NCBI RefSeq assembly: GCF_008086345.1
Contig: NZ_CP043006.1
Coordinates: forward strand, 1,486,032-1,550,031
DNA from: Chitinophaga sp. XS-30
Lineage (GTDB): Bacteria; Bacteroidota; Bacteroidia; Chitinophagales; Chitinophagaceae
Direction of reading: 5' to 3'
Length of the DNA stretch: 64,000 nt
How positions within the stretch are numbered: the first letter of the stretch is position 1; every line of letters starts with the position of its first letter. The notes beneath the pieces were generated by a model, which did no database searches, was not told where the DNA came from, and was given only the letters and a program-made list of their open reading frames with translations. Position numbers and translations under genes: made by a program. This document shows, in pieces, positions 1-64,000 of this stretch.

Positions 1-61
1 GATGAGAATTTTCGTCATTTATTCGATCAATAGAATTGCTGCAAATGTATTCACTTATCAG

Positions 62-832
62 TTAAAGCATTTTAAATAATTTGCGGGCATTACCTGTTGT
101 AATCTCAGCTACTTCTTCAATTTTTAGATTTTTTACATCTGCGATCTTCTGACCGATCAACGGAATGTATGCGCTTTCGTTGCGTTTACCGCGATAGGGG
201 ACGGGTGCGAGGTAGGGGGCGTCGGTTTCCAGTACGATATGTTCCAGCCCGATATCGGCCAGCAAAACATCAAGCCCGGCCTTTTTGAAAGTGACCACCC
301 CGCCGATGCCGAGGTAAAAACCCATATCGATGATCTCCTGCGCTTCCTCTCTTGTACCCGAGAAACAATGGAACACGCCGGACAGGGTGCCGTCATGCAG
401 CTCCTTCACCACGTCTATGCAGGCCCGCGTAGCCTCGCGGCTATGGATCGAAATGGGCAGCTGATGGCGGATGGCCATGGTTATCTGCTGACGGAATGCG
501 GTATATTGCTGGTCTTCATACGTTTTATCCCAATAAAAGTCCAGCCCGATCTCCCCCACAGCATGAAAAGGGCGTTTTTCCAGCCAGTGCCGCACAATAG
601 CCAGCTGCGCTTCAACGTTTTCTGTCACGTAACAGGGATGCAGTCCCATCATCGGCAGGCACTCCCCCGGGAATTGGGCCTCCAGGGCCAGCATCCCCTC
701 AATGGACCCCTCGTCGATATTCGGCATCAGCAGCGGGCTGACGCCCAGGCGAAGCGCCCGTTGCACCATTTCCGCCCTGTCGCCGGCAAACTCTTTGGAA
801 TACAAATGGGTATGGGTGTCGGTCCAGTTCAT
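62..832 (-). CDS. TatD family metal-dependent hydrolase
   Basis: A 256-residue cytoplasmic protein of the TatD/YcfH family, metal-dependent DNases of the amidohydrolase (TIM-barrel) fold. The metal ligands expected for the family are visible: DTHTH near residue 5, GEIGLD near residue 92, the HSREA histidine near 130, FHCFSG near 155 and ETDAPYL near 204. Length fits the family. The start is ATG at 832 and the first residues run straight into the metal-binding strand, so no upstream extension is needed. It is divergent from the lipoprotein gene that follows. The exact substrate (DNA ends, or another phosphoester) cannot be read from sequence. Confidence 0.93.
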   Translation of the reverse strand: MNWTDTHTHLYSKEFAGDRAEMVQRALRLGVSPLLMPNIDEGSIEGMLALEAQFPGECLPMMGLHPCYVTENVEAQLAIVRHWLEKRPFHAVGEIGLDFYWDKTYEDQQYTAFRQQITMAIRHQLPISIHSREATRACIDVVKELHDGTLSGVFHCFSGTREEAQEIIDMGFYLGIGGVVTFKKAGLDVLLADIGLEHIVLETDAPYLAPVPYRGKRNESAYIPLIGQKIADVKNLKIEEVAEITTGNARKLFKML

Positions 833-951
833 TACATATAGTTTTTTTCAATTAATTGTTTATCTTTATTTTCGCAAAAATTATAATATTTAAAATATAC
901 CTTTTCGCAAAGGTACAGTCTGAATACCATACCTATAAAAACCACTATTGC

Positions 952-1821
952 ATGAAACACTATTTTAACACCAACAAAGTACTTACGCTGACGGCTGTGG
1001 CTATCAGCTCTATAACAATTTTCTTTGCCTGCAAGAAGGAGGATAAGGAGGGTGCAGACGAACAGCAGGATGTGCAGGTGATGGGCGTAGCACAGAAAGA
1101 AGCCGAGATAAATGCCATATACGAAGATGCGCTTGAAGTGACGCTGGAAACCAGTGCCAGCGATAATGGCCTGGATGGTTCCAGCCGTAAAGCTCCCACA
1201 GGTACTGAGCCACAGGCACGCTTCTGCCCCAGCATGGAGATCTCCTACCTGCCGGCGGACCTGGAGACCTGGCCCAAAACAATCCGGATCGATTTCCTGA
1301 CCGGTTGTACAGACCAGTTTAACCGCACCCGTAAAGGCGCCATCCTGGTTTCACTGAATAAACCGATCTTCCTCCAGGGCGCCGAAGCTATCATTACTTT
1401 CGAGGATTATTATGTGAACGATATTAAAGTAGAAGGTACGCAAACGGTTCAGAGCCTCTTCCCCGGGTATGCATACAACGTATCCGCCGGCAAGCTCACC
1501 TTCCCCGGCGGCAAAGTCATGGAATACAGCGGCTCCCGCACCATCACGCTGAAAGAAGGCGCGGAAACGCCGCTGGTGCTGATGGACGATGTATATGAAT
1601 TAAGCGGGAACGCCACCGTGAAAGACAGCCTGGTAACGGCCCAGGTCGTTACAACCGAAAAGCTGATCCGCAAACTGAATTGTGCCTATATCGATAAAGG
1701 CATCCTTACCATTACAGCCAATGGCCAGGTAGCCACACTGGATTATGGCAATGGCGAATGTGACAACAAGGCCATGCTCACGCTGAAAGATAAAAGCAAA
1801 GAGATCACCCTGCCGAGATAA
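952..1821 (+). CDS. Hypothetical secreted lipoprotein
   Basis: A 289-residue protein beginning with a basic/hydrophobic signal and a lipobox-like FFAC at residues 24-27 followed by KKE, so probably anchored in a membrane as an SPII lipoprotein. I chose ATG at 952 because the in-frame upstream extension to 856 is AT-rich and would bury the signal peptide. The mature part has no motif I recognise; it is rich in beta-strand-like alternating patterns (for example GAILVSLNKP and GNATVKDSLVT), typical of Bacteroidota surface lipoproteins. Its 3' end overlaps the convergent deacetylase gene by 17 bases. Function unknown. Confidence 0.75.
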   Translation: MKHYFNTNKVLTLTAVAISSITIFFACKKEDKEGADEQQDVQVMGVAQKEAEINAIYEDALEVTLETSASDNGLDGSSRKAPTGTEPQARFCPSMEISYLPADLETWPKTIRIDFLTGCTDQFNRTRKGAILVSLNKPIFLQGAEAIITFEDYYVNDIKVEGTQTVQSLFPGYAYNVSAGKLTFPGGKVMEYSGSRTITLKEGAETPLVLMDDVYELSGNATVKDSLVTAQVVTTEKLIRKLNCAYIDKGILTITANGQVATLDYGNGECDNKAMLTLKDKSKEITLPR

Positions 1822-2437
1822 GCGGAGGAATCGCCTCCACCCGCAGCCCCTGACGTTTACAATGCTCCAGCACCCGCGGCAGCGCATGGCTCATGCGGTC
1901 CCAGGCTTTTTCACTATCGTGGAACACCACGATCGATCCCGCCTGGAGCTTGAAGATCACGTTCTGCAAACAGGCTTCGCCGGTGAGACTGGTATCGAAA
2001 TCACCGCTCAGCACATCCCACATGATAATGCGGTAACTGCTTTTCAGCTGTTTGATCTGGAAAGGGGAGATACGGCCGTAAGGCGGACGGAAAAGATCGG
2101 AACGGATGTACTTGGCCGCCTCGGCAATATTGTCGAGATACGCCTGCGTACCGGTTTTCCAGCCGTTGAGATGATTGTGGGTATGATTGCCGGTGGTATG
2201 CCCGTCCAGCAATATCTGCTGGTAGATATCGGGATGTTCCACCACATTTTTGCCGATGCAGAAAAAAGTGGCCTTTGCGTCATATTTTTTCAGCTGTTCC
2301 AGCACAAAGGGCGTGGCTTTGGGATGCGGACCGTCGTCAAAAGTGAGGTACACTACCGGTGCAGCGGGAGAGAAATTCCAGATACAGCTTTTGTACAGTG
2401 ATTTGAGTAATGCCGGTGTTTTCGTAAAATATAACAT
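1805..2437 (-). CDS. Polysaccharide deacetylase family protein (NodB domain)
   Basis: About 210 residues with the NodB homology domain of carbohydrate esterase family 4: motif 1 TFDDGP, motif 2 HTHNH, motif 3 FRPPYGR, then WDVLSGDFD and a C-terminal VVFHDS. These supply the catalytic Asp, the His-His-Asp metal site and the catalytic His, so it should be an active N- or O-deacetylase of a glycan such as peptidoglycan or a GlcNAc polymer. The start is taken at 2437 (MLYFTKTP); a longer frame to 2539 runs into the gltX promoter. No clear signal peptide follows this start, so location is uncertain. The gene is divergent from gltX. Confidence 0.88.
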   Translation of the reverse strand: MLYFTKTPALLKSLYKSCIWNFSPAAPVVYLTFDDGPHPKATPFVLEQLKKYDAKATFFCIGKNVVEHPDIYQQILLDGHTTGNHTHNHLNGWKTGTQAYLDNIAEAAKYIRSDLFRPPYGRISPFQIKQLKSSYRIIMWDVLSGDFDTSLTGEACLQNVIFKLQAGSIVVFHDSEKAWDRMSHALPRVLEHCKRQGLRVEAIPPLISAG

Positions 2438-2488
2438 GCATTGCAGTTTATCCGTTATCCAAAATCGCGTTCCCAAGCCCGAAATTAT

Positions 2489-2505
2489 TATTTTTGCCCC
2501 GTATG
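2489..2505 (+). promoter_or_regulatory. -7 box of gltX, probable near-leaderless promoter
   Basis: TATTTTTG at 2489-2496 matches the Bacteroidota -7 consensus TAnnTTTG exactly. Only six bases separate it from the gltX ATG at 2503, so the transcript should start at or within a few bases of the start codon. No good -33 TTG is seen at the expected distance. Confidence 0.5.
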
Positions 2506-4038
2506 AGTCAGAAAAAAGTACGGGTGCGCTTTGCGCCAAGTCCCACAGGAGGTCTCCACCTGGGCGGTGTCCGCACCGTGTTGTTCAATTACCTGTTTGC
2601 CCGCCACCACGGCGGTGATTTTGTATTGCGAATAGAAGATACCGATCAGACCCGGTTTGTGGCGGGAGCTGAGGAATATATCATGGAATGCCTCCGCTGG
2701 TGCGGACTGGAACCGGATGAAAGCCCCCTGAAAGGCGGTCCATACGGCCCTTACCGCCAGAGCGAGCGGAAAGCGTTGTACCGCCGATATGCGGAGCAGC
2801 TGGTGGAAGCGGGGCACGCCTACTATGCTTTTGATACACCGGAAGAGCTGGAAGCCATGCGGGAAGTGGAGAAGGCGAAAGGCAACTACGCACCGCAGTA
2901 CAATCACACCGTACGCAGCGTCATGCGCAACTCCCTGTCGCTCGGCGAAGCGGAAACGAAAGCGCTGCTGGAGAAAGGCGCGCCGCATGTGATCCGCATC
3001 CGCATGCCGGAGGAGGAAGAAGTGAAGTTTAGCGATATGATCCGCGGGGAGGTGAGCTTCCAGGCCAGTACGGTGGACGATAAGGTGCTGCTGAAAGCCG
3101 ATGGCATGCCTACCTATCACCTGGCGGTAGTAGTGGACGATTACCTGATGAAGATCACCCATGCCTTCCGCGGGGAAGAATGGCTGCCCTCCGCACCGGT
3201 GCACATCCTGCTGTGGAAATACCTGGGCTGGGAAGCGGATATGCCGCAATGGGCGCATCTGCCGCTGATCCTTAAACCGGACGGTAACGGAAAACTGAGC
3301 AAACGGGATGGCGATCGTTTAGGCTTCCCCGTATATGCCATGAACTGGACGGACCCCAAGACCAATGAGCTGACCCGGGGATTCCGGGAAAATGGGTTCC
3401 TCCCCGAAGCTTTCGTGAACATGCTGGCCATGCTGGGCTGGAATGACGGTTCCGGGCAGGAAATATTCTCCATGGCGGAACTGATCGAAAAGTTCTCCAT
3501 CGAACGGGTGCATAAAGGCGGCGCGAAATTCGACTACGAAAAAGCCAAATGGTTCAATCATCAATACATCATCCAAACGCCGGACGACAAGCTGGCCGCA
3601 TTGTTCCAGCCGGTGCTGAAAGAAAAAGGCATCGCCGCGGATGATGCGTATGTTGCCCGTATTGCCGGCCTGGTGAAGGAACGCTGCCATTTTATCAATG
3701 AGATATGGGATCACGGATTCTTCTTCTTCGCAAAACCGGAGAAGTACGATGTGGATGCCGTGAAGCCCAAATGGAGCGCTGAAAAACAGGCTTTCTTCGA
3801 AGAATGGACGAGTGCGCTGGAAATGCTGTCGGACTTTACCTTCACACCCATTGAGGAGAGCTTCAAACAGCTGGCTGCCGCTAAGGGCATCAAACCTGGC
3901 GAGCTGCAGCTGCCTTTCCGCATCATGCTTTGCGGCGGAAAATTCGGGCCGCCGGTATTTGCTATTGCGGAAACATTGGGGAAAGGCGAAACGATCGAAA
4001 GAATACAACAGGCGCTGGCGGCTTTTGCCGGATCATGA
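2503..4038 (+). CDS. gltX: Glutamate--tRNA ligase
   Basis: A 511-residue class I aminoacyl-tRNA synthetase that charges tRNA-Glu. The HIGH-equivalent motif lies in PSPTGGLHLGG near the N-terminus and the KMSKS-equivalent is KLSKRDG near residue 263. DTDQTRF and the acceptor-binding region are conserved, and the length fits bacterial GltX. The start is ATG at 2503 (MSQKKVRVRFAPSPT); an in-frame TTG at 2494 overlaps the -7 box and is rejected. It is convergent with glnS, the closely related glutamine enzyme. Having both synthetases suggests direct Gln-tRNA charging rather than transamidation, although GatCAB could be elsewhere. Confidence 0.97.
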   Translation: MSQKKVRVRFAPSPTGGLHLGGVRTVLFNYLFARHHGGDFVLRIEDTDQTRFVAGAEEYIMECLRWCGLEPDESPLKGGPYGPYRQSERKALYRRYAEQLVEAGHAYYAFDTPEELEAMREVEKAKGNYAPQYNHTVRSVMRNSLSLGEAETKALLEKGAPHVIRIRMPEEEEVKFSDMIRGEVSFQASTVDDKVLLKADGMPTYHLAVVVDDYLMKITHAFRGEEWLPSAPVHILLWKYLGWEADMPQWAHLPLILKPDGNGKLSKRDGDRLGFPVYAMNWTDPKTNELTRGFRENGFLPEAFVNMLAMLGWNDGSGQEIFSMAELIEKFSIERVHKGGAKFDYEKAKWFNHQYIIQTPDDKLAALFQPVLKEKGIAADDAYVARIAGLVKERCHFINEIWDHGFFFFAKPEKYDVDAVKPKWSAEKQAFFEEWTSALEMLSDFTFTPIEESFKQLAAAKGIKPGELQLPFRIMLCGGKFGPPVFAIAETLGKGETIERIQQALAAFAGS

Positions 4039-4092
4039 AGATTTTGATACGCGGCCGGCCGCGAGGAACCGGTCTGTGGAGGCAGGCACCGT

Positions 4093-4194
4093 CGGGCCTT
4101 CAAATAGAACGAGGACGACTCAAAAGTTAAATGACGGCCCGGAGAATCGTGTAAACGAAAATTATTGCTATCCGGGCCTCCAAATAAAACGGGG
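4093..4194. repeat. Local imperfect direct repeat in the gltX-glnS gap
   Basis: A 22-base unit at 4093-4114 (CGGGCCTTCAAAT, then AGAACGAGG) recurs at 4173-4194 (CGGGCCTCCAAAT, then AAAACGGGG). Similarity continues into the following 12 bases. The first unit ends in a half-stem lacking its partner; the second ends in a complete terminator hairpin. Confidence 0.6.
4111..4165. repeat. Dispersed 55-base repeat, copy A
   Basis: This stretch matches 17950-18004 at about 46 of 55 positions without gaps; both contain GACTCAA, the AAATGA block and GTAAACGAA. In each locus it lies about 80 bases (start to start) before a hairpin and on the 3' side of a minus-strand gene, here glnS. It is not coding. 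Confidence 0.7.
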
Positions 4195-4221
4195 GTGTAT
4201 CAAAGCAGATACACCCCCGTT
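4188..4221. terminator. Bidirectional terminator hairpin between gltX and glnS
   Basis: A 14-bp perfect stem, AACGGGGGTGTATC with its reverse complement, encloses a six-base loop. T-rich bases follow on both strands (TTTCCTTT on plus, TTTTATTTGG on minus), so it can serve both convergent genes. Its stem sequence recurs in hairpins at 10908 and 35392. Confidence 0.85.
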
Positions 4222-4244
4222 TCCTTTATCAGTCAAAATTCTAT

Positions 4245-5915
4245 CTATCCTTTCTTCGATTCCTTCGCCCAGGTATCCTTCAACGTTACCGTACGGTTGA
4301 ACACCGGTTTGCCCGGCGTTGAATCCGTATCCGCCACAAAATACCCTTTCCGGAGGAACTGGAACCTGTCACCGGCCTTTGCTTCCAGCAACAATGGCTC
4401 CATATATGCCTGCCGGATCACCTGCAGGGAATCAGGATTGATATAGGATTTAAAATCACCTTCTTCCGCAGCGGGGTTTTCTACCCGGAACAGCCGGTCG
4501 TACAGCCGTACTTCCGCTGTAGCGGCATGCGCGGCGCTTACCCAGTGTATGGTGCCTTTCACATTGATGCCGCTTTTGTCCGAACCGCTATGGCTTTCGG
4601 GTAGATAACTGCAATAAATGGTGGTGATATTGCCCTCCGCATCCTTGTCGAAGCTTTCGCATTTGACGATATACGCGTATTTCAGCCGTACCATCAGGCC
4701 GGGGCTGAGACGGAAGAATTTTTTATTGGGCGCTTCTTCCTTGAAATCTTCCCGCTCGATGTACAGGGTATTGCTGAAAGTAACCGTACGGCTGCCGGCG
4801 CTGGCATCTTCAGGGTTGTTTTCCGCCTGCAGTGCTTCGGTCTGCCCTTCCGGGTAATTGGTGATCACCAGTTTCACCGGATCCAGCACCGCCATCACGC
4901 GGTTGGCCGTTTTATTCAGCTCTTCGCGGATACAGAATTCCAGCAGGCCCACGTCTATCAGGTTATCCCTTTTCTGTACGCCCACACGGTCTGCAAATGT
5001 GCGGATGCTGGAAGGGGTGTAACCCCGGCGGCGATAGCCGCTGAGCGTTGGCATCCGCGGATCGTCCCAGCCGGTCACATGTTTTTCGGTCACCAGCTGC
5101 AGCAGTTTTCGTTTGCTCGTTACCGTATAATTCAGGGCAAGACGGGCGAATTCATATTGGCGGGACGGGAAAATTTCCAGTTTTTCGATGAACCAGTCGT
5201 ACAACGGCCGGTGCGGCACAAATTCCAAAGTACAGATGGAATGCGTGATCTGCTCGATGCTGTCGCTCTGCCCGTGCGCGAAGTCGTACATCGGGTAAAT
5301 GCACCAGGTATCGCCGGTGCGGTGATGGCGGGCATGTTTGATGCGGTACATCAGCGGATCGCGCATATGCATGTTGGGGGAAGCCATGTCCACTTTCGCC
5401 CGCAGCACCTTGGCGCCGTCAGGGTACTTGCCGGCCTTCATGTCGGCAAACAGCTGAAGGTTCTCTTCCACACTGCGGTCCCGGTACGGGCTGTTCTTTC
5501 CCGGTTCGGTGGGGGTGCCTTTCATGGTGGCGATCTCGGCGGGCGTGGAATCATCTACATAAGCCAGCCCTTTTTCGATCAGCTTTACGGCAAAACCATA
5601 TAATTGCTCAAAATAGTCGGATGCATAGAACTCTCCGGCCCAGTCGAAGCCCAGCCATTTGATATCTGCTTTGATGGAATCCACATATTCGGTTTCCTCC
5701 GTAACGGGATTGGTGTCATCGAAACGCAGGTTGGTCTGCCCGTTGTATTTTTTTGCCAGGCCGAAATTGAGGCAGATGCTTTTGGCATGGCCGATATGGA
5801 GATAGCCGTTCGGCTCCGGCGGGAAGCGGGTCAGCACCCGTCCGCCATGTACACCGTTGGCAATGTCTTCTTCAACGATCTGTTCCAAAAAGTTCAGTGA
5901 TCTTTCTTCGCTCAT
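4245..5915 (-). CDS. glnS: Glutamine--tRNA ligase
   Basis: A 556-residue class I synthetase that charges tRNA-Gln. The HIGH motif is in [16 protein letters not shown] near residue 31 and the KMSKS-like loop is VTSKRKL near residue 266. The catalytic domain is followed by the GlnRS-type beta-barrel anticodon-binding domains (for example [11 protein letters not shown] near residue 460). Length matches bacterial GlnRS. On the minus strand a perfect TACATTTG -7 box lies at 5946-5939, about two dozen bases before the ATG at 5915. It is convergent with gltX. Confidence 0.97.
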
Positions 5916-6008
5916 ATATTGCTGCTTTTACCGAATTGCAAATGTAAGATAAACTGGTAAATCCAGTTCAGCCCGGAAAACCCTACATTTACACTCCAAT
6001 AACGTATT

Positions 6009-6428
6009 ATGATCCAACCAAATCAACGTCCCATACGTGTGCTGGTGGCCAAGGTAGGGCTCGACGGGCACGATCGCGGCGCCAAGGTGATCGCCGCGGC
6101 ACTGCGCGATGCCGGTATGGAAGTGATCTACACCGGCCTCCGCCAGACCCCGGAAATGGTCGTGAACGCCGCGCTGCAGGAAGATGTGGACGCCATCGGC
6201 ATCAGCATCCTTTCCGGCGCCCATATGACCGTATTCCCCAAGATCATTGCGCTGATGAAGGAAAAAGGCATGAACGATGTGCTCCTCACCGGCGGTGGCA
6301 TCATCCCCGATGCCGATATGCGGGAATTATACGCCCTGGGTGTCGGGAAACTCTTCCCGCCGGGCACCCATACGCAGGAAATTGCGGGCTATATCGCGGA
6401 CTGGACAAAGGAACACAGGGAATTTTAA
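6009..6428 (+). CDS. Stand-alone cobalamin (B12)-binding protein, methylmalonyl-CoA mutase C-terminal-like
   Basis: A 139-residue protein that consists of one B12-binding Rossmann-like domain. The DGHDRG motif near residue 21 is the DxHxxG signature whose histidine coordinates cobalt in base-off cobalamin; GISILSGAH and LTGGGIIP match the other lower-ligand loops. It resembles the C-terminal domain of methylmalonyl-CoA mutase or the small subunit of acyl-CoA mutases. No mutase catalytic subunit is adjacent; methylmalonyl-CoA epimerase lies at 19724. It may be the small subunit of a split mutase or a chaperone-like relative. Confidence 0.88.
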
Positions 6429-6512
6429 GATTTTTGAAACTTTTTTGTAACCCGGTCGTCTTTATAATTATCAAGGCATTGAACATCCATTCACAAGCTT
6501 AAAGAAGTCAGT

Positions 6513-7331
6513 ATGAAATTTATCCGCTACACATTGATCCTCCTGTCCCTCGTTGCCACCACAGCACTTCACGCACAGGAAGCTCCGGAAACGGAGAAAA
6601 AAGAAAGCAACAAGAAAATCAGCTATCATTTTCACCTATATTCCCCGCCCAAACCGCGCCACAGCTACATCACACACGGCGGGAACGGTCCGCTGCTGTC
6701 ATTTGCCAATGTGAAGGATAATGGCGAGTCGATCAGGAATATCCCCAGATTTACCATGTTCTTCAACGTTGGTTCCAACTATAACTACGATTTCTCTAAT
6801 AACGTAGGCATATTTACAGGGCTGAATATCAAGAATATAGGTCTTATTACCAAAGAGGACTCCCTGAAGCTCAAGCGCCGGGTGTACACGCTGGGCGTGC
6901 CGCTGGGCCTCAAATTCGGCAATATCCGCGACGGGTTCTTCTTCTTCTTTGGCGGGGAATACGACATGGCCTTCAATTACAAGGAAAAAACCTTTATCGA
7001 CGGGGACAAAAAGAGCAAATTCAATGAATGGTTCAGTGACAGAACACCCACCTTCATGCCTTCCCTGTTCGCCGGCTTCCGCTTTCAGCCCGGCTTTGGC
7101 GTGAAAGTGCAGTATTATCTGAATGATTTCTTCAACAAAGACTTCTCCCAGACCATCGATGGCGTGAAGACGTATCCCTATGAGAATATGGAGGCCAAAA
7201 TGGTGTTCGTAACCCTGAGCTACAACTTCGGCGGCTCCGGCATCAAACATCATGATTATCACAAAACGAAGACCAAATACCGCAAAGGGACCAAAGTGAT
7301 CATCGAAAAGAAAACCGTGATCGATAACTGA
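6513..7331 (+). CDS. Outer-membrane beta-barrel protein, unknown function
   Basis: 272 residues with a clear Sec signal peptide (residues 1-21, ending LHAQ) and then alternating polar/hydrophobic strands such as MVFVTLSYNFGG near the C-terminus, as in small Bacteroidota outer-membrane barrels. Glycine and aromatic residues cluster at predicted strand ends (GFFFFFGGEYD). After the last strand there is a basic tail (residues about 245-272, HHDYHKTKTKYRKG), which is unusual for a barrel and could face the periplasm. A hairpin terminator follows. I do not recognise the family more precisely. Confidence 0.72.
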   Translation: MKFIRYTLILLSLVATTALHAQEAPETEKKESNKKISYHFHLYSPPKPRHSYITHGGNGPLLSFANVKDNGESIRNIPRFTMFFNVGSNYNYDFSNNVGIFTGLNIKNIGLITKEDSLKLKRRVYTLGVPLGLKFGNIRDGFFFFFGGEYDMAFNYKEKTFIDGDKKSKFNEWFSDRTPTFMPSLFAGFRFQPGFGVKVQYYLNDFFNKDFSQTIDGVKTYPYENMEAKMVFVTLSYNFGGSGIKHHDYHKTKTKYRKGTKVIIEKKTVIDN

Positions 7332-7354
7332 TCCCTGCAACAGCCATAATATGG

Positions 7355-7379
7355 AAGGGCGCCGGAATACGGTGCCCTT
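7355..7379 (+). terminator. Terminator after the beta-barrel gene
   Basis: AAGGGCGCCG pairs with CGGTGCCCTT (one G-U pair) around a five-base loop, followed by TTTCATTT. Confidence 0.7.
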
Positions 7380-7439
7380 TTCATTTCGGTGATGGCATAT
7401 TAAACCTTAATTTAGATGCAGGTAAAAACTGCTTTAGAT

Positions 7440-8216
7440 ATGTATAAGACCTTAACAACCACGCTGAACGACGGTATCCTGGAGATCGCCGTCAACCGCC
7501 CGGACAAGATGAATGCGCTGAACCAGGACGTTATGAAGGACCTCGGACTGGCTGTAGACGAGATATATAAACGGGACGATGTGTATGCCGCCATCATCAC
7601 CGGTACCGGTCCTAAAGCCTTTGTGGCCGGGGCTGACATTGCGGAGTTCCTGACCCTGTCCCCCAACCAGGGACTGGAGCTGGCGAAGCGCGGGCAGGTG
7701 GTGTTCCGGCGGATAGAGGTAAGCCCCAAGCCCATTGCGGCCGCGGTGAACGGTTTTGCGCTTGGCGGCGGCTGCGAGCTGGCCATGGCCTGCCATATCC
7801 GCGTAGCCAGTGATAATGCGAAATTCGGCCAGCCGGAAGTGAACCTGGGCATTATCCCCGGGTATGGCGGTACGCAGCGGCTGGTGCAGCTTGTAGGGAA
7901 AGGGAAAGCGCTGGAACTGATGATGACGGCGGATATGATCGGGGCGGAAGAAGCCCGGCAACTGGGCCTGGTGAACCATGTGACCACACCGGCGGAACTG
8001 ATGGACAAAACCCGCTCCATCCTGCAGAAGGTCCATACCAAAGCCCCGCTGGCCATCGCCAAGGTGATCAGGTGTGTGAACGATTACTTCCAGGAAGATG
8101 TGGACGGCTTCGAAACAGAAATGCAGGAATTCGCCAAATGCTTCTCCACCAGCGATTTGAAGGAAGGTGCCGCCGCTTTCATCGAAAAGAGGACGGCAAA
8201 TTTCAAAGGGGAATAA
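7440..8216 (+). CDS. Enoyl-CoA hydratase/isomerase family protein
   Basis: A 258-residue crotonase-fold enzyme, probably hydrating trans-2-enoyl-CoA in fatty-acid or amino-acid degradation. Both catalytic glutamates of classical enoyl-CoA hydratase are present, in GGCELAMAC near residue 112 and GQPEVNLG near 132. The oxyanion-hole loop AFVAGADI is also there. I prefer ATG at 7440 (MYKTLTTTLNDG), which gives the usual length and N-terminus; an in-frame ATG at 7416 would add eight residues. It stands between a beta-barrel gene and fumC and may supply acyl-CoA breakdown. Substrate chain length cannot be told. Confidence 0.9.
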   Translation: MYKTLTTTLNDGILEIAVNRPDKMNALNQDVMKDLGLAVDEIYKRDDVYAAIITGTGPKAFVAGADIAEFLTLSPNQGLELAKRGQVVFRRIEVSPKPIAAAVNGFALGGGCELAMACHIRVASDNAKFGQPEVNLGIIPGYGGTQRLVQLVGKGKALELMMTADMIGAEEARQLGLVNHVTTPAELMDKTRSILQKVHTKAPLAIAKVIRCVNDYFQEDVDGFETEMQEFAKCFSTSDLKEGAAAFIEKRTANFKGE

Positions 8217-8280
8217 TATGATATTTGACAGCCTTTCCTAAACCGTAATTGCCTATTTTTACGGCCCAAAATACTACCAT

Positions 8281-9681
8281 ATGGATTTCAGGATAGAGAA
8301 AGACACGATGGGAGAGGTGAAAGTACCGGCAAATGCATACTTCGGTGCCCAGACCCAACGCTCCATCGACAATTTCAGGATCGCACAGGACACGAACAAA
8401 ATGCCCAAAGAGATCATCGCGGCATTTGCTTACCTGAAGAAAGCGGCTGCCCTCACCAACCAGGAAGCCGGAGTATTGCCCGCCGAAAAAGCCGCGCTGA
8501 TCGGCAAGGCCTGCGATGAGATACTCGAAGGCAAGCTGGACGCGGAATTTCCGCTGGTGGTATGGCAAACCGGTTCCGGTACCCAGTCCAACATGAATGT
8601 GAATGAAGTAGTAGCCTACCGCGCACATGTGCTCAACGGCGGCCAGCTGACCGATAAGGACAAAGTGGTGCACCCGAACGATGATGTGAACAAATCACAA
8701 TCTTCCAACGATACCTTCCCCACTGCCATGCATATTGCAGCATATAAAATGTTGCTGGAAGTAACCATCCCCGGCATCAAAAAACTCCGGGAAACGCTGG
8801 CGAAGAAATCAAAGGAATTCATGCATGTGGTGAAGATCGGGCGAACCCACTTCATGGACGCCACTCCGCTGACGCTGGGGCAGGAGATCAGCGGGTATGT
8901 TTCACAGCTGGATCATGGCCTCCGCGCCATCAATAATACCCTGCCGCACCTGAGCGAACTGGCGCTGGGCGGTACGGCCGTGGGCACCGGCATCAATACG
9001 CCGGAAGGATATGCAGAGAATGTAGCGAAGAAAATAGCGGAGCTGACCGGGCTGCCTTTCGTGACCGCGGAAAATAAATTCGAGTCGCTTGCCGCGCATG
9101 ACGCCATCGTGGAAGCCCACGGAGCGTTGAAGACCGTAGCCGTAAGCCTGATGAAGATCGCCAACGATATCCGTATGCTCAGCTCCGGCCCACGCTCCGG
9201 TATCGGCGAACTGTATATCCCGGATAATGAACCCGGCTCTTCCATCATGCCCGGTAAAGTGAACCCCACGCAGTGCGAGGCCCTCACGATGATCGCCGCG
9301 CAGGTGATGGGGAATGATGTGGCGATCAACATCGGCGGAGCTACCGGCCATTTTGAGCTGAACGTGTTCAAACCGATGATGATCTATAACTTCCTGCACT
9401 CTGCCCGCCTGCTGGGTGAAGGCTGCGTAAGCTTTAACGACAAATGCGCGGAAGGCCTGGCGCCGATCGAAGCCAATATCAAAAAGCATGTGGACAATTC
9501 CCTGATGCTGGTGACCGCGCTCAACACAAAGATCGGCTACTACAAAGCCGCCGAGATCGCGCAGAAAGCGCATAAGGAAGGCACTACACTGAAGGAAATG
9601 GCGGTGAAGCTCGGATATGTGACCGAAGCGGAATTTGATGCCTGGGTAGATCCCGCCAATATGGTCGGGAAAATCTCCTGA
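8281..9681 (+). CDS. fumC: Fumarate hydratase, class II
   Basis: A 466-residue homotetrameric, iron-independent fumarase of the TCA cycle that interconverts fumarate and malate. The fumarase/aspartase signature [15 protein letters not shown] lies near residue 320. [15 protein letters not shown] near residue 98 and [17 protein letters not shown] near residue 128 form the substrate site. The N-terminus ([16 protein letters not shown]) is typical, so ATG at 8281 is secure. It is monocistronic by appearance, with its own terminator downstream. Confidence 0.97.
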
Positions 9682-9712
9682 ATGTATAGAGAATAACACT
9701 TTAAGAAAATAA

Positions 9713-9746
9713 AACGGGCTGCCTCTTTTAATGGAAGCAGCCCGTT
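9713..9746. terminator. Bidirectional terminator between fumC and the TauE gene
   Basis: AACGGGCTGC pairs perfectly with GCAGCCCGTT (10 bp) around a T-rich loop. T-rich sequence follows on the plus strand and A-rich sequence precedes it, so it can stop both convergent transcripts. Confidence 0.8.
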
Positions 9747-9768
9747 CTCTTTTATGGCAAGGATCGAT

Positions 9769-10740
9769 CTATTGCATAAAAGCCATAATGATCGTGCGCA
9801 GGCTCATGGCGATCACCAGCACACCCACGATGATCATCAGCGGTTTTCTTTTCATCCGCTTCACCAGCACTGCCGCAAAAGGAGAGGCGATCACACCGCC
9901 AAGGATCAGCCCTATGATCACCTGCCAGCTGTCCACACCATTGAATAACAGGAAGGTACCGGCGCTGGACACGGAGATAAAGAACTCAGCCGCGTTTACG
10001 GAACCGATGGTATAATTTACCGTGCGTCCTTTGCTCAGCAGGGTAGACGTAACGATAGGTCCCCATCCGCCGCCGCCCACAGCATCCATGAAGCCGCCGA
10101 AGAAAGCGAGGGGCCCCAGCCTGCGGGTCTTGCTCTTCGGTTTGTGGCGCTGCAGCGCCTTGCGCAGGATGAGCACACCGAGGATCATGAGATATGCGCT
10201 CATAAAGGGTTTGATCACTTCGCCGTCTATCTTGTCGGACAAAAGATAAGCGCCGATAATGGCGCCGAGCATGCCGGGGATCAGTAAATGGAGGAATAAT
10301 TTCTTGTTGACGTTGCCGAGTTTGAAATGGGCGATACCCGAGGCCCCGGTGGTGAATACTTCCGCAACATGCACACTGGTGCTGGTCATCGCCGGGGATA
10401 CGCCGAGGCCCAGCAACAGCGATGAAGAAGTGGCGCCATAGGCCATGCCCAACGCCCCGTCGATCACCTGCGCCGTAAGGCCCACACCCATAAAGAAAAG
10501 CAGCTTGTCCGTAAAAATATTCCTGGTGATCCGGGCGATCTGCGTTTGCGTATCATGCGAAATGCCGTAAACATAAGTGAACCACAGCCCGGCTACCACC
10601 GCCAGCACGGAAACGCCGATGGATACCCAGATCCAGCGCTTTCTGTTATTGTCTTCATTTACAAGATCAATAAGCACCTTTTGCGTTTCAACGGTAGCGA
10701 CGCGTTGCTCAACCTTATCGATCACCTCGTTATTCGACAT
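9769..10740 (-). CDS. Sulfite exporter TauE/SafE family membrane protein
   Basis: 323 residues with about eight hydrophobic segments in the pattern of the TauE/SafE (DUF81) family, which moves small anions such as sulfite, sulfonates or organic acids across the inner membrane. The duplicated family core is visible as GALGMAYGATSSSLLLGLG near residue 108 and GFMDAVGGGGWGPIVTSTLL near residue 220. An N-terminal hydrophilic stretch of about 35 residues precedes the first membrane segment (WIWVSIGVSVLAVVAGLWF). The substrate is not predictable and no sulfur-metabolism genes are adjacent. Confidence 0.88.
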   Translation of the reverse strand: MSNNEVIDKVEQRVATVETQKVLIDLVNEDNNRKRWIWVSIGVSVLAVVAGLWFTYVYGISHDTQTQIARITRNIFTDKLLFFMGVGLTAQVIDGALGMAYGATSSSLLLGLGVSPAMTSTSVHVAEVFTTGASGIAHFKLGNVNKKLFLHLLIPGMLGAIIGAYLLSDKIDGEVIKPFMSAYLMILGVLILRKALQRHKPKSKTRRLGPLAFFGGFMDAVGGGGWGPIVTSTLLSKGRTVNYTIGSVNAAEFFISVSSAGTFLLFNGVDSWQVIIGLILGGVIASPFAAVLVKRMKRKPLMIIVGVLVIAMSLRTIIMAFMQ

Positions 10741-10907
10741 AAATTATAATACTTGTATAGTCTACAGGAATTGTGGACTAAAAATATACTTAATCCCCGG
10801 TATATCCAAATATTTTGCCCCTGATCCGGAAAAATGGCGGGGAACTGCGGCGGGGCTTCAGTCCCCGCCGGAAATCACAGGGCTGCCCGAGCAAAAAACG
10901 GACAAAA

Positions 10908-10939
10908 AAGGGGTGTATCATCATCCTGATACACCCCTT
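10908..10939 (-). terminator. Terminator of lspA, GGGTGTATC-type stem
   Basis: A 13-bp perfect stem (AAGGGGTGTATCA) with a six-base loop is followed on the minus strand by TTTTTTG. It lies 27 bases beyond the lspA stop codon. The stem core is shared with hairpins at 4188 and 35392. Confidence 0.85.
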
Positions 10940-10965
10940 GCTTGCGGAATATTTTTGACGATATC

Positions 10966-11640
10966 TTACATCGCCTGTTGCTTGTCATTTACCATAACAC
11001 CGCTTTCCACCCCCGCAGGCGCTTCCTCTTTTTTGACCAGGAAGCGTTTCTGGAAGAGCAGGATAGCGATCACGCCAACGGAGATCGCAGCATCCGCGAT
11101 GTTGAATACCGGGCGGAAGAAAATAAAATGCTCACCGCCCCAGAAAGGCACCCAGTCCGGCAAAGTACCGTCGAACAGCGGGAAATACAGCATGTCCACC
11201 ACATTGCCGTGCAGGAAAGTACCGTAACCGCCGCCTGAAGGCATGAACTGCGCTACATCATAGCGGGTGCTGGCGGAAAAGATCAGGCCATAGAACATGC
11301 TGTCTATCAGGTTGCCTGCCGCGCCGGCCAATATCAGGGCGCCGCAGATCAATAAACCTTTATGGTATTGTTCCTTGACCAGTTTGTTCATATAGAAGAA
11401 TCCCACTACTACCGCAACAAGCCGGAACAGTGTCAAGGCTATCTTGCCGAATTCTCCGCCGAATTTCAAACCATAGGCCATCCCTTCATTTTCAATGAAA
11501 TGAATATAAAACCAGCTGGATATCACCGGGAACTGTTCTGCAATGGTCATATTCGTTTTGATCCAGAACTTCAGCACCTGGTCAGCCAGCAGGATCAGCA
11601 CTACTATCAGGACAATGTGACGATATTTCAAAATTTTCAA
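10966..11640 (-). CDS. lspA: Lipoprotein signal peptidase (signal peptidase II)
   Basis: A 224-residue inner-membrane aspartyl protease that removes lipoprotein signal peptides. The two catalytic Asp motifs are NLIDSM near residue 108 and FNIADAAISVG near residue 185, with four hydrophobic segments. It is longer than the usual 150-170 residues because of an insertion between the motifs. No ATG or GTG precedes the conserved N-terminus: an in-frame stop lies just upstream, so translation probably starts at TTG (11640, or the next TTG at 11631). A TATTTTTG -7 box (minus, 11655-11648) sits just before it. The many lipoproteins in this window are its likely substrates. Confidence 0.92.
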   Translation of the reverse strand: MKILKYRHIVLIVVLILLADQVLKFWIKTNMTIAEQFPVISSWFYIHFIENEGMAYGLKFGGEFGKIALTLFRLVAVVVGFFYMNKLVKEQYHKGLLICGALILAGAAGNLIDSMFYGLIFSASTRYDVAQFMPSGGGYGTFLHGNVVDMLYFPLFDGTLPDWVPFWGGEHFIFFRPVFNIADAAISVGVIAILLFQKRFLVKKEEAPAGVESGVMVNDKQQAM

Positions 11641-11695
11641 ATTTTCTCAAAAATAATGTATTATTTGAAAGATGCTAATCTGCCAGCGTTATGTT

Positions 11696-14188
11696 TTATT
11701 CCTGGAAATACACCCTTTTTACGCGTTGGGATATACCGGTGAGTATTTCGTAGGGAATGGTTTCCGCCCATCCCGCCAGCTGCTGTACGGGCAGCTCTTC
11801 TCCGAAAACGATCACTTCATCACCTTCCTCTACGCCGGGAATGTGGGTCACATCCAGCATGAGCATATCCATGGCCACAACTCCCGCCACAGGGGCAAGC
11901 TTTTGCCGGACGAGCATTTTGCCTTTACCGTTGCCCAGCCGCCTGGGGTACCCGTCGGCATAGCCGATGCGGACGGTCGCAATAACGGAAGGCACTTCGG
12001 CTTTCCATTTCCCGCCGTATCCGACAGTATCTCCCGCGTGTATGCGTTTCAGTTGCGCCACCGTTGTTTTCAGCGTGCTTACATTCCGCAGGTTCTCCTG
12101 GAATCCGCCCGCATTGTCCACCCCGTACATGCCGATCCCCAGCCTTACCATGTCCAGTTGCAGCTCCGGATGCCGGTGAATGGCGGCGCTGTTGGCAATA
12201 TGGCGGATCACGGCATAACCCAGCTGTGTCTGCAGGTTCACGCTCATTTTATTGAACAGCTGGCCCTGCCTGCGGGTAAGCTCATCATTATCCGCATCCT
12301 CGCTGGCGGCGAGGTGACTGAATACGGATTGCACTTTGAACAGCCCGTCTATTTTCAGCCGCTGTACGAGTGCGGGCATATCCTGTTCTTCAAACCCGAG
12401 GCGATGCATGCCCGTATCCAGCTTGATGTGTACGGGATAATCCGTTTTATTGGCATAACGTACTACTTCTTCGAATTGTTCCAGGCTGTGCATGGAATAC
12501 AGCTCCGGTTCCAGGTTCCATTGCAGAATGGCATCAAAAGTGGTCGGTTCCGGGTTCATGACCATGATCGGTACCGTGATGCCCGCGCGGCGCAGTTCTA
12601 CACCTTCATCCGCATATGCCACGGCCAGGTAATCCACGCCGTGGAACTGCAGCAGGCTCGCGATCTCGTAACTGCCGCTGCCGTAAGAGAAGGCTTTTAC
12701 CATGGCCATCAGCTTTGTGCCGGGTTTCAGCGTGGCCTGGTATGCTTTTATATTATGCGCAATGGCACTGAGATTGATCTCGAGGATGGTCTGATGGGCT
12801 TTCTGTTCCAGCAGCTTGCTGATCCGCTCGAACTGGAATACCCTGGCGCCTTTCACGAGGATGGACTCATGCTGGAAGTCCGCCGGGTTGAACTCCTGCA
12901 GGAATTCTTCGGTGGTGGCATAAAAGGCGCTCTTCAGGCTACGGAAGCACAGCTTTTCGCGGACGATGCTTTTTCCGATGCCGATGATCTTCTGGATGCC
13001 TTTTTGTTCCAGCATGCCCGCCACTTCTTCGTATAAAGTGGCTTCGCTTTTGCCGCTCTGCAGGATGTCGCTCAGGATCACCGTGCGGGCCGAATGCTGC
13101 CGCTGCTGCTGCAGGAAGTCCAGCGCAATGGCCAGTGATCCGAGGTCTGAATTATAGCTGTCATTGATGATGCTGCAATCGTTGATGCCCTGTTTCAATT
13201 CCAGCCGCATGGCGATATTGCCAAGATGGTCCATCCGTTCCTGGATCACTTCCTGCGGTTTGCCGAGGTAAAGCATGAGCGCCCAGCAGTGGATCGCATT
13301 CTCGATGGAACCCTCATCCACAAAGGGAATACGGATGAACAGCGGTTCCTGTTTGTAAAGCGCATCTATGCGGGTGTGACTTTCGTTCCTGTCAACACTG
13401 ACAATACGAAGGTCTGCATCCGTTTTCCGGCTCCAGGTCAGCAATTGCAGATCATTATCCACTTCCCGTTTACCAACCAGGTTATGGAAACTGTTGACGC
13501 ATTCGTTGAGCGCCAGATAATCCTTGCAATAGATCAGCACATCACTTTTCATGAAAAGGATGAGCTTTTCATTCACTTTCTGGCGGATGTTCAGAAAGCC
13601 TTCGTCATGGGCTTCGCCGATATTGGTGAAGATGCCGATGGTGGGCCGGATGATCTTTTCCAGGTTCACCATTTCGCCGGGCTGGGAAATACCGGCCTCA
13701 AAGATACCGAGCTGATGGTCCGCATTCATCTGCCATACGGAAAGCGGTACGCCGATCTGCGAATTGTAGCTTTTCGGGCTGCGGACGATGCGGTAATCTT
13801 TTTCCAGCAGCTGAAAAAGCCATTCTTTTACGATGGTCTTGCCATTGCTCCCCGTGATACCGATCACCGGCACCTGGAACTGCTGGCGATGCCAGGCCGT
13901 GAGGGTGTGCAGCGCCTGCATGGTATGTTTTACCAGGATGATGTTGGCATGCGGGAATTCGTGCAGCGGAGGCGGTTCGCTGACCACAAAGTTGCTGACG
14001 CCTTTCCGGTAAAGTTCCTGCATGTATTGGTGCGCATTCCGGCGGTCGCTGACAAGGGGAAAGAACAAAGAAGTTTCTGCCGTTAACAATTTGCGGCTGT
14101 CCAGCAAAATATGCTCAATCTCCGGACTCCCCGTCTGCTGCAACAATTCACCCTTCAGGATCTTGCTGATACTTTCTGCTGTGTACAA
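11696..14188 (-). CDS. Bifunctional MurF-like ligase / alanine racemase fusion
   Basis: An 830-residue two-domain protein. Residues 1 to about 450 are a Mur ligase with the ATP-binding loop GITGSNGKT near residue 113. The rest, from LEINLSAIAHN at about residue 455, is a fold-type III alanine racemase with the PLP lysine in MVKAFSYGSG and the C-terminal tyrosine region RIGYADGYPRR. It would make D-alanine and join D-Ala-D-Ala to the peptidoglycan precursor. Such fusions are known in Bacteroidota. A separate MurF is encoded at 20314-21588, so the ligase half here may be redundant or specialised. It lies between terC and lspA on the same strand. Confidence 0.93.
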   Translation of the reverse strand: MYTAESISKILKGELLQQTGSPEIEHILLDSRKLLTAETSLFFPLVSDRRNAHQYMQELYRKGVSNFVVSEPPPLHEFPHANIILVKHTMQALHTLTAWHRQQFQVPVIGITGSNGKTIVKEWLFQLLEKDYRIVRSPKSYNSQIGVPLSVWQMNADHQLGIFEAGISQPGEMVNLEKIIRPTIGIFTNIGEAHDEGFLNIRQKVNEKLILFMKSDVLIYCKDYLALNECVNSFHNLVGKREVDNDLQLLTWSRKTDADLRIVSVDRNESHTRIDALYKQEPLFIRIPFVDEGSIENAIHCWALMLYLGKPQEVIQERMDHLGNIAMRLELKQGINDCSIINDSYNSDLGSLAIALDFLQQQRQHSARTVILSDILQSGKSEATLYEEVAGMLEQKGIQKIIGIGKSIVREKLCFRSLKSAFYATTEEFLQEFNPADFQHESILVKGARVFQFERISKLLEQKAHQTILEINLSAIAHNIKAYQATLKPGTKLMAMVKAFSYGSGSYEIASLLQFHGVDYLAVAYADEGVELRRAGITVPIMVMNPEPTTFDAILQWNLEPELYSMHSLEQFEEVVRYANKTDYPVHIKLDTGMHRLGFEEQDMPALVQRLKIDGLFKVQSVFSHLAASEDADNDELTRRQGQLFNKMSVNLQTQLGYAVIRHIANSAAIHRHPELQLDMVRLGIGMYGVDNAGGFQENLRNVSTLKTTVAQLKRIHAGDTVGYGGKWKAEVPSVIATVRIGYADGYPRRLGNGKGKMLVRQKLAPVAGVVAMDMLMLDVTHIPGVEEGDEVIVFGEELPVQQLAGWAETIPYEILTGISQRVKRVYFQE

Positions 14189-14210
14189 TTTAATATGGTT
14201 TTTTTAGCAC

Positions 14211-14241
14211 AACCTTACGGGGACTCTAAACCCGCAAGGTT
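14211..14241 (-). other. Imperfect hairpin between terC and murF-alr
   Basis: AACCTTACGGG faces CCCGCAAGGTT across a nine-base loop with one mismatch. Neither strand has a strong T-run after it, so it may be an attenuator or a weak terminator rather than a standard one. Confidence 0.4.
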
Positions 14242-14255
14242 CAATATGATGATCA

Positions 14256-15206
14256 CTAGTCCTCCAGCCTGCCTTCCGGTTTAACCGGCAGCTTTTTCTG
14301 GAACAGTATGGAGTAAACGATGGAACCGGCAAGGCAGGCAACGATAACGATCAGCGATACCCATACCGGCAGTTTGAAATGCCAGATCTCGGCCAGCATT
14401 TTCAGGCCGATGAATACGAGAACGATGGCGATGCCCTGTTGCAGGTAATCGAACTTGTCCACCGCGCCGCGCAGTAAAAAGAACAGCGAGCGCAGGCCAA
14501 GCACGGCAAAGATATTGGAGGTATAAACAACCAGCGGTTCCTTTGAAATGGCAAAAACGGCCGGAATGGAATCCAGGGCGAAAACGATGTCTGTCACCGC
14601 CAGCATCACCACTACAACGGCGAGCGAGGTAAAATACACTTTGCCGTTGTGGTTGATGGTGAACCGGTCATGCGGCTCCGCATGGGAAATACGCATGTAT
14701 TTCTGCATGAACCGGTAAGCGAAATTCTCTTCCGGCTTGAACTCTTCATGCTGGTCTACCACGAACATCTTGATGCCGGTGTACACCAGGAAGGCCCCGA
14801 AAATATAAAGTATCCATCCAAATTTCGCGATCAGCGCAACACCCACTGTTATGAAGATGGCGCGGAATACAATGGCCATGAGAATGCCGATCAGCAGCAC
14901 ACGGGCATAGCTGGTTTCTTTTATCTTGAAGAATCCGAAGATCAGGATGAATACAAAGATGTTGTCGATGGAAAGCGACCATTCCATCAAGTAGGCGCTG
15001 ATATACTCGATAGCCATCACGGAGCCGTCCTCATACCAGATAAATCCGAAGAAACCGAGTGACAATGCCACCCAGAAACAGGTTTGGAGCAATGCCTTTT
15101 TGATAGATATGGTCTGCCCTTTTTTACTCAGCAGGCCAAGGTCGAAAATAAGCGCTAACACAATCACAATACCAAATACGGCATACGTCCATTGCTGTGG
15201 TGTCAT
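14256..15206 (-). CDS. TerC/Alx family integral membrane protein
   Basis: A 316-residue protein with about nine hydrophobic segments. The family core is visible: MEWSLSIDNIFVFILIF near residue 71, FRAIFITVGVALI near 112, and TDIVFALDSIPAVFAIS near residue 205, whose acidic residues in the membrane are characteristic of TerC. The family includes E. coli Alx and is linked to manganese export and membrane metal homeostasis. ATG at 15206 is the first methionine of the first membrane segment. No tellurite or stress genes are adjacent, so a metal-homeostasis role is inferred from the family alone. Confidence 0.9.
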   Translation of the reverse strand: MTPQQWTYAVFGIVIVLALIFDLGLLSKKGQTISIKKALLQTCFWVALSLGFFGFIWYEDGSVMAIEYISAYLMEWSLSIDNIFVFILIFGFFKIKETSYARVLLIGILMAIVFRAIFITVGVALIAKFGWILYIFGAFLVYTGIKMFVVDQHEEFKPEENFAYRFMQKYMRISHAEPHDRFTINHNGKVYFTSLAVVVVMLAVTDIVFALDSIPAVFAISKEPLVVYTSNIFAVLGLRSLFFLLRGAVDKFDYLQQGIAIVLVFIGLKMLAEIWHFKLPVWVSLIVIVACLAGSIVYSILFQKKLPVKPEGRLED

Positions 15207-15275
15207 TTGACGGTGAAAAATTTAATGAATGGCAAAGATAATGTTTTCGAAGTTTCCTTTCCGGGAAAAGGGCGC

Positions 15276-16991
15276 TTATGCGGCATACCTGCGTTGGCGG
15301 ATGAACTGGAACACCATGGCAAACAGCAATATAGCGCCGATGGGGACTGCAAATGCGATCAGCTGCCACCTGGTGCGGTCCTGTTTCACTTTTTCGGCAT
15401 CCAGCAGCCGGAGCGTCAATGCTTTATTGCGGGTGTCCATCACCGGCGTTTCATTGGTCAGGTATTCCAGGCAGTTGAGGAAGAATTCCTTGTTGGCGAA
15501 CACATATTGAGGATTGAACTCGTTCACACCCATCTGCATGGGGCCGTTCTTTTGTGAGACCACATTGGTGACAATGTCCGCATCACTGACCACGATCATA
15601 CGGTTGAGGGTGTCCGATATTCCCTTGAAATCCTTTCCGGTAGAGGCTTTAAGTGCAGCGCGATCTGCTGCGCCGAGCCGGTTGTTATACAGGGAAGGGA
15701 ACCTGCCTTCAAGCAAAACAGCTGTTGGTATGTGCTGCTGGCGGTATTCCCGCGGGTTGGGTTGCTGTTGCACGCTTTCAAGGCTGATCTCCGCAGGCGC
15801 CTTGATGGTCCGGCTACGGGCCGAGGTGGCCAAAAGAACGGTTTTACGGATATCCCCGCCTTTGATGGTATCTATGGAACTGGCAAAACGGCTCATCACC
15901 AGGTCCATATTCCGGACAATGGGGTGGGTATTGCCGGGTGTCAGCAGGGGGAAGTAGGGGAAGGGTACCGGCCGTATCTGCGGTTTGTCCCCGATGTTGC
16001 CCACCACAAGCGGGATCATATCGCTTTGCAGGTCCATGACCAGGTCCTGGTTCACCCGCGCGCCATATTTGAAAAGCAGGTCTTCCAGCTGAAGGTCCCG
16101 GCTGAAGGCCACAAAACTGCTGCCCCGCAGGCTGTCCACCGAGGCCGTGAGCGGTTCGATGAACCAGAACACTTTACCGCCATGCATGACATACTGGTCG
16201 ATCTTCAGCTTGTCCTGCTCCGTAAAAGTTTCCACGGGCCGTACGAACAGCACGGCATCGAATTCCTGCGGTATGAAAGGGTCGTATTTCAGGTTGATGG
16301 TATCTACCTGGTAAATTTCGTGAAGGGTTTTCAGGGCATCATAAACGTTGCTGCCTTCCGGTTGGCCATGCCCCAGCATATATCCTACGAGCGGGCGTTC
16401 CGGTTGCAATAACTGGCTGATGGCGCTGGCGAATTTGTATTCCAGGAGGGCTTCCGAGCTGTTGAGCGCCTGCATCGGGTCCAGTCCGCCCTGGCTTTTG
16501 AGCAGGTTGATGCCCGTTTCCCGGCCTTTGGTGGAGAGCACCGCGCCGGGGAAAATAAGCCTTTCGGCAAAGGCGTCGTTATTGTCTTCCTGCACCTGCA
16601 GGTTGAACGGCAGGATGCCTTTGGCCATCAGCGTATCCTGGAAAGACATCCGTAACGAATCCGGCAGGTCCGTACCGGGATTGACAAAGCGAAAGCGGAT
16701 ATTGCTGCCGCCGTACTGCTGGAACTCTTCCAGCAATTCCCGCGTAGCATCGGCCAGCTGGCGGAACCCGGCGGGGTAATTGCCCTTCAGGTACACCTCG
16801 ATGTTCACCGGGGCGTCCAGCTTGCGCAGCATGTCACGGGTGGAAGGCGCCAGCGTATAACGTTTTTCGGCGGTAAGGTCCCACCGCGCATGAAAATACG
16901 AGGCGGCAATATTGACAGCCACCAGCAGCAGTACGATGCCGATGGTGCGTTGGAGGTATTTCTTGCGTTTATCCGTTCTTGTTATTTCCAT
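15276..16991 (-). CDS. gldG: Gliding motility ABC transporter auxiliary protein GldG
   Basis: A 571-residue protein with an N-terminal membrane anchor (about residues 13-31), a large extracytoplasmic part of the GldG/ABC-2-associated type (YTLAPSTRDMLRKLD near residue 43), and a C-terminal membrane segment (LIAFAVPIGAILLFAMVF near residue 546). With GldF and the ATPase GldA it forms the ABC transporter needed for gliding motility in Flavobacterium johnsoniae. It follows gldF by 10 bases in the same operon. gldA is not in this window. I assign it from overall architecture and its tight pairing with GldF. Confidence 0.9.
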   Translation of the reverse strand: MEITRTDKRKKYLQRTIGIVLLLVAVNIAASYFHARWDLTAEKRYTLAPSTRDMLRKLDAPVNIEVYLKGNYPAGFRQLADATRELLEEFQQYGGSNIRFRFVNPGTDLPDSLRMSFQDTLMAKGILPFNLQVQEDNNDAFAERLIFPGAVLSTKGRETGINLLKSQGGLDPMQALNSSEALLEYKFASAISQLLQPERPLVGYMLGHGQPEGSNVYDALKTLHEIYQVDTINLKYDPFIPQEFDAVLFVRPVETFTEQDKLKIDQYVMHGGKVFWFIEPLTASVDSLRGSSFVAFSRDLQLEDLLFKYGARVNQDLVMDLQSDMIPLVVGNIGDKPQIRPVPFPYFPLLTPGNTHPIVRNMDLVMSRFASSIDTIKGGDIRKTVLLATSARSRTIKAPAEISLESVQQQPNPREYRQQHIPTAVLLEGRFPSLYNNRLGAADRAALKASTGKDFKGISDTLNRMIVVSDADIVTNVVSQKNGPMQMGVNEFNPQYVFANKEFFLNCLEYLTNETPVMDTRNKALTLRLLDAEKVKQDRTRWQLIAFAVPIGAILLFAMVFQFIRQRRYAA

Positions 16992-17001
16992 GGTTCATCG
17001 G

Positions 17002-17739
17002 TTATCCCTGCCAGATCTTGCGTTGCAGGGATATTTTTGTCAAATAGAGCATCAGCCCCGTTACACTGAAAAAATAGATGATATCCCGGCTGTCTACCAC
17101 GCCACGGCTGATGGAATTATAGTGATAACGGATACCGGCCATTTGCAGATAATAGTCCGCACCACCCGAGAATACCGGTACTTTGCTCAATGCATCAAAG
17201 CCGTTATAGAAAATGTAACAGGTAAAGATCGCTACAAGAAAGGCCACCACCGCATTGGTCGTGAGGGAGGATGCCCATATGCCGATGGCGGTGAAAGTGC
17301 CGCCCAGCAGGCACAGGCCGATGTAAGAGCCGATGATGGCGCCATTGTCCAGCTGGCTGCCGCCGGCTGCAAGAGCGGAAATGGCAAGATAATAAACAAT
17401 GGTAGGCACCAGGGCGATCAGCACGATCAGCACACAGGCGCCGAATTTTCCCATCACGATCTGCCACCAGGTGATGGGCTTGGTGCTGAGCAGCTCCATT
17501 GTGCCGCTTTTGAACTCATCAGAAAGGCTGCGCATGGTAATAGCCGGTATCAGCAGCAGGAATATCATCGGCGCCAGTTCAAAAAGCCCGTCCAGATCAG
17601 CATATCCCATATCCAGCAGGCTGGTGTCCGGGAAAACAAAGAGGAACAGCCCGTTTGCCAGGAGGAACAGGATAATGGCAACATACCCGGTGATGCTGCT
17701 GAAAAACTGGTGGATCTCTTTTTTGAATATTGCGAACAT
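17002..17739 (-). CDS. gldF: Gliding motility ABC transporter permease GldF
   Basis: A 245-residue ABC-2 type permease with six hydrophobic segments. The cytoplasmic loop signature SDEFKSGTMELLSTKPITWWQIVMGKFG near residues 71-98 is typical of the NosY/GldF type. The gene starts at ATG 17739 and is followed after 10 bases by gldG. Together they form the membrane part of the gliding ABC transporter. The operon is preceded by the 347-base intergenic region that carries copy B of a dispersed repeat. Confidence 0.92.
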   Translation of the reverse strand: MFAIFKKEIHQFFSSITGYVAIILFLLANGLFLFVFPDTSLLDMGYADLDGLFELAPMIFLLLIPAITMRSLSDEFKSGTMELLSTKPITWWQIVMGKFGACVLIVLIALVPTIVYYLAISALAAGGSQLDNGAIIGSYIGLCLLGGTFTAIGIWASSLTTNAVVAFLVAIFTCYIFYNGFDALSKVPVFSGGADYYLQMAGIRYHYNSISRGVVDSRDIIYFFSVTGLMLYLTKISLQRKIWQG

Positions 17740-17949
17740 GACGATGGCAAATATATAATTTACAAATTATGAATTTTCATAAAACGGGATAATTGCGGTA
17801 AAAGAAAAAGGAAGGGCCTTCAGGGGCCGTTTGCCCCAAAACGTTGCGGCCGGTGTATATATTTTCCGTTGTGGCAGACATAATGTATGTGCAGAGGGCG
17901 GCCTGGTGGTGTGCGCCGGGGGCAGGAACAATAGTAAATAAAAAAATGA

Positions 17950-18004
17950 GAGGATGACTCAATAGTAAAATGAAGGCGCTGAGCATCGCGTAAACGAAGA
18001 TTAT
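17950..18004. repeat. Dispersed 55-base repeat, copy B
   Basis: It matches copy A at 4111-4165 at about 46 of 55 positions without gaps. As in copy A, a similar short flank (here AAAAAATGAG) occurs both just before the repeat and again just before the hairpin at 18028, so each locus looks like two diverged copies of one unit 78-80 bases apart. Confidence 0.7.
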
Positions 18005-18027
18005 CTCCATAAGGAACCCGAAAAAAT

Positions 18028-18056
18028 GAGGCTGCATCAGCGGTTGATGCAGCCTC
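18028..18056 (-). terminator. Terminator of the iscS-sufA operon
   Basis: A 12-bp perfect stem (GAGGCTGCATCA) and five-base loop are followed on the minus strand by ATTTTTTCG. It lies 30 bases beyond the sufA stop. Confidence 0.85.
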
Positions 18057-18085
18057 GTTGACCCTGAAGATCGTATGTATACCGG

Positions 18086-18412
18086 CTATACGGCGAAGCT
18101 CTCGCCGCAGCCGCAGGTGCGGCTGGCATTGGGATTATTGAAATAAAACCCTTTGCCGTTCAGTCCGTCAGAAAATTCCAGTATTGTATTGCACAGGTAG
18201 AGGAAACTTTTCAGGTCCGTCACCACCTTTATACCTTTATCTTCGAACACCTGGTCCTTCGGTTTGTCCTCGTTATCAAATTCCAGCTTATAGCTGAGGC
18301 CGGAGCATCCGCCGCCTACAACGGATACACGCAGGAAATAATCCTCCCCTAATGTGCCGTCCGCTCTGAGTGCCGCTACTTTCTCCCGTGCCTTGTCGCT
18401 GATGTAAATCAT
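18086..18412 (-). CDS. HesB/IscA family iron-sulfur cluster assembly protein
   Basis: A 108-residue A-type carrier that delivers Fe-S clusters to target proteins. The three conserved cysteines are present: one in VVGGGCSGLSYKLEF near residue 35 and two in the C-terminal CGCGESF. It lies 13 bases downstream of the cysteine desulfurase gene and surely shares its transcript. It could be named SufA, IscA or ErpA; sequence alone does not decide. A strong terminator follows. Confidence 0.93.
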   Translation of the reverse strand: MIYISDKAREKVAALRADGTLGEDYFLRVSVVGGGCSGLSYKLEFDNEDKPKDQVFEDKGIKVVTDLKSFLYLCNTILEFSDGLNGKGFYFNNPNASRTCGCGESFAV

Positions 18413-18425
18413 GGCAGTCCTCTTT

Positions 18426-19610
18426 TTATATATGATTAAAATCCCCTAAAGGGCTCATTTCCCGTAATTTATCCACCGATTCCTTGACGGTTCGTATCGC
18501 AAAACCGATCTCCTCCTCCGTTGTGAACCTTCCCAATGCAAAACGTAGCGAAGAATGTGCCAGATCATCCGGCAGGCCCATGGCTGTCAGTACATGACTG
18601 GGTTCAATGGAGGCGGAAGTGCAGGCAGACCCTGAAGAAACGGCCAGGTCCCTGTTGAAGCCCGTCATCAAACCCTCTCCGCTGGCATATTTGAAGGAAA
18701 TATTGGTCACATGTGGCAGGCGTGGGGCCTGCGCGCCGTTCACGCTTGTTCCTTCCAGCCCCAGCAAGCCCTGCTCCAGATTGTCCCGCAAGATTGTCAG
18801 GCGGTCCGTTTCGGCTGCCATTTCCTGCATGGCCAGTTCACAGGCTTTCCCGAAACCCACGATAGCCGGTACGTTTAGCGTGCCTGAGCGCATCCCTTTT
18901 TCGTGGCCGCCGCCGTCCATCTGGGCGGCCAGCTTCACGCGGGGCCCTTTCCGGCGCACGTACAGGGCGCCTATGCCTTTGGGACCGTACAACTTATGTG
19001 CGCTGATGGCCAGCAGATCGATCCCGTCATGCTGCACATCCACGGGAATTTTGCCAACCGCCTGCGCCGCATCCGTCATCATTAAAACGGCGTGTTTTCG
19101 GGCGATCTCACTGATCTCCTGTATCGGCTGGATCACCCCGGTTTCATTATTGGCATACATGATGGCTACCAGGATGGTTTCGTTCGTGATAGCCGCTTCC
19201 AGTTCGGACTGATCGATGAGGCCGTTGGCGCCGGTTTTGAGCAAAGTCACCTCCGCGCCCTGCTTTTCAAGATGCCGGCAGGCATCCAGCACAGCTTTAT
19301 GCTCGGTTTCGCAGGTAATGATATGGCGGCCTTTGACGGCATAGGTCTCAGAAACGCCCTTGAGCGCCAGGTTGTCCGCCTCCGTAGCGCCGGAAGTGAA
19401 CACGATCTCCGACGGCTCGGCACCGATCAGCGCCGCTACCTGCTCCCGGGCTTTCTGCACCGCTTCCTCCGCTGCCCAGCCGTAAGCGTGACTGCGGCTG
19501 GCCGCATTGCCGAAATGCTCCGTGAAAAACGGCAACATCGCCTCTACCACCCGCGGATCGCAGGGAGTAGTAGCGTTATTGTCCAGGTAAACAGGTAATT
19601 TCAGCATCAT
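18426..19610 (-). CDS. Cysteine desulfurase (NifS/IscS family)
   Basis: A 394-residue PLP enzyme that takes sulfur from cysteine for Fe-S cluster assembly and tRNA thiolation. The PLP lysine is in [10 protein letters not shown] near residue 202. The active-site cysteine is in [15 protein letters not shown] near residue 325, in the long loop typical of the class I (IscS/NifS) group rather than SufS. The N-terminus [13 protein letters not shown] is conserved. ATG at 19610 or the adjacent one at 19607 may start translation. The next gene is the A-type carrier. No IscU or SUF scaffold is in the window. Confidence 0.95.
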
Positions 19611-19652
19611 ATATCCAGTTTCAGCACTACCACAAATTTACGATATAAGTTC

Positions 19653-19660
19653 TATTTTTG
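19653..19660 (+). promoter_or_regulatory. -7 box of mce
   Basis: TATTTTTG matches TAnnTTTG exactly and would give a leader of about 60 bases before the mce ATG at 19724. It lies in the short divergent region shared with iscS. Confidence 0.45.
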
Positions 19661-19723
19661 GCCGGTTGGCACTATTGTAAATCCGATGCCCCGCATAGGC
19701 TGCATCTATATTATCTGAAGATT

Positions 19724-20122
19724 ATGCTGAAAGTAGAACATATCGGTATCGCAGTCAGGTCGTTAGCCGTATCTGTACCCTTATTCGAAAAACTGCTGAA
19801 CACCCCCTGTTACAAAACGGAGGAAGTGGCTTCCGAAGGGGTAACGACGGCTTTCTTTCAGCAGGGGGAAACAAAGATCGAACTGCTGGAATCCGTAAAG
19901 GCAGGCAGTGCGGTGGCCAGGTTCCTGGAAAAGAAGGGAGAGGGAGTGCATCATATCGCCTTCGAGGTGGCTGATATTCATGCCGAAATGCAACGGCTGG
20001 CAGGCGAAGGCTTCGAGATCATTCATCCGGAGCCCCGCATCGGGGCGGACAATAAGCTGGTTTGTTTTCTCCATCCAAAATCAACGAATGGTGTATTGAT
20101 AGAGTTGACCCAATCCCGCTGA
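19724..20122 (+). CDS. mce: Methylmalonyl-CoA epimerase
   Basis: A 132-residue vicinal-oxygen-chelate (glyoxalase-fold) protein. MLKVEHIGIAV at the N-terminus and GVHHIAFEVADI near residue 79 carry the metal-binding histidines, and the C-terminal GVLIELTQ supplies the glutamate. This fits the epimerase that interconverts the two stereoisomers of methylmalonyl-CoA between propionate and succinate metabolism. ATG at 19724 is chosen because the family starts at this beta-strand; an upstream TTG frame overlaps the -7 box. A B12-binding domain of the same pathway lies at 6009. Confidence 0.92.
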   Translation: MLKVEHIGIAVRSLAVSVPLFEKLLNTPCYKTEEVASEGVTTAFFQQGETKIELLESVKAGSAVARFLEKKGEGVHHIAFEVADIHAEMQRLAGEGFEIIHPEPRIGADNKLVCFLHPKSTNGVLIELTQSR

Positions 20123-20127
20123 AAATA

Positions 20128-20293
20128 TTTTTTTGATTTCCCGCAACCTTTTTATCGCCTGCATGTTGTAGATAAGTAGGGAAACCTTACCGTTTGAAGC
20201 AATGAATGCAATGCCGAAAGGCTTCATGATACTCTAAAGTTGGCATAGGTTATGAAAACCTGTGGGTTCTTTAACTCGCAGGTTTATTTTTTA
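20128..20293 (+). ncRNA. Candidate small structured RNA (or structured 3' UTR of mce)
   Basis: Downstream of mce a promoter-like TTG at 20105-20107 stands 20 bases before TTTTTTTG (20128-20135). The following region contains a hairpin (GTAGGG/CCTTAC, 176-190 offsets from 20000). Next is a possible H-type pseudoknot: stem 1 TGAAGC 20195-20200 with GCTTCA 20221-20226, stem 2 ATGCCGA 20211-20217 with TTGGCAT 20240-20246. It ends in a strong terminator. No reading frame fits it. It matches no RNA family I can name. Confidence 0.35.
20256..20292 (+). terminator. Strong intrinsic terminator downstream of mce
   Basis: A 13-bp stem (AAACCTGTGGGTT with its partner, two G-U pairs) closed by a CTTT loop is followed by ATTTTTTTA. 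It ends the plus-strand transcript before the convergent murF. Confidence 0.85.
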
Positions 20294-20313
20294 CCCACAC
20301 CTGCCGCTGCCGT

Positions 20314-21588
20314 TCATTCCGGCAATACCTTTTCCATACCCACGCTACGCGAACCTTTCACAAGGAAGCTGGTATCTTCAAAAGCCTGTTGTTCCACCCA
20401 ACGCCGGGCATCCTCTGCTGTTGGCAGAAAGATGTAAGGATGGCTGATCTTTTCAAAATCACCACCTACCAGTACTACTGCTTTCCAATGGGTTTGCTGC
20501 AGCAGTTCCGCCAGTGCCTGGTGTTCATGCAGACTGTCGGCTCCCAGTTCCTTCATGGCGCCCAGCAACAATACTTTGGCCGGGGCATTCAGGCCGGCGA
20601 AGTTGGCGATAGCTGCTTTCATGCTGGAAGGATTGGCATTGTAGGCATCCATGATGAAGGTGTTGCTGCCGCGTTGCACGATCTGCGAGCGGTTATTGGA
20701 AGGGATGTATTGCTCAATCGAATCGCGGATCTTTTCCGGCGGCACGTTGAAATGCAGGCCGATAGCGATGGCGGCCATCACGTTCGGGAAATTGTAATCG
20801 CCCACCAGTTGCGTGGCGATCCTGCCGGTGGCTTTTGTTTCCAGTTCCAGGAGCGCGGTGCCGGCGGCGGGAGTGCCGGTGTAGTCAGCATTTTCCCTGC
20901 CGTAGGTGATCACGGTGCCGATGCCTTTGCTCATTTCCACCAGATAAGGATAATCCCGGCAGACAAAAGCCGTGCCGCCGTTGGCGCGCAGGTGATCGTA
21001 CAATTCGCCTTTGGCCTTGCGTACGCCTTCTTCGCTCCCGAACCCCTCCAGGTGGGCTTTGCCGATATTCGTGATCAGCCCGTGCGTAGGCAATGCCACT
21101 TTACAATAACCTTCGATCTCCAGCTGGTGATTGGCGCCCATTTCAATAACAGCCATTTCCGCATCGGGGGGAATCCCCAGGAGGGTGAGCGGCACGCCGA
21201 TGTGGTTGTTCAGATTCCCGGCGGTGGCATATGTGCGGTAAACGGAACCCAGTACGGTACGTACCATTTCCTTCGTAGTGGTCTTGCCGTTAGTACCGGT
21301 AATGCCGATAAAAGGGATGCTGAACTGGCGGCGATGATGGTTCGCAAGTTCCTGCAGTGCCTGCAGGGCATCGGGTACCAGCATCATCTTCTCCGGAACG
21401 GTATAAAAAACAGGGTCATCTACTACCGCGTAAGCCGCTCCAGCATCCAGCGCCTGTTGCGCATATCCGTTCCCGTTAAAGTTGGGCCCGCGCAGGGCAA
21501 AGAAGATATCACCGGGTTTGAGCTTGCGGGTATCCGTCTGTACAGCCGGATACCGGCGGTACACCTCGTATAGTTGTTCGATGTTCAC
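20314..21588 (-). CDS. murF: UDP-N-acetylmuramoyl-tripeptide--D-alanyl-D-alanine ligase
   Basis: A 424-residue cytoplasmic Mur ligase that adds D-Ala-D-Ala to UDP-MurNAc-tripeptide. The ATP loop GITGTNGKTTTKEM lies near residue 94. MGANHQLEIEGY near residue 151 and ITNIGKAHLEGFGS near residue 171 are the MurF substrate and lysine regions. VDTRKL/GDIFFAL at the N-terminus is the MurF-type first domain. Unlike the fusion at 11696 it has no racemase part. ATG at 21588 fits the family start. It appears monocistronic. Confidence 0.93.
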   Translation of the reverse strand: MNIEQLYEVYRRYPAVQTDTRKLKPGDIFFALRGPNFNGNGYAQQALDAGAAYAVVDDPVFYTVPEKMMLVPDALQALQELANHHRRQFSIPFIGITGTNGKTTTKEMVRTVLGSVYRTYATAGNLNNHIGVPLTLLGIPPDAEMAVIEMGANHQLEIEGYCKVALPTHGLITNIGKAHLEGFGSEEGVRKAKGELYDHLRANGGTAFVCRDYPYLVEMSKGIGTVITYGRENADYTGTPAAGTALLELETKATGRIATQLVGDYNFPNVMAAIAIGLHFNVPPEKIRDSIEQYIPSNNRSQIVQRGSNTFIMDAYNANPSSMKAAIANFAGLNAPAKVLLLGAMKELGADSLHEHQALAELLQQTHWKAVVLVGGDFEKISHPYIFLPTAEDARRWVEQQAFEDTSFLVKGSRSVGMEKVLPE

Positions 21589-21720
21589 GGTGTATTGTTT
21601 GCCTGCAAAAATAAGAAATGGAATCCCTCGTTTTATTTATATCTTTCCAAGGCAACTGTAGCCCTTGCGGTTGCGTATAAAAATCCTGGAAAACCTGTGT
21701 TTCACTAACTCGAAAAATTT

Positions 21721-22092
21721 ATGAGATCTTTTCTGACCGGCCTTGGTTTTATCCTTTGCTGTGCTTATGCCTGGAGTTGTTCATCGGAAAAAGCTCCGGA
21801 ACCGTCCAATACCGCCTGCGATACGATGATGGTCACCAGTGCGCGTATTTATGCCATTATACAGGCAAGCTGTACGAATTTCAACTGCCATCCCGGTGGC
21901 GGCTCACCGGTAGTGGCTGATTTTTCCAGCCTGGCTGAACTGAAGGGTTACATCGGGAGTCATGGTGCAGACTTCCGGCTGCGGATGACCAGCGCCAATG
22001 CGGATATGCCGCAGTCGCAGGGCTTTCCGCCCCTGTCCCGCGCAGTACGGGATTCCATTGCCTGCTGGATGGAAAAGGGAATGCCGGACTGA
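21721..22092 (+). CDS. Small cytochrome-like lipoprotein with a CX4CH motif
   Basis: 123 residues with a lipoprotein signal (WSCSS near residue 19). The mature part has IIQASCTNFNCHPGGG near residue 48, a C-X4-C-H arrangement. That is seen in Bacteroidota cytochrome-like domains where CXXCH is replaced; covalent haem attachment is possible but not certain. SIACWMEKGMPD at the end resembles the C-terminal helix of class I cytochromes. The gene heads a three-gene run with a YceI protein and a DUF5777 barrel, which suggests a shared periplasmic electron-transfer or lipid-related role. Confidence 0.7.
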   Translation: MRSFLTGLGFILCCAYAWSCSSEKAPEPSNTACDTMMVTSARIYAIIQASCTNFNCHPGGGSPVVADFSSLAELKGYIGSHGADFRLRMTSANADMPQSQGFPPLSRAVRDSIACWMEKGMPD

Positions 22093-22162
22093 AGGTACAA
22101 GACAGAAATTTCGGGATAACCGCGCTAGTGGCGGTATCCTGTATTTAAAGGACAAGATATTC

Positions 22163-22714
22163 ATGCACATGAGATCACTGATCATTTCCGCCATTTTCCT
22201 GCTAACGGGCTTTGCGGGTACCGGACAAGACATCTACTCCTGCCGGAACGTCTCGTTCAGCTTCTATTCCAGCGCTCCGATGGAAGATATCGAAGCAAAA
22301 ACCGCCCGGGGCGTATCCGCCATCAATATCAAAACAAAAGCCGTCTACTTCCAGGTGCAGGTCAATACCTTCCAGTTCAAAAAAAAGCTGATGCAGGAGC
22401 ATTTCAATGAAAACTACCTGGAAACCGACAAATATCCGTACGCATCATTCAAAGGCAGGATCATTGACAATGCAGATATGACAAAGGATGGTGTCTATCC
22501 GGTTACCGTGGAAGGCACGCTCGGCATACATGGGGTGGACAAGATCTATAAAGAAAAGGGTACCGTCACCGTGAGCAACGGCAAGCTGACGGTCAACGCA
22601 AAATTCAATGTGCGTGTGGCGGACCACAAGATCAAGATACCCAGCCTGGTCATCAAGAATATCGCAGAAGTGGTGGAAGTGACGGTGAATGGCGTGTATG
22701 AACCCGTGAAATAA
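22163..22714 (+). CDS. YceI family periplasmic protein
   Basis: About 183 residues with a signal peptide (residues 1-21) and a YceI-type lipocalin-like barrel, where EHFNENYLETDKYPYASFKG near residue 78 and GTLGIHGVDK near 121 are characteristic. The family binds isoprenoid-like lipids such as polyprenyl compounds in the periplasm. I start at ATG 22163; ATG 22169 is two residues later and equally possible. The gene is 13 bases before the DUF5777 gene and 70 bases after the cytochrome-like lipoprotein, so these three probably form an operon. Confidence 0.88.
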   Translation: MHMRSLIISAIFLLTGFAGTGQDIYSCRNVSFSFYSSAPMEDIEAKTARGVSAINIKTKAVYFQVQVNTFQFKKKLMQEHFNENYLETDKYPYASFKGRIIDNADMTKDGVYPVTVEGTLGIHGVDKIYKEKGTVTVSNGKLTVNAKFNVRVADHKIKIPSLVIKNIAEVVEVTVNGVYEPVK

Positions 22715-22727
22715 TCAAATCAATAAT

Positions 22728-23654
22728 ATGCTGTATTTACGTGTACTGGCTGCCGCGCTGCTGTTATCTCCGGTGGCCCTGGCACAGGATGACCTGAGCG
22801 CCTTGTTCGAAAAGGATACGGTGCGCCGCGAACCGGTGATCGCAACTTTTAAAAGCACCCGTATCATCAACGGGCAATCCAATGAGACTTTGGCGAAAGG
22901 GGACCTGGACTTCCGGGTGGCCCATCGTTTCGGGGATATCGGCGGGGCCGATGGCGGGAGCAAGACCTTTTTTGGAATGGATAATTCCACGGATATCCGT
23001 ATCGCATTCGAGTACGGGATCACGGACCGGCTGACGGCCGGCATCTCCCGCGCCAAGGGCAGCGGCAACCATGCTCAGCTGTATGAGGCCATGGGGAAAT
23101 TCAAAGTGTTGCAGCAAACGATGGATAATCGTATGCCCGTGGGCGTAACATTGTTCGGCAACGCGGTGGTAACGGCCATGAAAAGCAGTACGGATGAGGC
23201 GGATGCCAGCTATTTCGGCAATTTCAGCCACCGGATGTCTTATACCGGGCAGGCAGTGATCACCCGCAAATTCGGGAATATGCTGTCCCTGGCGGTATTG
23301 CCTACCTACATTCACCGCAACCGCGTCGCATTCATGGATATGAACGATATGTTCGCCCTGGGCCTCGGCGGCCGCCTGCGTTTTTCCAACCGGGTAGCGC
23401 TGGTTGTGGACTATTTTCTGCCGTTCCGGGATCAGGCGGGGAGAGATTATTTCGAAGGCCGGGGCATGAAATTCTACAATCCCCTGGGGGTAGGCGTGGA
23501 GATCGAGACCGGTGGGCATGTTTTTCATCTCAACTTCACGAACTCCACGGCTACGCTGGAAAACCAGTTCATTCCGGAAACCACTTCCACCTGGATGGAC
23601 GGGCAATTCAGATGGGGCTTCAATATCTCCCGCAGATTTTCCCTGGGCCGGTAG
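22728..23654 (+). CDS. DUF5777 family beta-barrel protein
   Basis: A 308-residue protein with a signal peptide (cleavage near ALAQ, residue 19). The mature part starts with an N-terminal segment FKSTRIINGQSNETL and DFRVAHRFGDIGG, which I associate with the DUF5777 barrel family, and continues with regular amphipathic strands to an aromatic/charged C-terminus (FNISRRFSLGR). It should sit in the outer membrane. In other Bacteroidota this family is found with cytochrome-like lipoproteins and YceI proteins, as here. The function is unknown. Confidence 0.8.
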   Translation: MLYLRVLAAALLLSPVALAQDDLSALFEKDTVRREPVIATFKSTRIINGQSNETLAKGDLDFRVAHRFGDIGGADGGSKTFFGMDNSTDIRIAFEYGITDRLTAGISRAKGSGNHAQLYEAMGKFKVLQQTMDNRMPVGVTLFGNAVVTAMKSSTDEADASYFGNFSHRMSYTGQAVITRKFGNMLSLAVLPTYIHRNRVAFMDMNDMFALGLGGRLRFSNRVALVVDYFLPFRDQAGRDYFEGRGMKFYNPLGVGVEIETGGHVFHLNFTNSTATLENQFIPETTSTWMDGQFRWGFNISRRFSLGR

Positions 23655-23747
23655 GGGTAACGATCGGCCGGAAAGCCGCTGACCGGAGCAGGGGGCATGC
23701 TCAACGTGGCCATGCCCCGGCACCCATCTAAAATAGTAAATTGCGGG

Positions 23748-24077
23748 ATGGACAATAACATCCATTGCCGCATCCGCGAGAACTCGCTTTTCGCCCGTTT
23801 CGCCGCCTGGAAGCTCAAAAGCTCCGGAGCGGCGATCGTTTTCGGGAACGTGATACATCTGTACGGCGTTACCCGCGAGGCCTTTCTGAGAGACCGCCGC
23901 TGGGTACGGCACGAGGTTTGCCATGTAAAACAGTACAGGAGATACGGCTACAGGCGCTTTCTGTGGCGGTATGTGGTGGACTGGATCAGGGCCGGGTACT
24001 GGAACATCCCCTTCGAAAAAGAGGCCAGGCTGGCCGAAAATAACCCGCGGGAGCTGGACGGCGTGGAAATAACCTAA
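23748..24077 (+). CDS. DUF4157-like small zincin protein
   Basis: A 109-residue protein with HEVCHVKQYRRYG near residue 60, an HExxH zinc motif followed two residues later by Gln, and then a GYWNIPFEKEA segment. This is the pattern of short DUF4157-type proteins in Bacteroidota. No signal peptide is visible. I take ATG at 23748 (MDNNIHCRI) instead of an upstream ATG at 23697 because the family starts near here. Whether it has peptidase activity is unclear; the second glutamate (EKEA) could complete a gluzincin-like site. Confidence 0.7.
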   Translation: MDNNIHCRIRENSLFARFAAWKLKSSGAAIVFGNVIHLYGVTREAFLRDRRWVRHEVCHVKQYRRYGYRRFLWRYVVDWIRAGYWNIPFEKEARLAENNPRELDGVEIT

Positions 24078-24114
24078 AGAATCGTTAAATCCATCCCACA
24101 CATATAAAAAAAAG

Positions 24115-24143
24115 TTGCAACGCAGTTATTTTCCTTATTTTTA
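24115..24143 (+). promoter_or_regulatory. Probable apaG promoter
   Basis: TTG at 24115-24117 and TATTTTTA at 24136-24143 are 18 bases apart, matching the Bacteroidota -33/-7 layout with one deviation in the -7 box. Confidence 0.45.
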
Positions 24144-24191
24144 CGTTACTGGGTTTATTAGGTTTATTTACTACGTAAAAGGATTGATCTT

Positions 24192-24578
24192 ATGGTAAAG
24201 AAGGTCACAGAGGGCATTACCATCAGCGTGGAAACATTCTACCAGCCGGATTATTCCAATCCAATCGGGAGTGAGTTCATGTTTGCGTACCGCATCACTA
24301 TTGAGAATAACAATACTTTCCCGATCAAACTGTTAAGACGCCACTGGTATATCATAGATTCGAATGGCTCACACCGCGAAGTGGAAGGCGAGGGCGTAGT
24401 AGGGGTTCAGCCGTTACTGGCGCCGGGTGAGAGTTATCAGTATGTTTCCGGCTCCAACCTGAGAACGGAGATCGGCAAGATGTACGGAACCTACCAGATG
24501 GAAAACCAGCTGAACAAGAAACTGCTGGAAGTAAAGATTCCCGAGTTTCAGATGGTAGTGCCGTTTAAAATGAATTGA
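24192..24578 (+). CDS. apaG: ApaG family protein
   Basis: A 128-residue all-beta protein of the ApaG (DUF525) family, with FAYRITIENNN near residue 26, LLRRHWYIIDSNG near 40 and VEGEGVVGVQPLLAPGESYQY near 60. ApaG in enterobacteria is linked to Co/Mg homeostasis and lies next to apaH; the biochemical role is not settled. Here it stands alone, convergent with gldB. The N-terminus MVKKVTEGI is conserved, so ATG at 24192 is secure. Confidence 0.93.
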   Translation: MVKKVTEGITISVETFYQPDYSNPIGSEFMFAYRITIENNNTFPIKLLRRHWYIIDSNGSHREVEGEGVVGVQPLLAPGESYQYVSGSNLRTEIGKMYGTYQMENQLNKKLLEVKIPEFQMVVPFKMN

Positions 24579-24597
24579 TTTTTTCCCTGTTGCTTTT

Positions 24598-25620
24598 TTA
24601 AGGCCGGTACCTGGCCTCATTGAATATGCTCATGATCTGCTGCATATTCAGCAATTTTTCCAATGTCACTTCCGGATGTTTTTTCATGTAGGCCTGCACA
24701 ATGCGGTAGCCCGTGAATGCGCCTATCTGTCCCGGTGCTTCCGCCGGCATCCCCTGGGTAGAGGGGCCTTCACCGAGGTAACGGAGTATGTCCTGCCAAT
24801 CGCCCGTATAGAGCAGTTTGTGCTGTATGAAGAACTGCCAGATCATTTCTTCATTTTCATTGCAGAAGTCCAGCTGCGCCTTCGTGTACCCCAGGCGCAC
24901 TTCTTCCGGGGTATCGGGCAGCACCATTTCCAGGAAGTACTGCTGCCGTCCGAGGTCCAGCATCTGCTCTACGAGTTTGCTGCCTTCACTGCGCAGCGGA
25001 AAGTATTGCTGATGCAGCACTTTCATCACATTCGGCGCAATATATTCCGGGGTGAAGCGGCGGACGATGTAATCCGGGTAATCGGGCACCAGCCTGTACA
25101 CCGGGAAATCCGCGCCCATATACATATCCAGTCCGATGCCGAGGGTGGAATCCACCGTTACCGCGCCGTAGTTGCTGATCGCCGAAATGAAGCTGACCAC
25201 CCGGGGCGCCTTAAATGCAGGAAGGTAATAGCTGGCCAGCCGGAAAGATTGTGTGAGCGAACGCTCCACAGGTTCCATATCCGCGAAATGCGCTTCCACC
25301 GAATCCTGCAGATCGCGAAAGTCCCGGTTGCCAAGGAACTGCCGCAGCGGCACCTCCAGGTATTGGCTGGAATCTGACAACCCGCCGAAATTCATGATCT
25401 CCCGCAGATACACGGGCAGGAAGTCCGGATACTGTTCCGCCAGCAATTTTATGCCGCTCATCACGTTATTGGTATCGATCCGGAACAGCTGCTGATCGAA
25501 GCGTTCCACCGTTACATTAATGGGGATATGGCTCACATCGGGGACGTTCTTCCTGGCCTTGCAGGCGGTAAATATCAAAATGAAATAAAGCGGGATACAT
25601 TTATTCAGGTAATTTCGCAT
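24598..25620 (-). CDS. gldB: Gliding motility lipoprotein GldB
   Basis: A 340-residue lipoprotein (lipobox FTAC near residue 20) with the GldB N-terminal block VTVERFDQQLFRID near residue 38 and the central VVSFISAISNYGA region. GldB is essential for gliding motility and type IX secretion function in Flavobacterium johnsoniae. The mature protein is rich in aromatic and proline residues. Unlike F. johnsoniae there is no gldC beside it; it is convergent with apaG and divergent from a beta-barrel gene upstream of nadE. Confidence 0.87.
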   Translation of the reverse strand: MRNYLNKCIPLYFILIFTACKARKNVPDVSHIPINVTVERFDQQLFRIDTNNVMSGIKLLAEQYPDFLPVYLREIMNFGGLSDSSQYLEVPLRQFLGNRDFRDLQDSVEAHFADMEPVERSLTQSFRLASYYLPAFKAPRVVSFISAISNYGAVTVDSTLGIGLDMYMGADFPVYRLVPDYPDYIVRRFTPEYIAPNVMKVLHQQYFPLRSEGSKLVEQMLDLGRQQYFLEMVLPDTPEEVRLGYTKAQLDFCNENEEMIWQFFIQHKLLYTGDWQDILRYLGEGPSTQGMPAEAPGQIGAFTGYRIVQAYMKKHPEVTLEKLLNMQQIMSIFNEARYRP

Positions 25621-25640
25621 CGCCTATAAAAACTTTAGAA

Positions 25641-26366
25641 ATGGTAAAAATATTGCATCAGAACGTATTATCGAAATCTTTGATCCTTTTGTTTGCACTG
25701 GCAGCCATGGGCAGCAGCGCCAGTGCCCAGCGTTTCAGCGACCATGTTTCCGGCAATATCGGCCGCAAGGTGCGGCTCGGTTTCCGGCTGGACCCCGGCG
25801 GGTCCGTTATGCGCCCGCAGGACAACGGTGTAACCCGTAATGGCGGCAGGTTCTATTTCAGCTATGGCGTGCTGGCGGATTTTTATCTCGATGCCAACAG
25901 CAACTATGCGCTGGCTACCGGGCTGGGCATCAGTCACATGGGCAGTGTATTGAAATATGATGTGGGAAAGGGGCTGGACAAGTTCAGGGCTGAGCCCACC
26001 GAATATGATCTCCGCCTGCAGTACATCGAGATACCCTTTGCACTGAAGCTCAAATCCAATACCGCCGGCGGCATAGGCATATGGGGACAATTCGGCGCCT
26101 TTGCCGGTTTCCCGGTACGGGCCCGCGCCAATGTGATCAGCGCCCTGCAGCAATATGAAAAGGAAAATGTGCTGCAGGATATCAACCGCATCAATACCGG
26201 CATGCTCATTGGCGCAGGTATCGAATATCCTTTAACGGAAACGCTCACAGCCGTGGCCGGCTTCAACTTCCAGAACGGCTTTACCGATGTCACCAGGAAC
26301 AAAAAGTGGGATGATGGAAGAGTGAATATGAATGTATTTGCTGTACGCCTGGGCGTTTATTTTTAG
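25641..26366 (+). CDS. PorT-like outer-membrane beta-barrel protein
   Basis: 241 residues with a signal peptide (about residues 1-29, ending SASAQ). The repeated outer-membrane strands (YALATGLGISHMGSVLKY, LQYIEIPFALKLKS, IGIWGQFGAFAGF, MNVFAVRLGVYF) end in a C-terminal aromatic residue. This is the small eight-stranded barrel type annotated as PorT/porin family in Bacteroidota. It lies between gldB and nadE, and PorT-family proteins are linked to type IX secretion, but I cannot say it is true PorT. It starts 20 bases from the gldB start, so the two divergent genes share a very short promoter region. Confidence 0.78.
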   Translation: MVKILHQNVLSKSLILLFALAAMGSSASAQRFSDHVSGNIGRKVRLGFRLDPGGSVMRPQDNGVTRNGGRFYFSYGVLADFYLDANSNYALATGLGISHMGSVLKYDVGKGLDKFRAEPTEYDLRLQYIEIPFALKLKSNTAGGIGIWGQFGAFAGFPVRARANVISALQQYEKENVLQDINRINTGMLIGAGIEYPLTETLTAVAGFNFQNGFTDVTRNKKWDDGRVNMNVFAVRLGVYF

Positions 26367-26379
26367 ACAGGATTCACCG

Positions 26380-26394
26380 TAACTTTGCCCCATG
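26380..26394 (+). promoter_or_regulatory. -7 box of nadE, probable leaderless transcript
   Basis: TAACTTTG at 26380-26387 matches TAnnTTTG exactly and only four bases lie between it and the ATG at 26392, so transcription should begin at or next to the start codon. Confidence 0.55.
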
Positions 26395-28059
26395 AAAATA
26401 TTTTTGGCCCAGCAGAACTACCACATCGGCAACTTCGAAGCCAATACGGCCCGGATCATTTCCGCTATTCAGGAAGCCGCGCAGCAGGGAGCCGACCTTG
26501 TGCTTTTCTCCGAGTTGTGCGTCTGCGGCTATCCGCCGAGGGATTTCCTGGAGTTTGAGGATTTCATCGCCAAATGTTATGCCGCCATAGACGAGATCAA
26601 AGCCCACACCGGCGAAGTGGCCGTATTGCTCGGCGCACCCTGCAGGAACCCCGTGAAAGAAGGTAAAGATCTGTTCAACGCCGCCTGGTTCCTGTATGAA
26701 GGAGAGGTACAGCAGGTGGTGCATAAAACCCTGCTGCCTACCTATGATGTGTTCGATGAGCATCGTTATTTTGAACCGGGATATGAATGGAAGGTGATCC
26801 CCTTCAAGGGAAAGAAGCTGGCCGTCACCATCTGCGAAGATATCTGGAACCTGGGCGACAATCCGCTTTACCGCATCTGCCCGATGGATCAGCTGATGGA
26901 GCAGCAGCCTGATGTAATGCTGAACCTTTCCGCATCCCCGTTCGATTACGATCATGATGAAAGCCGCAAAGAGATCATCAGGGCGAATGTGCGTAAATAC
27001 CGGTTGCCGATGTATTACTGCAATACCGTAGGATCGCAGACGGAGATCGTGTTCGACGGCGGCTCCATGGTGTTTGACGCGCAGGGGAACATCGTAAAGG
27101 AGTTGCCTTACTTTGAGGAAGCCCTGGACCATGTGGAGCTGGATACGCTGACCGGTGGCGCCGGAGAGGCTGTGTCCGCCCATGCCACCGCCGATCTCTC
27201 GGCCCTGGAATTCGATCACAACATCCACCGCATTCATGACGCGATCGTACTGGGCATCCGTGATTATTTCGGGAAGATGGGATTCAAACAGGCCATCCTC
27301 GGCTCTTCCGGGGGGATCGACAGCGCGGTGACGCTGGCCCTGGCCTGTAAAGCACTTGGCAGGAAGAACGTGCGCGCCGTGCTGATGCCATCGCCCTATT
27401 CCACCGAACATTCGGTGGATGATGCCGTGGCCTTGTCGAAGAACCTGGAGAATCCTTACGACATCATCCGTATCAACAATATTTATGAGAGCTTCCTGGA
27501 AACGCTGGACCCTTATTTTATGGGGCTGCCTTTCAACGTAGCCGAAGAAAATACCCAGTCCCGCATCCGGGGAAACCTGCTGATGGCGTTGTCCAACAAA
27601 TTCGGGTACATCCTGCTCAATACCTCCAATAAAAGCGAGCTGTCCACCGGTTACGGCACCCTGTATGGCGATATGGCCGGCGGTCTCTCCGTGCTCGGAG
27701 ACGTGTACAAGATGCAGGTATATGCCCTGGCCCGCTACATCAACCGCGGGCGGGAGGTCATCCCGGTGAATATCATCGATAAAGCCCCTTCCGCCGAATT
27801 GCGCCCCAACCAGAAGGACAGCGACAGCCTGCCGGACTATGCCGTGCTGGACAGGATACTGTACCAGTACATTGAAAGACGCCAGGGGCCGCGCGAGATC
27901 ATCGAACAGGGCTTTGATGCGGCACTGGTGGCAAGGGCGCTGAAACTGGTGAATACCAATGAATACAAGCGCAACCAGTTCTGCCCCATTATCCGCGTAT
28001 CATCAAAAGCCTTCGGCGTAGGCCGCCGGGTGCCGATCGTAGGGAAATATTTGAGTTAA
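26392..28059 (+). CDS. nadE: Glutamine-dependent NAD+ synthetase
   Basis: A 555-residue two-domain enzyme for the last step of NAD synthesis. Residues 1 to about 265 form a nitrilase-like glutaminase with the Glu of LFSELCVCGYPP, the Lys of VHKTLLPTYDVFDE and the Cys of VTICEDIW. The C-terminal synthetase carries the PP-loop LGSSGGIDSAVTLALA near residue 302 and the KAPSAELRPNQKDSDSLPDY segment. Both active sites look intact, so it can use glutamine as nitrogen donor. serS follows with its own promoter overlapping the nadE stop codon. Confidence 0.96.
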   Translation: MKIFLAQQNYHIGNFEANTARIISAIQEAAQQGADLVLFSELCVCGYPPRDFLEFEDFIAKCYAAIDEIKAHTGEVAVLLGAPCRNPVKEGKDLFNAAWFLYEGEVQQVVHKTLLPTYDVFDEHRYFEPGYEWKVIPFKGKKLAVTICEDIWNLGDNPLYRICPMDQLMEQQPDVMLNLSASPFDYDHDESRKEIIRANVRKYRLPMYYCNTVGSQTEIVFDGGSMVFDAQGNIVKELPYFEEALDHVELDTLTGGAGEAVSAHATADLSALEFDHNIHRIHDAIVLGIRDYFGKMGFKQAILGSSGGIDSAVTLALACKALGRKNVRAVLMPSPYSTEHSVDDAVALSKNLENPYDIIRINNIYESFLETLDPYFMGLPFNVAEENTQSRIRGNLLMALSNKFGYILLNTSNKSELSTGYGTLYGDMAGGLSVLGDVYKMQVYALARYINRGREVIPVNIIDKAPSAELRPNQKDSDSLPDYAVLDRILYQYIERRQGPREIIEQGFDAALVARALKLVNTNEYKRNQFCPIIRVSSKAFGVGRRVPIVGKYLS

Positions 28060-28080
28060 GGGAGAAGCCCGTTATCTTTG
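28051..28080 (+). promoter_or_regulatory. serS promoter
   Basis: TTG at 28051-28053, 19 bases, then TATCTTTG at 28073-28080: a textbook Bacteroidota -33/-7 pair. The -33 element lies inside the last codons of nadE. Confidence 0.65.
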
Positions 28081-28099
28081 TCCAAATTCAACAGTAATA

Positions 28100-29377
28100 A
28101 TGTTACAGGTACAATTTATTCGTCAAAACAAGGAATTGGTGCTGGAAAGGCTTGCGCTCAAACATTTTTCAGAGCCGGGCCTCGTGGAGGAGATCATAAC
28201 GCTGGACGACCGGCGGAAGAAGCTGACACTGGAATATGATGAAACCCAGGCGAAAGTGAATGCGGCATCGAAGGAGATCGGAAAACTGATGGCATCGGGA
28301 GACAAGGCTGCCGCCGAAGCCCGCAAGCAGGATGTAGCGAACTATAAACAGGCCCTTGGCCCGATTGACGAATCATTGCGATCCACCGAACAATTATTGC
28401 AGGACACGCTTGTGAAGCTGCCCAATCTCCCCGGGCCGCAGGTGCCTGCCGGCAAAACGCCGGAAGATAATGTGGAAGTGTGCGGCGGTGGCAGCAAACC
28501 ATCCCTGTATGAAGGGGCGGTGCCGCATTGGGACCTGGCAAAGACCTATGATCTGATAGATTTCGAACTGGGCAACAAGATCACCGGCAGCGGATTTCCC
28601 GTGTACAAGAACAGGGGCGCGCGGCTGCAAAGGGCCCTGATCAGCTATTTCCTGGACTATAATACCGCTAACGGCTACACGGAAGTAACGCCGCCGTATA
28701 TGGTGAATGAAGCTTCCGCCTATGGCACCGGACAGCTGCCGGACAAGGAAGGGCAGATGTACCACGTAACAGCGGATAACTTCTACCTGATCCCCACCGC
28801 CGAAGTGCCGGTAACGAATATCTACCGGGACGAGATATTGAAGGAAGCGGAGCTGCCGGTAAAGATGACGGCCTACACCCCCTGTTTCAGAAGGGAAGCC
28901 GGCTCCTATGGCAAAGATGTGCGCGGGCTCAACCGCCTGCATCAGTTTGAAAAGGTGGAGCTGGTACAGCTTGTTCGTCCAGACCAGTCCTACGCCGTGC
29001 TGGAGGAAATGGTGGCCCATGTAGAGCAGCTGATCATTTCGCTTGGTTTACCCTACCGCATCCTGAACCTCTGTGGCGGCGATATGAGCTTTACCTCCGC
29101 ACAGACCTACGATTTTGAAGTGTATTCCGCTGCGCAGGATAAATGGCTGGAAGTAAGCTCCGTGTCCAACTTTGAAAGTTATCAGACCAACCGGATGAAG
29201 ATCCGTTATAAAGATGAAAACGGGAAGAACCAGCTGCTGCATTCCCTGAATGGCAGCTCACTGGCGCTGCCCAGGATACTGGCCTGCCTGCTGGAGAATA
29301 ACCAGACAAAAGAAGGTATTCTGCTGCCGGAAGTGCTGCACCGGTATTTCGGAAGCGACCGCATAAGCAACGGATAA
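28100..29377 (+). CDS. serS: Serine--tRNA ligase
   Basis: A 425-residue class II synthetase. The N-terminal coiled-coil arm that grips the long variable arm of tRNA-Ser spans about residues 30-100 (RRKKLTLEYDETQAKVNAAS and following). Motif 2 is FRREAGSYGKDVRGLNRLHQF near residue 265 and motif 3 is NGSSLALPRILACLLEN near residue 383. Length and N-terminus (MLQVQFIRQNKELV) fit the family. It is probably transcribed from its own promoter and ends at a strong terminator. Confidence 0.97.
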   Translation: MLQVQFIRQNKELVLERLALKHFSEPGLVEEIITLDDRRKKLTLEYDETQAKVNAASKEIGKLMASGDKAAAEARKQDVANYKQALGPIDESLRSTEQLLQDTLVKLPNLPGPQVPAGKTPEDNVEVCGGGSKPSLYEGAVPHWDLAKTYDLIDFELGNKITGSGFPVYKNRGARLQRALISYFLDYNTANGYTEVTPPYMVNEASAYGTGQLPDKEGQMYHVTADNFYLIPTAEVPVTNIYRDEILKEAELPVKMTAYTPCFRREAGSYGKDVRGLNRLHQFEKVELVQLVRPDQSYAVLEEMVAHVEQLIISLGLPYRILNLCGGDMSFTSAQTYDFEVYSAAQDKWLEVSSVSNFESYQTNRMKIRYKDENGKNQLLHSLNGSSLALPRILACLLENNQTKEGILLPEVLHRYFGSDRISNG

Positions 29378-29400
29378 GGATAGATCATCGTATTAAATAT

Positions 29401-29437
29401 AAAAGCGTACCGGCAAACCCGGTACGCTTTTTGGTTT
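29401..29437 (+). terminator. Terminator of serS
   Basis: A 12-bp perfect stem (AAAAGCGTACCG) with a seven-base loop, followed by T-rich bases. Confidence 0.88.
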
Positions 29438-29466
29438 TTTAATGTTATTTTACGGAAGGTCTTAAA

Positions 29467-29772
29467 ATGCAAATTATGAAAACACTAGGTCTGATTATGC
29501 TGGTGGCTATTGTTCTGGCAGGTTGTGCCATGGGCCTTAACCCCAAGAATACCGCGAAAGTGGAAGCTGCTTTTGCGAAGTATGAGGAATCGGAGGGCAA
29601 ATCCGTTTTTCGCGAAAAATGTGCAAAATGCCACGGGTACATGCTGCCCGAAACCCGCACTGCGGAAAAGTGGCCGAACATTCTTGACCGGATGGCGAAG
29701 AAAGCAAAGTTAACGGACGACCAGAAATCGGCCGTGCTGGCATTCGTGACCGCACATGCCAAAGCCTCCTGA
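29467..29772 (+). CDS. Small c-type cytochrome lipoprotein
   Basis: A 101-residue protein with a lipoprotein signal (VLAGC near residue 20) and one CAKCH haem-binding motif near residue 52. WPNILDRMAKKAKL near residue 69 may hold the distal Met ligand. It looks like a monohaem class I cytochrome c anchored in a membrane and facing the periplasm. ATG at 29467 or 29476 may be used; the second gives a more compact signal peptide. Terminators lie on both sides, so it is probably expressed alone. Its redox partner is unknown. Confidence 0.82.
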   Translation: MQIMKTLGLIMLVAIVLAGCAMGLNPKNTAKVEAAFAKYEESEGKSVFREKCAKCHGYMLPETRTAEKWPNILDRMAKKAKLTDDQKSAVLAFVTAHAKAS

Positions 29773-29794
29773 TTTGGGTGGCCCCGAACTTACC

Positions 29795-29820
29795 AAAGGC
29801 GGCTGAGGCCGCCTTTTTTA
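29795..29820 (+). terminator. Terminator of the small cytochrome gene
   Basis: AAAGGCGGC and GCCGCCTTT form a 9-bp stem with a TGAG loop, followed by a T-run. Confidence 0.88.
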
Positions 29821-29832
29821 TTGACATACCAT

Positions 29833-29846
29833 TATATTTGTGCATG
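29833..29846 (+). promoter_or_regulatory. -7 box of the acetyltransferase gene, probable leaderless transcript
   Basis: TATATTTG at 29833-29840 matches TAnnTTTG, with only three bases before the ATG at 29844. The -33 region would overlap the preceding terminator. Confidence 0.5.
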
Positions 29847-30389
29847 CGCCATTTCCTTCCCAATGGTAAACAGCTTGTCATCCGGCCGCCGGAGGTCCGC
29901 GATGCGCAGGGCTGCCTGGATTGTTTTCTGCAGCTCACGCAGGAAACGGACTTCCTGTTATACACGCATGAAGAAGCAAAAGCTTTTGACCTGCATGCGG
30001 AAGAGGCGTTCATCGCCTCTTATGTGAACCATCCCAATCATCTCTTCCTTGTAGCGGATGTGGAAGGCGAGATCGTTGGCACCCTGACGCTGAACCAGTA
30101 CAAATTCAGAAAGCAGCAGCATACGGCGCTGCTGGGCATTGCCGTGCTGCATAAATACTGGAATATGGGCATTGGCAGGCGTTTGCTCACCGCGGCTATC
30201 CGATGGGTGGAAGAACATCCGTCCATTGCCGTGATCCATTTTGAAGTATTGGCCAACAATGAAAGGGCCATTCAGCTATACCGCAATTTCAACTTCTCCG
30301 AACATGGCCGCATTCCCCAGGCGATCCGGCAGCCCGATGGCAGCTGGGTGGACCTGGTGGTGATGAGCAAACGCATCAAACCCCTGTGA
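29844..30389 (+). CDS. GNAT family N-acetyltransferase
   Basis: A 181-residue protein of the GCN5 acetyltransferase fold. The acetyl-CoA binding segment is HKYWNMGIGRRLLTAAIRW near residue 106 and the later beta-strand/bulge is FEVLANNERAIQLYRNFNF near residue 138. VEGEIVGTLTLNQY supplies the central strands. The pattern is close to RimI/YhhY-type enzymes, but the substrate (protein N-terminus, amino acid or other amine) is not predictable. The M48 peptidase gene starts 3 bases after its stop, so the two are co-transcribed. Confidence 0.88.
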   Translation: MRHFLPNGKQLVIRPPEVRDAQGCLDCFLQLTQETDFLLYTHEEAKAFDLHAEEAFIASYVNHPNHLFLVADVEGEIVGTLTLNQYKFRKQQHTALLGIAVLHKYWNMGIGRRLLTAAIRWVEEHPSIAVIHFEVLANNERAIQLYRNFNFSEHGRIPQAIRQPDGSWVDLVVMSKRIKPL

Positions 30390-30392
30390 CCC

Positions 30393-31433
30393 ATGCAGCG
30401 ATTCGAAGGTTTTTACAGTTATGATTCGCGGGACAATGTTCAGCAGGCGATAGTAACGGTATCGAACAAACGGGTAGAGATACACCTGAAAGATGCACAT
30501 GGCAATCCGCGTGTGGTGCATTGGTACTGGCATAATGTGCAGAAGGGCCAGGGCCCCGATTGGCATCATACCGGTCTTCCGCAGCAAACCCTGCGCATAG
30601 CGGATACCGCCTTCGGAAACATCATGGAGAAGCAGCTGTCGAAGAAACGGCGTAACCCGGCGATCCCTTTTTTACTGGGGCTGGGCGCATTCCTGATCGC
30701 CTTGCTGCTGGCGGCTTATTGCTGGCTGATCCCTTTCCTGGCAGCACGCGCGGCGAACGCCTTGCCCGTGGAATATGAAGTGGAGATGGGAGAGCATGCC
30801 TACAATGCCCTGATCGGTGAATTCAAAGTCAATGATACACAAACGGTGAAGGTGAACCGCTTCTTCGAAGCATTGCACATCGCTTCGAAATACCCGGTAA
30901 AGATCACGGTGGTGGAGGAGGAACAGGTGAACGCCTTTGCGGTGCCGGGCGGGCATATTGTGGTGTTCACGGGGCTGCTGGACCGGATGTCGCGCCCCGA
31001 AGAACTGGCGGCCCTGCTGGCGCACGAGTTCTCCCACATCGAAAAACGCCATACCACCCGTTCCCTGTTGCAGGGGCTCGGCACCTATACGATGATCAGT
31101 CTTGTCTTCGGCGACCTTTCCGGCATTGCGGCCGTGGTGGCGGAGAACGCCCATACCCTCCGGCATCTCGAATACTCCCGCTCCCTCGAAAAGGAAGCAG
31201 ATCTGAACGGGCTGGCACTGCTGGAAGCACGGCATATCAGCGGCGAAGGGTATATTCAATTGTTCCGCACGCTGCAAAAAGGAGCCGGCGCTGCACCTTC
31301 CGAATGGCTGAGCAGCCATCCGGACCTGGACAACCGGATCAGCTACGTGAAGGAACGGCTGAAAGATCCGCCTCCTGCAAAAATTTCCGGGGAGCTGGAA
31401 GCTATCTGGCTGGATATCAGCACGGGCCGTTGA
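30393..31433 (+). CDS. M48 family metallopeptidase
   Basis: 346 residues. An N-terminal cytoplasmic-looking domain of about 85 residues is followed by one strong membrane segment (IPFLLGLGAFLIALLLAAYCWLIPFL, about residues 90-115) and an M48 zinc peptidase. That carries HEFSHIEKRH near residue 212 and the third ligand in SLEKEADLNGLALL near residue 268. FAVPGGHIVVFTGLL precedes the active-site helix as in HtpX/BepA-like enzymes. The domain order suggests a membrane-tethered peptidase in protein quality control. The first domain is not familiar to me. It is co-transcribed with the acetyltransferase. Confidence 0.88.
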   Translation: MQRFEGFYSYDSRDNVQQAIVTVSNKRVEIHLKDAHGNPRVVHWYWHNVQKGQGPDWHHTGLPQQTLRIADTAFGNIMEKQLSKKRRNPAIPFLLGLGAFLIALLLAAYCWLIPFLAARAANALPVEYEVEMGEHAYNALIGEFKVNDTQTVKVNRFFEALHIASKYPVKITVVEEEQVNAFAVPGGHIVVFTGLLDRMSRPEELAALLAHEFSHIEKRHTTRSLLQGLGTYTMISLVFGDLSGIAAVVAENAHTLRHLEYSRSLEKEADLNGLALLEARHISGEGYIQLFRTLQKGAGAAPSEWLSSHPDLDNRISYVKERLKDPPPAKISGELEAIWLDISTGR

Positions 31434-31511
31434 TTCCCCGGCCCGCAATTCCGTTACAGCATCATTCACCTGTTGACAGCGTCCAAAAAAATTACGAAAT
31501 TAGCCCTCGAT

Positions 31512-32588
31512 ATGGATCGCTATGACCGACAAACACGCCTGAATGGTTTTGGGCCCGAAAAACAGGAGATGCTTTGCAATGCTGCCGTACTGGTAGTGGG
31601 AGCAGGGGGGCTCGGGGTGCCGGTATTGCAATATCTTACGGCAATGGGCGTCGGCACGATAGGGATCGTGGAGCAGGATACGGTTTCCGTGACCAATCTT
31701 CAAAGACAGGTGATCTATCGTACGGACGATGAAGGGAAACCGAAATTGCAGACGGCCATCTCCAGGCTGGAAGCCCTGAACCCCAATGTACAATTCAACC
31801 CTCATCCGGCTTATCTTTCAACTGCCAATGCATTGGAGATCATCGGGCAATACGACGTGGTGATCGACTGCAGCGATAATTTCGGCACACGTTATCTCGT
31901 GAATGATGCCTGTGTAATACTGGGCAAGCCTTTTGTATCCGGTTCCATTTTTGAATATGAAGGGCAGGTGAGCGTATTCAATTACAAAGGCAGCGCCACT
32001 TACCGTTGTCTTTTTCCCGTTCCGGGCGATGCGCCGGATTGTAATGCCATTGGCGTACTGGGCGTGCTGCCGGGTATCATCGGCTGTTACCAGGCCAATG
32101 AGACGGTGAAAGTGATCTGCGGGATAGGGGAACCGCTCACCAATCAGCTGTTAAGCATCAATATACTGGATAACATCCACCAGATCTTTACCTATCAGAC
32201 GATATCCGCCAATCTCCGGATCAGCGAACTGCAGGATAGTTATGGGGACAGCGTGTGCGATCCCGTGACGATGGAGCTGCTGACCGTTAAGGAATTGCAG
32301 CAGTGGCTGGAGAACGGCCACGACTTCCTGCTGGTGGACGTACGGGAGAAGGATGAATGGGACATCTGTCATATTGATGGCGCCGTGCACATCCCCATGC
32401 GCCGGGTGGAAGCCTCCGTGTCCAGCCTCTCCAAGAAAAAACCGGTGGCGGTGATCTGCCATCATGGTATGCGCAGCAAGGCCGTAGCGCAGCTGCTCGT
32501 ACAGGTGGGCTTCAGCGAAGTGTACAATGTTACCGGCGGTATTCATGCCTGGGCGAGTGAAATTGACCCGGGAATGGCCACCTACTGA
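31512..32588 (+). CDS. MoeB/ThiF-type adenylyltransferase fused to rhodanese
   Basis: A 358-residue fusion. Residues 1 to about 235 are an E1-like domain: VVGAGGLGVPVLQYL for ATP, LQRQVIY with the conserved arginine, and DCSDNFGTRYLVND with the catalytic aspartate. Residues about 255-358 are a rhodanese with the sulfur-carrying cysteine in VICHHGMRS. Such fusions activate a sulfur-carrier protein (MoaD or ThiS) and transfer sulfur. The structural zinc tetrad of MoeB is degraded: only one cysteine of CxxC (TYRC) and no second pair. ATG at 31512 is preferred over a TTG at 31473. Confidence 0.9.
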   Translation: MDRYDRQTRLNGFGPEKQEMLCNAAVLVVGAGGLGVPVLQYLTAMGVGTIGIVEQDTVSVTNLQRQVIYRTDDEGKPKLQTAISRLEALNPNVQFNPHPAYLSTANALEIIGQYDVVIDCSDNFGTRYLVNDACVILGKPFVSGSIFEYEGQVSVFNYKGSATYRCLFPVPGDAPDCNAIGVLGVLPGIIGCYQANETVKVICGIGEPLTNQLLSINILDNIHQIFTYQTISANLRISELQDSYGDSVCDPVTMELLTVKELQQWLENGHDFLLVDVREKDEWDICHIDGAVHIPMRRVEASVSSLSKKKPVAVICHHGMRSKAVAQLLVQVGFSEVYNVTGGIHAWASEIDPGMATY

Positions 32589-32692
32589 CCCCAAACTACT
32601 CATCTGGAATGAATTTTGCACTTTTCATCGTGACCGGTTGTTCGCCGGTTAAACCTTCTGTTTATCCTGCCGTCTCATTGTAAATCTTTTTT

Positions 32693-34141
32693 ATGGCTCC
32701 TGTTCCCGAACACATACAACTGCAGCACCTGGGCTGGAGGGCGGGCTTTGGCGAAAGCCTCCCGGTGATCCGCACCTGGGCAAAAAAACGACGCCGGGAA
32801 GTCGTCCGGAAATTGGTCCTCGGTCCCGAATCCGCGCCGGAACCCGTACGGGTGGTAGATGAAACAGATCTGCCGGATTACAAAAAACTGCGGAACATGG
32901 GCGCCGAAGAACGGAGGGCCCTTCAACGCATGAACGCAAACGGCATTAAAGACCTGAATGTGCTGTGGACGCATGCGATGATCAGCAGCGCGCATCCGCT
33001 GCGGGAAAAAATGGGCCTTTTCTGGCATGGCCATTTCGCCTGCAGGACGCAGAACGTGCTTTTCAACCAGCAACTGCTGCAGGTCATCCGCCAGCACGGG
33101 CTGGGCAACTTCGGCACATTGCTGACGGAAGTATCCAAAACTCCCGCCATGCTCGCTTTCCTGAATAACCAGCAGAACAGGAAGCAAAGACCGAACGAAA
33201 ATTTCGCGCGGGAGGTGATGGAGCTTTTCACCATGGGACAGGGCAATTACACGGAAAAAGATATCAAAGAGGCCGCGCGGGCCTTCACCGGCTGGTCCTT
33301 TGATGCAGCCGGACAATTCAGGTTCAGGAAGAATGTGCATGATGAAGGCAGCAAGACGATCCTTGGTAAAACCGGCCACTTCAACGGTGACGACGTGATC
33401 AAAATTCTGCTGGAGCAAAAACAGACCGCCAGGTACATTACCGGGAAAATATACCGCTACTTTGTCAATGAAGAACAGCCGGATGACAAGCATATCGCGC
33501 AGCTGGCGGACAAATTCTATCAATCGGGTTACGACCTCCGCGCGTTGATGCAGGAGATATTTACGGCGGACTGGTTCTATGATGAAAAAAATGTAGGTAG
33601 CCGCATCAAGTCCCCGGTAGAACTGCTGATCGGCCTGCGAAGGGCCATTCCCATGCAGTTTGAGCAGGAGGAGGCCATGCTGGTGTTCCAGCGCGTGATG
33701 GGGCAGACCCTGTTCTATCCCCCCAATGTGGCCGGCTGGCCGGGCGGGCGCAACTGGATAGACAGCTCCAGCCTCATGTTCAGGATGCGGGTACCGCAGA
33801 TCATCCTCTACTCCCAGGAACTGAACATCAAACCGAAAGAGATCACCCCCGAAATGGAAGAAGGGCAGAACTACAGAATGACCATGCAGGTGAATGAATT
33901 CCTGAGACGGCAATATGCCCGTAAGGTGAATGCGAATATCGACTGGACAGCCTACATCGAAGGATACAAAGATGTGCCGCGGGAGCAGCTGGCGGACCAG
34001 ATCGCACAATCCCTGCTGGTAAAGAACGGGAATATCGATAAACAACTGCTCGAAAAATATTCAGACAGCTCCAGCCGGGAGAACTATATCAAAACGGTGA
34101 CCATCGATGTGATGAGCACACCGGAATATCAACTCTGTTAA
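32693..34141 (+). CDS. DUF1800 domain-containing protein
   Basis: A 482-residue protein of the DUF1800 family (QHLGWRAGFGES at the start, FWHGHFACR near residue 109, NENFAREVMELFTMGQGNYTE near residue 166, PNVAGWPGGRNWID near residue 344). There is no obvious Sec signal, yet its constant partner, the DUF1501 protein, has a Tat signal, so this protein might be exported with it. Biochemical role unknown. The DUF1501 gene starts 10 bases after its stop. Confidence 0.92.
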   Translation: MAPVPEHIQLQHLGWRAGFGESLPVIRTWAKKRRREVVRKLVLGPESAPEPVRVVDETDLPDYKKLRNMGAEERRALQRMNANGIKDLNVLWTHAMISSAHPLREKMGLFWHGHFACRTQNVLFNQQLLQVIRQHGLGNFGTLLTEVSKTPAMLAFLNNQQNRKQRPNENFAREVMELFTMGQGNYTEKDIKEAARAFTGWSFDAAGQFRFRKNVHDEGSKTILGKTGHFNGDDVIKILLEQKQTARYITGKIYRYFVNEEQPDDKHIAQLADKFYQSGYDLRALMQEIFTADWFYDEKNVGSRIKSPVELLIGLRRAIPMQFEQEEAMLVFQRVMGQTLFYPPNVAGWPGGRNWIDSSSLMFRMRVPQIILYSQELNIKPKEITPEMEEGQNYRMTMQVNEFLRRQYARKVNANIDWTAYIEGYKDVPREQLADQIAQSLLVKNGNIDKQLLEKYSDSSSRENYIKTVTIDVMSTPEYQLC

Positions 34142-34151
34142 ATCTGCTTTT

Positions 34152-35354
34152 ATGACCTTACATCTCAACAGGCGCCGGTTTTTGCAGGTAGGCTCGCTCG
34201 CTTCCGCCAGCCTGATGCTGCCCCGTTTCCTCAAAGCCATGGAGCAGGGAAATATGGTGCCCCCCGGCAATAAAGTGCTGGTGGTGGTGCAGCTCTCCGG
34301 CGGGAACGATGGTCTCAATACCGTGATCCCTTACCGCAACGATATTTATTACAAATTACGCCCGCAGCTGGGCATTAAACGGGAAAATGCGCTGGCGCTG
34401 AATGATGAACTGGGCATTCACCCTTCGCTGGACGCCTTCAAATCATTCTACGATGATGGTGCGCTGGGCGTGCTGAACAGCGTGGGATACCCGAACCCCA
34501 ACCGCTCGCATTTCCGCTCCATGGATATCTGGCAAAGCGCCAGTGATGCCGAAGAGCACTGGAGCACAGGCTGGCTCGGCCGTTACCTGGATGTGCAGTG
34601 CAAGGACTGCGGAAAACCCACGCAGGCCCTGGAGATCGATGATACGCTCAGCCTCGCCATGAAAGGGGATGATGTAAAAGGCCTTGCCCTCACCGATCCC
34701 AACCGGCTTTTTGGCGCCAGCAATGCCAGGTACTTCCGGGAATTGCTGGAAAGGCAGCATGCGGACGAGCATCAGAATGTAGGCTATCTGTATAAAACGA
34801 TGGCGGAAACCATGTCATCCGCTGCTTACATCCAGCAACAATTCAAAACGTACAAAAGTAGGGAATCCTATCCCAATTCCGAGCTGGGGCGCAATATGAA
34901 GACGATTGCCGAGTTGATCATGACAGACATCAATACCAGCGTGTATTACGTTTCACATGGCAGCTTTGATACGCACGTAGGGCAGGAAGGGCAGCAGAAA
35001 CGTTTGTTCACCCAACTGAATGATGCGTTGAAAGTTTTTGTGAGCGACCTGAAAAAGAATCACCGTTTCCAGGATGTGCTGGTGATGACGTTCTCCGAAT
35101 TCGGGCGGCGTGTAGGGCAGAACGCCAGCGGCGGTACGGATCATGGCACTGCGAACAACATGTTCCTGATCGGTGGCGGGCTGAAGGAAAAAGGAGTGCT
35201 GAATGAGGGGCCGGACCTGCATCATTTGCAGGATGGCGACCTGCAGTACAAAGTGGATTTCAAGAGCGTGTATGCCACCCTGCTGAAAAAGTGGCTGGGA
35301 GCGGATGACCGGATGATCCTGAAAAAGGAGTACGAACATTTGACCTTTATATAG
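34152..35354 (+). CDS. DUF1501 domain-containing protein with Tat signal
   Basis: A 400-residue protein beginning with a twin-arginine signal (NRRRFLQVGSLASASLMLP, residues 5-23). The DUF1501 core is clear: VVVQLSGGNDGLNTVIPY near residue 42, RSHFRSMDIWQSA near 117, HGSFDTHVGQ near residue 268, and VMTFSEFGRRVGQNASGGTDHG near residue 315. The fold is alkaline-phosphatase/sulfatase-like, so a periplasmic metal hydrolase is plausible. It pairs with DUF1800 as in many Bacteroidota, Planctomycetes and Proteobacteria; the substrate is not known. A GGGTGTATC-type terminator follows. Confidence 0.92.
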   Translation: MTLHLNRRRFLQVGSLASASLMLPRFLKAMEQGNMVPPGNKVLVVVQLSGGNDGLNTVIPYRNDIYYKLRPQLGIKRENALALNDELGIHPSLDAFKSFYDDGALGVLNSVGYPNPNRSHFRSMDIWQSASDAEEHWSTGWLGRYLDVQCKDCGKPTQALEIDDTLSLAMKGDDVKGLALTDPNRLFGASNARYFRELLERQHADEHQNVGYLYKTMAETMSSAAYIQQQFKTYKSRESYPNSELGRNMKTIAELIMTDINTSVYYVSHGSFDTHVGQEGQQKRLFTQLNDALKVFVSDLKKNHRFQDVLVMTFSEFGRRVGQNASGGTDHGTANNMFLIGGGLKEKGVLNEGPDLHHLQDGDLQYKVDFKSVYATLLKKWLGADDRMILKKEYEHLTFI

Positions 35355-35391
35355 CGGAGGGAATGCTGTATAGACCTTTCCGCAAAACGGC

Positions 35392-35427
35392 AAGAGGGTG
35401 TATCAAATGCGATACACCCTCTTTTTA
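35392..35427 (+). terminator. Terminator of DUF1800-DUF1501, GGGTGTATC-type stem
   Basis: A 13-bp perfect stem (AAGAGGGTGTATC) with a six-base loop, followed by TTTATT. The core of the stem is identical to those at 4188 and 10908. Confidence 0.86.
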
Positions 35428-35502
35428 TTCTGGTACCTGATGGGTAGTTATTTCAGCGATGCGCAGGACCTTTGGTTATTCCTGATACATCTTCTCTTCC
35501 GT

Positions 35503-36444
35503 TTACCGTACAGCTTTATCGAATGCAGCTTTCGCTATTTGCGCGATAGTGGCTTCCCGCGTGGCTTCATCGGATTTTGCGTTCATCACATATACGACAA
35601 CGGCAAGTTTCTGGCCATTGGGCAGGAGGATAATGCCGGCATCGTTGGTGGCGGCGGCAATGCCGTCCCTTGTGCCGGAGGTGCCTGTTTTATGGGCAAC
35701 CTGCACGCCTTCCGGCAGCAGGCCCTTGAGACGTTTGGGACCGGTACTGGTTTTGAGCATGATGTCCCACAGAAAATCATTGCTGGTCTTTGACAATGCA
35801 GTGCCTTTGTTGAGGATGTCCAGCAGCTGCACCATGGCGGAAGGGGCGCAGAAATTGGTGAACTGTACATCCCATGCTGTTGCCATCTTTGCTTCACTGG
35901 CCACGATGGCGATCTCTTTTACGCCAAGGCCATGCACATAATCATTGATCACAGCTTCACCGCCGGCAAGGTCTATCAGGAAGTCGCAGGCGATGTTATC
36001 GCTCTGGGATACCATGTATTCCAGCAATTGCGCCAGCGTCTGGTCAATGTTGCCATCAGGGAAAGCATCCCGGAGCGGGCTCCAGGTATTCGGGACCATC
36101 CATTTCTTATCGATATAGATCTTCTGGTCCAGTTTGAGCTTGCCTTCATCTACCTGATGCAGAATGGCCATGGCGATGGGGAATTTGAAAACGCTCTGCA
36201 TCGGGTACACGGGATCGTTCTGGAAGAAGAGGGTATCCCGGGTATCGAGGTTCATGATCCCTGCGCCTATTGTGCCGCCGGAGCGGGCTGCAATGGCCGC
36301 GATCTCGCTTCGCAGCGAATCGTTGAGTTTCGATGGGCTGGCAGCAGCGGCATCAGTAGAATCGGCGGAATTGTTTTTAGTGGCAGGCGCATTGCAGGCA
36401 GCCATCATCAGTAGTGTTACGGCGGATATCGCAGTCAGCTTCAT
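35503..36444 (-). CDS. Class A beta-lactamase, subclass A2-like lipoprotein
   Basis: A 313-residue serine beta-lactamase with a lipoprotein signal (MMAAC near residue 16) and a low-complexity Ser/Ala/Asp linker. The catalytic motifs are complete: SVFK near residue 84, SDN near residue 147, a Glu in the omega-loop region ASEAKM near residue 183, and HKTGTSG near residue 251. The SEAKM and VQFTNFCAP pattern resembles subclass A2 enzymes of Bacteroidota (CfxA, CepA, PER-like). It should hydrolyse penicillins or cephalosporins; its spectrum cannot be inferred. No mobile element is near, so it looks chromosomal and resident. Confidence 0.93.
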   Translation of the reverse strand: MKLTAISAVTLLMMAACNAPATKNNSADSTDAAAASPSKLNDSLRSEIAAIAARSGGTIGAGIMNLDTRDTLFFQNDPVYPMQSVFKFPIAMAILHQVDEGKLKLDQKIYIDKKWMVPNTWSPLRDAFPDGNIDQTLAQLLEYMVSQSDNIACDFLIDLAGGEAVINDYVHGLGVKEIAIVASEAKMATAWDVQFTNFCAPSAMVQLLDILNKGTALSKTSNDFLWDIMLKTSTGPKRLKGLLPEGVQVAHKTGTSGTRDGIAAATNDAGIILLPNGQKLAVVVYVMNAKSDEATREATIAQIAKAAFDKAVR

Positions 36445-36487
36445 ATAGTCAGATTAACGGTGTTTGGGAGCATCAAGATAAAAAAAA

Positions 36488-36513
36488 GGTCATCACGATG
36501 TATCGCGATGACC
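36488..36513 (-). terminator. Terminator of the small lipoprotein gene
   Basis: An 11-bp stem (GGTCATCACGA against TCGCGATGACC, one mismatch) with a TGTA loop, followed on the minus strand by a T-run. Confidence 0.78.
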
Positions 36514-36544
36514 AATATAATCTGGATTTTTTTCAGAAGACCTG

Positions 36545-37057
36545 TCAGGGATAATTCCTGTACACGACTTTAAAATATCCGTCCCTGATCTGTTTCAGAC
36601 TTCCATCATCCAGGCTTACCAGTGTGCCGTTGAATTGCCCCACCACCACGGAATCTTTCAGTTCATGAATGGTCACGGTCAGTTCTCCGAACTGATCGTC
36701 CGCCGTGATCAGTTCGAACGAAGGATTCATTTCCATCAGCATGGCAGTGCCCGGCGTTGTGTTCCGGTACACGCCCGGAGTGATGGCCGGCAGCGGTGTG
36801 GTGACGCGGATATTGATCACATCTTTCTGATAGCTGTACCCGGTGATCAGCAGCTCCGCATGATCATTGTCCGGGTCCGTATCTGTGAGGATGCCGGGTG
36901 CATAATAGGCGCGATGGGTCTGCTCCGATAGCACTACTGCGTCATCCATTTTAAAGGAGATGAATTTACGCCGTGGCGCCACATCTTCGTCTGACTTGCA
37001 GGCGGCCAGCAGCAGCAGGGAAGCGATCACGCCTGTGATGGGCAAAGTCTTTGGCAT
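36545..37057 (-). CDS. Hypothetical lipoprotein
   Basis: 170 residues with a lipoprotein signal (LLAACKSDED, Cys near residue 20). The mature part is predicted to be mostly beta (ELLITGYSYQKDVINIRVTTPLP, GELTVTIHELKDSVVVGQFNGTLVSL) and shows no catalytic motif. It is 24 bases downstream of the OPT transporter gene on the same strand and ends at its own terminator, so it is probably the last gene of that transcript. I do not recognise the family. Confidence 0.7.
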   Translation of the reverse strand: MPKTLPITGVIASLLLLAACKSDEDVAPRRKFISFKMDDAVVLSEQTHRAYYAPGILTDTDPDNDHAELLITGYSYQKDVINIRVTTPLPAITPGVYRNTTPGTAMLMEMNPSFELITADDQFGELTVTIHELKDSVVVGQFNGTLVSLDDGSLKQIRDGYFKVVYRNYP

Positions 37058-37081
37058 AGGATAATACCGTTTTATGAATAA

Positions 37082-39151
37082 CTATAACTTGTCGATCGAT
37101 GTTTGCTTTTGTCTGCCGATGCGGTACAGGGTGTAACCCATTACAGCAAAGAACAGCACGCCGAGCAACTGGTAACCGCCGCTTCCCAGGAAACGGCTCA
37201 GTCCGTGTTCCGCATTTACTTTCGCCAGACCGCCAGCTACGTTGTCGTTCACCGAAAGGATCGCTACGATCACACCGGCTACGGCGCCGCCAGCTACCAG
37301 TCCTGTTGCAAAGAGGTTGCCCTTGCCCAGTTCTTCTTCCTCAGCGCTCAGCTGCACACCGGAACGCTTCTGTTTCCATTCCACCAGCCCGCGGATGGCG
37401 CCGCCGATGAAAATGGGGAGCGTGGTGGCCAGCGGAAGATATGCGCCTACGGCGAAGGACAGGGATTTCACACCGCAAAGCTCCAGGGTAATGGCGATGA
37501 ATACGCCCACCAGCACAAACTGCCAGTCGAGGTTGAAGGACAATATGCCTTTAACCAGTGTCGCCATCAAAGTAGCCTGCGGGGCGGCATATTTTTCCGT
37601 ACCAATAGCATGTTTGATGCCCTGTGCGGCCATTTCCGCTGTCGGCGTATCCAGTATATGCACCGTCCACCCGATCACCAGCGAAGATACGATCGCTCCG
37701 ATGAATAACGCTATTTGCTGGTTTTTTGGTGTGGCACCCACGATATATCCTGATTTCAGGTCCTGCGAGGTGGCGCCGGCGTTGGCTGCCGCGATGCAGA
37801 TCATGCCACCTACCACCAGGGCCATCGGTTCGAATACTTTGCCCGTCCATCCCACGGAAATGAAGATCAGGCAGGTGCCCATGATGGTAGCGATGGTCAT
37901 GCCCGAAATCGGATTGTTGCTGCTGCCGATCAGGCCAACAATGCGACTGCTCACGGTTACGAAGAAGGCGCCGAAGATCACCACCAGCAGGCCTATCAGC
38001 AGCTTGTTCCAGATCGAGTCCCCCGGCAGCTGCGGCAGGAAGGCCATCAGCAGAATGAGGGCGATGCTGCCGAAGATCACCACTTTGAAAGAGATATCTT
38101 TTTCTGTTCTGGGCACGGCATTGGCCTGATTTTTTTCTTTGAGTGACCCGAGGCTGTCCCGGAAGGAAGATACGATGGTGGGGATGGTTTTCAGGAGGGT
38201 AATAAAACCGCCTGCCGCTACGGCGCCTGCGCCGATCTGTTTGACGTAGGCCTGGTAGATGGCAGAGGAGTAGTCCCCGAAAGTGCGGGTAGCCGGGTCC
38301 CATCCGCCGCTGCCGCCTGCGGTATTAAGGTCCGCCAGCATTCCGAGCTTTACCAGCTGGGCCGCGATCACCTCTCCCGGAATGAGTGAAGCCAGCAGGG
38401 GGATCAGGCAAAGCCAGGCCAGCACCCCACCAGCCACCAGCACCCCGGCGATGCGGGGGCCGATGATGTATCCCACACCGAGGTATTCCGGCGTGATCTC
38501 GCCGCTGACCTTTGCGGAGGGGAAAATTTTATTGGCCTGCCTTGTCATGAACGTCGGCACTTCGGCGATCACATGCAGTACTTTTTGCAACAGGGCGTAA
38601 GCCAGGGCAAAGCCAAGTCCAAGGAAAGCCGTTTTGGCGAATTCGCCGCCTTTTTCGCCGGCTTTGAGCACGGAGCCGCAGGCGGTACCTTCAGGGTATG
38701 GCAGGGTATCATGCTCTTTCACGATGAGGGAACGCCGCAGGGGGATCATCATCAGTGTGCCGAGAATGCCGCCGAAAATGGCGAGTATCAGGATGGTAAC
38801 GTAATCGAAATAAGCTTCTCCGGTGCTGACACCCAGTTCATTAGCGGAGAGGAACAGGAATCCCGGAAGGGTGAACACTACCCCCGCAGCGATGGATTCC
38901 CCCGCGGAACCGGTGGTCTGAATGATGTTATTCTCCAGGATAGTGGTTTTGAAGAACTTCCGGCCCAGGGTGATGGCGATCACGGCGATGGGTATGGACG
39001 CCGAAACCGTCAGTCCCGCCTTGAGGGCCAGGTACACCGTGGCGGCGCCGAAGATCACGCCTGCAATACATCCGAGGAGGATGGATTTAAGGGTCAGTTC
39101 TTTCATTTTGACTTCCGGCGCTACAAAGGGCTTGAATTTGGTGGATGACAT
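37082..39151 (-). CDS. OPT family oligopeptide transporter
   Basis: A 689-residue inner-membrane protein with about 15 hydrophobic segments. The OPT signature is seen in ENNIIQTTGSAGESIAAGVVF near residue 74 and TLPYPEGTACGSVLKAGEKGG near residue 149, and LSFAVGAYLPLATTLPIFIGG near residue 568 matches the C-terminal part. Bacterial OPT proteins move small peptides or metal chelates by proton symport. Next to it is an unrelated proton-coupled peptide transporter (POT), suggesting a peptide-uptake locus. ATG at 39151 is the likely start. Confidence 0.93.
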   Translation of the reverse strand: MSSTKFKPFVAPEVKMKELTLKSILLGCIAGVIFGAATVYLALKAGLTVSASIPIAVIAITLGRKFFKTTILENNIIQTTGSAGESIAAGVVFTLPGFLFLSANELGVSTGEAYFDYVTILILAIFGGILGTLMMIPLRRSLIVKEHDTLPYPEGTACGSVLKAGEKGGEFAKTAFLGLGFALAYALLQKVLHVIAEVPTFMTRQANKIFPSAKVSGEITPEYLGVGYIIGPRIAGVLVAGGVLAWLCLIPLLASLIPGEVIAAQLVKLGMLADLNTAGGSGGWDPATRTFGDYSSAIYQAYVKQIGAGAVAAGGFITLLKTIPTIVSSFRDSLGSLKEKNQANAVPRTEKDISFKVVIFGSIALILLMAFLPQLPGDSIWNKLLIGLLVVIFGAFFVTVSSRIVGLIGSSNNPISGMTIATIMGTCLIFISVGWTGKVFEPMALVVGGMICIAAANAGATSQDLKSGYIVGATPKNQQIALFIGAIVSSLVIGWTVHILDTPTAEMAAQGIKHAIGTEKYAAPQATLMATLVKGILSFNLDWQFVLVGVFIAITLELCGVKSLSFAVGAYLPLATTLPIFIGGAIRGLVEWKQKRSGVQLSAEEEELGKGNLFATGLVAGGAVAGVIVAILSVNDNVAGGLAKVNAEHGLSRFLGSGGYQLLGVLFFAVMGYTLYRIGRQKQTSIDKL

Positions 39152-39223
39152 ACAGGAAGTTGTTGGTGGATGGATTTTATTAATTTATATATTAAATATA
39201 GTGATTTTTAGCGGGGTGCAGAT

Positions 39224-39256
39224 AAAAAATGCGGAGTTGACGGCTCCGCATTTTTT
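39224..39256 (-). terminator. Terminator of the POT transporter gene
   Basis: A 13-bp perfect stem (AAAAAATGCGGAG with its complement) and seven-base loop lies just beyond the POT stop codon. The T-run is built into the stem on the minus strand. Confidence 0.85.
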
Positions 39257-39257
39257 G

Positions 39258-40961
39258 TTATTGTGCATTCATCATTTTCTGTAACTGCTTGGTAAGGGCG
39301 AACAGGATAATGGATGCTATCCCGGCCATCGCTACAAAGAGCATGAAGAATTCATAATGGTTATTCATATGGTAACCCAGGAAAACGGTTGTTTTGCCAT
39401 CCGGGTACAAAGCGCTCAGTTCGCCGGCCAGCTTGTTGGCTACGGCATTGGCGAGGAACCAGACGGCCATCAGCAGCGATGCGAATTTTGCCGGCGCCAG
39501 CTTGTTCACCAGGGCCAGGCCAATGGGGGAAAGGCAAAGCTCGCCCCAGGTATGCAAGGCGTACATGCTCACGAGGAACATCATCGTTACTTTGGTGCCC
39601 GGCGCTACGTCTTTTACCCCGAAGGCGATCACGAGATAGCCGACGGCCAGCAGCATGAGGCCGATGGCCATTTTGGTGGGGGAAGAGGGTTCATATTTCC
39701 CGAGCTTCAGCCAGATAAAGGCGAATATCGGGGCAAAGGCCACCACAAAGATCGAGTTGAGGGATTGGAAGGTGCTGGCAGGCAATTCTTTAAGGATGAT
39801 ATTGCCCTGATCACCTGTCAACAGGGAGATATTCAGGTAAACCACATAAGCTGATGCAGCGGCGAGCAGCAGGTAAATGATCACCCTTACGCCCTTGGGG
39901 TCTTCCTGCAGGTTCTTGTGCGCGCTTTTGAAAGTCTTGAACATCAGGTACAGGAAACCGGCGGAAAGAATGGAAACAAGCCAGGTCGGGATGTTTAGGT
40001 TCAGTTCGCGGTTGGTTTGTTCATCGGCAAAGAAAGTAAGGGAAGCGCCGGCTTGTTCGAATGCGGTCCAGAAGAAGATCACGAAAAAGGCGACGATGAA
40101 TATCACGGCTACTTTTTTCTTTTCGGGTATCGTCAGTTTTTTATCGGTGAAGATCATGACGGCGATAGCCAGCACCGCCAGGAGCAACAGGTAGGTAAGG
40201 AAGGGGACCACGCGGGCGTCTGTGTACAGCATGCCTACCATGGCGCAGGACATTACGAAAAGGCCGATATACACCAGAACGGCCTTGCCTTGTTTGGCAT
40301 CTGCAGGAGGAGTGCCAAGCGGGGTGCCATCCGGACGGCGGAGGTAATGGTCTTTCAGCCAGCGGAAGGTGATCACGCTCAGCAGCATGCCGATACCTGC
40401 TGCCAGGAACGACCATTTGAAATCAGCGGGATTGCCGGTGTCGCCTACAGCGCCGCAGATAGCAGGCCCCAGGGCGCCACCCACATTGATACCCATATAA
40501 AAGATGGTATATGCGGCATCTATCCGCCGGTCACCCGGATTATAAAGCTGACCCACCATGGAGGAAATGTTCGGCTTGAAGAAGCCATTCCCCGCAATGA
40601 TCACGCCCAGACCGGTAAAGAACAGAAAGGTGGAAAGGTCCGGAGAGGTATTGTACACCGATGCACAGCCAAATAATATAAACTCGCCCAGCGCCATCAA
40701 CAGGCCGCCGACGATGATAGACCGACGGTTGCCCCAGTACCTGTCTGCCACGAAGCCGCCGATCAGCGGGGTGAGATAGGAAAGGCTGGTGTAGCTGCCG
40801 TATAAACTTGAAGCAAACGCTTTGTCAAAAGCCAGGGCTTTGGTAAGGAAAAGCACGAGAATAGCTCTCATGCCGTAATAATTGAAACGTTCCCACATTT
40901 CCGTGGTAAACAATACGTATAAGCCCTTCGGATGGCCTGTTGATGCTAGCTTCGCATTCAT
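39258..40961 (-). CDS. Peptide MFS transporter (POT/PTR2 family)
   Basis: A 567-residue major-facilitator protein. MWERFNYYGMRAILVLFL near residue 22 contains the ERFxYYG motif that binds protons and peptides in POT transporters, and FYMGINVGGALGPAICGAVGD near residue 153 is the PTR2 signature. It should import di- and tripeptides with protons. It lies upstream of the OPT gene with a terminator between, so the two are co-located but separately transcribed. Confidence 0.95.
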   Translation of the reverse strand: MNAKLASTGHPKGLYVLFTTEMWERFNYYGMRAILVLFLTKALAFDKAFASSLYGSYTSLSYLTPLIGGFVADRYWGNRRSIIVGGLLMALGEFILFGCASVYNTSPDLSTFLFFTGLGVIIAGNGFFKPNISSMVGQLYNPGDRRIDAAYTIFYMGINVGGALGPAICGAVGDTGNPADFKWSFLAAGIGMLLSVITFRWLKDHYLRRPDGTPLGTPPADAKQGKAVLVYIGLFVMSCAMVGMLYTDARVVPFLTYLLLLAVLAIAVMIFTDKKLTIPEKKKVAVIFIVAFFVIFFWTAFEQAGASLTFFADEQTNRELNLNIPTWLVSILSAGFLYLMFKTFKSAHKNLQEDPKGVRVIIYLLLAAASAYVVYLNISLLTGDQGNIILKELPASTFQSLNSIFVVAFAPIFAFIWLKLGKYEPSSPTKMAIGLMLLAVGYLVIAFGVKDVAPGTKVTMMFLVSMYALHTWGELCLSPIGLALVNKLAPAKFASLLMAVWFLANAVANKLAGELSALYPDGKTTVFLGYHMNNHYEFFMLFVAMAGIASIILFALTKQLQKMMNAQ

Positions 40962-41155
40962 AAATGGTTAGTTTGATTTAGTTGATTTCTCTTTGATAAG
41001 CAGTTTCTGTGAAAATAAATGCGGCAATATAAAGAAAATCAGGTATCCCGGTGAAAAAACTGGCTTTTTTGGGTTTACTTTGCAAAAAATTTTCCGTTTG
41101 CAACTTTGTTGCCTTGCAACCGGGATCCCCTCATGTTATTACTTTTCAATCCATT

Positions 41156-42436
41156 ATGAAGATTTTACTTTTAGGTAGTGGTGGCCGGGAACACGCCCTG
41201 GCATGGAAAATAGCACAAAGCGCTGCCTGTGAGCAGTTGTACATTGCCCCCGGAAATGCGGGCACGGCGGCGCATGGCACGAATGTGAACATCGCCGTGA
41301 ATGATTTTGAGCAGATCAGGTCGTTTTGCATCGATCATCAGATAGATATGCTGGTGCCGGGTTCCGAAGAACCGCTGGTACTGGGCATTTATGATTTCTT
41401 CAAGTCGGATGACGCCCTGCGGCATATCCCGGTGATCGGCCCTTCCAAAGAAGGCGCGCAGCTGGAAGGCAGCAAGGCTTTTGCCAAGCAGTTCATGCAA
41501 CGTCACCATATTCCTACCGCCTCCTATCGTGAATTTGACGACAGCAGCTTCGAGGAAGGCCTGGCTTACCTCCTGCAGCATCCCGTGCCCATCGTGCTGA
41601 AGGCAGACGGCCTGGCGGCAGGCAAGGGGGTGGTGATCACCTCTGCTTATGAGGAAGCGGCAGCGGAATTTGAAGGCATGATCAAATCGGCCAAGTTCGG
41701 GGATGCCGGCAGGAAAGTGGTCATAGAGCAGTTCCTTACCGGGATCGAGCTTTCCGTTTTTGTGCTGACAGATGGCAAAAACTATAAGATATTGCCTACG
41801 GCAAAGGATTATAAACGTATCGGAGAAGGAGACACCGGCCTGAACACCGGTGGCATGGGCGCGGTATCCCCGGTGCCTTTTGCGACTGACGCCTTCATGG
41901 AGAAAGTGGAAAATACCATTATCCGCCCTACAGTTGAGGGATTGCGCAAAGAAGGCATTATCTATCAGGGCTTTATTTTCTTCGGGCTGATCAATGTGGA
42001 GGGTGAACCATTTGTGATCGAATATAACTGCAGGATGGGGGACCCGGAAACGGAAGTAGTGATCCCGCGCCTGCAGAACGATCTGCCGGAGTTGTTCACC
42101 GCGGTGCAGCAGGAACGGCTGGATACCATGCAGATAGCGGAAGACCCGCGCGCTGCGGCAACGGTCATGCTGGTCAGCAAAGGTTATCCGGAAGCCTATG
42201 AGAAAGGCAGGGAGATCACCGGCATACCATTGCCGGCGAAAGACCAGCTGGTATTCCATGCAGGCACCAGGGCGGCTGATAATAAAGTGCTGACGAATGG
42301 CGGCCGGGTGATGACCGTTACATCTTTGGCAGGCGATTTGCGGATAGCGCTCGCTCACTCCAGACAGACGGCAGAAGACATTCAGTTCGAGGGCAAGTAC
42401 TACAGGAGAGATATTGGATATGAGTTCATTAGCTGA
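41156..42436 (+). CDS. purD: Phosphoribosylamine--glycine ligase
   Basis: A 426-residue ATP-grasp enzyme for the second step of purine synthesis. The N-terminal MKILLLGSGGREHALAW is the GARS signature, the ATP-grasp lysine and glycine loop is KADGLAAGKGV near residue 145, and FVIEYNCRMGDPETEVV near residue 285 is the metal-binding strand. ATG at 41156 is chosen because the conserved first strand starts there; the upstream in-frame extension is not conserved-looking. No other pur genes are adjacent. mreB follows after 150 bases with its own promoter. Confidence 0.96.
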   Translation: MKILLLGSGGREHALAWKIAQSAACEQLYIAPGNAGTAAHGTNVNIAVNDFEQIRSFCIDHQIDMLVPGSEEPLVLGIYDFFKSDDALRHIPVIGPSKEGAQLEGSKAFAKQFMQRHHIPTASYREFDDSSFEEGLAYLLQHPVPIVLKADGLAAGKGVVITSAYEEAAAEFEGMIKSAKFGDAGRKVVIEQFLTGIELSVFVLTDGKNYKILPTAKDYKRIGEGDTGLNTGGMGAVSPVPFATDAFMEKVENTIIRPTVEGLRKEGIIYQGFIFFGLINVEGEPFVIEYNCRMGDPETEVVIPRLQNDLPELFTAVQQERLDTMQIAEDPRAAATVMLVSKGYPEAYEKGREITGIPLPAKDQLVFHAGTRAADNKVLTNGGRVMTVTSLAGDLRIALAHSRQTAEDIQFEGKYYRRDIGYEFIS

Positions 42437-42568
42437 TGAACTTCGTAGAGGGATCAGGGATAGATAAAAAACGCATGTTGCAGCTGTGGCATTTAATTCG
42501 CGTACCTGCTTGAAAAATCCGATAATTGCATCGTATATTCGTTAGAATTATTCATTTTTGTATTCAAA

Positions 42569-42576
42569 TATTTTTG
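42569..42576 (+). promoter_or_regulatory. -7 box of the mre operon
   Basis: TATTTTTG matches TAnnTTTG exactly, about 13 bases before the mreB ATG at 42590. A second weaker box (CATTTTTG, 42553-42560) precedes it. Confidence 0.45.
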
Positions 42577-42589
42577 ACCGTATCAAACA

Positions 42590-43612
42590 ATGGGCTTCTT
42601 TAACTTTTTAACTCAGGAGATTGCAATAGACCTTGGAACCGCCAACACGCTGATCATTCACAATGATCAGGTGGTTGTGGACGAACCTTCCATTGTGGCT
42701 ATAGAAAGAGCCAGTGGCAAGATCGTTGCTGTGGGCAAAAAGGCGATGATGATGCACGAGAAGACGCATGAGTACCTGCGTACCATCCGCCCGCTGAAGG
42801 ACGGTGTGATCGCGGACTTCAATGCTGCGGAAGGCATGATCCGGGAGCTGATCAAAATGATATATCCCAAGAAGCCCCTGTTTGCGCCCAGCTGGAGAAT
42901 GGTGATCTGTATCCCTTCCAGCATCACGGAAGTGGAGAAACGTGCAGTGCGCGATTCCGCGGAACAGGCGGGCGCAAAGGAAGTGTACCTGATCCATGAG
43001 CCGATGGCGGCTGCCCTCGGTATAGGCATAGATGTGGAAGAACCCGTAGGTAATATGATCATCGATATCGGAGGCGGTACCACCGGCATCTCCGTGATCG
43101 CCCTGGCGGGTATTGTTTGCGATCAGAGCATCCGTATCGCGGGCGATGAATTCACAGCGGATATCATGGAAGCGCTGCGCCGCTACCATAGCCTGCTCAT
43201 TGGTGAGAGAACAGCAGAGCAGATCAAGATACAGATCGGTTCCGCACTGAAGGAACTGGACAATCCGCCGGATGAGATACCCGTTAACGGCCGTGACCTT
43301 GTAACCGGCATACCCAAACAGATCATGGTCTCCTACCAGGAGATCGCGGAAGCCCTGGACAAATCCATCTTCAAGATAGAAGAAGCCATTCTGAAAGCGC
43401 TGGAAACAACACCGCCCGAGCTGGCATCCGATATTTACCGCCGCGGCCTGTACCTTACCGGTGGCGGCGCCCTGCTCCGGGGGCTGGACAAACGCCTTTC
43501 CCAGAAGATCAAACTGCCTGTGCACGTTGCGGACGATCCGTTACGCGCCGTGGTGAGAGGAACCGGCATCGCCCTGAAACATATCGGCAAATATCCTTTC
43601 CTGATGCAATAA
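42590..43612 (+). CDS. mreB: Rod shape-determining protein MreB
   Basis: A 340-residue bacterial actin that organises lateral cell-wall synthesis at the inner membrane. The ATP-binding signatures are phosphate-1 IAIDLGTANTLI near residue 11, phosphate-2 MIIDIGGGTTGISVIALAG near residue 155, and the adenosine region YLTGGGALLRGLD near residue 287. It opens the mreB-mreC-mreD-mrdA-rodA cluster. The N-terminal hydrophobic/amphipathic start (MGFFNFLTQE) may contact the membrane. Confidence 0.97.
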   Translation: MGFFNFLTQEIAIDLGTANTLIIHNDQVVVDEPSIVAIERASGKIVAVGKKAMMMHEKTHEYLRTIRPLKDGVIADFNAAEGMIRELIKMIYPKKPLFAPSWRMVICIPSSITEVEKRAVRDSAEQAGAKEVYLIHEPMAAALGIGIDVEEPVGNMIIDIGGGTTGISVIALAGIVCDQSIRIAGDEFTADIMEALRRYHSLLIGERTAEQIKIQIGSALKELDNPPDEIPVNGRDLVTGIPKQIMVSYQEIAEALDKSIFKIEEAILKALETTPPELASDIYRRGLYLTGGGALLRGLDKRLSQKIKLPVHVADDPLRAVVRGTGIALKHIGKYPFLMQ

Positions 43613-43678
43613 AAATACTGGTACGGCCCCGCACACCCGGGGCCTGCCGTTTACCCGGAATCCTTACATTCGAATCAA

Positions 43679-44581
43679 GTGCGAAACCTGATCATTTTTT
43701 TAAGGCGGTATTTCAACTTCTTTCTGTTTCTGCTGCTGGAAGTGATCTGCTTTATTTTCGTATTCCGGCATAATAACTTTCAACGCACGGTGTACCTCAA
43801 CTCTGCCAACAACCTCAGCGGCAGGTTGTATTCCCGGTACAACGATGTCACCTACTATTTCCACCTGCAGACCACGAACGACAGTCTCGTCAAAGAGAAC
43901 ACCATACTGCGGAACGAGCTGCTTTCGAGTTTTTCCGCGGCCGATACCGGCAGCACGGTCCGGTTCGATACCCTCCGGCGGTTCAGCAATGATTCCGCCC
44001 GCAGGCTGCTGGGTGTTGAGGCCCGCAAATTCCTTTATCGCGAAGCCAAAGTGATCAACAATTCCGTGAACCGGGAGATCAATACCGTTACCATCCGCCG
44101 GGGAAGCAAGCACGGCATCCGGCAGAACATGGGCGTGGTCAGCTCTACGGGCATCGTAGGCGTGGTGCGGAGCGTTAGTGAGAACTATGCGGTAGTGGTA
44201 TCCCTGCTCTACAAATCATCCGCTTCGGCTACTTCCAACTTCGGTGTCAGCGCCAGGCTGCGCCGTTCCGGCGAGATCGGCACGGTGTACTGGGACGGCG
44301 ACAATGCGGCCTATGCACAAATGAAGGACATCCCGCGCAGCGCCATCCTGCAAAAAGGAGATACGATCGTTACCAGCGGTTTCTCCGCATTCTTCCCGGA
44401 AGATATTCCCATCGGGTACATCGATACCTTCCGGGTGTCCGACCGGTCCAGCACCTCTTACAGTATCCGGCTGAAACTGGCGACGAACTTTTATAACCTG
44501 CAATATGTGTATGTGATCGAAAATCTGCTGCGTGATGAGCAGACGAAACTGGAAGATTCAACACGCAACCTGCTAAAATGA
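43679..44581 (+). CDS. mreC: Rod shape-determining protein MreC
   Basis: A 300-residue protein with one N-terminal membrane segment (about residues 12-30), a coiled-coil region around residues 60-100, and the MreC beta-domain (TIRRGSKHGIRQNMGVVSSTGIVGVV near residue 140). It links the cytoplasmic MreB filament to the periplasmic PBP2. Translation starts at GTG (43679); no ATG occurs in a useful position. Its stop codon overlaps the mreD start by four bases (ATGA), indicating translational coupling. Confidence 0.93.
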   Translation: MRNLIIFLRRYFNFFLFLLLEVICFIFVFRHNNFQRTVYLNSANNLSGRLYSRYNDVTYYFHLQTTNDSLVKENTILRNELLSSFSAADTGSTVRFDTLRRFSNDSARRLLGVEARKFLYREAKVINNSVNREINTVTIRRGSKHGIRQNMGVVSSTGIVGVVRSVSENYAVVVSLLYKSSASATSNFGVSARLRRSGEIGTVYWDGDNAAYAQMKDIPRSAILQKGDTIVTSGFSAFFPEDIPIGYIDTFRVSDRSSTSYSIRLKLATNFYNLQYVYVIENLLRDEQTKLEDSTRNLLK

Positions 44582-45087
44582 GCTTACTGTTAAAAAATAT
44601 CATCCGTTTCATACTGCTGATCCTGTTCCAGGTGCTGGTGCTGGATCAGATATTGATACATCAGCTGGTGAACCCGTACCTGTACATGCTTTTCATCCTG
44701 CTGCTGCCTTTCAACCTGCCCCGGCCCGCCGTGCAGTTGCTGGGCCTGTTCCTTGGCCTTACGCTGGATATGTTCTCGGACACGATGGGCCTGCATGCGG
44801 CAGCCTGTGTGTTCATCGCCTATCTGCGCCCTTTCATTCTCAATATCCTCTCCCCGCAGGGTGGCTTTGAGGTGATCCAGCGCACCCCGTCCGTGACCAG
44901 CATGGGCACTTCCCAATTTGCTATTTACGTGTCTATCCTTGTTCTGTTGCACAACATCGTATATTTCTGCCTGTCCGTTTTCAGTTTCGCTGATCCCCTG
45001 TACCTGTTGATCAAGATCCTGTTATCCACAGCGGTCAGCCTCTTTCTTGTGCTGATATATGAGTTGTTGTTCTTTAGCAGGAAATAA
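44578..45087 (+). CDS. mreD: Rod shape-determining protein MreD
   Basis: A 169-residue integral membrane protein with about five hydrophobic segments and the MreD-type central loop LFLGLTLDMFSDTMGLHAAACVFIAYLRP near residues 58-86. It belongs to the elongasome, between mreC and mrdA. Sequence conservation in this family is low, so the assignment relies on size, topology and order in the cluster. Confidence 0.9.
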   Translation: MSLLLKNIIRFILLILFQVLVLDQILIHQLVNPYLYMLFILLLPFNLPRPAVQLLGLFLGLTLDMFSDTMGLHAAACVFIAYLRPFILNILSPQGGFEVIQRTPSVTSMGTSQFAIYVSILVLLHNIVYFCLSVFSFADPLYLLIKILLSTAVSLFLVLIYELLFFSRK

Positions 45088-45117
45088 GTATATTATGACA
45101 TTAATTCAGGAACCTGC

Positions 45118-47082
45118 ATGTCTGTTTACAATCAGCCCAGAAAGAGAATTATCCAGTTGATCATCCTTGGCATGGTGTCGCTCATCGTGGTGAGGCTGTT
45201 TTTTTTGCAGGTCATCGAAACGAAATATTCCAAGCTGGCGGATGCCAATGCCGTATTGAAGAAGGTGATCTATCCCAGCCGCGGCATTATTTATGACCGG
45301 AACGGGCGGAGTATTTTGCGGAATGAAGCGATGTACGACCTGGTGGTGACGCCTTCCAATGTAAAAAAGATCGATACCGCCTATCTCTGCGATATATTGG
45401 GAATTGACGGGGAAGAGTTCCATAAACGTATTGTTGATGCTATCGTCAGGAATGGCCGTGTACGCCAGTCCGTTTTCGCTTCCCTGCTCACGCCGGAGAT
45501 GTATGGACGCCTGCAGGAGAGCATGCACCGCTTTCAGCCGGGGTTTGAACTGGTACTGCGGCCGGTGCGGTCCTACCCCTATGGTGTGGGAGCGAATTTC
45601 CTCGGGTATATCAGCGAAATATCCCCGCAGTTGCTGAAAGATCCTTCCGGCGCCTACAGCGCTTATCACCAGGGCGATTACATCGGCGCAACCGGGCTGG
45701 AGAAAACATATGAGAGCATTTTAATGGGGCAGCGGGGTATCCAGTACCTCATGAAAGATAACCTGAACCGCCCGCAGGGCTCATTGGAGAACGGGGAGTT
45801 CGATACGGTCGCCATCGCCGGAAAAAACCTGCGGCTCGCGCTGGATATCGAACTGCAGGTGCTGGGAGAAAGATTGATGAGGGGCAAGGTAGGCAGTATC
45901 GTCGCTATCGATCCGCAAACCGGCGGTATCCTGGCCATGGTCAGCGGTCCTTCCTTTGACCCGAATCTGCTGTCCGGCTCCTTCCGGGCAAAGAACTTCA
46001 ACAAATTGTATGTAGATACGACGAAGCCGCTGTACAACCGTGCTATTCAGGCCGCTTATCCACCCGGTTCAACATTCAAGCCTATTACGGGCCTGATCGG
46101 CCTGGAAATGGGCGTGATCACGCCTTCTTTCGGGTTCAACTGCCTCGGCGGATATGGGTTATGTGGCCGTTTCAGCCGTTGCCTGCACAGCAATTTCGGC
46201 CATGCGGCCAATATACGGCTGGCCCTCGCCAACTCGTGCAACTCCTATTTCATGCATGTGTACCGGCTGTCTGTTGATGCAGGCAAATGGGGAGGCGTCA
46301 TGAAAGGGCAGGCGAAGTGGACGGAATATTTAGAAGCCATGGGCTTCGGACATCGTCTCGGAATAGATATCCCGAGTGAGCTGGGCGGTATTATACCGGA
46401 TACGGCCCGAATGAACAGGCGATATAATAATTTATGGAATTCCTGTTCCGAAATGTACGTGGGGATGGGCCAGGGGCTGTTGGGCGTTACGCCTCTGCAA
46501 CTGGCAAATGCCATGTGCATCATCGCTAACCGGGGGCATTATTATATCCCGCACTTTGTAGAGAGTATCGATGGGGATAATTCAGACATCTTGCATAAGT
46601 ACAAAGAGCAACACCAGGTAGCGCATATTTCCGACGAGGCATTCAATTCAGTGGTGCTGGGACTGGAAGATGTGGTAACACAAGGCACAGCACGCGGAGC
46701 GGCCATTGACGGAATTATCGTATGCGGCAAAACCGGTACTGCGGAAAACAAAGCCAGGATCAACGGGAAGATCGAAAAACTGAAGGATCACTCTTTGTTT
46801 GTAGGTTTCGCACCGCGGGACAATCCGAAGATAGCGATTGCAGTGATCGTGGAGAATTCCGGCTTCAGTACAACGTACGCGGTACCTATCGCCAGCATCC
46901 TGATGGAAAAATACCTGACGGATTCAATTTCGGCGAAACGCAGGCCCGTTCTTCAACGGATGTTGGAGGCCACTACCATGTCGCCTGAAATGAAAGCAAA
47001 ATCGAAACTTGATTCGTTGAACAGTGTGAATTACGGCGTAACCGTGGGAGAAGACCTGTTGAACAAGATCATCTCAAAATAA
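45118..47082 (+). CDS. mrdA: Penicillin-binding protein 2 (elongation transpeptidase)
   Basis: A 654-residue class B PBP that cross-links peptidoglycan during elongation. One N-terminal membrane segment (about residues 12-30) is followed by the dimerisation domain (YPSRGIIYDRNGRSILRNE near residue 57). The transpeptidase has the active serine in PPGSTFKPITGL near residue 318, SCN in NSCNSYFMH near residue 375, and GKTGTAENK near residue 540. It is followed after seven bases by rodA, its glycosyltransferase partner. It is a target for beta-lactams. Confidence 0.96.
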   Translation: MSVYNQPRKRIIQLIILGMVSLIVVRLFFLQVIETKYSKLADANAVLKKVIYPSRGIIYDRNGRSILRNEAMYDLVVTPSNVKKIDTAYLCDILGIDGEEFHKRIVDAIVRNGRVRQSVFASLLTPEMYGRLQESMHRFQPGFELVLRPVRSYPYGVGANFLGYISEISPQLLKDPSGAYSAYHQGDYIGATGLEKTYESILMGQRGIQYLMKDNLNRPQGSLENGEFDTVAIAGKNLRLALDIELQVLGERLMRGKVGSIVAIDPQTGGILAMVSGPSFDPNLLSGSFRAKNFNKLYVDTTKPLYNRAIQAAYPPGSTFKPITGLIGLEMGVITPSFGFNCLGGYGLCGRFSRCLHSNFGHAANIRLALANSCNSYFMHVYRLSVDAGKWGGVMKGQAKWTEYLEAMGFGHRLGIDIPSELGGIIPDTARMNRRYNNLWNSCSEMYVGMGQGLLGVTPLQLANAMCIIANRGHYYIPHFVESIDGDNSDILHKYKEQHQVAHISDEAFNSVVLGLEDVVTQGTARGAAIDGIIVCGKTGTAENKARINGKIEKLKDHSLFVGFAPRDNPKIAIAVIVENSGFSTTYAVPIASILMEKYLTDSISAKRRPVLQRMLEATTMSPEMKAKSKLDSLNSVNYGVTVGEDLLNKIISK

Positions 47083-47089
47083 CCGACAA

Positions 47090-48376
47090 ATGAACCGCTC
47101 ACAAGCGAAGCTGACAGCAGGAATCGACTGGCCCATATTCGGGATGTACCTTGCACTGGTGCTGATCGGGATAATGGCCATCTTTGCGGCGGAATACCGG
47201 GAAGGGGATGATATCATCCGGAACCTCCTGGGGCAGAACAAGAACTGGGCCCGGCAGGCGCTCTGGTTCGCGGTGTCTATGGTACTGGCGGCGGGCATCT
47301 GGCTGACGGACAGTAAATTCTTCACGGCAACGGCCAATCTGTTGTATGCCTTCGGGATATTGCTTTTATTGCTGGTGCTCGCCATGGGGACCGGCGTGAA
47401 AGGCTCCAACTCCTGGCTGGAGCTGGGCGGTTTCCGTTTCCAGCCGGCGGAGCTCACCAAGCTCTGTACGAACCTCGCGCTGGCAAAATACCTGTCATCG
47501 CTTGAAACGGATTTCAGCAAGTTGCGTTCCCGGTTGATCGCGGCTGCCATGGTGCTTTTCCCCTTTGGGATCATCATTCTGCAGAATGAAACCGGCCTGG
47601 CGCTGGTGTACCTGGCTTTCTTCCTGGTGATGTTCCGTGAAGGCCTGCCAGGTATTCTGCTGGTCATCGCCTTTTCTGTGGTCATCCTCGTACTGTCGGC
47701 CCTGCTGGTAGACAAGTTTATCCTGTTGTACATATTCTCGGGCATTGCCGCACTGGTGATCTATTTCAGCCGGCGGGAGATCCGGCGCAAACGGTCCAGG
47801 ATGGTGCTGATATTGACGATATGGGCTTTTTGTTCGGGATTTGTAATGTTCATAGTGCCTTTCATCTTCACTAAAGTGCTGAAAAATTACCACGTGCGCC
47901 GCATTGAGGTGATGCTGGGCAAGGAGAACGATCCCGAGGCTACTTACAACACCCGCCAGAGCATGATTGCCATCGGCTCCGGGGGATTCTGGGGCAAAGG
48001 GTATCTCAAAGGCACACAGACCCGGTTTGATTTTGTGCCGGAACAAAGTACGGATTTCATCTTCTGCACCATAGGCGAAGATTTCGGCTTCGCCGGCAGT
48101 TTCCTCTTCCTGGCCATTTATGTAGCCCTGCTCTTCCGGATCATCCAGGTGGCGGAACGGCAACGGTCCACTTTCAGCCGCGTATATGCGTACGGGGTAG
48201 CCAGCATTATCTTTTTGCATCTTTCCATCAATATATCCATGACCATCGGCTTAGCCCCGGTGATCGGTATTCCGCTGCCCCTCGTGAGTTACGGCGGCTC
48301 TTCGCTGATGACCTTTACCATGCTGATATTTATTATGCTGCGGCTGGATGCGGACAGGCAGATGGTTTTACGATAA
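47090..48376 (+). CDS. rodA: Peptidoglycan glycosyltransferase RodA
   Basis: A 428-residue SEDS-family protein with about ten membrane segments that polymerises lipid II in concert with PBP2. SNSWLELGGFRFQPAELTKL near residue 105 is the SEDS signature and FVPEQSTDFIFCTIGEDFGFAGSFL near residue 315 is the loop containing the putative catalytic Asp region. The C-terminal SYGGSSLMTFTMLIFIMLR is also conserved. It ends the rod-shape cluster; the downstream hydrolase has its own -7 box. Confidence 0.96.
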   Translation: MNRSQAKLTAGIDWPIFGMYLALVLIGIMAIFAAEYREGDDIIRNLLGQNKNWARQALWFAVSMVLAAGIWLTDSKFFTATANLLYAFGILLLLLVLAMGTGVKGSNSWLELGGFRFQPAELTKLCTNLALAKYLSSLETDFSKLRSRLIAAAMVLFPFGIIILQNETGLALVYLAFFLVMFREGLPGILLVIAFSVVILVLSALLVDKFILLYIFSGIAALVIYFSRREIRRKRSRMVLILTIWAFCSGFVMFIVPFIFTKVLKNYHVRRIEVMLGKENDPEATYNTRQSMIAIGSGGFWGKGYLKGTQTRFDFVPEQSTDFIFCTIGEDFGFAGSFLFLAIYVALLFRIIQVAERQRSTFSRVYAYGVASIIFLHLSINISMTIGLAPVIGIPLPLVSYGGSSLMTFTMLIFIMLRLDADRQMVLR

Positions 48377-48381
48377 AGCCG

Positions 48382-48396
48382 TACTTTTGCCGCATG
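48382..48396 (+). promoter_or_regulatory. -7 box of the metallo-hydrolase gene, probable leaderless transcript
   Basis: TACTTTTG at 48382-48389 matches TAnnTTTG exactly, with four bases before the ATG at 48394, the same spacing as nadE. It lies just past the rodA stop codon. Confidence 0.52.
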
Positions 48397-49140
48397 GCTC
48401 GCATTATTCCCCTGTCTGAAGGCAGTTTTACAGTAGACGGCACCAAAAGCTTCGTTCCCTTCGATGAACAGCAAGATTCCCTGAAAGACCGTAACAGCGG
48501 TTCTTTGCTCGTGGAGATCCAGCCTTTCCTGGTGATCACGGACCGCGATATCCTCCTGCTGGATACCGGCCTCGGCTTCCGCACCGCGGACGGGGTGCTG
48601 CAATTGCACCAGAACCTGATCAACAACGGCATCAACCCTATGGAAGTCACCAAAGTACTGATGAGCCATCTGCATAAAGATCATGCCGGTGGTATCAGCG
48701 TGGAAGACCCGGTGACCGGTGAACGCTCCCTGAGTTTCCCCCATGCCACGTATTATGTGAACCGGGAGGAACTGGAATATGCTTTTGCGAATGACGGTAA
48801 ATCTTACCTGAAGGCTGAAATCGACCTGTTGGCGAAGCGGGACAATGTGGTGATCACCGATGGGAATGGCAGTATTGACGGGTATATCCACCATGAAATG
48901 ACCGGGGGGCATTGCCCTTATCACCAGGTATTCCTTATTGATGACGGGGAGGATAAAGTATTCTTCGGCGGCGATGTGGCGCCGCAGATATCGCAGATGA
49001 AAAGCCGTTTTGTGGCGAAATATGATTACGATGGAAAGCGCAGTATGGAATTACGCCAGGAGTTCATGGAGCGGGGCAAGGCAGCGGATTGGACCTTCCT
49101 GTTCTATCATGATACGAAACTGCCCACAACGAAGTTCTAG
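48394..49140 (+). CDS. MBL-fold metallo-hydrolase
   Basis: A 248-residue metallo-beta-lactamase fold protein without a signal peptide. MSHLHKDHAGG near residue 89 gives the HxHxDH dinuclear zinc site, with later ligands in HHEMTGGHCPYHQ near residue 168 and FFGGDVAPQ near residue 190, and a terminal His in FYHD. The substrate (a lactone, glutathione thioester, phosphodiester or other) is unknown. Its stop codon shares bases with the stop of the convergent Spy-like gene (the TAG at 49138 and the reverse TAG at 49139-49137). Confidence 0.88.
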   Translation: MARIIPLSEGSFTVDGTKSFVPFDEQQDSLKDRNSGSLLVEIQPFLVITDRDILLLDTGLGFRTADGVLQLHQNLINNGINPMEVTKVLMSHLHKDHAGGISVEDPVTGERSLSFPHATYYVNREELEYAFANDGKSYLKAEIDLLAKRDNVVITDGNGSIDGYIHHEMTGGHCPYHQVFLIDDGEDKVFFGGDVAPQISQMKSRFVAKYDYDGKRSMELRQEFMERGKAADWTFLFYHDTKLPTTKF

Positions 49141-49634
49141 GGCCGGTTCTGCCGTTTGATCATCTTATTGTCCCGGCGTTCCTTCATCTGCCGGATCATC
49201 ATATTCCGGAATTCCCTTTCCGAGCGATAGAGGATGCCTACTTTGCGGGCGGGGATGGCTTTCAGGAATTCCTGTTTGTAGCGCGTCTTGATATCCAGCA
49301 TCTTCCTTTCATATCCCAGTTCTTTGTCCAGCGCAGCTGCCGCTACTTTATCATCTGTGCGGGGTTTTCCTTTCAGCTCCTGGGTTTTGCGCTTGCGTTC
49401 GGCGATCAGCTGGTTCACCTCATGGGTGTATTTGTTGTAGAGCGGCCAGAATTTCTGCGCCTCTTCCGGCGTAAGGTCCAGCTCCCTGGAAATATAGGCG
49501 ATCTCCAGTGACTTGATCTTGTCCTGCTTGGATTGTGCCTCCTTTGCATTGTCCTGCGCCAGGGTCACCTGTGCAGGCAAAAGCATGATGCAGAGCAATC
49601 CGGAAAACAGCCGGATCAATAAACCTGGTTTCAT
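49137..49634 (-). CDS. Spy/CpxP-like periplasmic protein, putative sensor of the ECF sigma factor
   Basis: About 165 residues with a signal peptide (residues 1-27, ending LAQ) and a highly charged helical mature part. The block AYISRELDLTPEEAQKFWPLYNKY is typical of a Bacteroidota family annotated as 'sensor of ECF-type sigma factor' and resembles LTxxQ proteins such as Spy and CpxP. I use ATG at 49634, five bases beyond the upstream stop; an ATG at 49655 would overlap the previous gene. It is the third gene of an operon with an ECF sigma factor and a membrane protein, so it may feed back on that regulator. Confidence 0.78.
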   Translation of the reverse strand: MKPGLLIRLFSGLLCIMLLPAQVTLAQDNAKEAQSKQDKIKSLEIAYISRELDLTPEEAQKFWPLYNKYTHEVNQLIAERKRKTQELKGKPRTDDKVAAAALDKELGYERKMLDIKTRYKQEFLKAIPARKVGILYRSEREFRNMMIRQMKERRDNKMIKRQNRP

Positions 49635-49638
49635 ATTT

Positions 49639-50268
49639 TTAGTTGAACGGAACATCTTTTAACAAGTTATCTTCCAGTATTTCTTCGATCTCTTCAGCGG
49701 AAAACTCCTCCGGCAGCGCAATGTCCGGAAGATTAACCGTTTCTTCATTCACTGATGCATTGGCGAAGATATTTTCAGTATCGAAAGCATCTGTGCGGAA
49801 CTGCAGGTAATCTATGATCTCCTGGTCGCTCAGCTGGGCCAGCTGCTTGTCCAGCGATTTTGTGCCGAATTGTTTGGAAAGCAGTACAGCGCCGATGCTG
49901 ATGGCGCCGGCAATAGCTGCGGCCACCAGGCATTTTTTATACAGGCGAAGCCTGCGGCCCATTTTTACCACCCTGCCCGGAGGCGCTTCCAGTTTGCGTG
50001 CAGACACGTTGCGGGTGAGCGCATCAAAATACCCATCTTCTACCGTGAAAGGCGACTGGCGGGGAATAGCAGCCAGGAAAGGGGATAACTCAGCCAGTTC
50101 GGCGGTTATTTCCTCTTTTTTTTCCATGGCACGGATCTGTGCCATCATTTTGCCCGGGAAATCCTCAAAATATTCGCCCGGCACATCGAATTCAGGAGCC
50201 GGGCCCAGCGCATCAAGCCCCGGAGCGATCTCCCGTAATTCCTTTCCGATATCATTCCCTTTGTTCAT
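49639..50268 (-). CDS. Putative membrane anti-sigma factor
   Basis: A 209-residue protein with an acidic cytoplasmic N-terminal part (about residues 1-110), one membrane segment (CLVAAAIAGAISIGAVLL near residue 114) and an acidic C-terminal part that would lie in the periplasm. Two short repeats, EYFEDFPGKMM near residue 32 and GYFDALTRNV near residue 79, resemble each other. It follows the ECF sigma gene by 22 bases, which is the usual place of an anti-sigma factor, but no classical anti-sigma zinc motif is present. The assignment rests on context and topology. Confidence 0.65.
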   Translation of the reverse strand: MNKGNDIGKELREIAPGLDALGPAPEFDVPGEYFEDFPGKMMAQIRAMEKKEEITAELAELSPFLAAIPRQSPFTVEDGYFDALTRNVSARKLEAPPGRVVKMGRRLRLYKKCLVAAAIAGAISIGAVLLSKQFGTKSLDKQLAQLSDQEIIDYLQFRTDAFDTENIFANASVNEETVNLPDIALPEEFSAEEIEEILEDNLLKDVPFN

Positions 50269-50290
50269 ATAAATAAGACGGCAATTGTCG

Positions 50291-50854
50291 TCAATGGTTT
50301 AAATCAGCGTTCTTCATGAATTCTTCCACTTTTTTCACGGCATGATGGTAGGAAGCTTTCAGCGCCCCTTCCGATGTATCAAGCACATGGCTCATCTCTT
50401 CATAGGGCATTTCCTCATAATACCTGAGGGAGAAGACCGCCCGCTGTTTCTCCGGCAGTGAAAGGATCGCTTTTTGCAGCTTCCATTCGATCTTTCCGGC
50501 GTCGAAATGGCTGTCTGCCTGAAGTTTATTGCTCAGGCCGGACTCCACGTCCGAGAGGGAAATGGCGGCCTTCCGCTTCTGCTGCTCCAGGAAAGTGAGG
50601 CACTCATTCGTGGCGATCTTGTACAACCAGGTATAAAGGCGGGCATCCTCCCGGAAGTTCCCGAGGCTCTTCCAGACCTTAATGAACATATTCTGCAATA
50701 CATCGTTTGCATCCTCATGATCGATGACCAGGCGCCTGATATGCCAATACAACCTTTCCTGGTACTTCCGCATGATCAGCGTAAATCCCTTTTCTTTTGT
50801 TTCAGGCTGCCTGTATAGCGACAGTAGTTCGTTATCTTCTTGCGATACAGCCAT
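50291..50854 (-). CDS. ECF-type RNA polymerase sigma factor
   Basis: A 187-residue sigma-70 family protein with region 2 (DHEDANDVLQNMFIKVWKSLGNFREDARLYTWLYKIATNECL, residues about 46-88) and region 4 (LPEKQRAVFSLRYYEEMPYEEMSHVLDTSEGALKASYHHAVKKVEEFM, to the end). It would direct RNA polymerase to a stress or envelope regulon. The start is taken at ATG 50854 (MAVSQEDNELLSLY); a longer frame to 50923 has no counterpart in such proteins. It heads a three-gene operon. Confidence 0.92.
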   Translation of the reverse strand: MAVSQEDNELLSLYRQPETKEKGFTLIMRKYQERLYWHIRRLVIDHEDANDVLQNMFIKVWKSLGNFREDARLYTWLYKIATNECLTFLEQQKRKAAISLSDVESGLSNKLQADSHFDAGKIEWKLQKAILSLPEKQRAVFSLRYYEEMPYEEMSHVLDTSEGALKASYHHAVKKVEEFMKNADLNH

Positions 50855-50946
50855 AAATGGGTAGACAGTGAAAAAGACAGATCCCCGGTGGAATAAGCAT
50901 TTGTTAAATATATCAAATTCCATGGATACAAGCTCCCTTGAAAAAG

Positions 50947-50971
50947 AAAAACCATCATTGAGATGGTTTTT
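50947..50971 (-). terminator. Terminator of the transketolase-subunit gene
   Basis: A 10-bp stem (AAAAACCATC with GATGGTTTTT) and five-base loop, followed on the minus strand by a T-rich run. It separates the gene from the ECF sigma operon. Confidence 0.8.
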
Positions 50972-51000
50972 ATTGTAAAAGGTTTAATCGCCTGTAAAAT

Positions 51001-51963
51001 TTAACTTTTCTTCCGGGCCATGGCCTTGAGGGCTGCTTCTACGATCTGGGGAGTATCCAGCCCGTATTTTTTCAGCAGTTCCAATGGCGTGCCGCTTTCC
51101 CCGAAAGTATCTTTTGTGCCGATGTATTCGATGGGGATGGGCATATGGCGTGCGGCTACCTGTGCCACGCTGTCTCCCAAACCGCCGAGCACATTATGTT
51201 CTTCCGCGGTAACGGCGCAGCCGGTTTTGGTGATGGATTTGAGGATGGCCTCTTCATCCAGCGGCTTGATGGTGTGGATGTTGATCAGTTCTACGCTGTA
51301 ACCCTGTTCTTCCAGGATGCGGCCGGCTTCCACGCATTTCCATACGAGGTGCCCGCAGGCAAAGAGGGTAACGTCCGTTCCTTCGCTGAGCACCTGGGCC
51401 TTTCCGATCTCGAATGGCTGGTCTTCCGGGGTGAAGTTGGGCCATTTCGGACGGCCAAAACGGAGATATACGGGACCTTCATAGTCAGCAATAGCTATGG
51501 TGGCTGCTTTGGTCTGGTTGAAATCACAAGGCACGATCACGGTCATCCCGGGGAGCATCTTCATCATACCGATGTCTTCCAGGATCTGGTGCGTAGCCCC
51601 GTCCTCACCGAGGGTAAGGCCGGCATGGGATGCGCAGATCTTCACATTTTTGCCGGAATAGGCAACTGACTGGCGGATCTGGTCATATACGCGGCCGGTG
51701 GAGAAGTTGGCAAAAGTAGTGGTGTAAGGTATTTTGCCGCCGATGGTAAGGCCCGCGGCCACACCGATCATATTGGCTTCTGCAATACCGCATTGAACAA
51801 AGCGGTCGGGAAATTCCTTGATAAAGGCCTGGAGCTTCATGGAGCCCAGCAGGTCTGCTGTCAGCGCGATGACGTTCGGGTTCCTGCGACCCGCTTCCAG
51901 GATGCCCTCGCCGAATCCGCCGCGGGTTTCCTTTTCATTCAGTACTTGTATGTCTTTTACCAT
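51001..51963 (-). CDS. Transketolase, C-terminal subunit
   Basis: A 320-residue protein equal to the second half of transketolase. The pyrimidine-binding domain carries the catalytic glutamate in CGIAEANMIGVAAGL near residue 58 and SHAGLTLGEDGATHQ near residue 112. The C-terminal domain shows GHLVWKCVEAGRILEEQGYSVELINIHTIKP near residue 205. It needs a separate N-terminal subunit with the diphosphate site to act in the pentose phosphate pathway. That subunit is not adjacent: galE lies directly upstream. Split transketolases are known; the separation of the two genes is less usual. Confidence 0.9.
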   Translation of the reverse strand: MVKDIQVLNEKETRGGFGEGILEAGRRNPNVIALTADLLGSMKLQAFIKEFPDRFVQCGIAEANMIGVAAGLTIGGKIPYTTTFANFSTGRVYDQIRQSVAYSGKNVKICASHAGLTLGEDGATHQILEDIGMMKMLPGMTVIVPCDFNQTKAATIAIADYEGPVYLRFGRPKWPNFTPEDQPFEIGKAQVLSEGTDVTLFACGHLVWKCVEAGRILEEQGYSVELINIHTIKPLDEEAILKSITKTGCAVTAEEHNVLGGLGDSVAQVAARHMPIPIEYIGTKDTFGESGTPLELLKKYGLDTPQIVEAALKAMARKKS

Positions 51964-52005
51964 TATGCCTGAGATTTGTGCCGCAAAGCTAGTAAAATAA
52001 AAAAA

Positions 52006-53037
52006 TTAATTGTTCAAAACCCTGTCGCGCAGCGCTACTTCCCATTGCCAGGCTGTGCGCATCATGTCTTCGATACCGGATTCCGGCACCCAGCCCAGTT
52101 TTTCCCGGGCTTTGGTATTGTTGGCGTAGATGGCGATCACATCCCCGGGGCGGCCTTCACCCAGCTCATAGTTCAGTTTGAGGCCGGATACCTTTTCGAA
52201 TGCCTGGATGGCTTCCAGCACTGTTACACCATTGCCTGTGCCGAGGTTGAGCACCTCGCAGTTCTCCGTATTGCGGCTTTCCAGCAGATACTGGAGCGCT
52301 TTGGTATGGGCATTGGCAATGTCCATCACATGGATGTAATCGCGGATGCAGGAACCGTCGCGCGTAGGGTAATTGGTGCCGAAAACGGTCATTTTAGGCA
52401 GTTTGCCGATAGCCACCTGCGTGATCACCGGCACGAGATTGTCCGGCTTGCCCAGCGGCAGCTCCCCGATCAGTGCGGAAGGATGCGCGCCTACGGGGTT
52501 GAAATAACGCAGCAGGATGCTTTTAGTGCTGTTCACCCGGCTGTAGTCCTCAATGATCTGTTCACCCATCTGCTTGGTGCGGGCGTATGGGGACTGGGCT
52601 TCGCCGAGCGGGGTTTCTTCCACCACGGGCAAAGCTTCCGCATTGCCGTACACGGAACAGGAGGAGGAGAACACAAAATTGGGGATGTTGAATTCCTTGA
52701 TGCATTTCAGCACATTCACCAGGGAGGTAATGTTGTTCTGAAAGTAGTACAGGGGATCATTTACGGATTCCCCTACGCTTTTGAGCGCTGCAAAATGGAT
52801 CACACCGATGATATCCCTGTTCTCGTGGAAAACCGCATGGGTATCCTCCAGGTTGCAAAGGTCCACTTTGTAGTTGCGCACTTTTTTACCGGTGATCTTT
52901 TCCACCCCTTCCAGCAACTGCGTAGAGCTGCGGATATTGCTGTCTACGGATACTACTTCAAATCCATGATTGATCAGATCTACGATGGTATGGGACCCGA
53001 TGTATCCACACCCGCCGGTGACGAGGACTTTTTGCAT
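52006..53037 (-). CDS. galE: UDP-glucose 4-epimerase
   Basis: A 343-residue short-chain dehydrogenase-type epimerase that interconverts UDP-glucose and UDP-galactose. GGCGYIGSHT near residue 8 binds NAD, FSSSCSVYG near residue 120 gives the catalytic serine, and SPYARTKQMGE near residue 149 holds the Tyr-x-x-x-Lys pair. YFNPVGAHPSALIGE near residue 180 is typical of GalE. It lies between the transketolase subunit and rmlA, so it may supply sugars for surface polysaccharides. Confidence 0.95.
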   Translation of the reverse strand: MQKVLVTGGCGYIGSHTIVDLINHGFEVVSVDSNIRSSTQLLEGVEKITGKKVRNYKVDLCNLEDTHAVFHENRDIIGVIHFAALKSVGESVNDPLYYFQNNITSLVNVLKCIKEFNIPNFVFSSSCSVYGNAEALPVVEETPLGEAQSPYARTKQMGEQIIEDYSRVNSTKSILLRYFNPVGAHPSALIGELPLGKPDNLVPVITQVAIGKLPKMTVFGTNYPTRDGSCIRDYIHVMDIANAHTKALQYLLESRNTENCEVLNLGTGNGVTVLEAIQAFEKVSGLKLNYELGEGRPGDVIAIYANNTKAREKLGWVPESGIEDMMRTAWQWEVALRDRVLNN

Positions 53038-53121
53038 TTTTTATCAGTTAGATTATATGAGGTAAATGTAATCGTATTCCTTATGATATCGTCCGCTCCG
53101 GCTGCGTGCTGAACGGGCCGG

Positions 53122-53982
53122 TTATCTGATCAGGTTCATCAGGTACTGTCCGTACCCGCTTTTTACGAGCGGTTTGGCCAGTTTTTCCAGCTGTGCCTTA
53201 TCAATGAACCCTTTTCTGTAAGCGATCTCTTCTATGCATGCGATCTTGATGCCCTGCCGTTGTTCGATCACCTGTACGAACTGGGAGGCCTGCATGAGCG
53301 AGTCGAAAGTGCCGGTATCCAGCCAGGCGGTGCCGCGTGGCAGGATGGAAACTTTAAGGTTGCCCCTGCGGAGGTATTCCCTGTTCACATCTGTGATCTC
53401 GTATTCCCCGCGCGGGCTGGGCTGCAGGTCCCGGGCGATGTTCACTACTTCATTATCGTAAAAATAGAGTCCCGGCACGGCAAAGGATGATTTGGGCTTT
53501 TCCGGTTTCTCTTCGATGGACACGGCTTTCATGTCCGCATCGAACTCCACTACGCCGTAACGCTCCGGGTCGGATACCTGGTACGCATATACGATGCCGC
53601 CATCAGGGTTGACGTTATTGGCCAGCTGCGTGCCGAGGCCCGCGCCGTAGAATATATTGTCCCCCAGTACCAGGGCCACATTGTCGTTGCCGATGAAATC
53701 TTTCCCGATCACGAAAGCCTGGGCCAGTCCGTTTGGCACCGCCTGCTCCGCATAAGAGAGCTGCAGGCCGAACTGGCTGCCGTCCCCGAACAGCCGCTGG
53801 AAAGCGGGAAGGTCATGAGGGGTGCTGATGATCAGGATCTCCCGGATACCTGCCAGCATCAGCGTGCTCAGGGGGTAGTAGATCATCGGTTTGTCGTACA
53901 CCGGCATGATCTGTTTGCTGATGGCGTAGGTAATCGGATGCAGGCGCGTTCCGGACCCTCCGGCGAGAATAATTCCCTTCAT
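53122..53982 (-). CDS. rmlA: Glucose-1-phosphate thymidylyltransferase
   Basis: A 286-residue nucleotidyltransferase making dTDP-glucose, the first step to dTDP-rhamnose. The nucleotide-binding signature [13 protein letters not shown] lies at residues 6-18, and [12 protein letters not shown] near residue 107, [15 protein letters not shown] near residue 220 and [13 protein letters not shown] near residue 243 are conserved. ATG at 53982 fits the family; a longer frame to 54048 adds a proline-rich stretch with no conservation. rmlB, rmlC and rmlD are not in the window, so the pathway must be completed elsewhere. Confidence 0.95.
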
Positions 53983-54116
53983 GAATAAAAGCGAGTTTTG
54001 GAGGCACAAAAATAGGGGAGGTGGGCTATTTGTCCTAGTAATGCGCAAAAAAATTAGCAGATACGCATAAAATTAACGGTGTTTGGCGGTAAACAGGGTT
54101 CAAACGGCAGAAAAAA

Positions 54117-54169
54117 AGGCTGACAGCACAAGCAGGATGCCGGAATTGGCGGGCTTGTGCTGTCAGCCT
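54117..54169 (-). terminator. Strong terminator of the DUF47-PiT operon
   Basis: A 16-bp perfect stem (AGGCTGACAGCACAAG) encloses a 21-base loop that can itself pair partly (GCCGGAATTGGC). A seven-base T-run follows on the minus strand. Confidence 0.9.
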
Positions 54170-54184
54170 CGTATGAAGTGATTA

Positions 54185-55189
54185 TTATATGAAGAGGTCT
54201 ACAATGAAATACACCCCTGCTGCCAGCAATGCGCTGATGGGAATAGTGAGTATCCATGCCCAGAGCAGGTTCACGGTAACGCCCCAGCGAACGGCGGAGA
54301 GCCTTTTGGTAGCACCCACCCCGATGATGGCGCCGGTAATAGTATGGGTGGTGCTCACGGGGATACCAAAGCTTTCCGTGAGGTAGAGGGTAACAGCACC
54401 GGCTGTTTCCGCGCTCACACCTTCCAGCGGGGTTACCTTGGTGATGCGGGTGCCCATGGTTTTCACGATCTTCCAGCCACCGCTGAGCGTACCCAGGCCT
54501 ATGGCGATAAAGCAGGAGAAAGGCACCCAGTCCGGTACGTCCTTCAGATTGCCGATGCTGCCCTGAGCCACCATGGCCGCTGCAATGATACCCATCACTT
54601 TCTGGGCATCGTTACCGCCGTGACCGAGACTGAAGGCCGCTGAAGACACCAGCTGCAGACGTTTGAACCAGCTTTCCGCCCGGTAGGGATTGCCTTTTTT
54701 ACAGATGTTCACGATCAGCACGGTGATCACAAAGGCTACCACCATGCCTATAAAAGGAGCCAGTACAATGAAATATACGGTAGGCAATACTTTGGCGTAG
54801 TTGATCACATCGAAAGACCCGCCGGCATTGGCTACAGCTGCCCCGATGAATCCTCCGATCAGGGTATGGGAGGAGCTGGAGGGGATGCCGTACCACCAGG
54901 TCAGCAGGTTCCAGGAAATGGCCGCGATCAGGCCGGAAAAGATCACTTTAAGGGTGATAAACTGTTCAAATACGGACTTGGCAATGGTATTGCCCACCTT
55001 GAATTCGCCATAAATATACTTGGACACAAAAAAGGCCGCAAAATTGAAGAGGGCCGCCCACAATACCGCCTGGAAGGGTGTGAGCACCTTGGTAGACACG
55101 ATGGTGGCAATAGAATTGGCTGCATCATGAAAACCGTTGATATAATCAAAAATAAAGGCCAGGATTATAATAACAACAAGAAAGACCAT
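54185..55189 (-). CDS. Inorganic phosphate transporter, PiT family
   Basis: A 334-residue inner-membrane protein with about ten hydrophobic segments. The PiT signatures are duplicated: FDYINGFHDAANSIATIVSTKVL near residue 13 and the second-half GAIIGVGATKRLSAVRWG near residue 287, with SSHTLIGGFIGAA and STTHTITGAI as the two Ser-rich re-entrant segments. It imports phosphate (often as a metal complex) at low affinity. It lies 22 bases downstream of the DUF47 gene, a conserved partner. A strong terminator follows. Confidence 0.95.
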   Translation of the reverse strand: MVFLVVIIILAFIFDYINGFHDAANSIATIVSTKVLTPFQAVLWAALFNFAAFFVSKYIYGEFKVGNTIAKSVFEQFITLKVIFSGLIAAISWNLLTWWYGIPSSSSHTLIGGFIGAAVANAGGSFDVINYAKVLPTVYFIVLAPFIGMVVAFVITVLIVNICKKGNPYRAESWFKRLQLVSSAAFSLGHGGNDAQKVMGIIAAAMVAQGSIGNLKDVPDWVPFSCFIAIGLGTLSGGWKIVKTMGTRITKVTPLEGVSAETAGAVTLYLTESFGIPVSTTHTITGAIIGVGATKRLSAVRWGVTVNLLWAWILTIPISALLAAGVYFIVDLFI

Positions 55190-55211
55190 GAGAAGGATAA
55201 ATTAGGCTGCA

Positions 55212-55862
55212 CTAAGCATATTTGATGATAATGGTTTCTATCACATTGGCGGAATCTTCGCACTTGTCGGTAGCGATTTCCAGCGCCTGATAGATCTCGC
55301 GCATCTTGATCAGCTCTACAGCATTGCTTTCCTGGTCGAACAGATCGGCGATGGCACGGTCATAAATATCATCCGCATGATTCTCGAGGCTGTTGATCTT
55401 TACACAGGCATCGGTGATCACGCGCATATTGCTCATATTGCGCAGTTCCGGAATGGCCCGGGCCAGCTCCTGTACGCCCTGATTGATCAGGTCCGCCAGC
55501 TTGCGCACACTGTCATTGATATTGGTCACCTTGTACATGTCTATACGTTTGGCGGAACCATGTATGTAGTCTGCCACATCATCCAGCGTGGAGGCCAGGT
55601 AGTGGATGTCTTCCCGGTCAAAGGGAGTAATGAAGTTCTGCCCCAATTCTACGAAGATACGGTGCGTATAATCATCGTTCTTGTGCTCCAGCCGCTCGAT
55701 CAGGTGCACTTTGTCCTTACGGATATCCATGTCTTTTGTCTCCACCAGTTCCACCAGCACTTTGCCCATTTCCACAAGATTCGCCGCCACATCCTCAAAT
55801 AAGGAATAAAATACCCGGTCTTTAGGCATGAACAGTTTAACAATAGAATTAAAGCCTCCCAT
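55212..55862 (-). CDS. DUF47 (PhoU-like) Pit accessory protein
   Basis: A 216-residue soluble all-helical protein of the DUF47/YkaA family, related to PhoU, with YLASTLDDVADYIHGSAKR near residue 83 and KINSLENHADDIYDRAIADLF near residue 152. These E/DxxxD-rich helices bind metals in PhoU-like proteins. The family almost always accompanies PiT transporters and probably regulates them. A perfect -7 box, TAATTTTG, lies on the minus strand at 55901-55894, about 30 bases before ATG 55862. Confidence 0.92.
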   Translation of the reverse strand: MGGFNSIVKLFMPKDRVFYSLFEDVAANLVEMGKVLVELVETKDMDIRKDKVHLIERLEHKNDDYTHRIFVELGQNFITPFDREDIHYLASTLDDVADYIHGSAKRIDMYKVTNINDSVRKLADLINQGVQELARAIPELRNMSNMRVITDACVKINSLENHADDIYDRAIADLFDQESNAVELIKMREIYQALEIATDKCEDSANVIETIIIKYA

Positions 55863-55938
55863 ATAAGTTTGTATTAGATGACAAAATTTGCGGCAAAATT
55901 AGCTATCCAGCTGTATAGGAGCCAAAGAAAAGTGAGAA

Positions 55939-55977
55939 TTAATAATTACTTAACACTGAGTTAATATAAAAGTAATA
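55939..55977 (+). promoter_or_regulatory. Four-hexamer operator array upstream of the PlcP/LpxH-like gene
   Basis: TTAATA (55939), TTAACA (55950), TTAATA (55961) and GTAATA (55972) are spaced exactly 11 bases start to start. The last ends nine bases before a -7-like box TTTCTTTG (55987-55994). An 11-base direct-repeat period is typical of PhoB/PhoP response regulators. The array points toward the plus-strand gene, not toward DUF47-pit. Confidence 0.6.
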
Positions 55978-56016
55978 TAGTCATTTTTTCTTTGCATACG
56001 AACCGAAGGTCTGAAA

Positions 56017-56850
56017 ATGTCCGAAAAACGCCCATTAGATATAGTCGTAATCTCCGATGTTCACCTTGGGATCTACGGCTGTCACGCAAAAGAGCTTGTA
56101 AACTACTTGGACAGCATAGATCCGCGGATCCTCGTTCTGAACGGGGATATCATCGATATCTGGCAGTTCAGCAAGCGCTTCTTCCCTAAATCCCATACCA
56201 AAGTGATCCGCCGCATCCTGAAAATGATCGGCAAAGGCACGGAAGTCTATTACCTCACCGGCAATCACGACGAAGCCCTTCGTAAATACGCAGGCTTCGG
56301 GCTCAGCAATTTTGTGATCGATAACAAGCTCATCCTGGATGTGGACGGCAAACGGCACTGGTTCTTTCACGGGGACGTGTACGATGTGACCATGAAAAAT
56401 TCCAAATGGCTGGCCAAGCTGGGTGGAAAAGGATACGATCTGCTTATTATCCTGAACCGCCTGGTGAACCATATGCTGGAAAAAATGGGCAGGGAGAAGA
56501 TGTCTTTCTCCAAAAAAGTGAAGGAAAGTGTAAAGCAGGCCGTTAAGTTCATTTCCGATTTTGAGCAGACCGTTGTGGAAATAGCCGTAGATAAACAGTT
56601 CGATGTGGTTTGCTGCGGTCATATTCACCAGCCGGTCATCAAGGAAATGAGCAGCAATGGTAAAACTGTAACGTACCTCAATTCCGGCGACTGGGTGGAA
56701 AGCCTTACCGCTCTGGAATACATGCAGGGGGAATGGAAGCTTTACCAACACCCGGCTTCATCCGTCAAAACCGTGATACCGGAAGAGGAAGAAGAGACCA
56801 TTGCCCTCGAATGGGCAGCGTCCCGCGTCATTTCTTTCCCCGGAAGCTGA
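56017..56850 (+). CDS. Metallophosphoesterase, LpxH-like / PlcP-like
   Basis: A 277-residue calcineurin-like phosphoesterase with the full dinuclear metal set: DVHLG near residue 14, GDIIDIW near residue 44, GNHDE near residue 80, HGDVYD near residue 112 and GHIHQP near residue 208. Databases usually call this family UDP-2,3-diacylglucosamine diphosphatase. The long middle part (NRLVNHMLEKMGREKMSFS, VKQAVKFISDFEQ) and the ending NSGDWVESLTALEY look to me more like PlcP, the phospholipase used in phosphate-starvation lipid remodelling, than compact LpxH. The operator array upstream and the nearby phosphate transporter favour that. Either role remains possible. Confidence 0.75.
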   Translation: MSEKRPLDIVVISDVHLGIYGCHAKELVNYLDSIDPRILVLNGDIIDIWQFSKRFFPKSHTKVIRRILKMIGKGTEVYYLTGNHDEALRKYAGFGLSNFVIDNKLILDVDGKRHWFFHGDVYDVTMKNSKWLAKLGGKGYDLLIILNRLVNHMLEKMGREKMSFSKKVKESVKQAVKFISDFEQTVVEIAVDKQFDVVCCGHIHQPVIKEMSSNGKTVTYLNSGDWVESLTALEYMQGEWKLYQHPASSVKTVIPEEEEETIALEWAASRVISFPGS

Positions 56851-57006
56851 AGATCATGTCTGGCCTTTTAATGAACATTTCATGTAATAACTACTGCTCT
56901 GAGCTTGCCTGTCGCCGGCATTCGTGCCAGTTCAGGAAGAGTGCGATGTAACCGCAGTCAATTCGTTATTTGCCAATTTGTTAAAAAAAACCTTATTCAT
57001 AATTAC

Positions 57007-57051
57007 ATAACCTGCTGGTAATATTTAATTAACCAAGCCATTGTAAGTTTG
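57007..57051 (+). promoter_or_regulatory. Operator array and promoter of the 131-residue protein
   Basis: ATAACC (57007), GTAATA (57018) and TTAACC (57029) keep an 11-base period; a weaker TTCATA at 56996 is in phase. The last hexamer ends nine bases before a perfect TAnnTTTG box, TAAGTTTG at 57044-57051, the same spacing as at 55939 and 62296. Confidence 0.5.
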
Positions 57052-57071
57052 GGGAACCAGTAAGAAAATTG

Positions 57072-57467
57072 ATGAAGACGCTCAAGTTACATCCATTAAT
57101 GACCATCTCCCTATTGCAGATGCAGATCCAGCGGCTACTCCATTGCAATGTTGCGGTGTATATCCGGCATTCCCCGGGTAATGCCTTCAATACCCTGCGC
57201 GATGCCGGCCTGGAAGAAGAAATGATGGTGGAGCACCCGATCGATGAAACACTCAGTCTCCGGGAATTTGAAGAAGAGGTGGAAGAGAAGTTCAATTTTT
57301 CGATGGAGTTGTGCAACAAGGATTCCAAACCATTTACCAATAAAAGCCTGCGCCTTTTTCAGATCACTCCCTGCAGTGAGGAAGAAGGAGGGCGGCAGCT
57401 GGATATTTCGCTGGAACTGCTGGCCAGGCAGGGCAGGCATGGTAACCAGCAGAACCGTGCGGTATAG
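57072..57467 (+). CDS. Hypothetical protein, possibly phosphate-regulated
   Basis: A 131-residue protein of no family I recognise. It lacks a signal peptide and membrane segments. It has two parts: residues about 10-60 mix beta and helix (ISLLQMQIQRLLHCNVAVYIRH), and an acidic stretch (LSLREFEEEVEEKFNFSMELC, near residues 62-82) precedes a basic tail. The start is ATG at 57072; a TTG three bases earlier is not needed. Its promoter carries the 11-base hexamer array also found before neighbouring genes, so it may belong to the same regulon. Confidence 0.6.
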   Translation: MKTLKLHPLMTISLLQMQIQRLLHCNVAVYIRHSPGNAFNTLRDAGLEEEMMVEHPIDETLSLREFEEEVEEKFNFSMELCNKDSKPFTNKSLRLFQITPCSEEEGGRQLDISLELLARQGRHGNQQNRAV

Positions 57468-57513
57468 ATGCATTGTATGTTAACCTGTTTTTTTCTCTTT
57501 CGCCTTCTCTTTG

Positions 57514-57541
57514 GTAACAATTATTTAATACACAGTTAACA
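57514..57541 (+). promoter_or_regulatory. Operator array upstream of the beta-helix lipoprotein gene
   Basis: GTAACA (57514), TTAATA (57525) and TTAACA (57536) are 11 bases apart; ATAAAA at 57547 continues the phase weakly. Only a poor -7 match (AACAATTG) lies nine bases downstream. A better -33/-7 pair, TTG at 57670 and TTTCTTTG at 57690-57697, is nearer the gene. Confidence 0.45.
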
Positions 57542-57715
57542 TTGCGATAAAACAATTGGATTATTGCTCCCCGTTCGATGTTTTTCAAGTGAATATATCA
57601 TTACCGGAATTCCTCCCTAAATCAATCCTGTAGCGGATTCTTAATAATTCCTTAATACGCTTTTTGCCCTTGCTCCGGGATGTTATCTGTTTCTTTGCAC
57701 AAACAAAGTTTTGTT

Positions 57716-59185
57716 ATGATTACTGCTAAGAATTTTCTCTCAATCCTGACATTGTCTGCTGTTGTTACAGGCATGTACGCTTGTAAAAATGACGATAACC
57801 CTAAGCCGACACCGGAAGACAAACATCCTTATGCTGACATGATCGTTGACAATGGAGTGATCCTCTACGAACCGATCAAAGGCGGGCGCCTGCTGTCCAA
57901 TGACTCCGTATATTATCTTGATGGATATGTTTTCGTAGAAAGCGGCGAGCTTAAGATCGAAGCTGGTACGGTGATCATGGGTTTTGAAAATCCTTCTTCT
58001 GTTGCTGAAGGAAATGAAACATCACTTATCATTACCCGTAATGCAACGATCAATGCAGCCGGTACAAAAGAGAACCCCATCGTTTTCACTTCTGAAAAAG
58101 ACCAGGAAGCCCTGGGTGGTACACCCAATCTGGGCCCGACCAACTCTAAACTCTGGGCTGGAGTGATCATTCTGGGTAAAGCTCCGGTATTCGCCGGCGG
58201 CGCCACCGAATTGCAGATCGAAGGTATTCCTGACGGGGAAGCCCGTGCGTTATATGGTGGCACAGAATCTGCGCATAGCTCCGGTATCCTGAAATATGTT
58301 TCTATCCGTTTCACCGGAGCCGAGATCGGTCCTGGCGACGAAATTCAGGGTCTTACACTGGGTGGCGTAGGTAGCGGTACAACTATTGAAGATATCGACA
58401 TTTTTGTATCTGCAGATGATGGCATCGAAATTTTTGGCGGTACCGTGAACATCAAACGTGTAAGCGTTGCATTCGCAGAAGACGATTCTTTCGACTTCGA
58501 CCTCGGCTGGTCAGGTTTTGGTCAGCACCTGTTCACATTGCAGAACAACGACAATTCCGATTTCCTTGGCGAGTGGGATGGTGCTGATCCCGATGATGCC
58601 ACTCTCTACACTACCGCCCGTATCTATAACTGGACGGCGATTGGCCAGGGTGCTGCAGGAACGCGTGATGACGGATTCTCCGCACTGGTGATCCGTGATG
58701 GTGGTGCACTGTCTATCTACAACAGTATTCTGACCGACTTTAACGGTAAAGGTATTGAAATAGAAGACCGCGGCGAAGGCTTTGATTCCTATAGCAAATA
58801 CATGGCAGGTGAAAACAAGATCACCGGCAACATCTGGTACGGTCACGGAGCAACTTCCATCCTGGATATGGTGGTACCGACCACTGCAAGCGGTTTTACA
58901 CCTGCTGATCCGACTGGTGCTACCATCGGTGCAAAACTGACCACTGACAACAATGTATTTGTAAATCCGCAGCTCAAAGGTATTTCCCGTACCAACGGCA
59001 GCGCAGGCCTGGACCCCCGTCCGGATGCCGCCGCCGCAACAACCAATGTAGCAACAATACTGGCTGCCGATCTGGCCAATGGTGCTGTTCAGACCAACTA
59101 CAAAGGTGCATTCGACCCCGCCGGCGATGGCACTACCTGGTTAGCAGACTGGTCTACCCTGGCAAGGTTCGGTTACCTGAAATAA
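57716..59185 (+). CDS. Secreted right-handed beta-helix-type lipoprotein
   Basis: A 489-residue lipoprotein (signal 1-22, lipobox MYAC then KNDDNPKPTPED linker). The mature part has short repeated turns such as LIITRNATINAAGTKENPIVFTS, GGVGSGTTIEDIDIFVSADDGIEIFGG and NIKRVSVAFAEDDSFD, typical of parallel beta-helix surface proteins. Codons are strongly biased to GGT, CGT and ACT compared with neighbours, suggesting high expression. It precedes the TonB-dependent receptor gene, but a terminator separates them. It could be a surface ligand-binding partner of the receptor; no enzymatic motif is seen. Confidence 0.75.
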   Translation: MITAKNFLSILTLSAVVTGMYACKNDDNPKPTPEDKHPYADMIVDNGVILYEPIKGGRLLSNDSVYYLDGYVFVESGELKIEAGTVIMGFENPSSVAEGNETSLIITRNATINAAGTKENPIVFTSEKDQEALGGTPNLGPTNSKLWAGVIILGKAPVFAGGATELQIEGIPDGEARALYGGTESAHSSGILKYVSIRFTGAEIGPGDEIQGLTLGGVGSGTTIEDIDIFVSADDGIEIFGGTVNIKRVSVAFAEDDSFDFDLGWSGFGQHLFTLQNNDNSDFLGEWDGADPDDATLYTTARIYNWTAIGQGAAGTRDDGFSALVIRDGGALSIYNSILTDFNGKGIEIEDRGEGFDSYSKYMAGENKITGNIWYGHGATSILDMVVPTTASGFTPADPTGATIGAKLTTDNNVFVNPQLKGISRTNGSAGLDPRPDAAAATTNVATILAADLANGAVQTNYKGAFDPAGDGTTWLADWSTLARFGYLK

Positions 59186-59201
59186 TTCAATATATCACAA
59201 T

Positions 59202-59238
59202 GAAAAAAAGGAGGCATTCAGCGAGCTTCCTTTTTTTC
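59202..59238 (+). terminator. Terminator between the beta-helix lipoprotein and TonB-receptor genes
   Basis: GAAAAAAAGGAGG pairs with CTTCCTTTTTTTC (13 bp, one G-U pair) around an 11-base loop; the T-run is inside the right arm. Confidence 0.8.
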
Positions 59239-59311
59239 ATTGGTAGTCAAATGATGTAACAGCAAGTTTTATAGTATATACACAAGTTTTATCTGTGTAA
59301 TTCAAACAGCC

Positions 59312-62227
59312 ATGAGATATATTTTTACAGCGTTATTTTTATTGACCCTCATACCGGCCGCAATGGCACAGGTAGGCACTGTTTCGGGCACTGTGGTAGA
59401 TGGAGAGAATGGGGACCTGCTCATAGGGGTGAATATCCGCGTTAAACAGACCAACGGCGGCGCCGTTACCGGCATTGATGGCAAGTATAACCTGAAATTG
59501 CCTCCCGGTAAATACACACTCGAATTCTCTTATGTTTCCTACCAGTCCAAACTGGTAGAGCAGCTGGATGTTAAATCAGGCGGACTGACCAGCCTGGATA
59601 TTGCGCTTTCCCAAAAATCGGTAGACCTGCAGCAGGTGGTTATCACTGCCAGTGCTATTGATAATAGTGAAGTATCTGTTTTACGGCTTCAGAAAAACTC
59701 CCTGTCTGTTCAGGATGGCATTTCCTCCCAGGAAATCGCCAAGATCGGCTTCAGCAATTCCGCTGAATCCATGAAACGGGTGACCGGGGCCTCCGTAGAA
59801 GGCGGCAAGTTCATTGTTATGCGCGGGCTTGGCGACCGTTACAGTATTTCACAGATGGATGGCATGTCCCTGCCCAGTACAGACCCCTATCGCAATAGTG
59901 CGAGTATGGACCTCATCCCCTCTACAATGGTGGACAACATCGTTGTAAAAAAGACATTTACGCCGGACCTTCCGGGAAACTTCACTGGCGGCGCGGTAGA
60001 TATTACTACCAAATCCCTGCCTGACCGTTTTTACCTGAATGTCTCCGCTTCTGTTGGCATAAATGATCAGGCTACTTTCAATAACAATTTCCTGTCCGAT
60101 CCCATCAAAGGGAAAACAGATTGGCTGGGTTTTGACGATGGCTCCCGGAAACGCCCGGACCTGGCCCGCAATAATCCCTATATGACCAGTCTGGGTAGTA
60201 CGATTGCGAATATTCAGAACAATCCGGACAACCAGCAGCTCATCAATGACTTCAATACATCGATGCGGGTATTTGCTGACCGGCCATATTCCGTTTCAGC
60301 AGGTTCTCCTGGCCTCAACAGAAGCCTTAACCTGGCTACCGGCAACCGCTTCAAGACGGCGAACGGAAATGCTTTCGGGTTTAACCTCGGCTTGAATTAC
60401 CAGCACGATAACAGGTTCTACGACAACCGTTCCATTAACAACTATAAGGCAAACATCTCCAGTGAGAACAGGATGCAGCGTTTTCTTTACAGTTCGGGAT
60501 CGGAAAGCCAGTCTACTGCCACTGTCGGAGGGATCGCTTCGGCAGCCTATCAGTTTGGCAAGAATGAAGTAGGCGTTAGCGCCATTTATAATAATACCGG
60601 AGACCAATCTGTGCTGAACCTGGATAAAGGGTCTTTCCCCGGCGCGCTTTCCTCAGGGGAGTATCGCAACAGGGTGATCGGCTTTCAGCAGCGCAGTTTA
60701 TTGAATACGCAGCTGAAAGGCAAGCATATGGCATCCTTCTTCGGAGAAACCAAGATAGAATGGGCCGCCAACTATATACTTTCCAGCCAGTATGAACCGG
60801 ACCTGCGTTTCCTGGGTGCACCGGTTACCACCGCAGGCACCTATTATTTTGTTCGCGAAGTGCCCAATCCTTTCCATTTCTTCCGTGATCTGAAAGACAA
60901 TCAATATATGGGGAAACTGGACCTGACCAGTACCCTCAAAAAATTCACGTTGAAGTATGGCGGGTTCATCAGCAGGAAGGAACGTGATTTTACGGAATAC
61001 CGCTACCAGTTGTCCACCACCGGCACCAACCCGGCTGATGCGGAGTATCTGAGTTTCGGCGAGGCCGGCGGCGATTTTGACCGTTTCTTTAGTGCAGGCA
61101 ATACCGGCGTACTGGGCAAAAGCGGATCACAGGCCATTTTTGGGAACTCTTATGAAGATCAAACCCAGCCTTCCAATCTGTATGAAGGATACGAGCAGGT
61201 GATGGCCGCATATCTGATGGGAACGTTCAATATCACCCCGAAGTTGAAAACCGTGGTGGGTGCAAGGATAGAAACTACAGATTATGAAGTGGCTGTGAAA
61301 TCGAGCAACAAAGCTCCCGGCAAGATCGATGCGCTCGATGTATTGCCCTCCCTCAACTTTATCTATGCGTTAAACGATAAAACCAATCTCCGTCTTAGCG
61401 GCAGCCGTACCTTAGCGCGCCCTAACATGCGGGAAATGGCGCCGTTCATTTCGTTCGATCTGCTGGGTGGATTTCCTATCGTGGGCAACCCGGACATTGA
61501 AAGGACCAATATTACCAATGTGGATTTCCGCTATGAACTGTTCCCGAAATCGGACGAACTGTTTGCAGTCAGCCTCTTCTACAAGAATTTCCAGAATCCG
61601 ATCGTTACAGAATTAGACGCAACCTCCGATCAGCCGCAGTACAAGTACGTAAACAGTGAGCAAGCCAATCTCGCGGGCGCCGAAATAGAATTCAGAAAAG
61701 GGCTTGCTTTCATCGATCCGGCCATGAAGAATTTCAAATTTGGTGTAAACTTCACGTACATATATTCCAGGGTGAGGTTGCGGCCGGAGGAATATGAGAT
61801 CCGTAAAGTGGTAGATCCTGAACTGAAGAACTGGCGTCCGTTCGCGGCACAGTCCCCGTACATATTCAATCTGTTGTTATCTTATGATCAGAAAGAAAAG
61901 GGTTGGGAATCCACCGTGTTTGCCAACCTGTTCGGCCCCAGGCTTTCTGCCAACGGCGCCGGTGCAGCTCCGGATGTTTATGAGGTGTTTGGCCGCCTGA
62001 AAGATAAAGCGGAAAACAGGCTCAAGAATAATGTTCCCGTTCCGGAGCTGAACTTCCGGATCAGGAAGCAATTCAAAAGCCACTTCTCTGTTGCATTGAA
62101 TGTGAATAATATTCTCGATTACGATGTGGTGAACTACCAGGAGCATAATGGAGAATATTTCACGACACAAAGTTATAACCCGGGCAGGGTCTATAAACTG
62201 ACACTAGGGTACTCTATCAGCAGGTAA
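59312..62227 (+). CDS. TonB-dependent outer-membrane receptor
   Basis: A 971-residue outer-membrane transporter. A signal peptide (residues 1-19) is followed by a carboxypeptidase-regulatory-like domain (GTVSGTVVDGENGDLLIGVNI to about residue 100), a plug domain (VIMRGLGDRYSISQMDGMSLP region near residue 168; VDNIVVKKTFTPDLPGNFTGGAVDI near residue 209), and a large beta-barrel ending in KLTLGYSISR. It should import a scarce ligand using TonB energy. No SusD partner follows; the preceding beta-helix lipoprotein may play that part. The MRGLGDRYS plug motif is shared by a subgroup without known substrate. Confidence 0.94.
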   Translation: MRYIFTALFLLTLIPAAMAQVGTVSGTVVDGENGDLLIGVNIRVKQTNGGAVTGIDGKYNLKLPPGKYTLEFSYVSYQSKLVEQLDVKSGGLTSLDIALSQKSVDLQQVVITASAIDNSEVSVLRLQKNSLSVQDGISSQEIAKIGFSNSAESMKRVTGASVEGGKFIVMRGLGDRYSISQMDGMSLPSTDPYRNSASMDLIPSTMVDNIVVKKTFTPDLPGNFTGGAVDITTKSLPDRFYLNVSASVGINDQATFNNNFLSDPIKGKTDWLGFDDGSRKRPDLARNNPYMTSLGSTIANIQNNPDNQQLINDFNTSMRVFADRPYSVSAGSPGLNRSLNLATGNRFKTANGNAFGFNLGLNYQHDNRFYDNRSINNYKANISSENRMQRFLYSSGSESQSTATVGGIASAAYQFGKNEVGVSAIYNNTGDQSVLNLDKGSFPGALSSGEYRNRVIGFQQRSLLNTQLKGKHMASFFGETKIEWAANYILSSQYEPDLRFLGAPVTTAGTYYFVREVPNPFHFFRDLKDNQYMGKLDLTSTLKKFTLKYGGFISRKERDFTEYRYQLSTTGTNPADAEYLSFGEAGGDFDRFFSAGNTGVLGKSGSQAIFGNSYEDQTQPSNLYEGYEQVMAAYLMGTFNITPKLKTVVGARIETTDYEVAVKSSNKAPGKIDALDVLPSLNFIYALNDKTNLRLSGSRTLARPNMREMAPFISFDLLGGFPIVGNPDIERTNITNVDFRYELFPKSDELFAVSLFYKNFQNPIVTELDATSDQPQYKYVNSEQANLAGAEIEFRKGLAFIDPAMKNFKFGVNFTYIYSRVRLRPEEYEIRKVVDPELKNWRPFAAQSPYIFNLLLSYDQKEKGWESTVFANLFGPRLSANGAGAAPDVYEVFGRLKDKAENRLKNNVPVPELNFRIRKQFKSHFSVALNVNNILDYDVVNYQEHNGEYFTTQSYNPGRVYKLTLGYSISR

Positions 62228-62253
62228 TTCCTGATTTTGTCAATAATTGTTTC

Positions 62254-62290
62254 GCAAAGGGCCGTTTCCGCAAGGGAACGGCCGCTTTGT
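62254..62290 (+). terminator. Terminator of the TonB-receptor gene
   Basis: GCAAAG plus GGCCGTTTCC pairs with GGGAACGGCC plus CTTTGT (one G-U pair and one bulge), followed by TTTG. The T-run is weak. Confidence 0.65.
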
Positions 62291-62295
62291 TTGAA

Positions 62296-62340
62296 TTAAC
62301 AATAGCTTAATGATGTGGTAATATTACCTGTGTATATTTC
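62296..62340 (+). promoter_or_regulatory. Operator array and promoter of the M57 peptidase gene
   Basis: TTAACA (62296), TTAATG (62307) and GTAATA (62318) keep an 11-base period. The last hexamer ends nine bases before TATATTTC (62333-62340), which differs from TAnnTTTG only at the last base. The geometry equals that at 55939 and 57007. Confidence 0.52.
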
Positions 62341-62409
62341 AATAAATCTGTTCATACTATTTGCATTAACCCTGTATAACCCGATTTCTTACCCTCAAAG
62401 CTCACCCTT

Positions 62410-63513
62410 ATGAAAATGTTAAAACCCTTTCTGCTTCTTTGCTCGATCCTGTTTATTATCTCCTGCCGGAAAGAGGTGGCCCCTGAACAGTCTGCCGTCA
62501 GCGAAAGCACTCAGTCCCGCGTGAACCCCGAACACCTGCAGGCCGCCTGGCTGCTCGGCTTTGATACGGTCGGTGCCCGTTACCTCAACGACGGACTGCT
62601 GGTAGGCGGAGACGTATTGATGGATAAACAGTACCTTGAAAATTTACTGAAGGCTTACAAGGCCTCTTCAGCTAACGAGCGGCATGCCCATACGGCAAAC
62701 CTCGTAACAGGAAACAATACCAATATCACAGTCAGCCTTCAGGATAATCTGATCAACACCTATTCTGTTGTACTTGCTTTGCAGGGAGCGCTGAGTCATC
62801 TGAATGCAGTCAGTGACTGCCGGCTGAATTTCATGTATGCTTCCAATGATGCAAATGCGGATATCAAAATATACAGGTCTTATGATTTCAACAGTTATGC
62901 CTACGCATTCTGGCCTACCGGAAACGGGCAGCCAGGCAGCAAGGTCTATTTTAATCTGGACCTGGCCAATGGCAGAACGCAAGGGCAAAATATACTGCTT
63001 TTTGTTCATGAGATCGGTCACTGCCTTGGCCTGAGACACGCGGACTGGGACAATATCGGCGAACCTGTAGCAGCCTATGACGATGACTGGACGTATGGCG
63101 GGGCGACCTATATTCCAGGAACACCCACGTACGATGCCAGTTCGGTCATGAATCATGATATCGGTATCCTCGGCCTGTCATGGTCTTCCTTTTCCACCTA
63201 TGATATTGTGGCACTGCGTTATCTGTATCCATTGGAAACAGGAACAGTATTCGAAAGCTATATCAATGGCCCTGTGAACATCAGCCAGGCAGGGCAGCAC
63301 AACCATTCAAACGGCGCTGCGTACAGCTGTGGCAACTACGAATGGCGTTTATTGAATGCCAGTGCCCAGGTCATTTACGATTTTTGGGATGAAGAGTGCG
63401 GCGGGCTGGAATGGAGTAATATCCTTTCGCCGGGAACCTATTACCTGGAAGCCCGGCTGAAGAATACGGAGGCGCCGGGAGTGTGGTATTCCAAAGCCGT
63501 AAACGTTCAATAA
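62410..63513 (+). CDS. M57 (HEIGH-type) metalloprotease lipoprotein
   Basis: A 367-residue protein with a lipoprotein signal (FIISC near residue 19). The catalytic zinc motif HEIGHCLGLRH at residues 200-210, with Asp two residues on, is the metzincin pattern, and a following SSVMNHDIG near residue 245 looks like the Met-turn. Together these match Peptidase_M57. The last 90 residues (SYINGPVNISQAGQHNHSNG and on) look like a beta-sandwich. It would act on the cell surface or in the periplasm. Its promoter carries the 11-base hexamer array, linking it to the neighbouring putative phosphate regulon. Confidence 0.88.
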   Translation: MKMLKPFLLLCSILFIISCRKEVAPEQSAVSESTQSRVNPEHLQAAWLLGFDTVGARYLNDGLLVGGDVLMDKQYLENLLKAYKASSANERHAHTANLVTGNNTNITVSLQDNLINTYSVVLALQGALSHLNAVSDCRLNFMYASNDANADIKIYRSYDFNSYAYAFWPTGNGQPGSKVYFNLDLANGRTQGQNILLFVHEIGHCLGLRHADWDNIGEPVAAYDDDWTYGGATYIPGTPTYDASSVMNHDIGILGLSWSSFSTYDIVALRYLYPLETGTVFESYINGPVNISQAGQHNHSNGAAYSCGNYEWRLLNASAQVIYDFWDEECGGLEWSNILSPGTYYLEARLKNTEAPGVWYSKAVNVQ

Positions 63514-63543
63514 AACAATAATACAGGGTTAGTCAGGAAGAAG

Positions 63544-63566
63544 CCGGTCGGAAAGACCGGTTTTTT
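63544..63566 (+). terminator. Terminator of the M57 peptidase gene
   Basis: CCGGTC and GACCGG form a 6-bp GC-rich stem with a GGAAA loop, followed by six T. Confidence 0.8.
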
Positions 63567-63584
63567 CTTTTAAAAACTGGACTG

Positions 63585-63592
63585 TATTTTTG
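63585..63592 (+). promoter_or_regulatory. -7 box of the porin gene
   Basis: TATTTTTG matches TAnnTTTG exactly, about 24 bases before the ATG at 63616. A single TTAAAA (63570-63575) ends nine bases upstream, as in the hexamer arrays, but no in-phase second copy exists. Confidence 0.45.
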
Positions 63593-63615
63593 CGATTCTA
63601 TAAAAATGGCTACTC

Positions 63616-64000
63616 ATGATCCGAATCAGGCAAGTTGCATTGACTGTTTTTTTTATATGTTTTGCTTTTTCCGCCCGGGCACAGTTCCTGATGGATATGA
63701 TAGATACCACTACCGCATTGGGAAAGGGCATGATAGCCATGTACCAGAATTACGACCATCTCCGCATCAGCGGGTATATGCAACCGCAGTACCAGTACTC
63801 CACCGGAAAGGGTATGGGAGACTACCAGGGCGGGGCTATGGCGCCGGAATCGGATAACCGTTTCATGTTCCGCAGGGGCCGTATCCGCTTTGACTATGCA
63901 CACTACAACAAAAAGAACCTGCCTACCGTACAGTTCGTATTCCAGTTCGACGGAACGGAGCGGGGCGTGAATATCCGTGACTTCTGGGGACGTTTTTTTG
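63616..64000 (+). CDS. OprO/OprP-like porin (partial, runs off the window)
   Basis: The first 128 codons of an outer-membrane protein, open to the window end. It has a signal peptide (MIRIRQVALTVFFICFAFSA, then RAQ), then ISGYMQPQYQYS near residue 51, FMFRRGRIRFDYAHYN near residue 83 and FVFQFDGTERGVNIRDFWGR near residue 107. This is the start of the phosphate-selective porin O/P family found in Bacteroidota. ATG at 63616 is chosen because it gives a proper signal peptide; an ATG at 63606 is in another frame and leads to a short unlikely peptide. Substrate preference (phosphate or polyphosphate) is a family inference. Confidence 0.85.
   Translation, partial: MIRIRQVALTVFFICFAFSARAQFLMDMIDTTTALGKGMIAMYQNYDHLRISGYMQPQYQYSTGKGMGDYQGGAMAPESDNRFMFRRGRIRFDYAHYNKKNLPTVQFVFQFDGTERGVNIRDFWGRFF

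Follow-up and report, generated by a model that had tools for sequence, protein, structure and literature searches.

Hexamer arrays with an 11-nucleotide period, lying upstream of several genes in the stretch of DNA analysed here, are very probably (roughly 90%) the operator, or Pho box, of a PhoB-type response regulator in its Bacteroidota form. The whole stretch, 64 kb in length, is referred to as the window. In Bacteroidota, promoters are built of a -33 and a -7 element, and the -7 box has the form TAnnTTTG. An earlier reading made from the letters alone (the sequence-only reading) proposed a phosphate-starvation operator, and this proposal is supported by the genes that carry the arrays in relatives and by a PhoR/PhoB-like pair adjoining the cluster; from these we infer that PhoB binds the arrays, activates transcription and responds to phosphate there. 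With the repeat, its period and its spacing from the -7 box defined, phosphate-starvation genes would become predictable from sequence across soil, marine and gut Bacteroidota. The operator also suggests a likely regulator for outer-membrane systems and small proteins of unknown function, such as a 131-residue family found in the window, and, in a genome in which neither Pst nor PhoU was found, it indicates a phosphate regulon.

Arrays and genes of the window

Three arrays, each ending nine nucleotides before a -7 box, had been described upstream of a plcP-like gene, the gene of the 131-residue protein and an M57 protease gene, and inspection of the sequence confirmed all of them (Table 1). 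In the first array the hexamers, in register from 55939, are TTAATA, TTAACA, TTAATA and GTAATA, the last ending at 55977. The array at 57514-57541 and the hexamer pair at 57641-57657 are additional to these three sites. When KTAAYA was sought three times at an 11-nt period over the whole window and both strands, with at least 16 of the 18 positions matching, six matches were obtained at four places (55939, 57514, 57630 and 62296), all of them intergenic, on the forward strand and within 6.4 kb. The 57007 array, with 15 of 18 positions, falls under this threshold and is recovered by a matrix. When the other periods between 6 and 30 were tried, matches in the window came from just two of them, 22 (one match) and 27 (two matches). 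First-order Markov resampling of the six intergenic stretches reached six matches in 0 of 2000 trials (mean 0.0075), and the matrix, trained on other genera, placed the three sites at ranks 1 to 3 over the 64 kb and both strands (62296, 20.9; 55950, 20.5; 57007, 18.4). The earlier statement that such constant phase and spacing is not random therefore holds.

Table 1. Predicted operators, -7 boxes and genes in and around the array cluster (window positions)
Feature	Position	Strand	Description	Basis
Operator 1, predicted Pho-box type	55939..55977	+	four hexamers, 11-nt period, before plcP-like gene	sequence
-7 box TTTCTTTG	55987..55994	+	9 nt past last hexamer of operator 1	sequence
Operator 2, predicted Pho-box type	57007..57034	+	three hexamers, weaker fourth at 56996, before 131-aa gene	matrix
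-7 box TAAGTTTG	57044..57051	+	9 nt past 57007-57034 array	sequence
Further array	57514..57541	+	three hexamers, 11-nt period, poor -7 box, 5' of lipoprotein gene	matrix score 16.6
Two-hexamer pair TTAATA N5 TTAATA	57641..57657	+	32 nt before TTTCTTTG at 57690, distal register	sequence
Operator 3, predicted Pho-box type	62296..62323	+	three hexamers, before M57 protease gene	matrix
-7 box TATATTTC	62333..62340	+	9 nt past 62296-62323 array	sequence
Pit-type phosphate transporter	54185..55189	-		Pfam PF01384
DUF47 (PhoU_div) protein	55212..55862	-	divergent from plcP-like gene	Pfam PF01865
Calcineurin-like phosphoesterase, PlcP-like	56017..56850	+		Pfam PF00149
131-aa protein, function unknown	57072..57467	+		family-less in Pfam and NCBIfam
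Lipoprotein-like exported protein	57716..59185	+		relative of ORF beside phoB-divergent receptor, Flavobacterium panici
TonB-dependent receptor	59312..62227	+		Pfam PF00593 and PF13715
M57-family metalloprotease	62410..63513	+		Pfam PF12388
OprO/P-like porin	63616..64000	+	cut by window end; complete in L055:148-1467	Pfam PF07396, 21.7 bits vs cut-off 20.9

The first gene served had been called a PlcP/LpxH-like esterase. A PlcP-like phosphoesterase of the calcineurin type (PF00149) it is, but its scores against LpxH models lie far under the cut-offs (51.6 bits vs 134 in NCBIfam, and 43 vs 190). Searches of Pfam and NCBIfam gave no match for the 131-residue protein, relatives of which occur in 6 of 117 genomes of the family, its own included; we know of no phosphate role for this protein or for the M57 protease. 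In genomes G014 and G113 (loci L359 and L360) the 131-residue gene lies just 5' of a 410-residue ORF, near a PstS-family gene, and an array with a 9-nt gap (scores 14.8 and 13.2) stands at the start of that ORF. The lipoprotein-like protein resembles the corresponding ORF of F. panici (locus L250; blastp, 31.5% over 260 residues), its label being taken from likeness to the lipoprotein Fjoh_0546; the frame opens at 57680, has no Pfam family, and its start was taken as 57716. The receptor matches the ORF divergent from phoB at the same F. panici locus (27% over 971 residues, E 6e-77). The Pit and DUF47 genes (54185-55862) are both divergent from the plcP-like gene with operator 1, and ORFs matching them in size and order occur in the two same-genus genomes, G106 and G006. 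The genome itself gave no PhoU match, no PstB above the cut-off and no PstC match at E 1e-30, so that no classical pst target was found in it.

Conservation of the arrays and their targets in relatives

Counting distant matches, 116 of the 117 genomes in the family hold a relative of the PlcP-like phosphoesterase. The training set of the matrix consisted of 24 plcP promoters from other genera, and each site was modelled as three hexamers followed, after 9 nt, by the -7 box. Scored by leave-one-out, 26 of 30 plcP loci, among them the window and the two same-genus genomes, reached at least 13.4, and 24 exceeded 14.44, the maximum of 3000 shuffles; L081 (14.4, at the edge of that maximum) was counted as not above it. 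The four loci under 13.4 are L063, L074, L079 and L085, the last counted as a miss although it was scanned at a wrong offset, its contig ending near the gene. Scores drop outside the family: in a phylum-wide plcP set 12 of 30 loci exceeded 14.4, six of the 30 being of the same family (one of them the window), which leaves 8 of 24 beyond it, and in a second phylum set the figure was 6 of 20, including L213, a doubtful site at -385. In these two sets the highest-scoring site, strong or weak, fell between -55 and -75 relative to the match start at 15 of 30 loci and at 15 of 20, respectively. In G106 and G006 arrays scoring 14.2 to 27.7 are kept at the promoters of plcP and of the relatives of the 131-residue protein, the receptor and the lipoprotein, as expected of an operator preserved in close relatives, but for the M57 gene no counterpart was identified in either genome. 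In G106 the receptor relative (L168:9711-12517) is broken up into two ORFs, one of 335 and one of 600 residues, whether in reality or by sequencing error.

Period and gap were examined separately. With the gap left free, the mean best three-hexamer sum over 60 plcP upstream regions (58 genomes, the own genome and G031 being counted twice) was 12.99 at period 11, compared with 3.9-5.7 at periods 7-10 and 12-16, and TTTG stood at gap 9 in 18 of 32 arrays, at gap 20 in four and at gaps 7, 10 and 19 in one, two and one, a result that is partly circular because part of this set trained the hexamer model. Outside the training set, 68 upstream regions of Flavobacteriaceae gave 13.34 at period 11 against 5.5-8.7 at the other periods; of the 36 arrays, 21 had gap 9, and none had any other gap between 0 and 30. 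When the region and the threshold were changed slightly and the arrays counted again, gap 9 was found in 25 of 48, with one or two each at 1, 10, 20, 28 and 31, and a spread beyond 38.

The sequence-only reading expected the matrix to find pstS, phoX and PhoB-type genes, and this was for the most part borne out, with some genes of each kind carrying the pattern. With the plcP-trained matrix, 10 of 30 PstS-family loci of the family score over 14.4 and L103 reaches 13.2; the matches at L099, L102, L103, L111, L119 and L123-L127 lie before an ORF of 395 to 454 residues that precedes the PstS match, and that at L106 directly before the PstS match. PstS and PstC are both above their cut-offs in the two loci tested for both (L099 and L124), PstS in L102 and PstC in L119. 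The other 20 loci are under 14.4, and longer stretches taken for ten of these and for one further locus held no 14.4 match before the binding-protein gene. Of 30 PstC loci taken from across the phylum, two attain 14.4, and in one of these the match is downstream of pstC. Most pst operons examined thus lack the array, and pst as a universal target was rejected. Among 15 PhoX loci, of which L329 and L343 are one gene, five exceed 14.4 (L331, L332, L333, L337 and L339) and L330 reaches 11.4; nothing was found just before the gene in four of the eight strong PhoX loci. At phoB itself the repeats occur in a more distant register, described below.

The large ORF that diverges from phoB is a further probable target. 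Scanning with PhoB of a Flavobacterium yielded at least 586 loci, of which the best 80, of Flavobacteriaceae type, were taken as named loci. In 44 of these 80 an ORF of at least 700 residues diverges from phoB, and 39 of the 44 have an operator above the 99% null of 8.8; the box lies 17-29 nt before the divergent ORF in 31 of the 39. If every divergent ORF is counted, 45 of 73 are above the 99% null, seven of the 80 loci having none. The identification of the divergent ORF as a TonB receptor was checked by comparison for L250. ORFs cover about 89% of the 80 loci; 86 matches score at least 14.4, and 79 of them have an ORF on the correct strand starting no more than 150 nt downstream; six fall inside ORFs. 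An array is also present at the OprP gene in two relatives.

Several of these genes respond to phosphate in Flavobacterium johnsoniae, where low phosphate raised the log2 level of the TonB-dependent receptor Fjoh_0545 by 8.0, the lipoprotein Fjoh_0546 by 9.9, PlcP (Fjoh_4577) by 8.6, PhoX (Fjoh_2478) by 12.5 and PhoB (Fjoh_0544) by 3.1, while OprP was not induced (-1.3, not significant) (PMC8115612). Among the phoBR-operon rows of that study, the glycosyltransferase, PhoB, the receptor and two lipoproteins are induced and OprP and PhoR are not, and the ECF sigma and FecR genes of its PUS clusters were likewise induced by low phosphate (PMC8115612). F. johnsoniae is absent from the 80 named loci, and the link to its expression data is therefore made through syntenic and homologous genes of F. 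panici, F. hibernum and relatives.

Regulator, candidate regulon and rival readings

Beyond the window end follow the OprO/P-like porin, a small ORF, a histidine kinase and an OmpR-type regulator. The regulator, which lies at C1:1552695-1553408, 2.7 kb past the end and beside the porin and the PhoR-like kinase, is the best match in the genome to the PhoB model TIGR02154, at a score under the curated cut-offs (220 vs 296.2 for TIGR02154, 207.2 vs 270 for NF053854), as is that of the kinase against PhoR models (224 vs 334 and 166 vs 500). The domains are those of a receiver and winged-helix regulator next to a PhoR-like kinase (PF00072, PF00486, HisKA and HATPase), and the kinase shares 46% identity over 292 residues with the one beside phoB in F. 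panici (L250). The stretch RTIDVHIRK, which we take to be the recognition helix, is identical in all 12 aligned PhoB orthologues, which come from this family and from Flavobacterium; the nine paralogues of the own genome that were aligned have other residues there.

When phosphate is short, the neighbouring PhoR-like kinase would phosphorylate the PhoB-like regulator, whose DNA-binding domains would then sit head to tail on the array, one to each TTAAYA/GTAACA hexamer and each 11-nt turn of the helix. With 9 nt between the end of the array and the -7 box, bound PhoB would take the place of the Bacteroidota -33 element, and from there it may recruit RNA polymerase.

Across the 6.18-Mb genome, a first scan with up to two mismatches found the pattern 33 times, compared with 13 times for the reversed control; at most one mismatch was present in 11 of the 33, including four in the window cluster. 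A second scan gave 64 against 41 for the reversed pattern. Loci were drawn for 30 of these 64. Apart from the window sites, matrix scores of at least 15 came from sites ahead of a SusC-type receptor (249961), of an ECF gene (1777436) and of two clusters, one with ECF sigma, FecR, SusCD and a metallophosphoesterase (2554286) and the other with ECF, FecR and a receptor (4435920), as well as at a TPR protein (5238151), where the site overlaps the ORF start. The cluster at C1:2554286 (L159:1287-12001) has an ECF sigma gene, FecR, a large ORF, SusD, DUF4959/DUF5000, DUF4998 and the metallophosphoesterase behind one operator, and it resembles the low-phosphate PUS clusters of F. johnsoniae. At L043 (C1:3957063) the pattern match is a short tandem repeat, ACAGTACTTTA, and is probably unrelated to the operator. 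Hits before unrelated genes had been named as evidence against a phosphate operator; in the own genome some matches do precede genes with no evident phosphate link.

Three other explanations of the arrays were weighed. A different OmpR-family regulator with TTAAC specificity, for instance one of an envelope or redox type, is an improbable occupant, even with 12 full-length OmpR/PhoB-type matches in the genome and with the example of PhoP in Riemerella anatipestifer, for which 583 DAP-seq peaks and a motif with a conserved TTTAACA, judged ArcA-like, are described in a paper whose main text has neither 'pst' nor 'Pho box' (PMC9603813). Against this, phosphate genes are frequent among the targets (plcP, some pst and phoX, the phoB-linked receptor), and the PhoB orthologue adjoins the cluster and has repeats in its promoter in the six genomes of the family examined. 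Its presumed recognition-helix stretch is, moreover, conserved across two families and is not that of the aligned paralogues.

Plain AT-rich upstream promoter elements, or intrinsically bent and helically phased DNA with no specific regulator, would account for repeats that are AT-rich and in phase with the helix. Phasing alone, however, would not explain why two families keep the sequence of the hexamer, its 11-nt register and a gap of 9 nt, nor would it select phosphate genes, and shuffled promoters stay under the observed scores; this explanation was rejected on the conservation of the register in the two families and is very unlikely. A chance pattern in AT-rich DNA can be given next to no weight. 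Many matches of the second genome scan are probably of this kind, as its high control count suggests, but the window cluster is a different matter: there chance is refuted by the resampling, the shuffles and the cross-genus ranking, and the excess over the control in the first scan and the conservation in relatives speak against it as well. A Pho box bound by PhoB remains the preferred reading.

A second, distal register is seen at the phoB promoters of the six family genomes examined (the own genome, G006, G106, G055, G114 and G067), where TTAACA N5 ATAATG or TTAATA stands 31 or 32 nt before a TTTG box, that is, at 9 nt plus two helical turns. The own phoB promoter, past the window at L055:3910-4155, has two hexamers 31 nt before its -7 box. 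The gap is also 31 in two pst loci of g108, the genus to which G280 belongs; the PhoB proteins of G280 and Flavobacterium potami are identical. The TTTG box was chosen by hand for each locus, and at the threshold used a recognisable array was found in 4 of 79 phoB promoters of Flavobacteriaceae; the distal register is for both reasons a lead and not a test. Speculatively, and with more doubt than confidence, one may suppose that PhoB works from two fixed helical registers for a graded output, gap 9 serving strong effector genes and gap 31-32 serving phoB, the lipoprotein gene and some pst operons, and that the regulon of this genome, in which no Pst or PhoU was found, also switches on ECF sigma/FecR cascades for outer-membrane complexes that take up phosphorus while Pit and DUF47 take over the phosphate-sensing role of PstB and PhoU towards PhoR. 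With neither Pst nor PhoU found, phosphate sensing by PhoR becomes a direct question here.

Comparison with known phosphate operators

The operators of Bacillus PhoP and cyanobacterial SphR consist of TTAACA-like or TTAAC-like repeats with 11-nt spacing; they differ in belonging to other phyla with other core promoters. The arrays have the sequence properties of a Pho box in that they hold two or more direct repeats at an 11-nt period, at a preferred distance directly 5' of a predicted core promoter (gap 9 in 18/32 and 21/36 arrays), and stand before phosphate-starvation genes, namely plcP, some pst and phoX genes and phoB-linked receptors, although not before all pst or phoX genes. The E. coli-type repeat CTGTCAT is absent from the window arrays, which consist of TTAAYA/GTAAYA. 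With the E. coli PhoB operator they share 11-nt direct repeats, phosphate-gene promoters and, as proposed here, a head-to-tail regulator of the OmpR type, and the Pho box consensus is known to vary by species (PMC4415409). The differences are that TTAAYA/GTAACA takes the place of CTGTCAT, often with three or more repeats, and that the repeats are set against a -7 box TAnnTTTG with a preferred gap of 9 nt, or of 31-32 nt at phoB.

Within Bacteroidota, a search of the open-access literature, with most subscription papers and supplements outside its scope, found no published Pho box consensus. Putative Pho boxes have been reported in plcP clusters, with no consensus in the part of the paper available (PMC4796936). 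PhoB of Bacteroides fragilis, also a member of the phylum, binds the pst promoter by EMSA, the available text giving neither a consensus nor a register (PMC3547664). Riemerella anatipestifer PhoP is likewise a Bacteroidota regulator, with TTTAACA as the most conserved letters of its motif, but it is reported as ArcA-like and tied to virulence and aerotolerance, and no phosphate promoter register is given in the available text (PMC9603813). A further parallel is the low-phosphate regulon of F. johnsoniae, which shares phoBR beside OprP, a TonB receptor and a lipoprotein, a PlcP, and PUS clusters in which ECF sigma, FecR and SusCD genes occur with phosphoesterases (PMC8115612). The terms 'Pho box' and 'promoter' are absent from the main text of that study, to which the present analysis adds the operator (PMC8115612).
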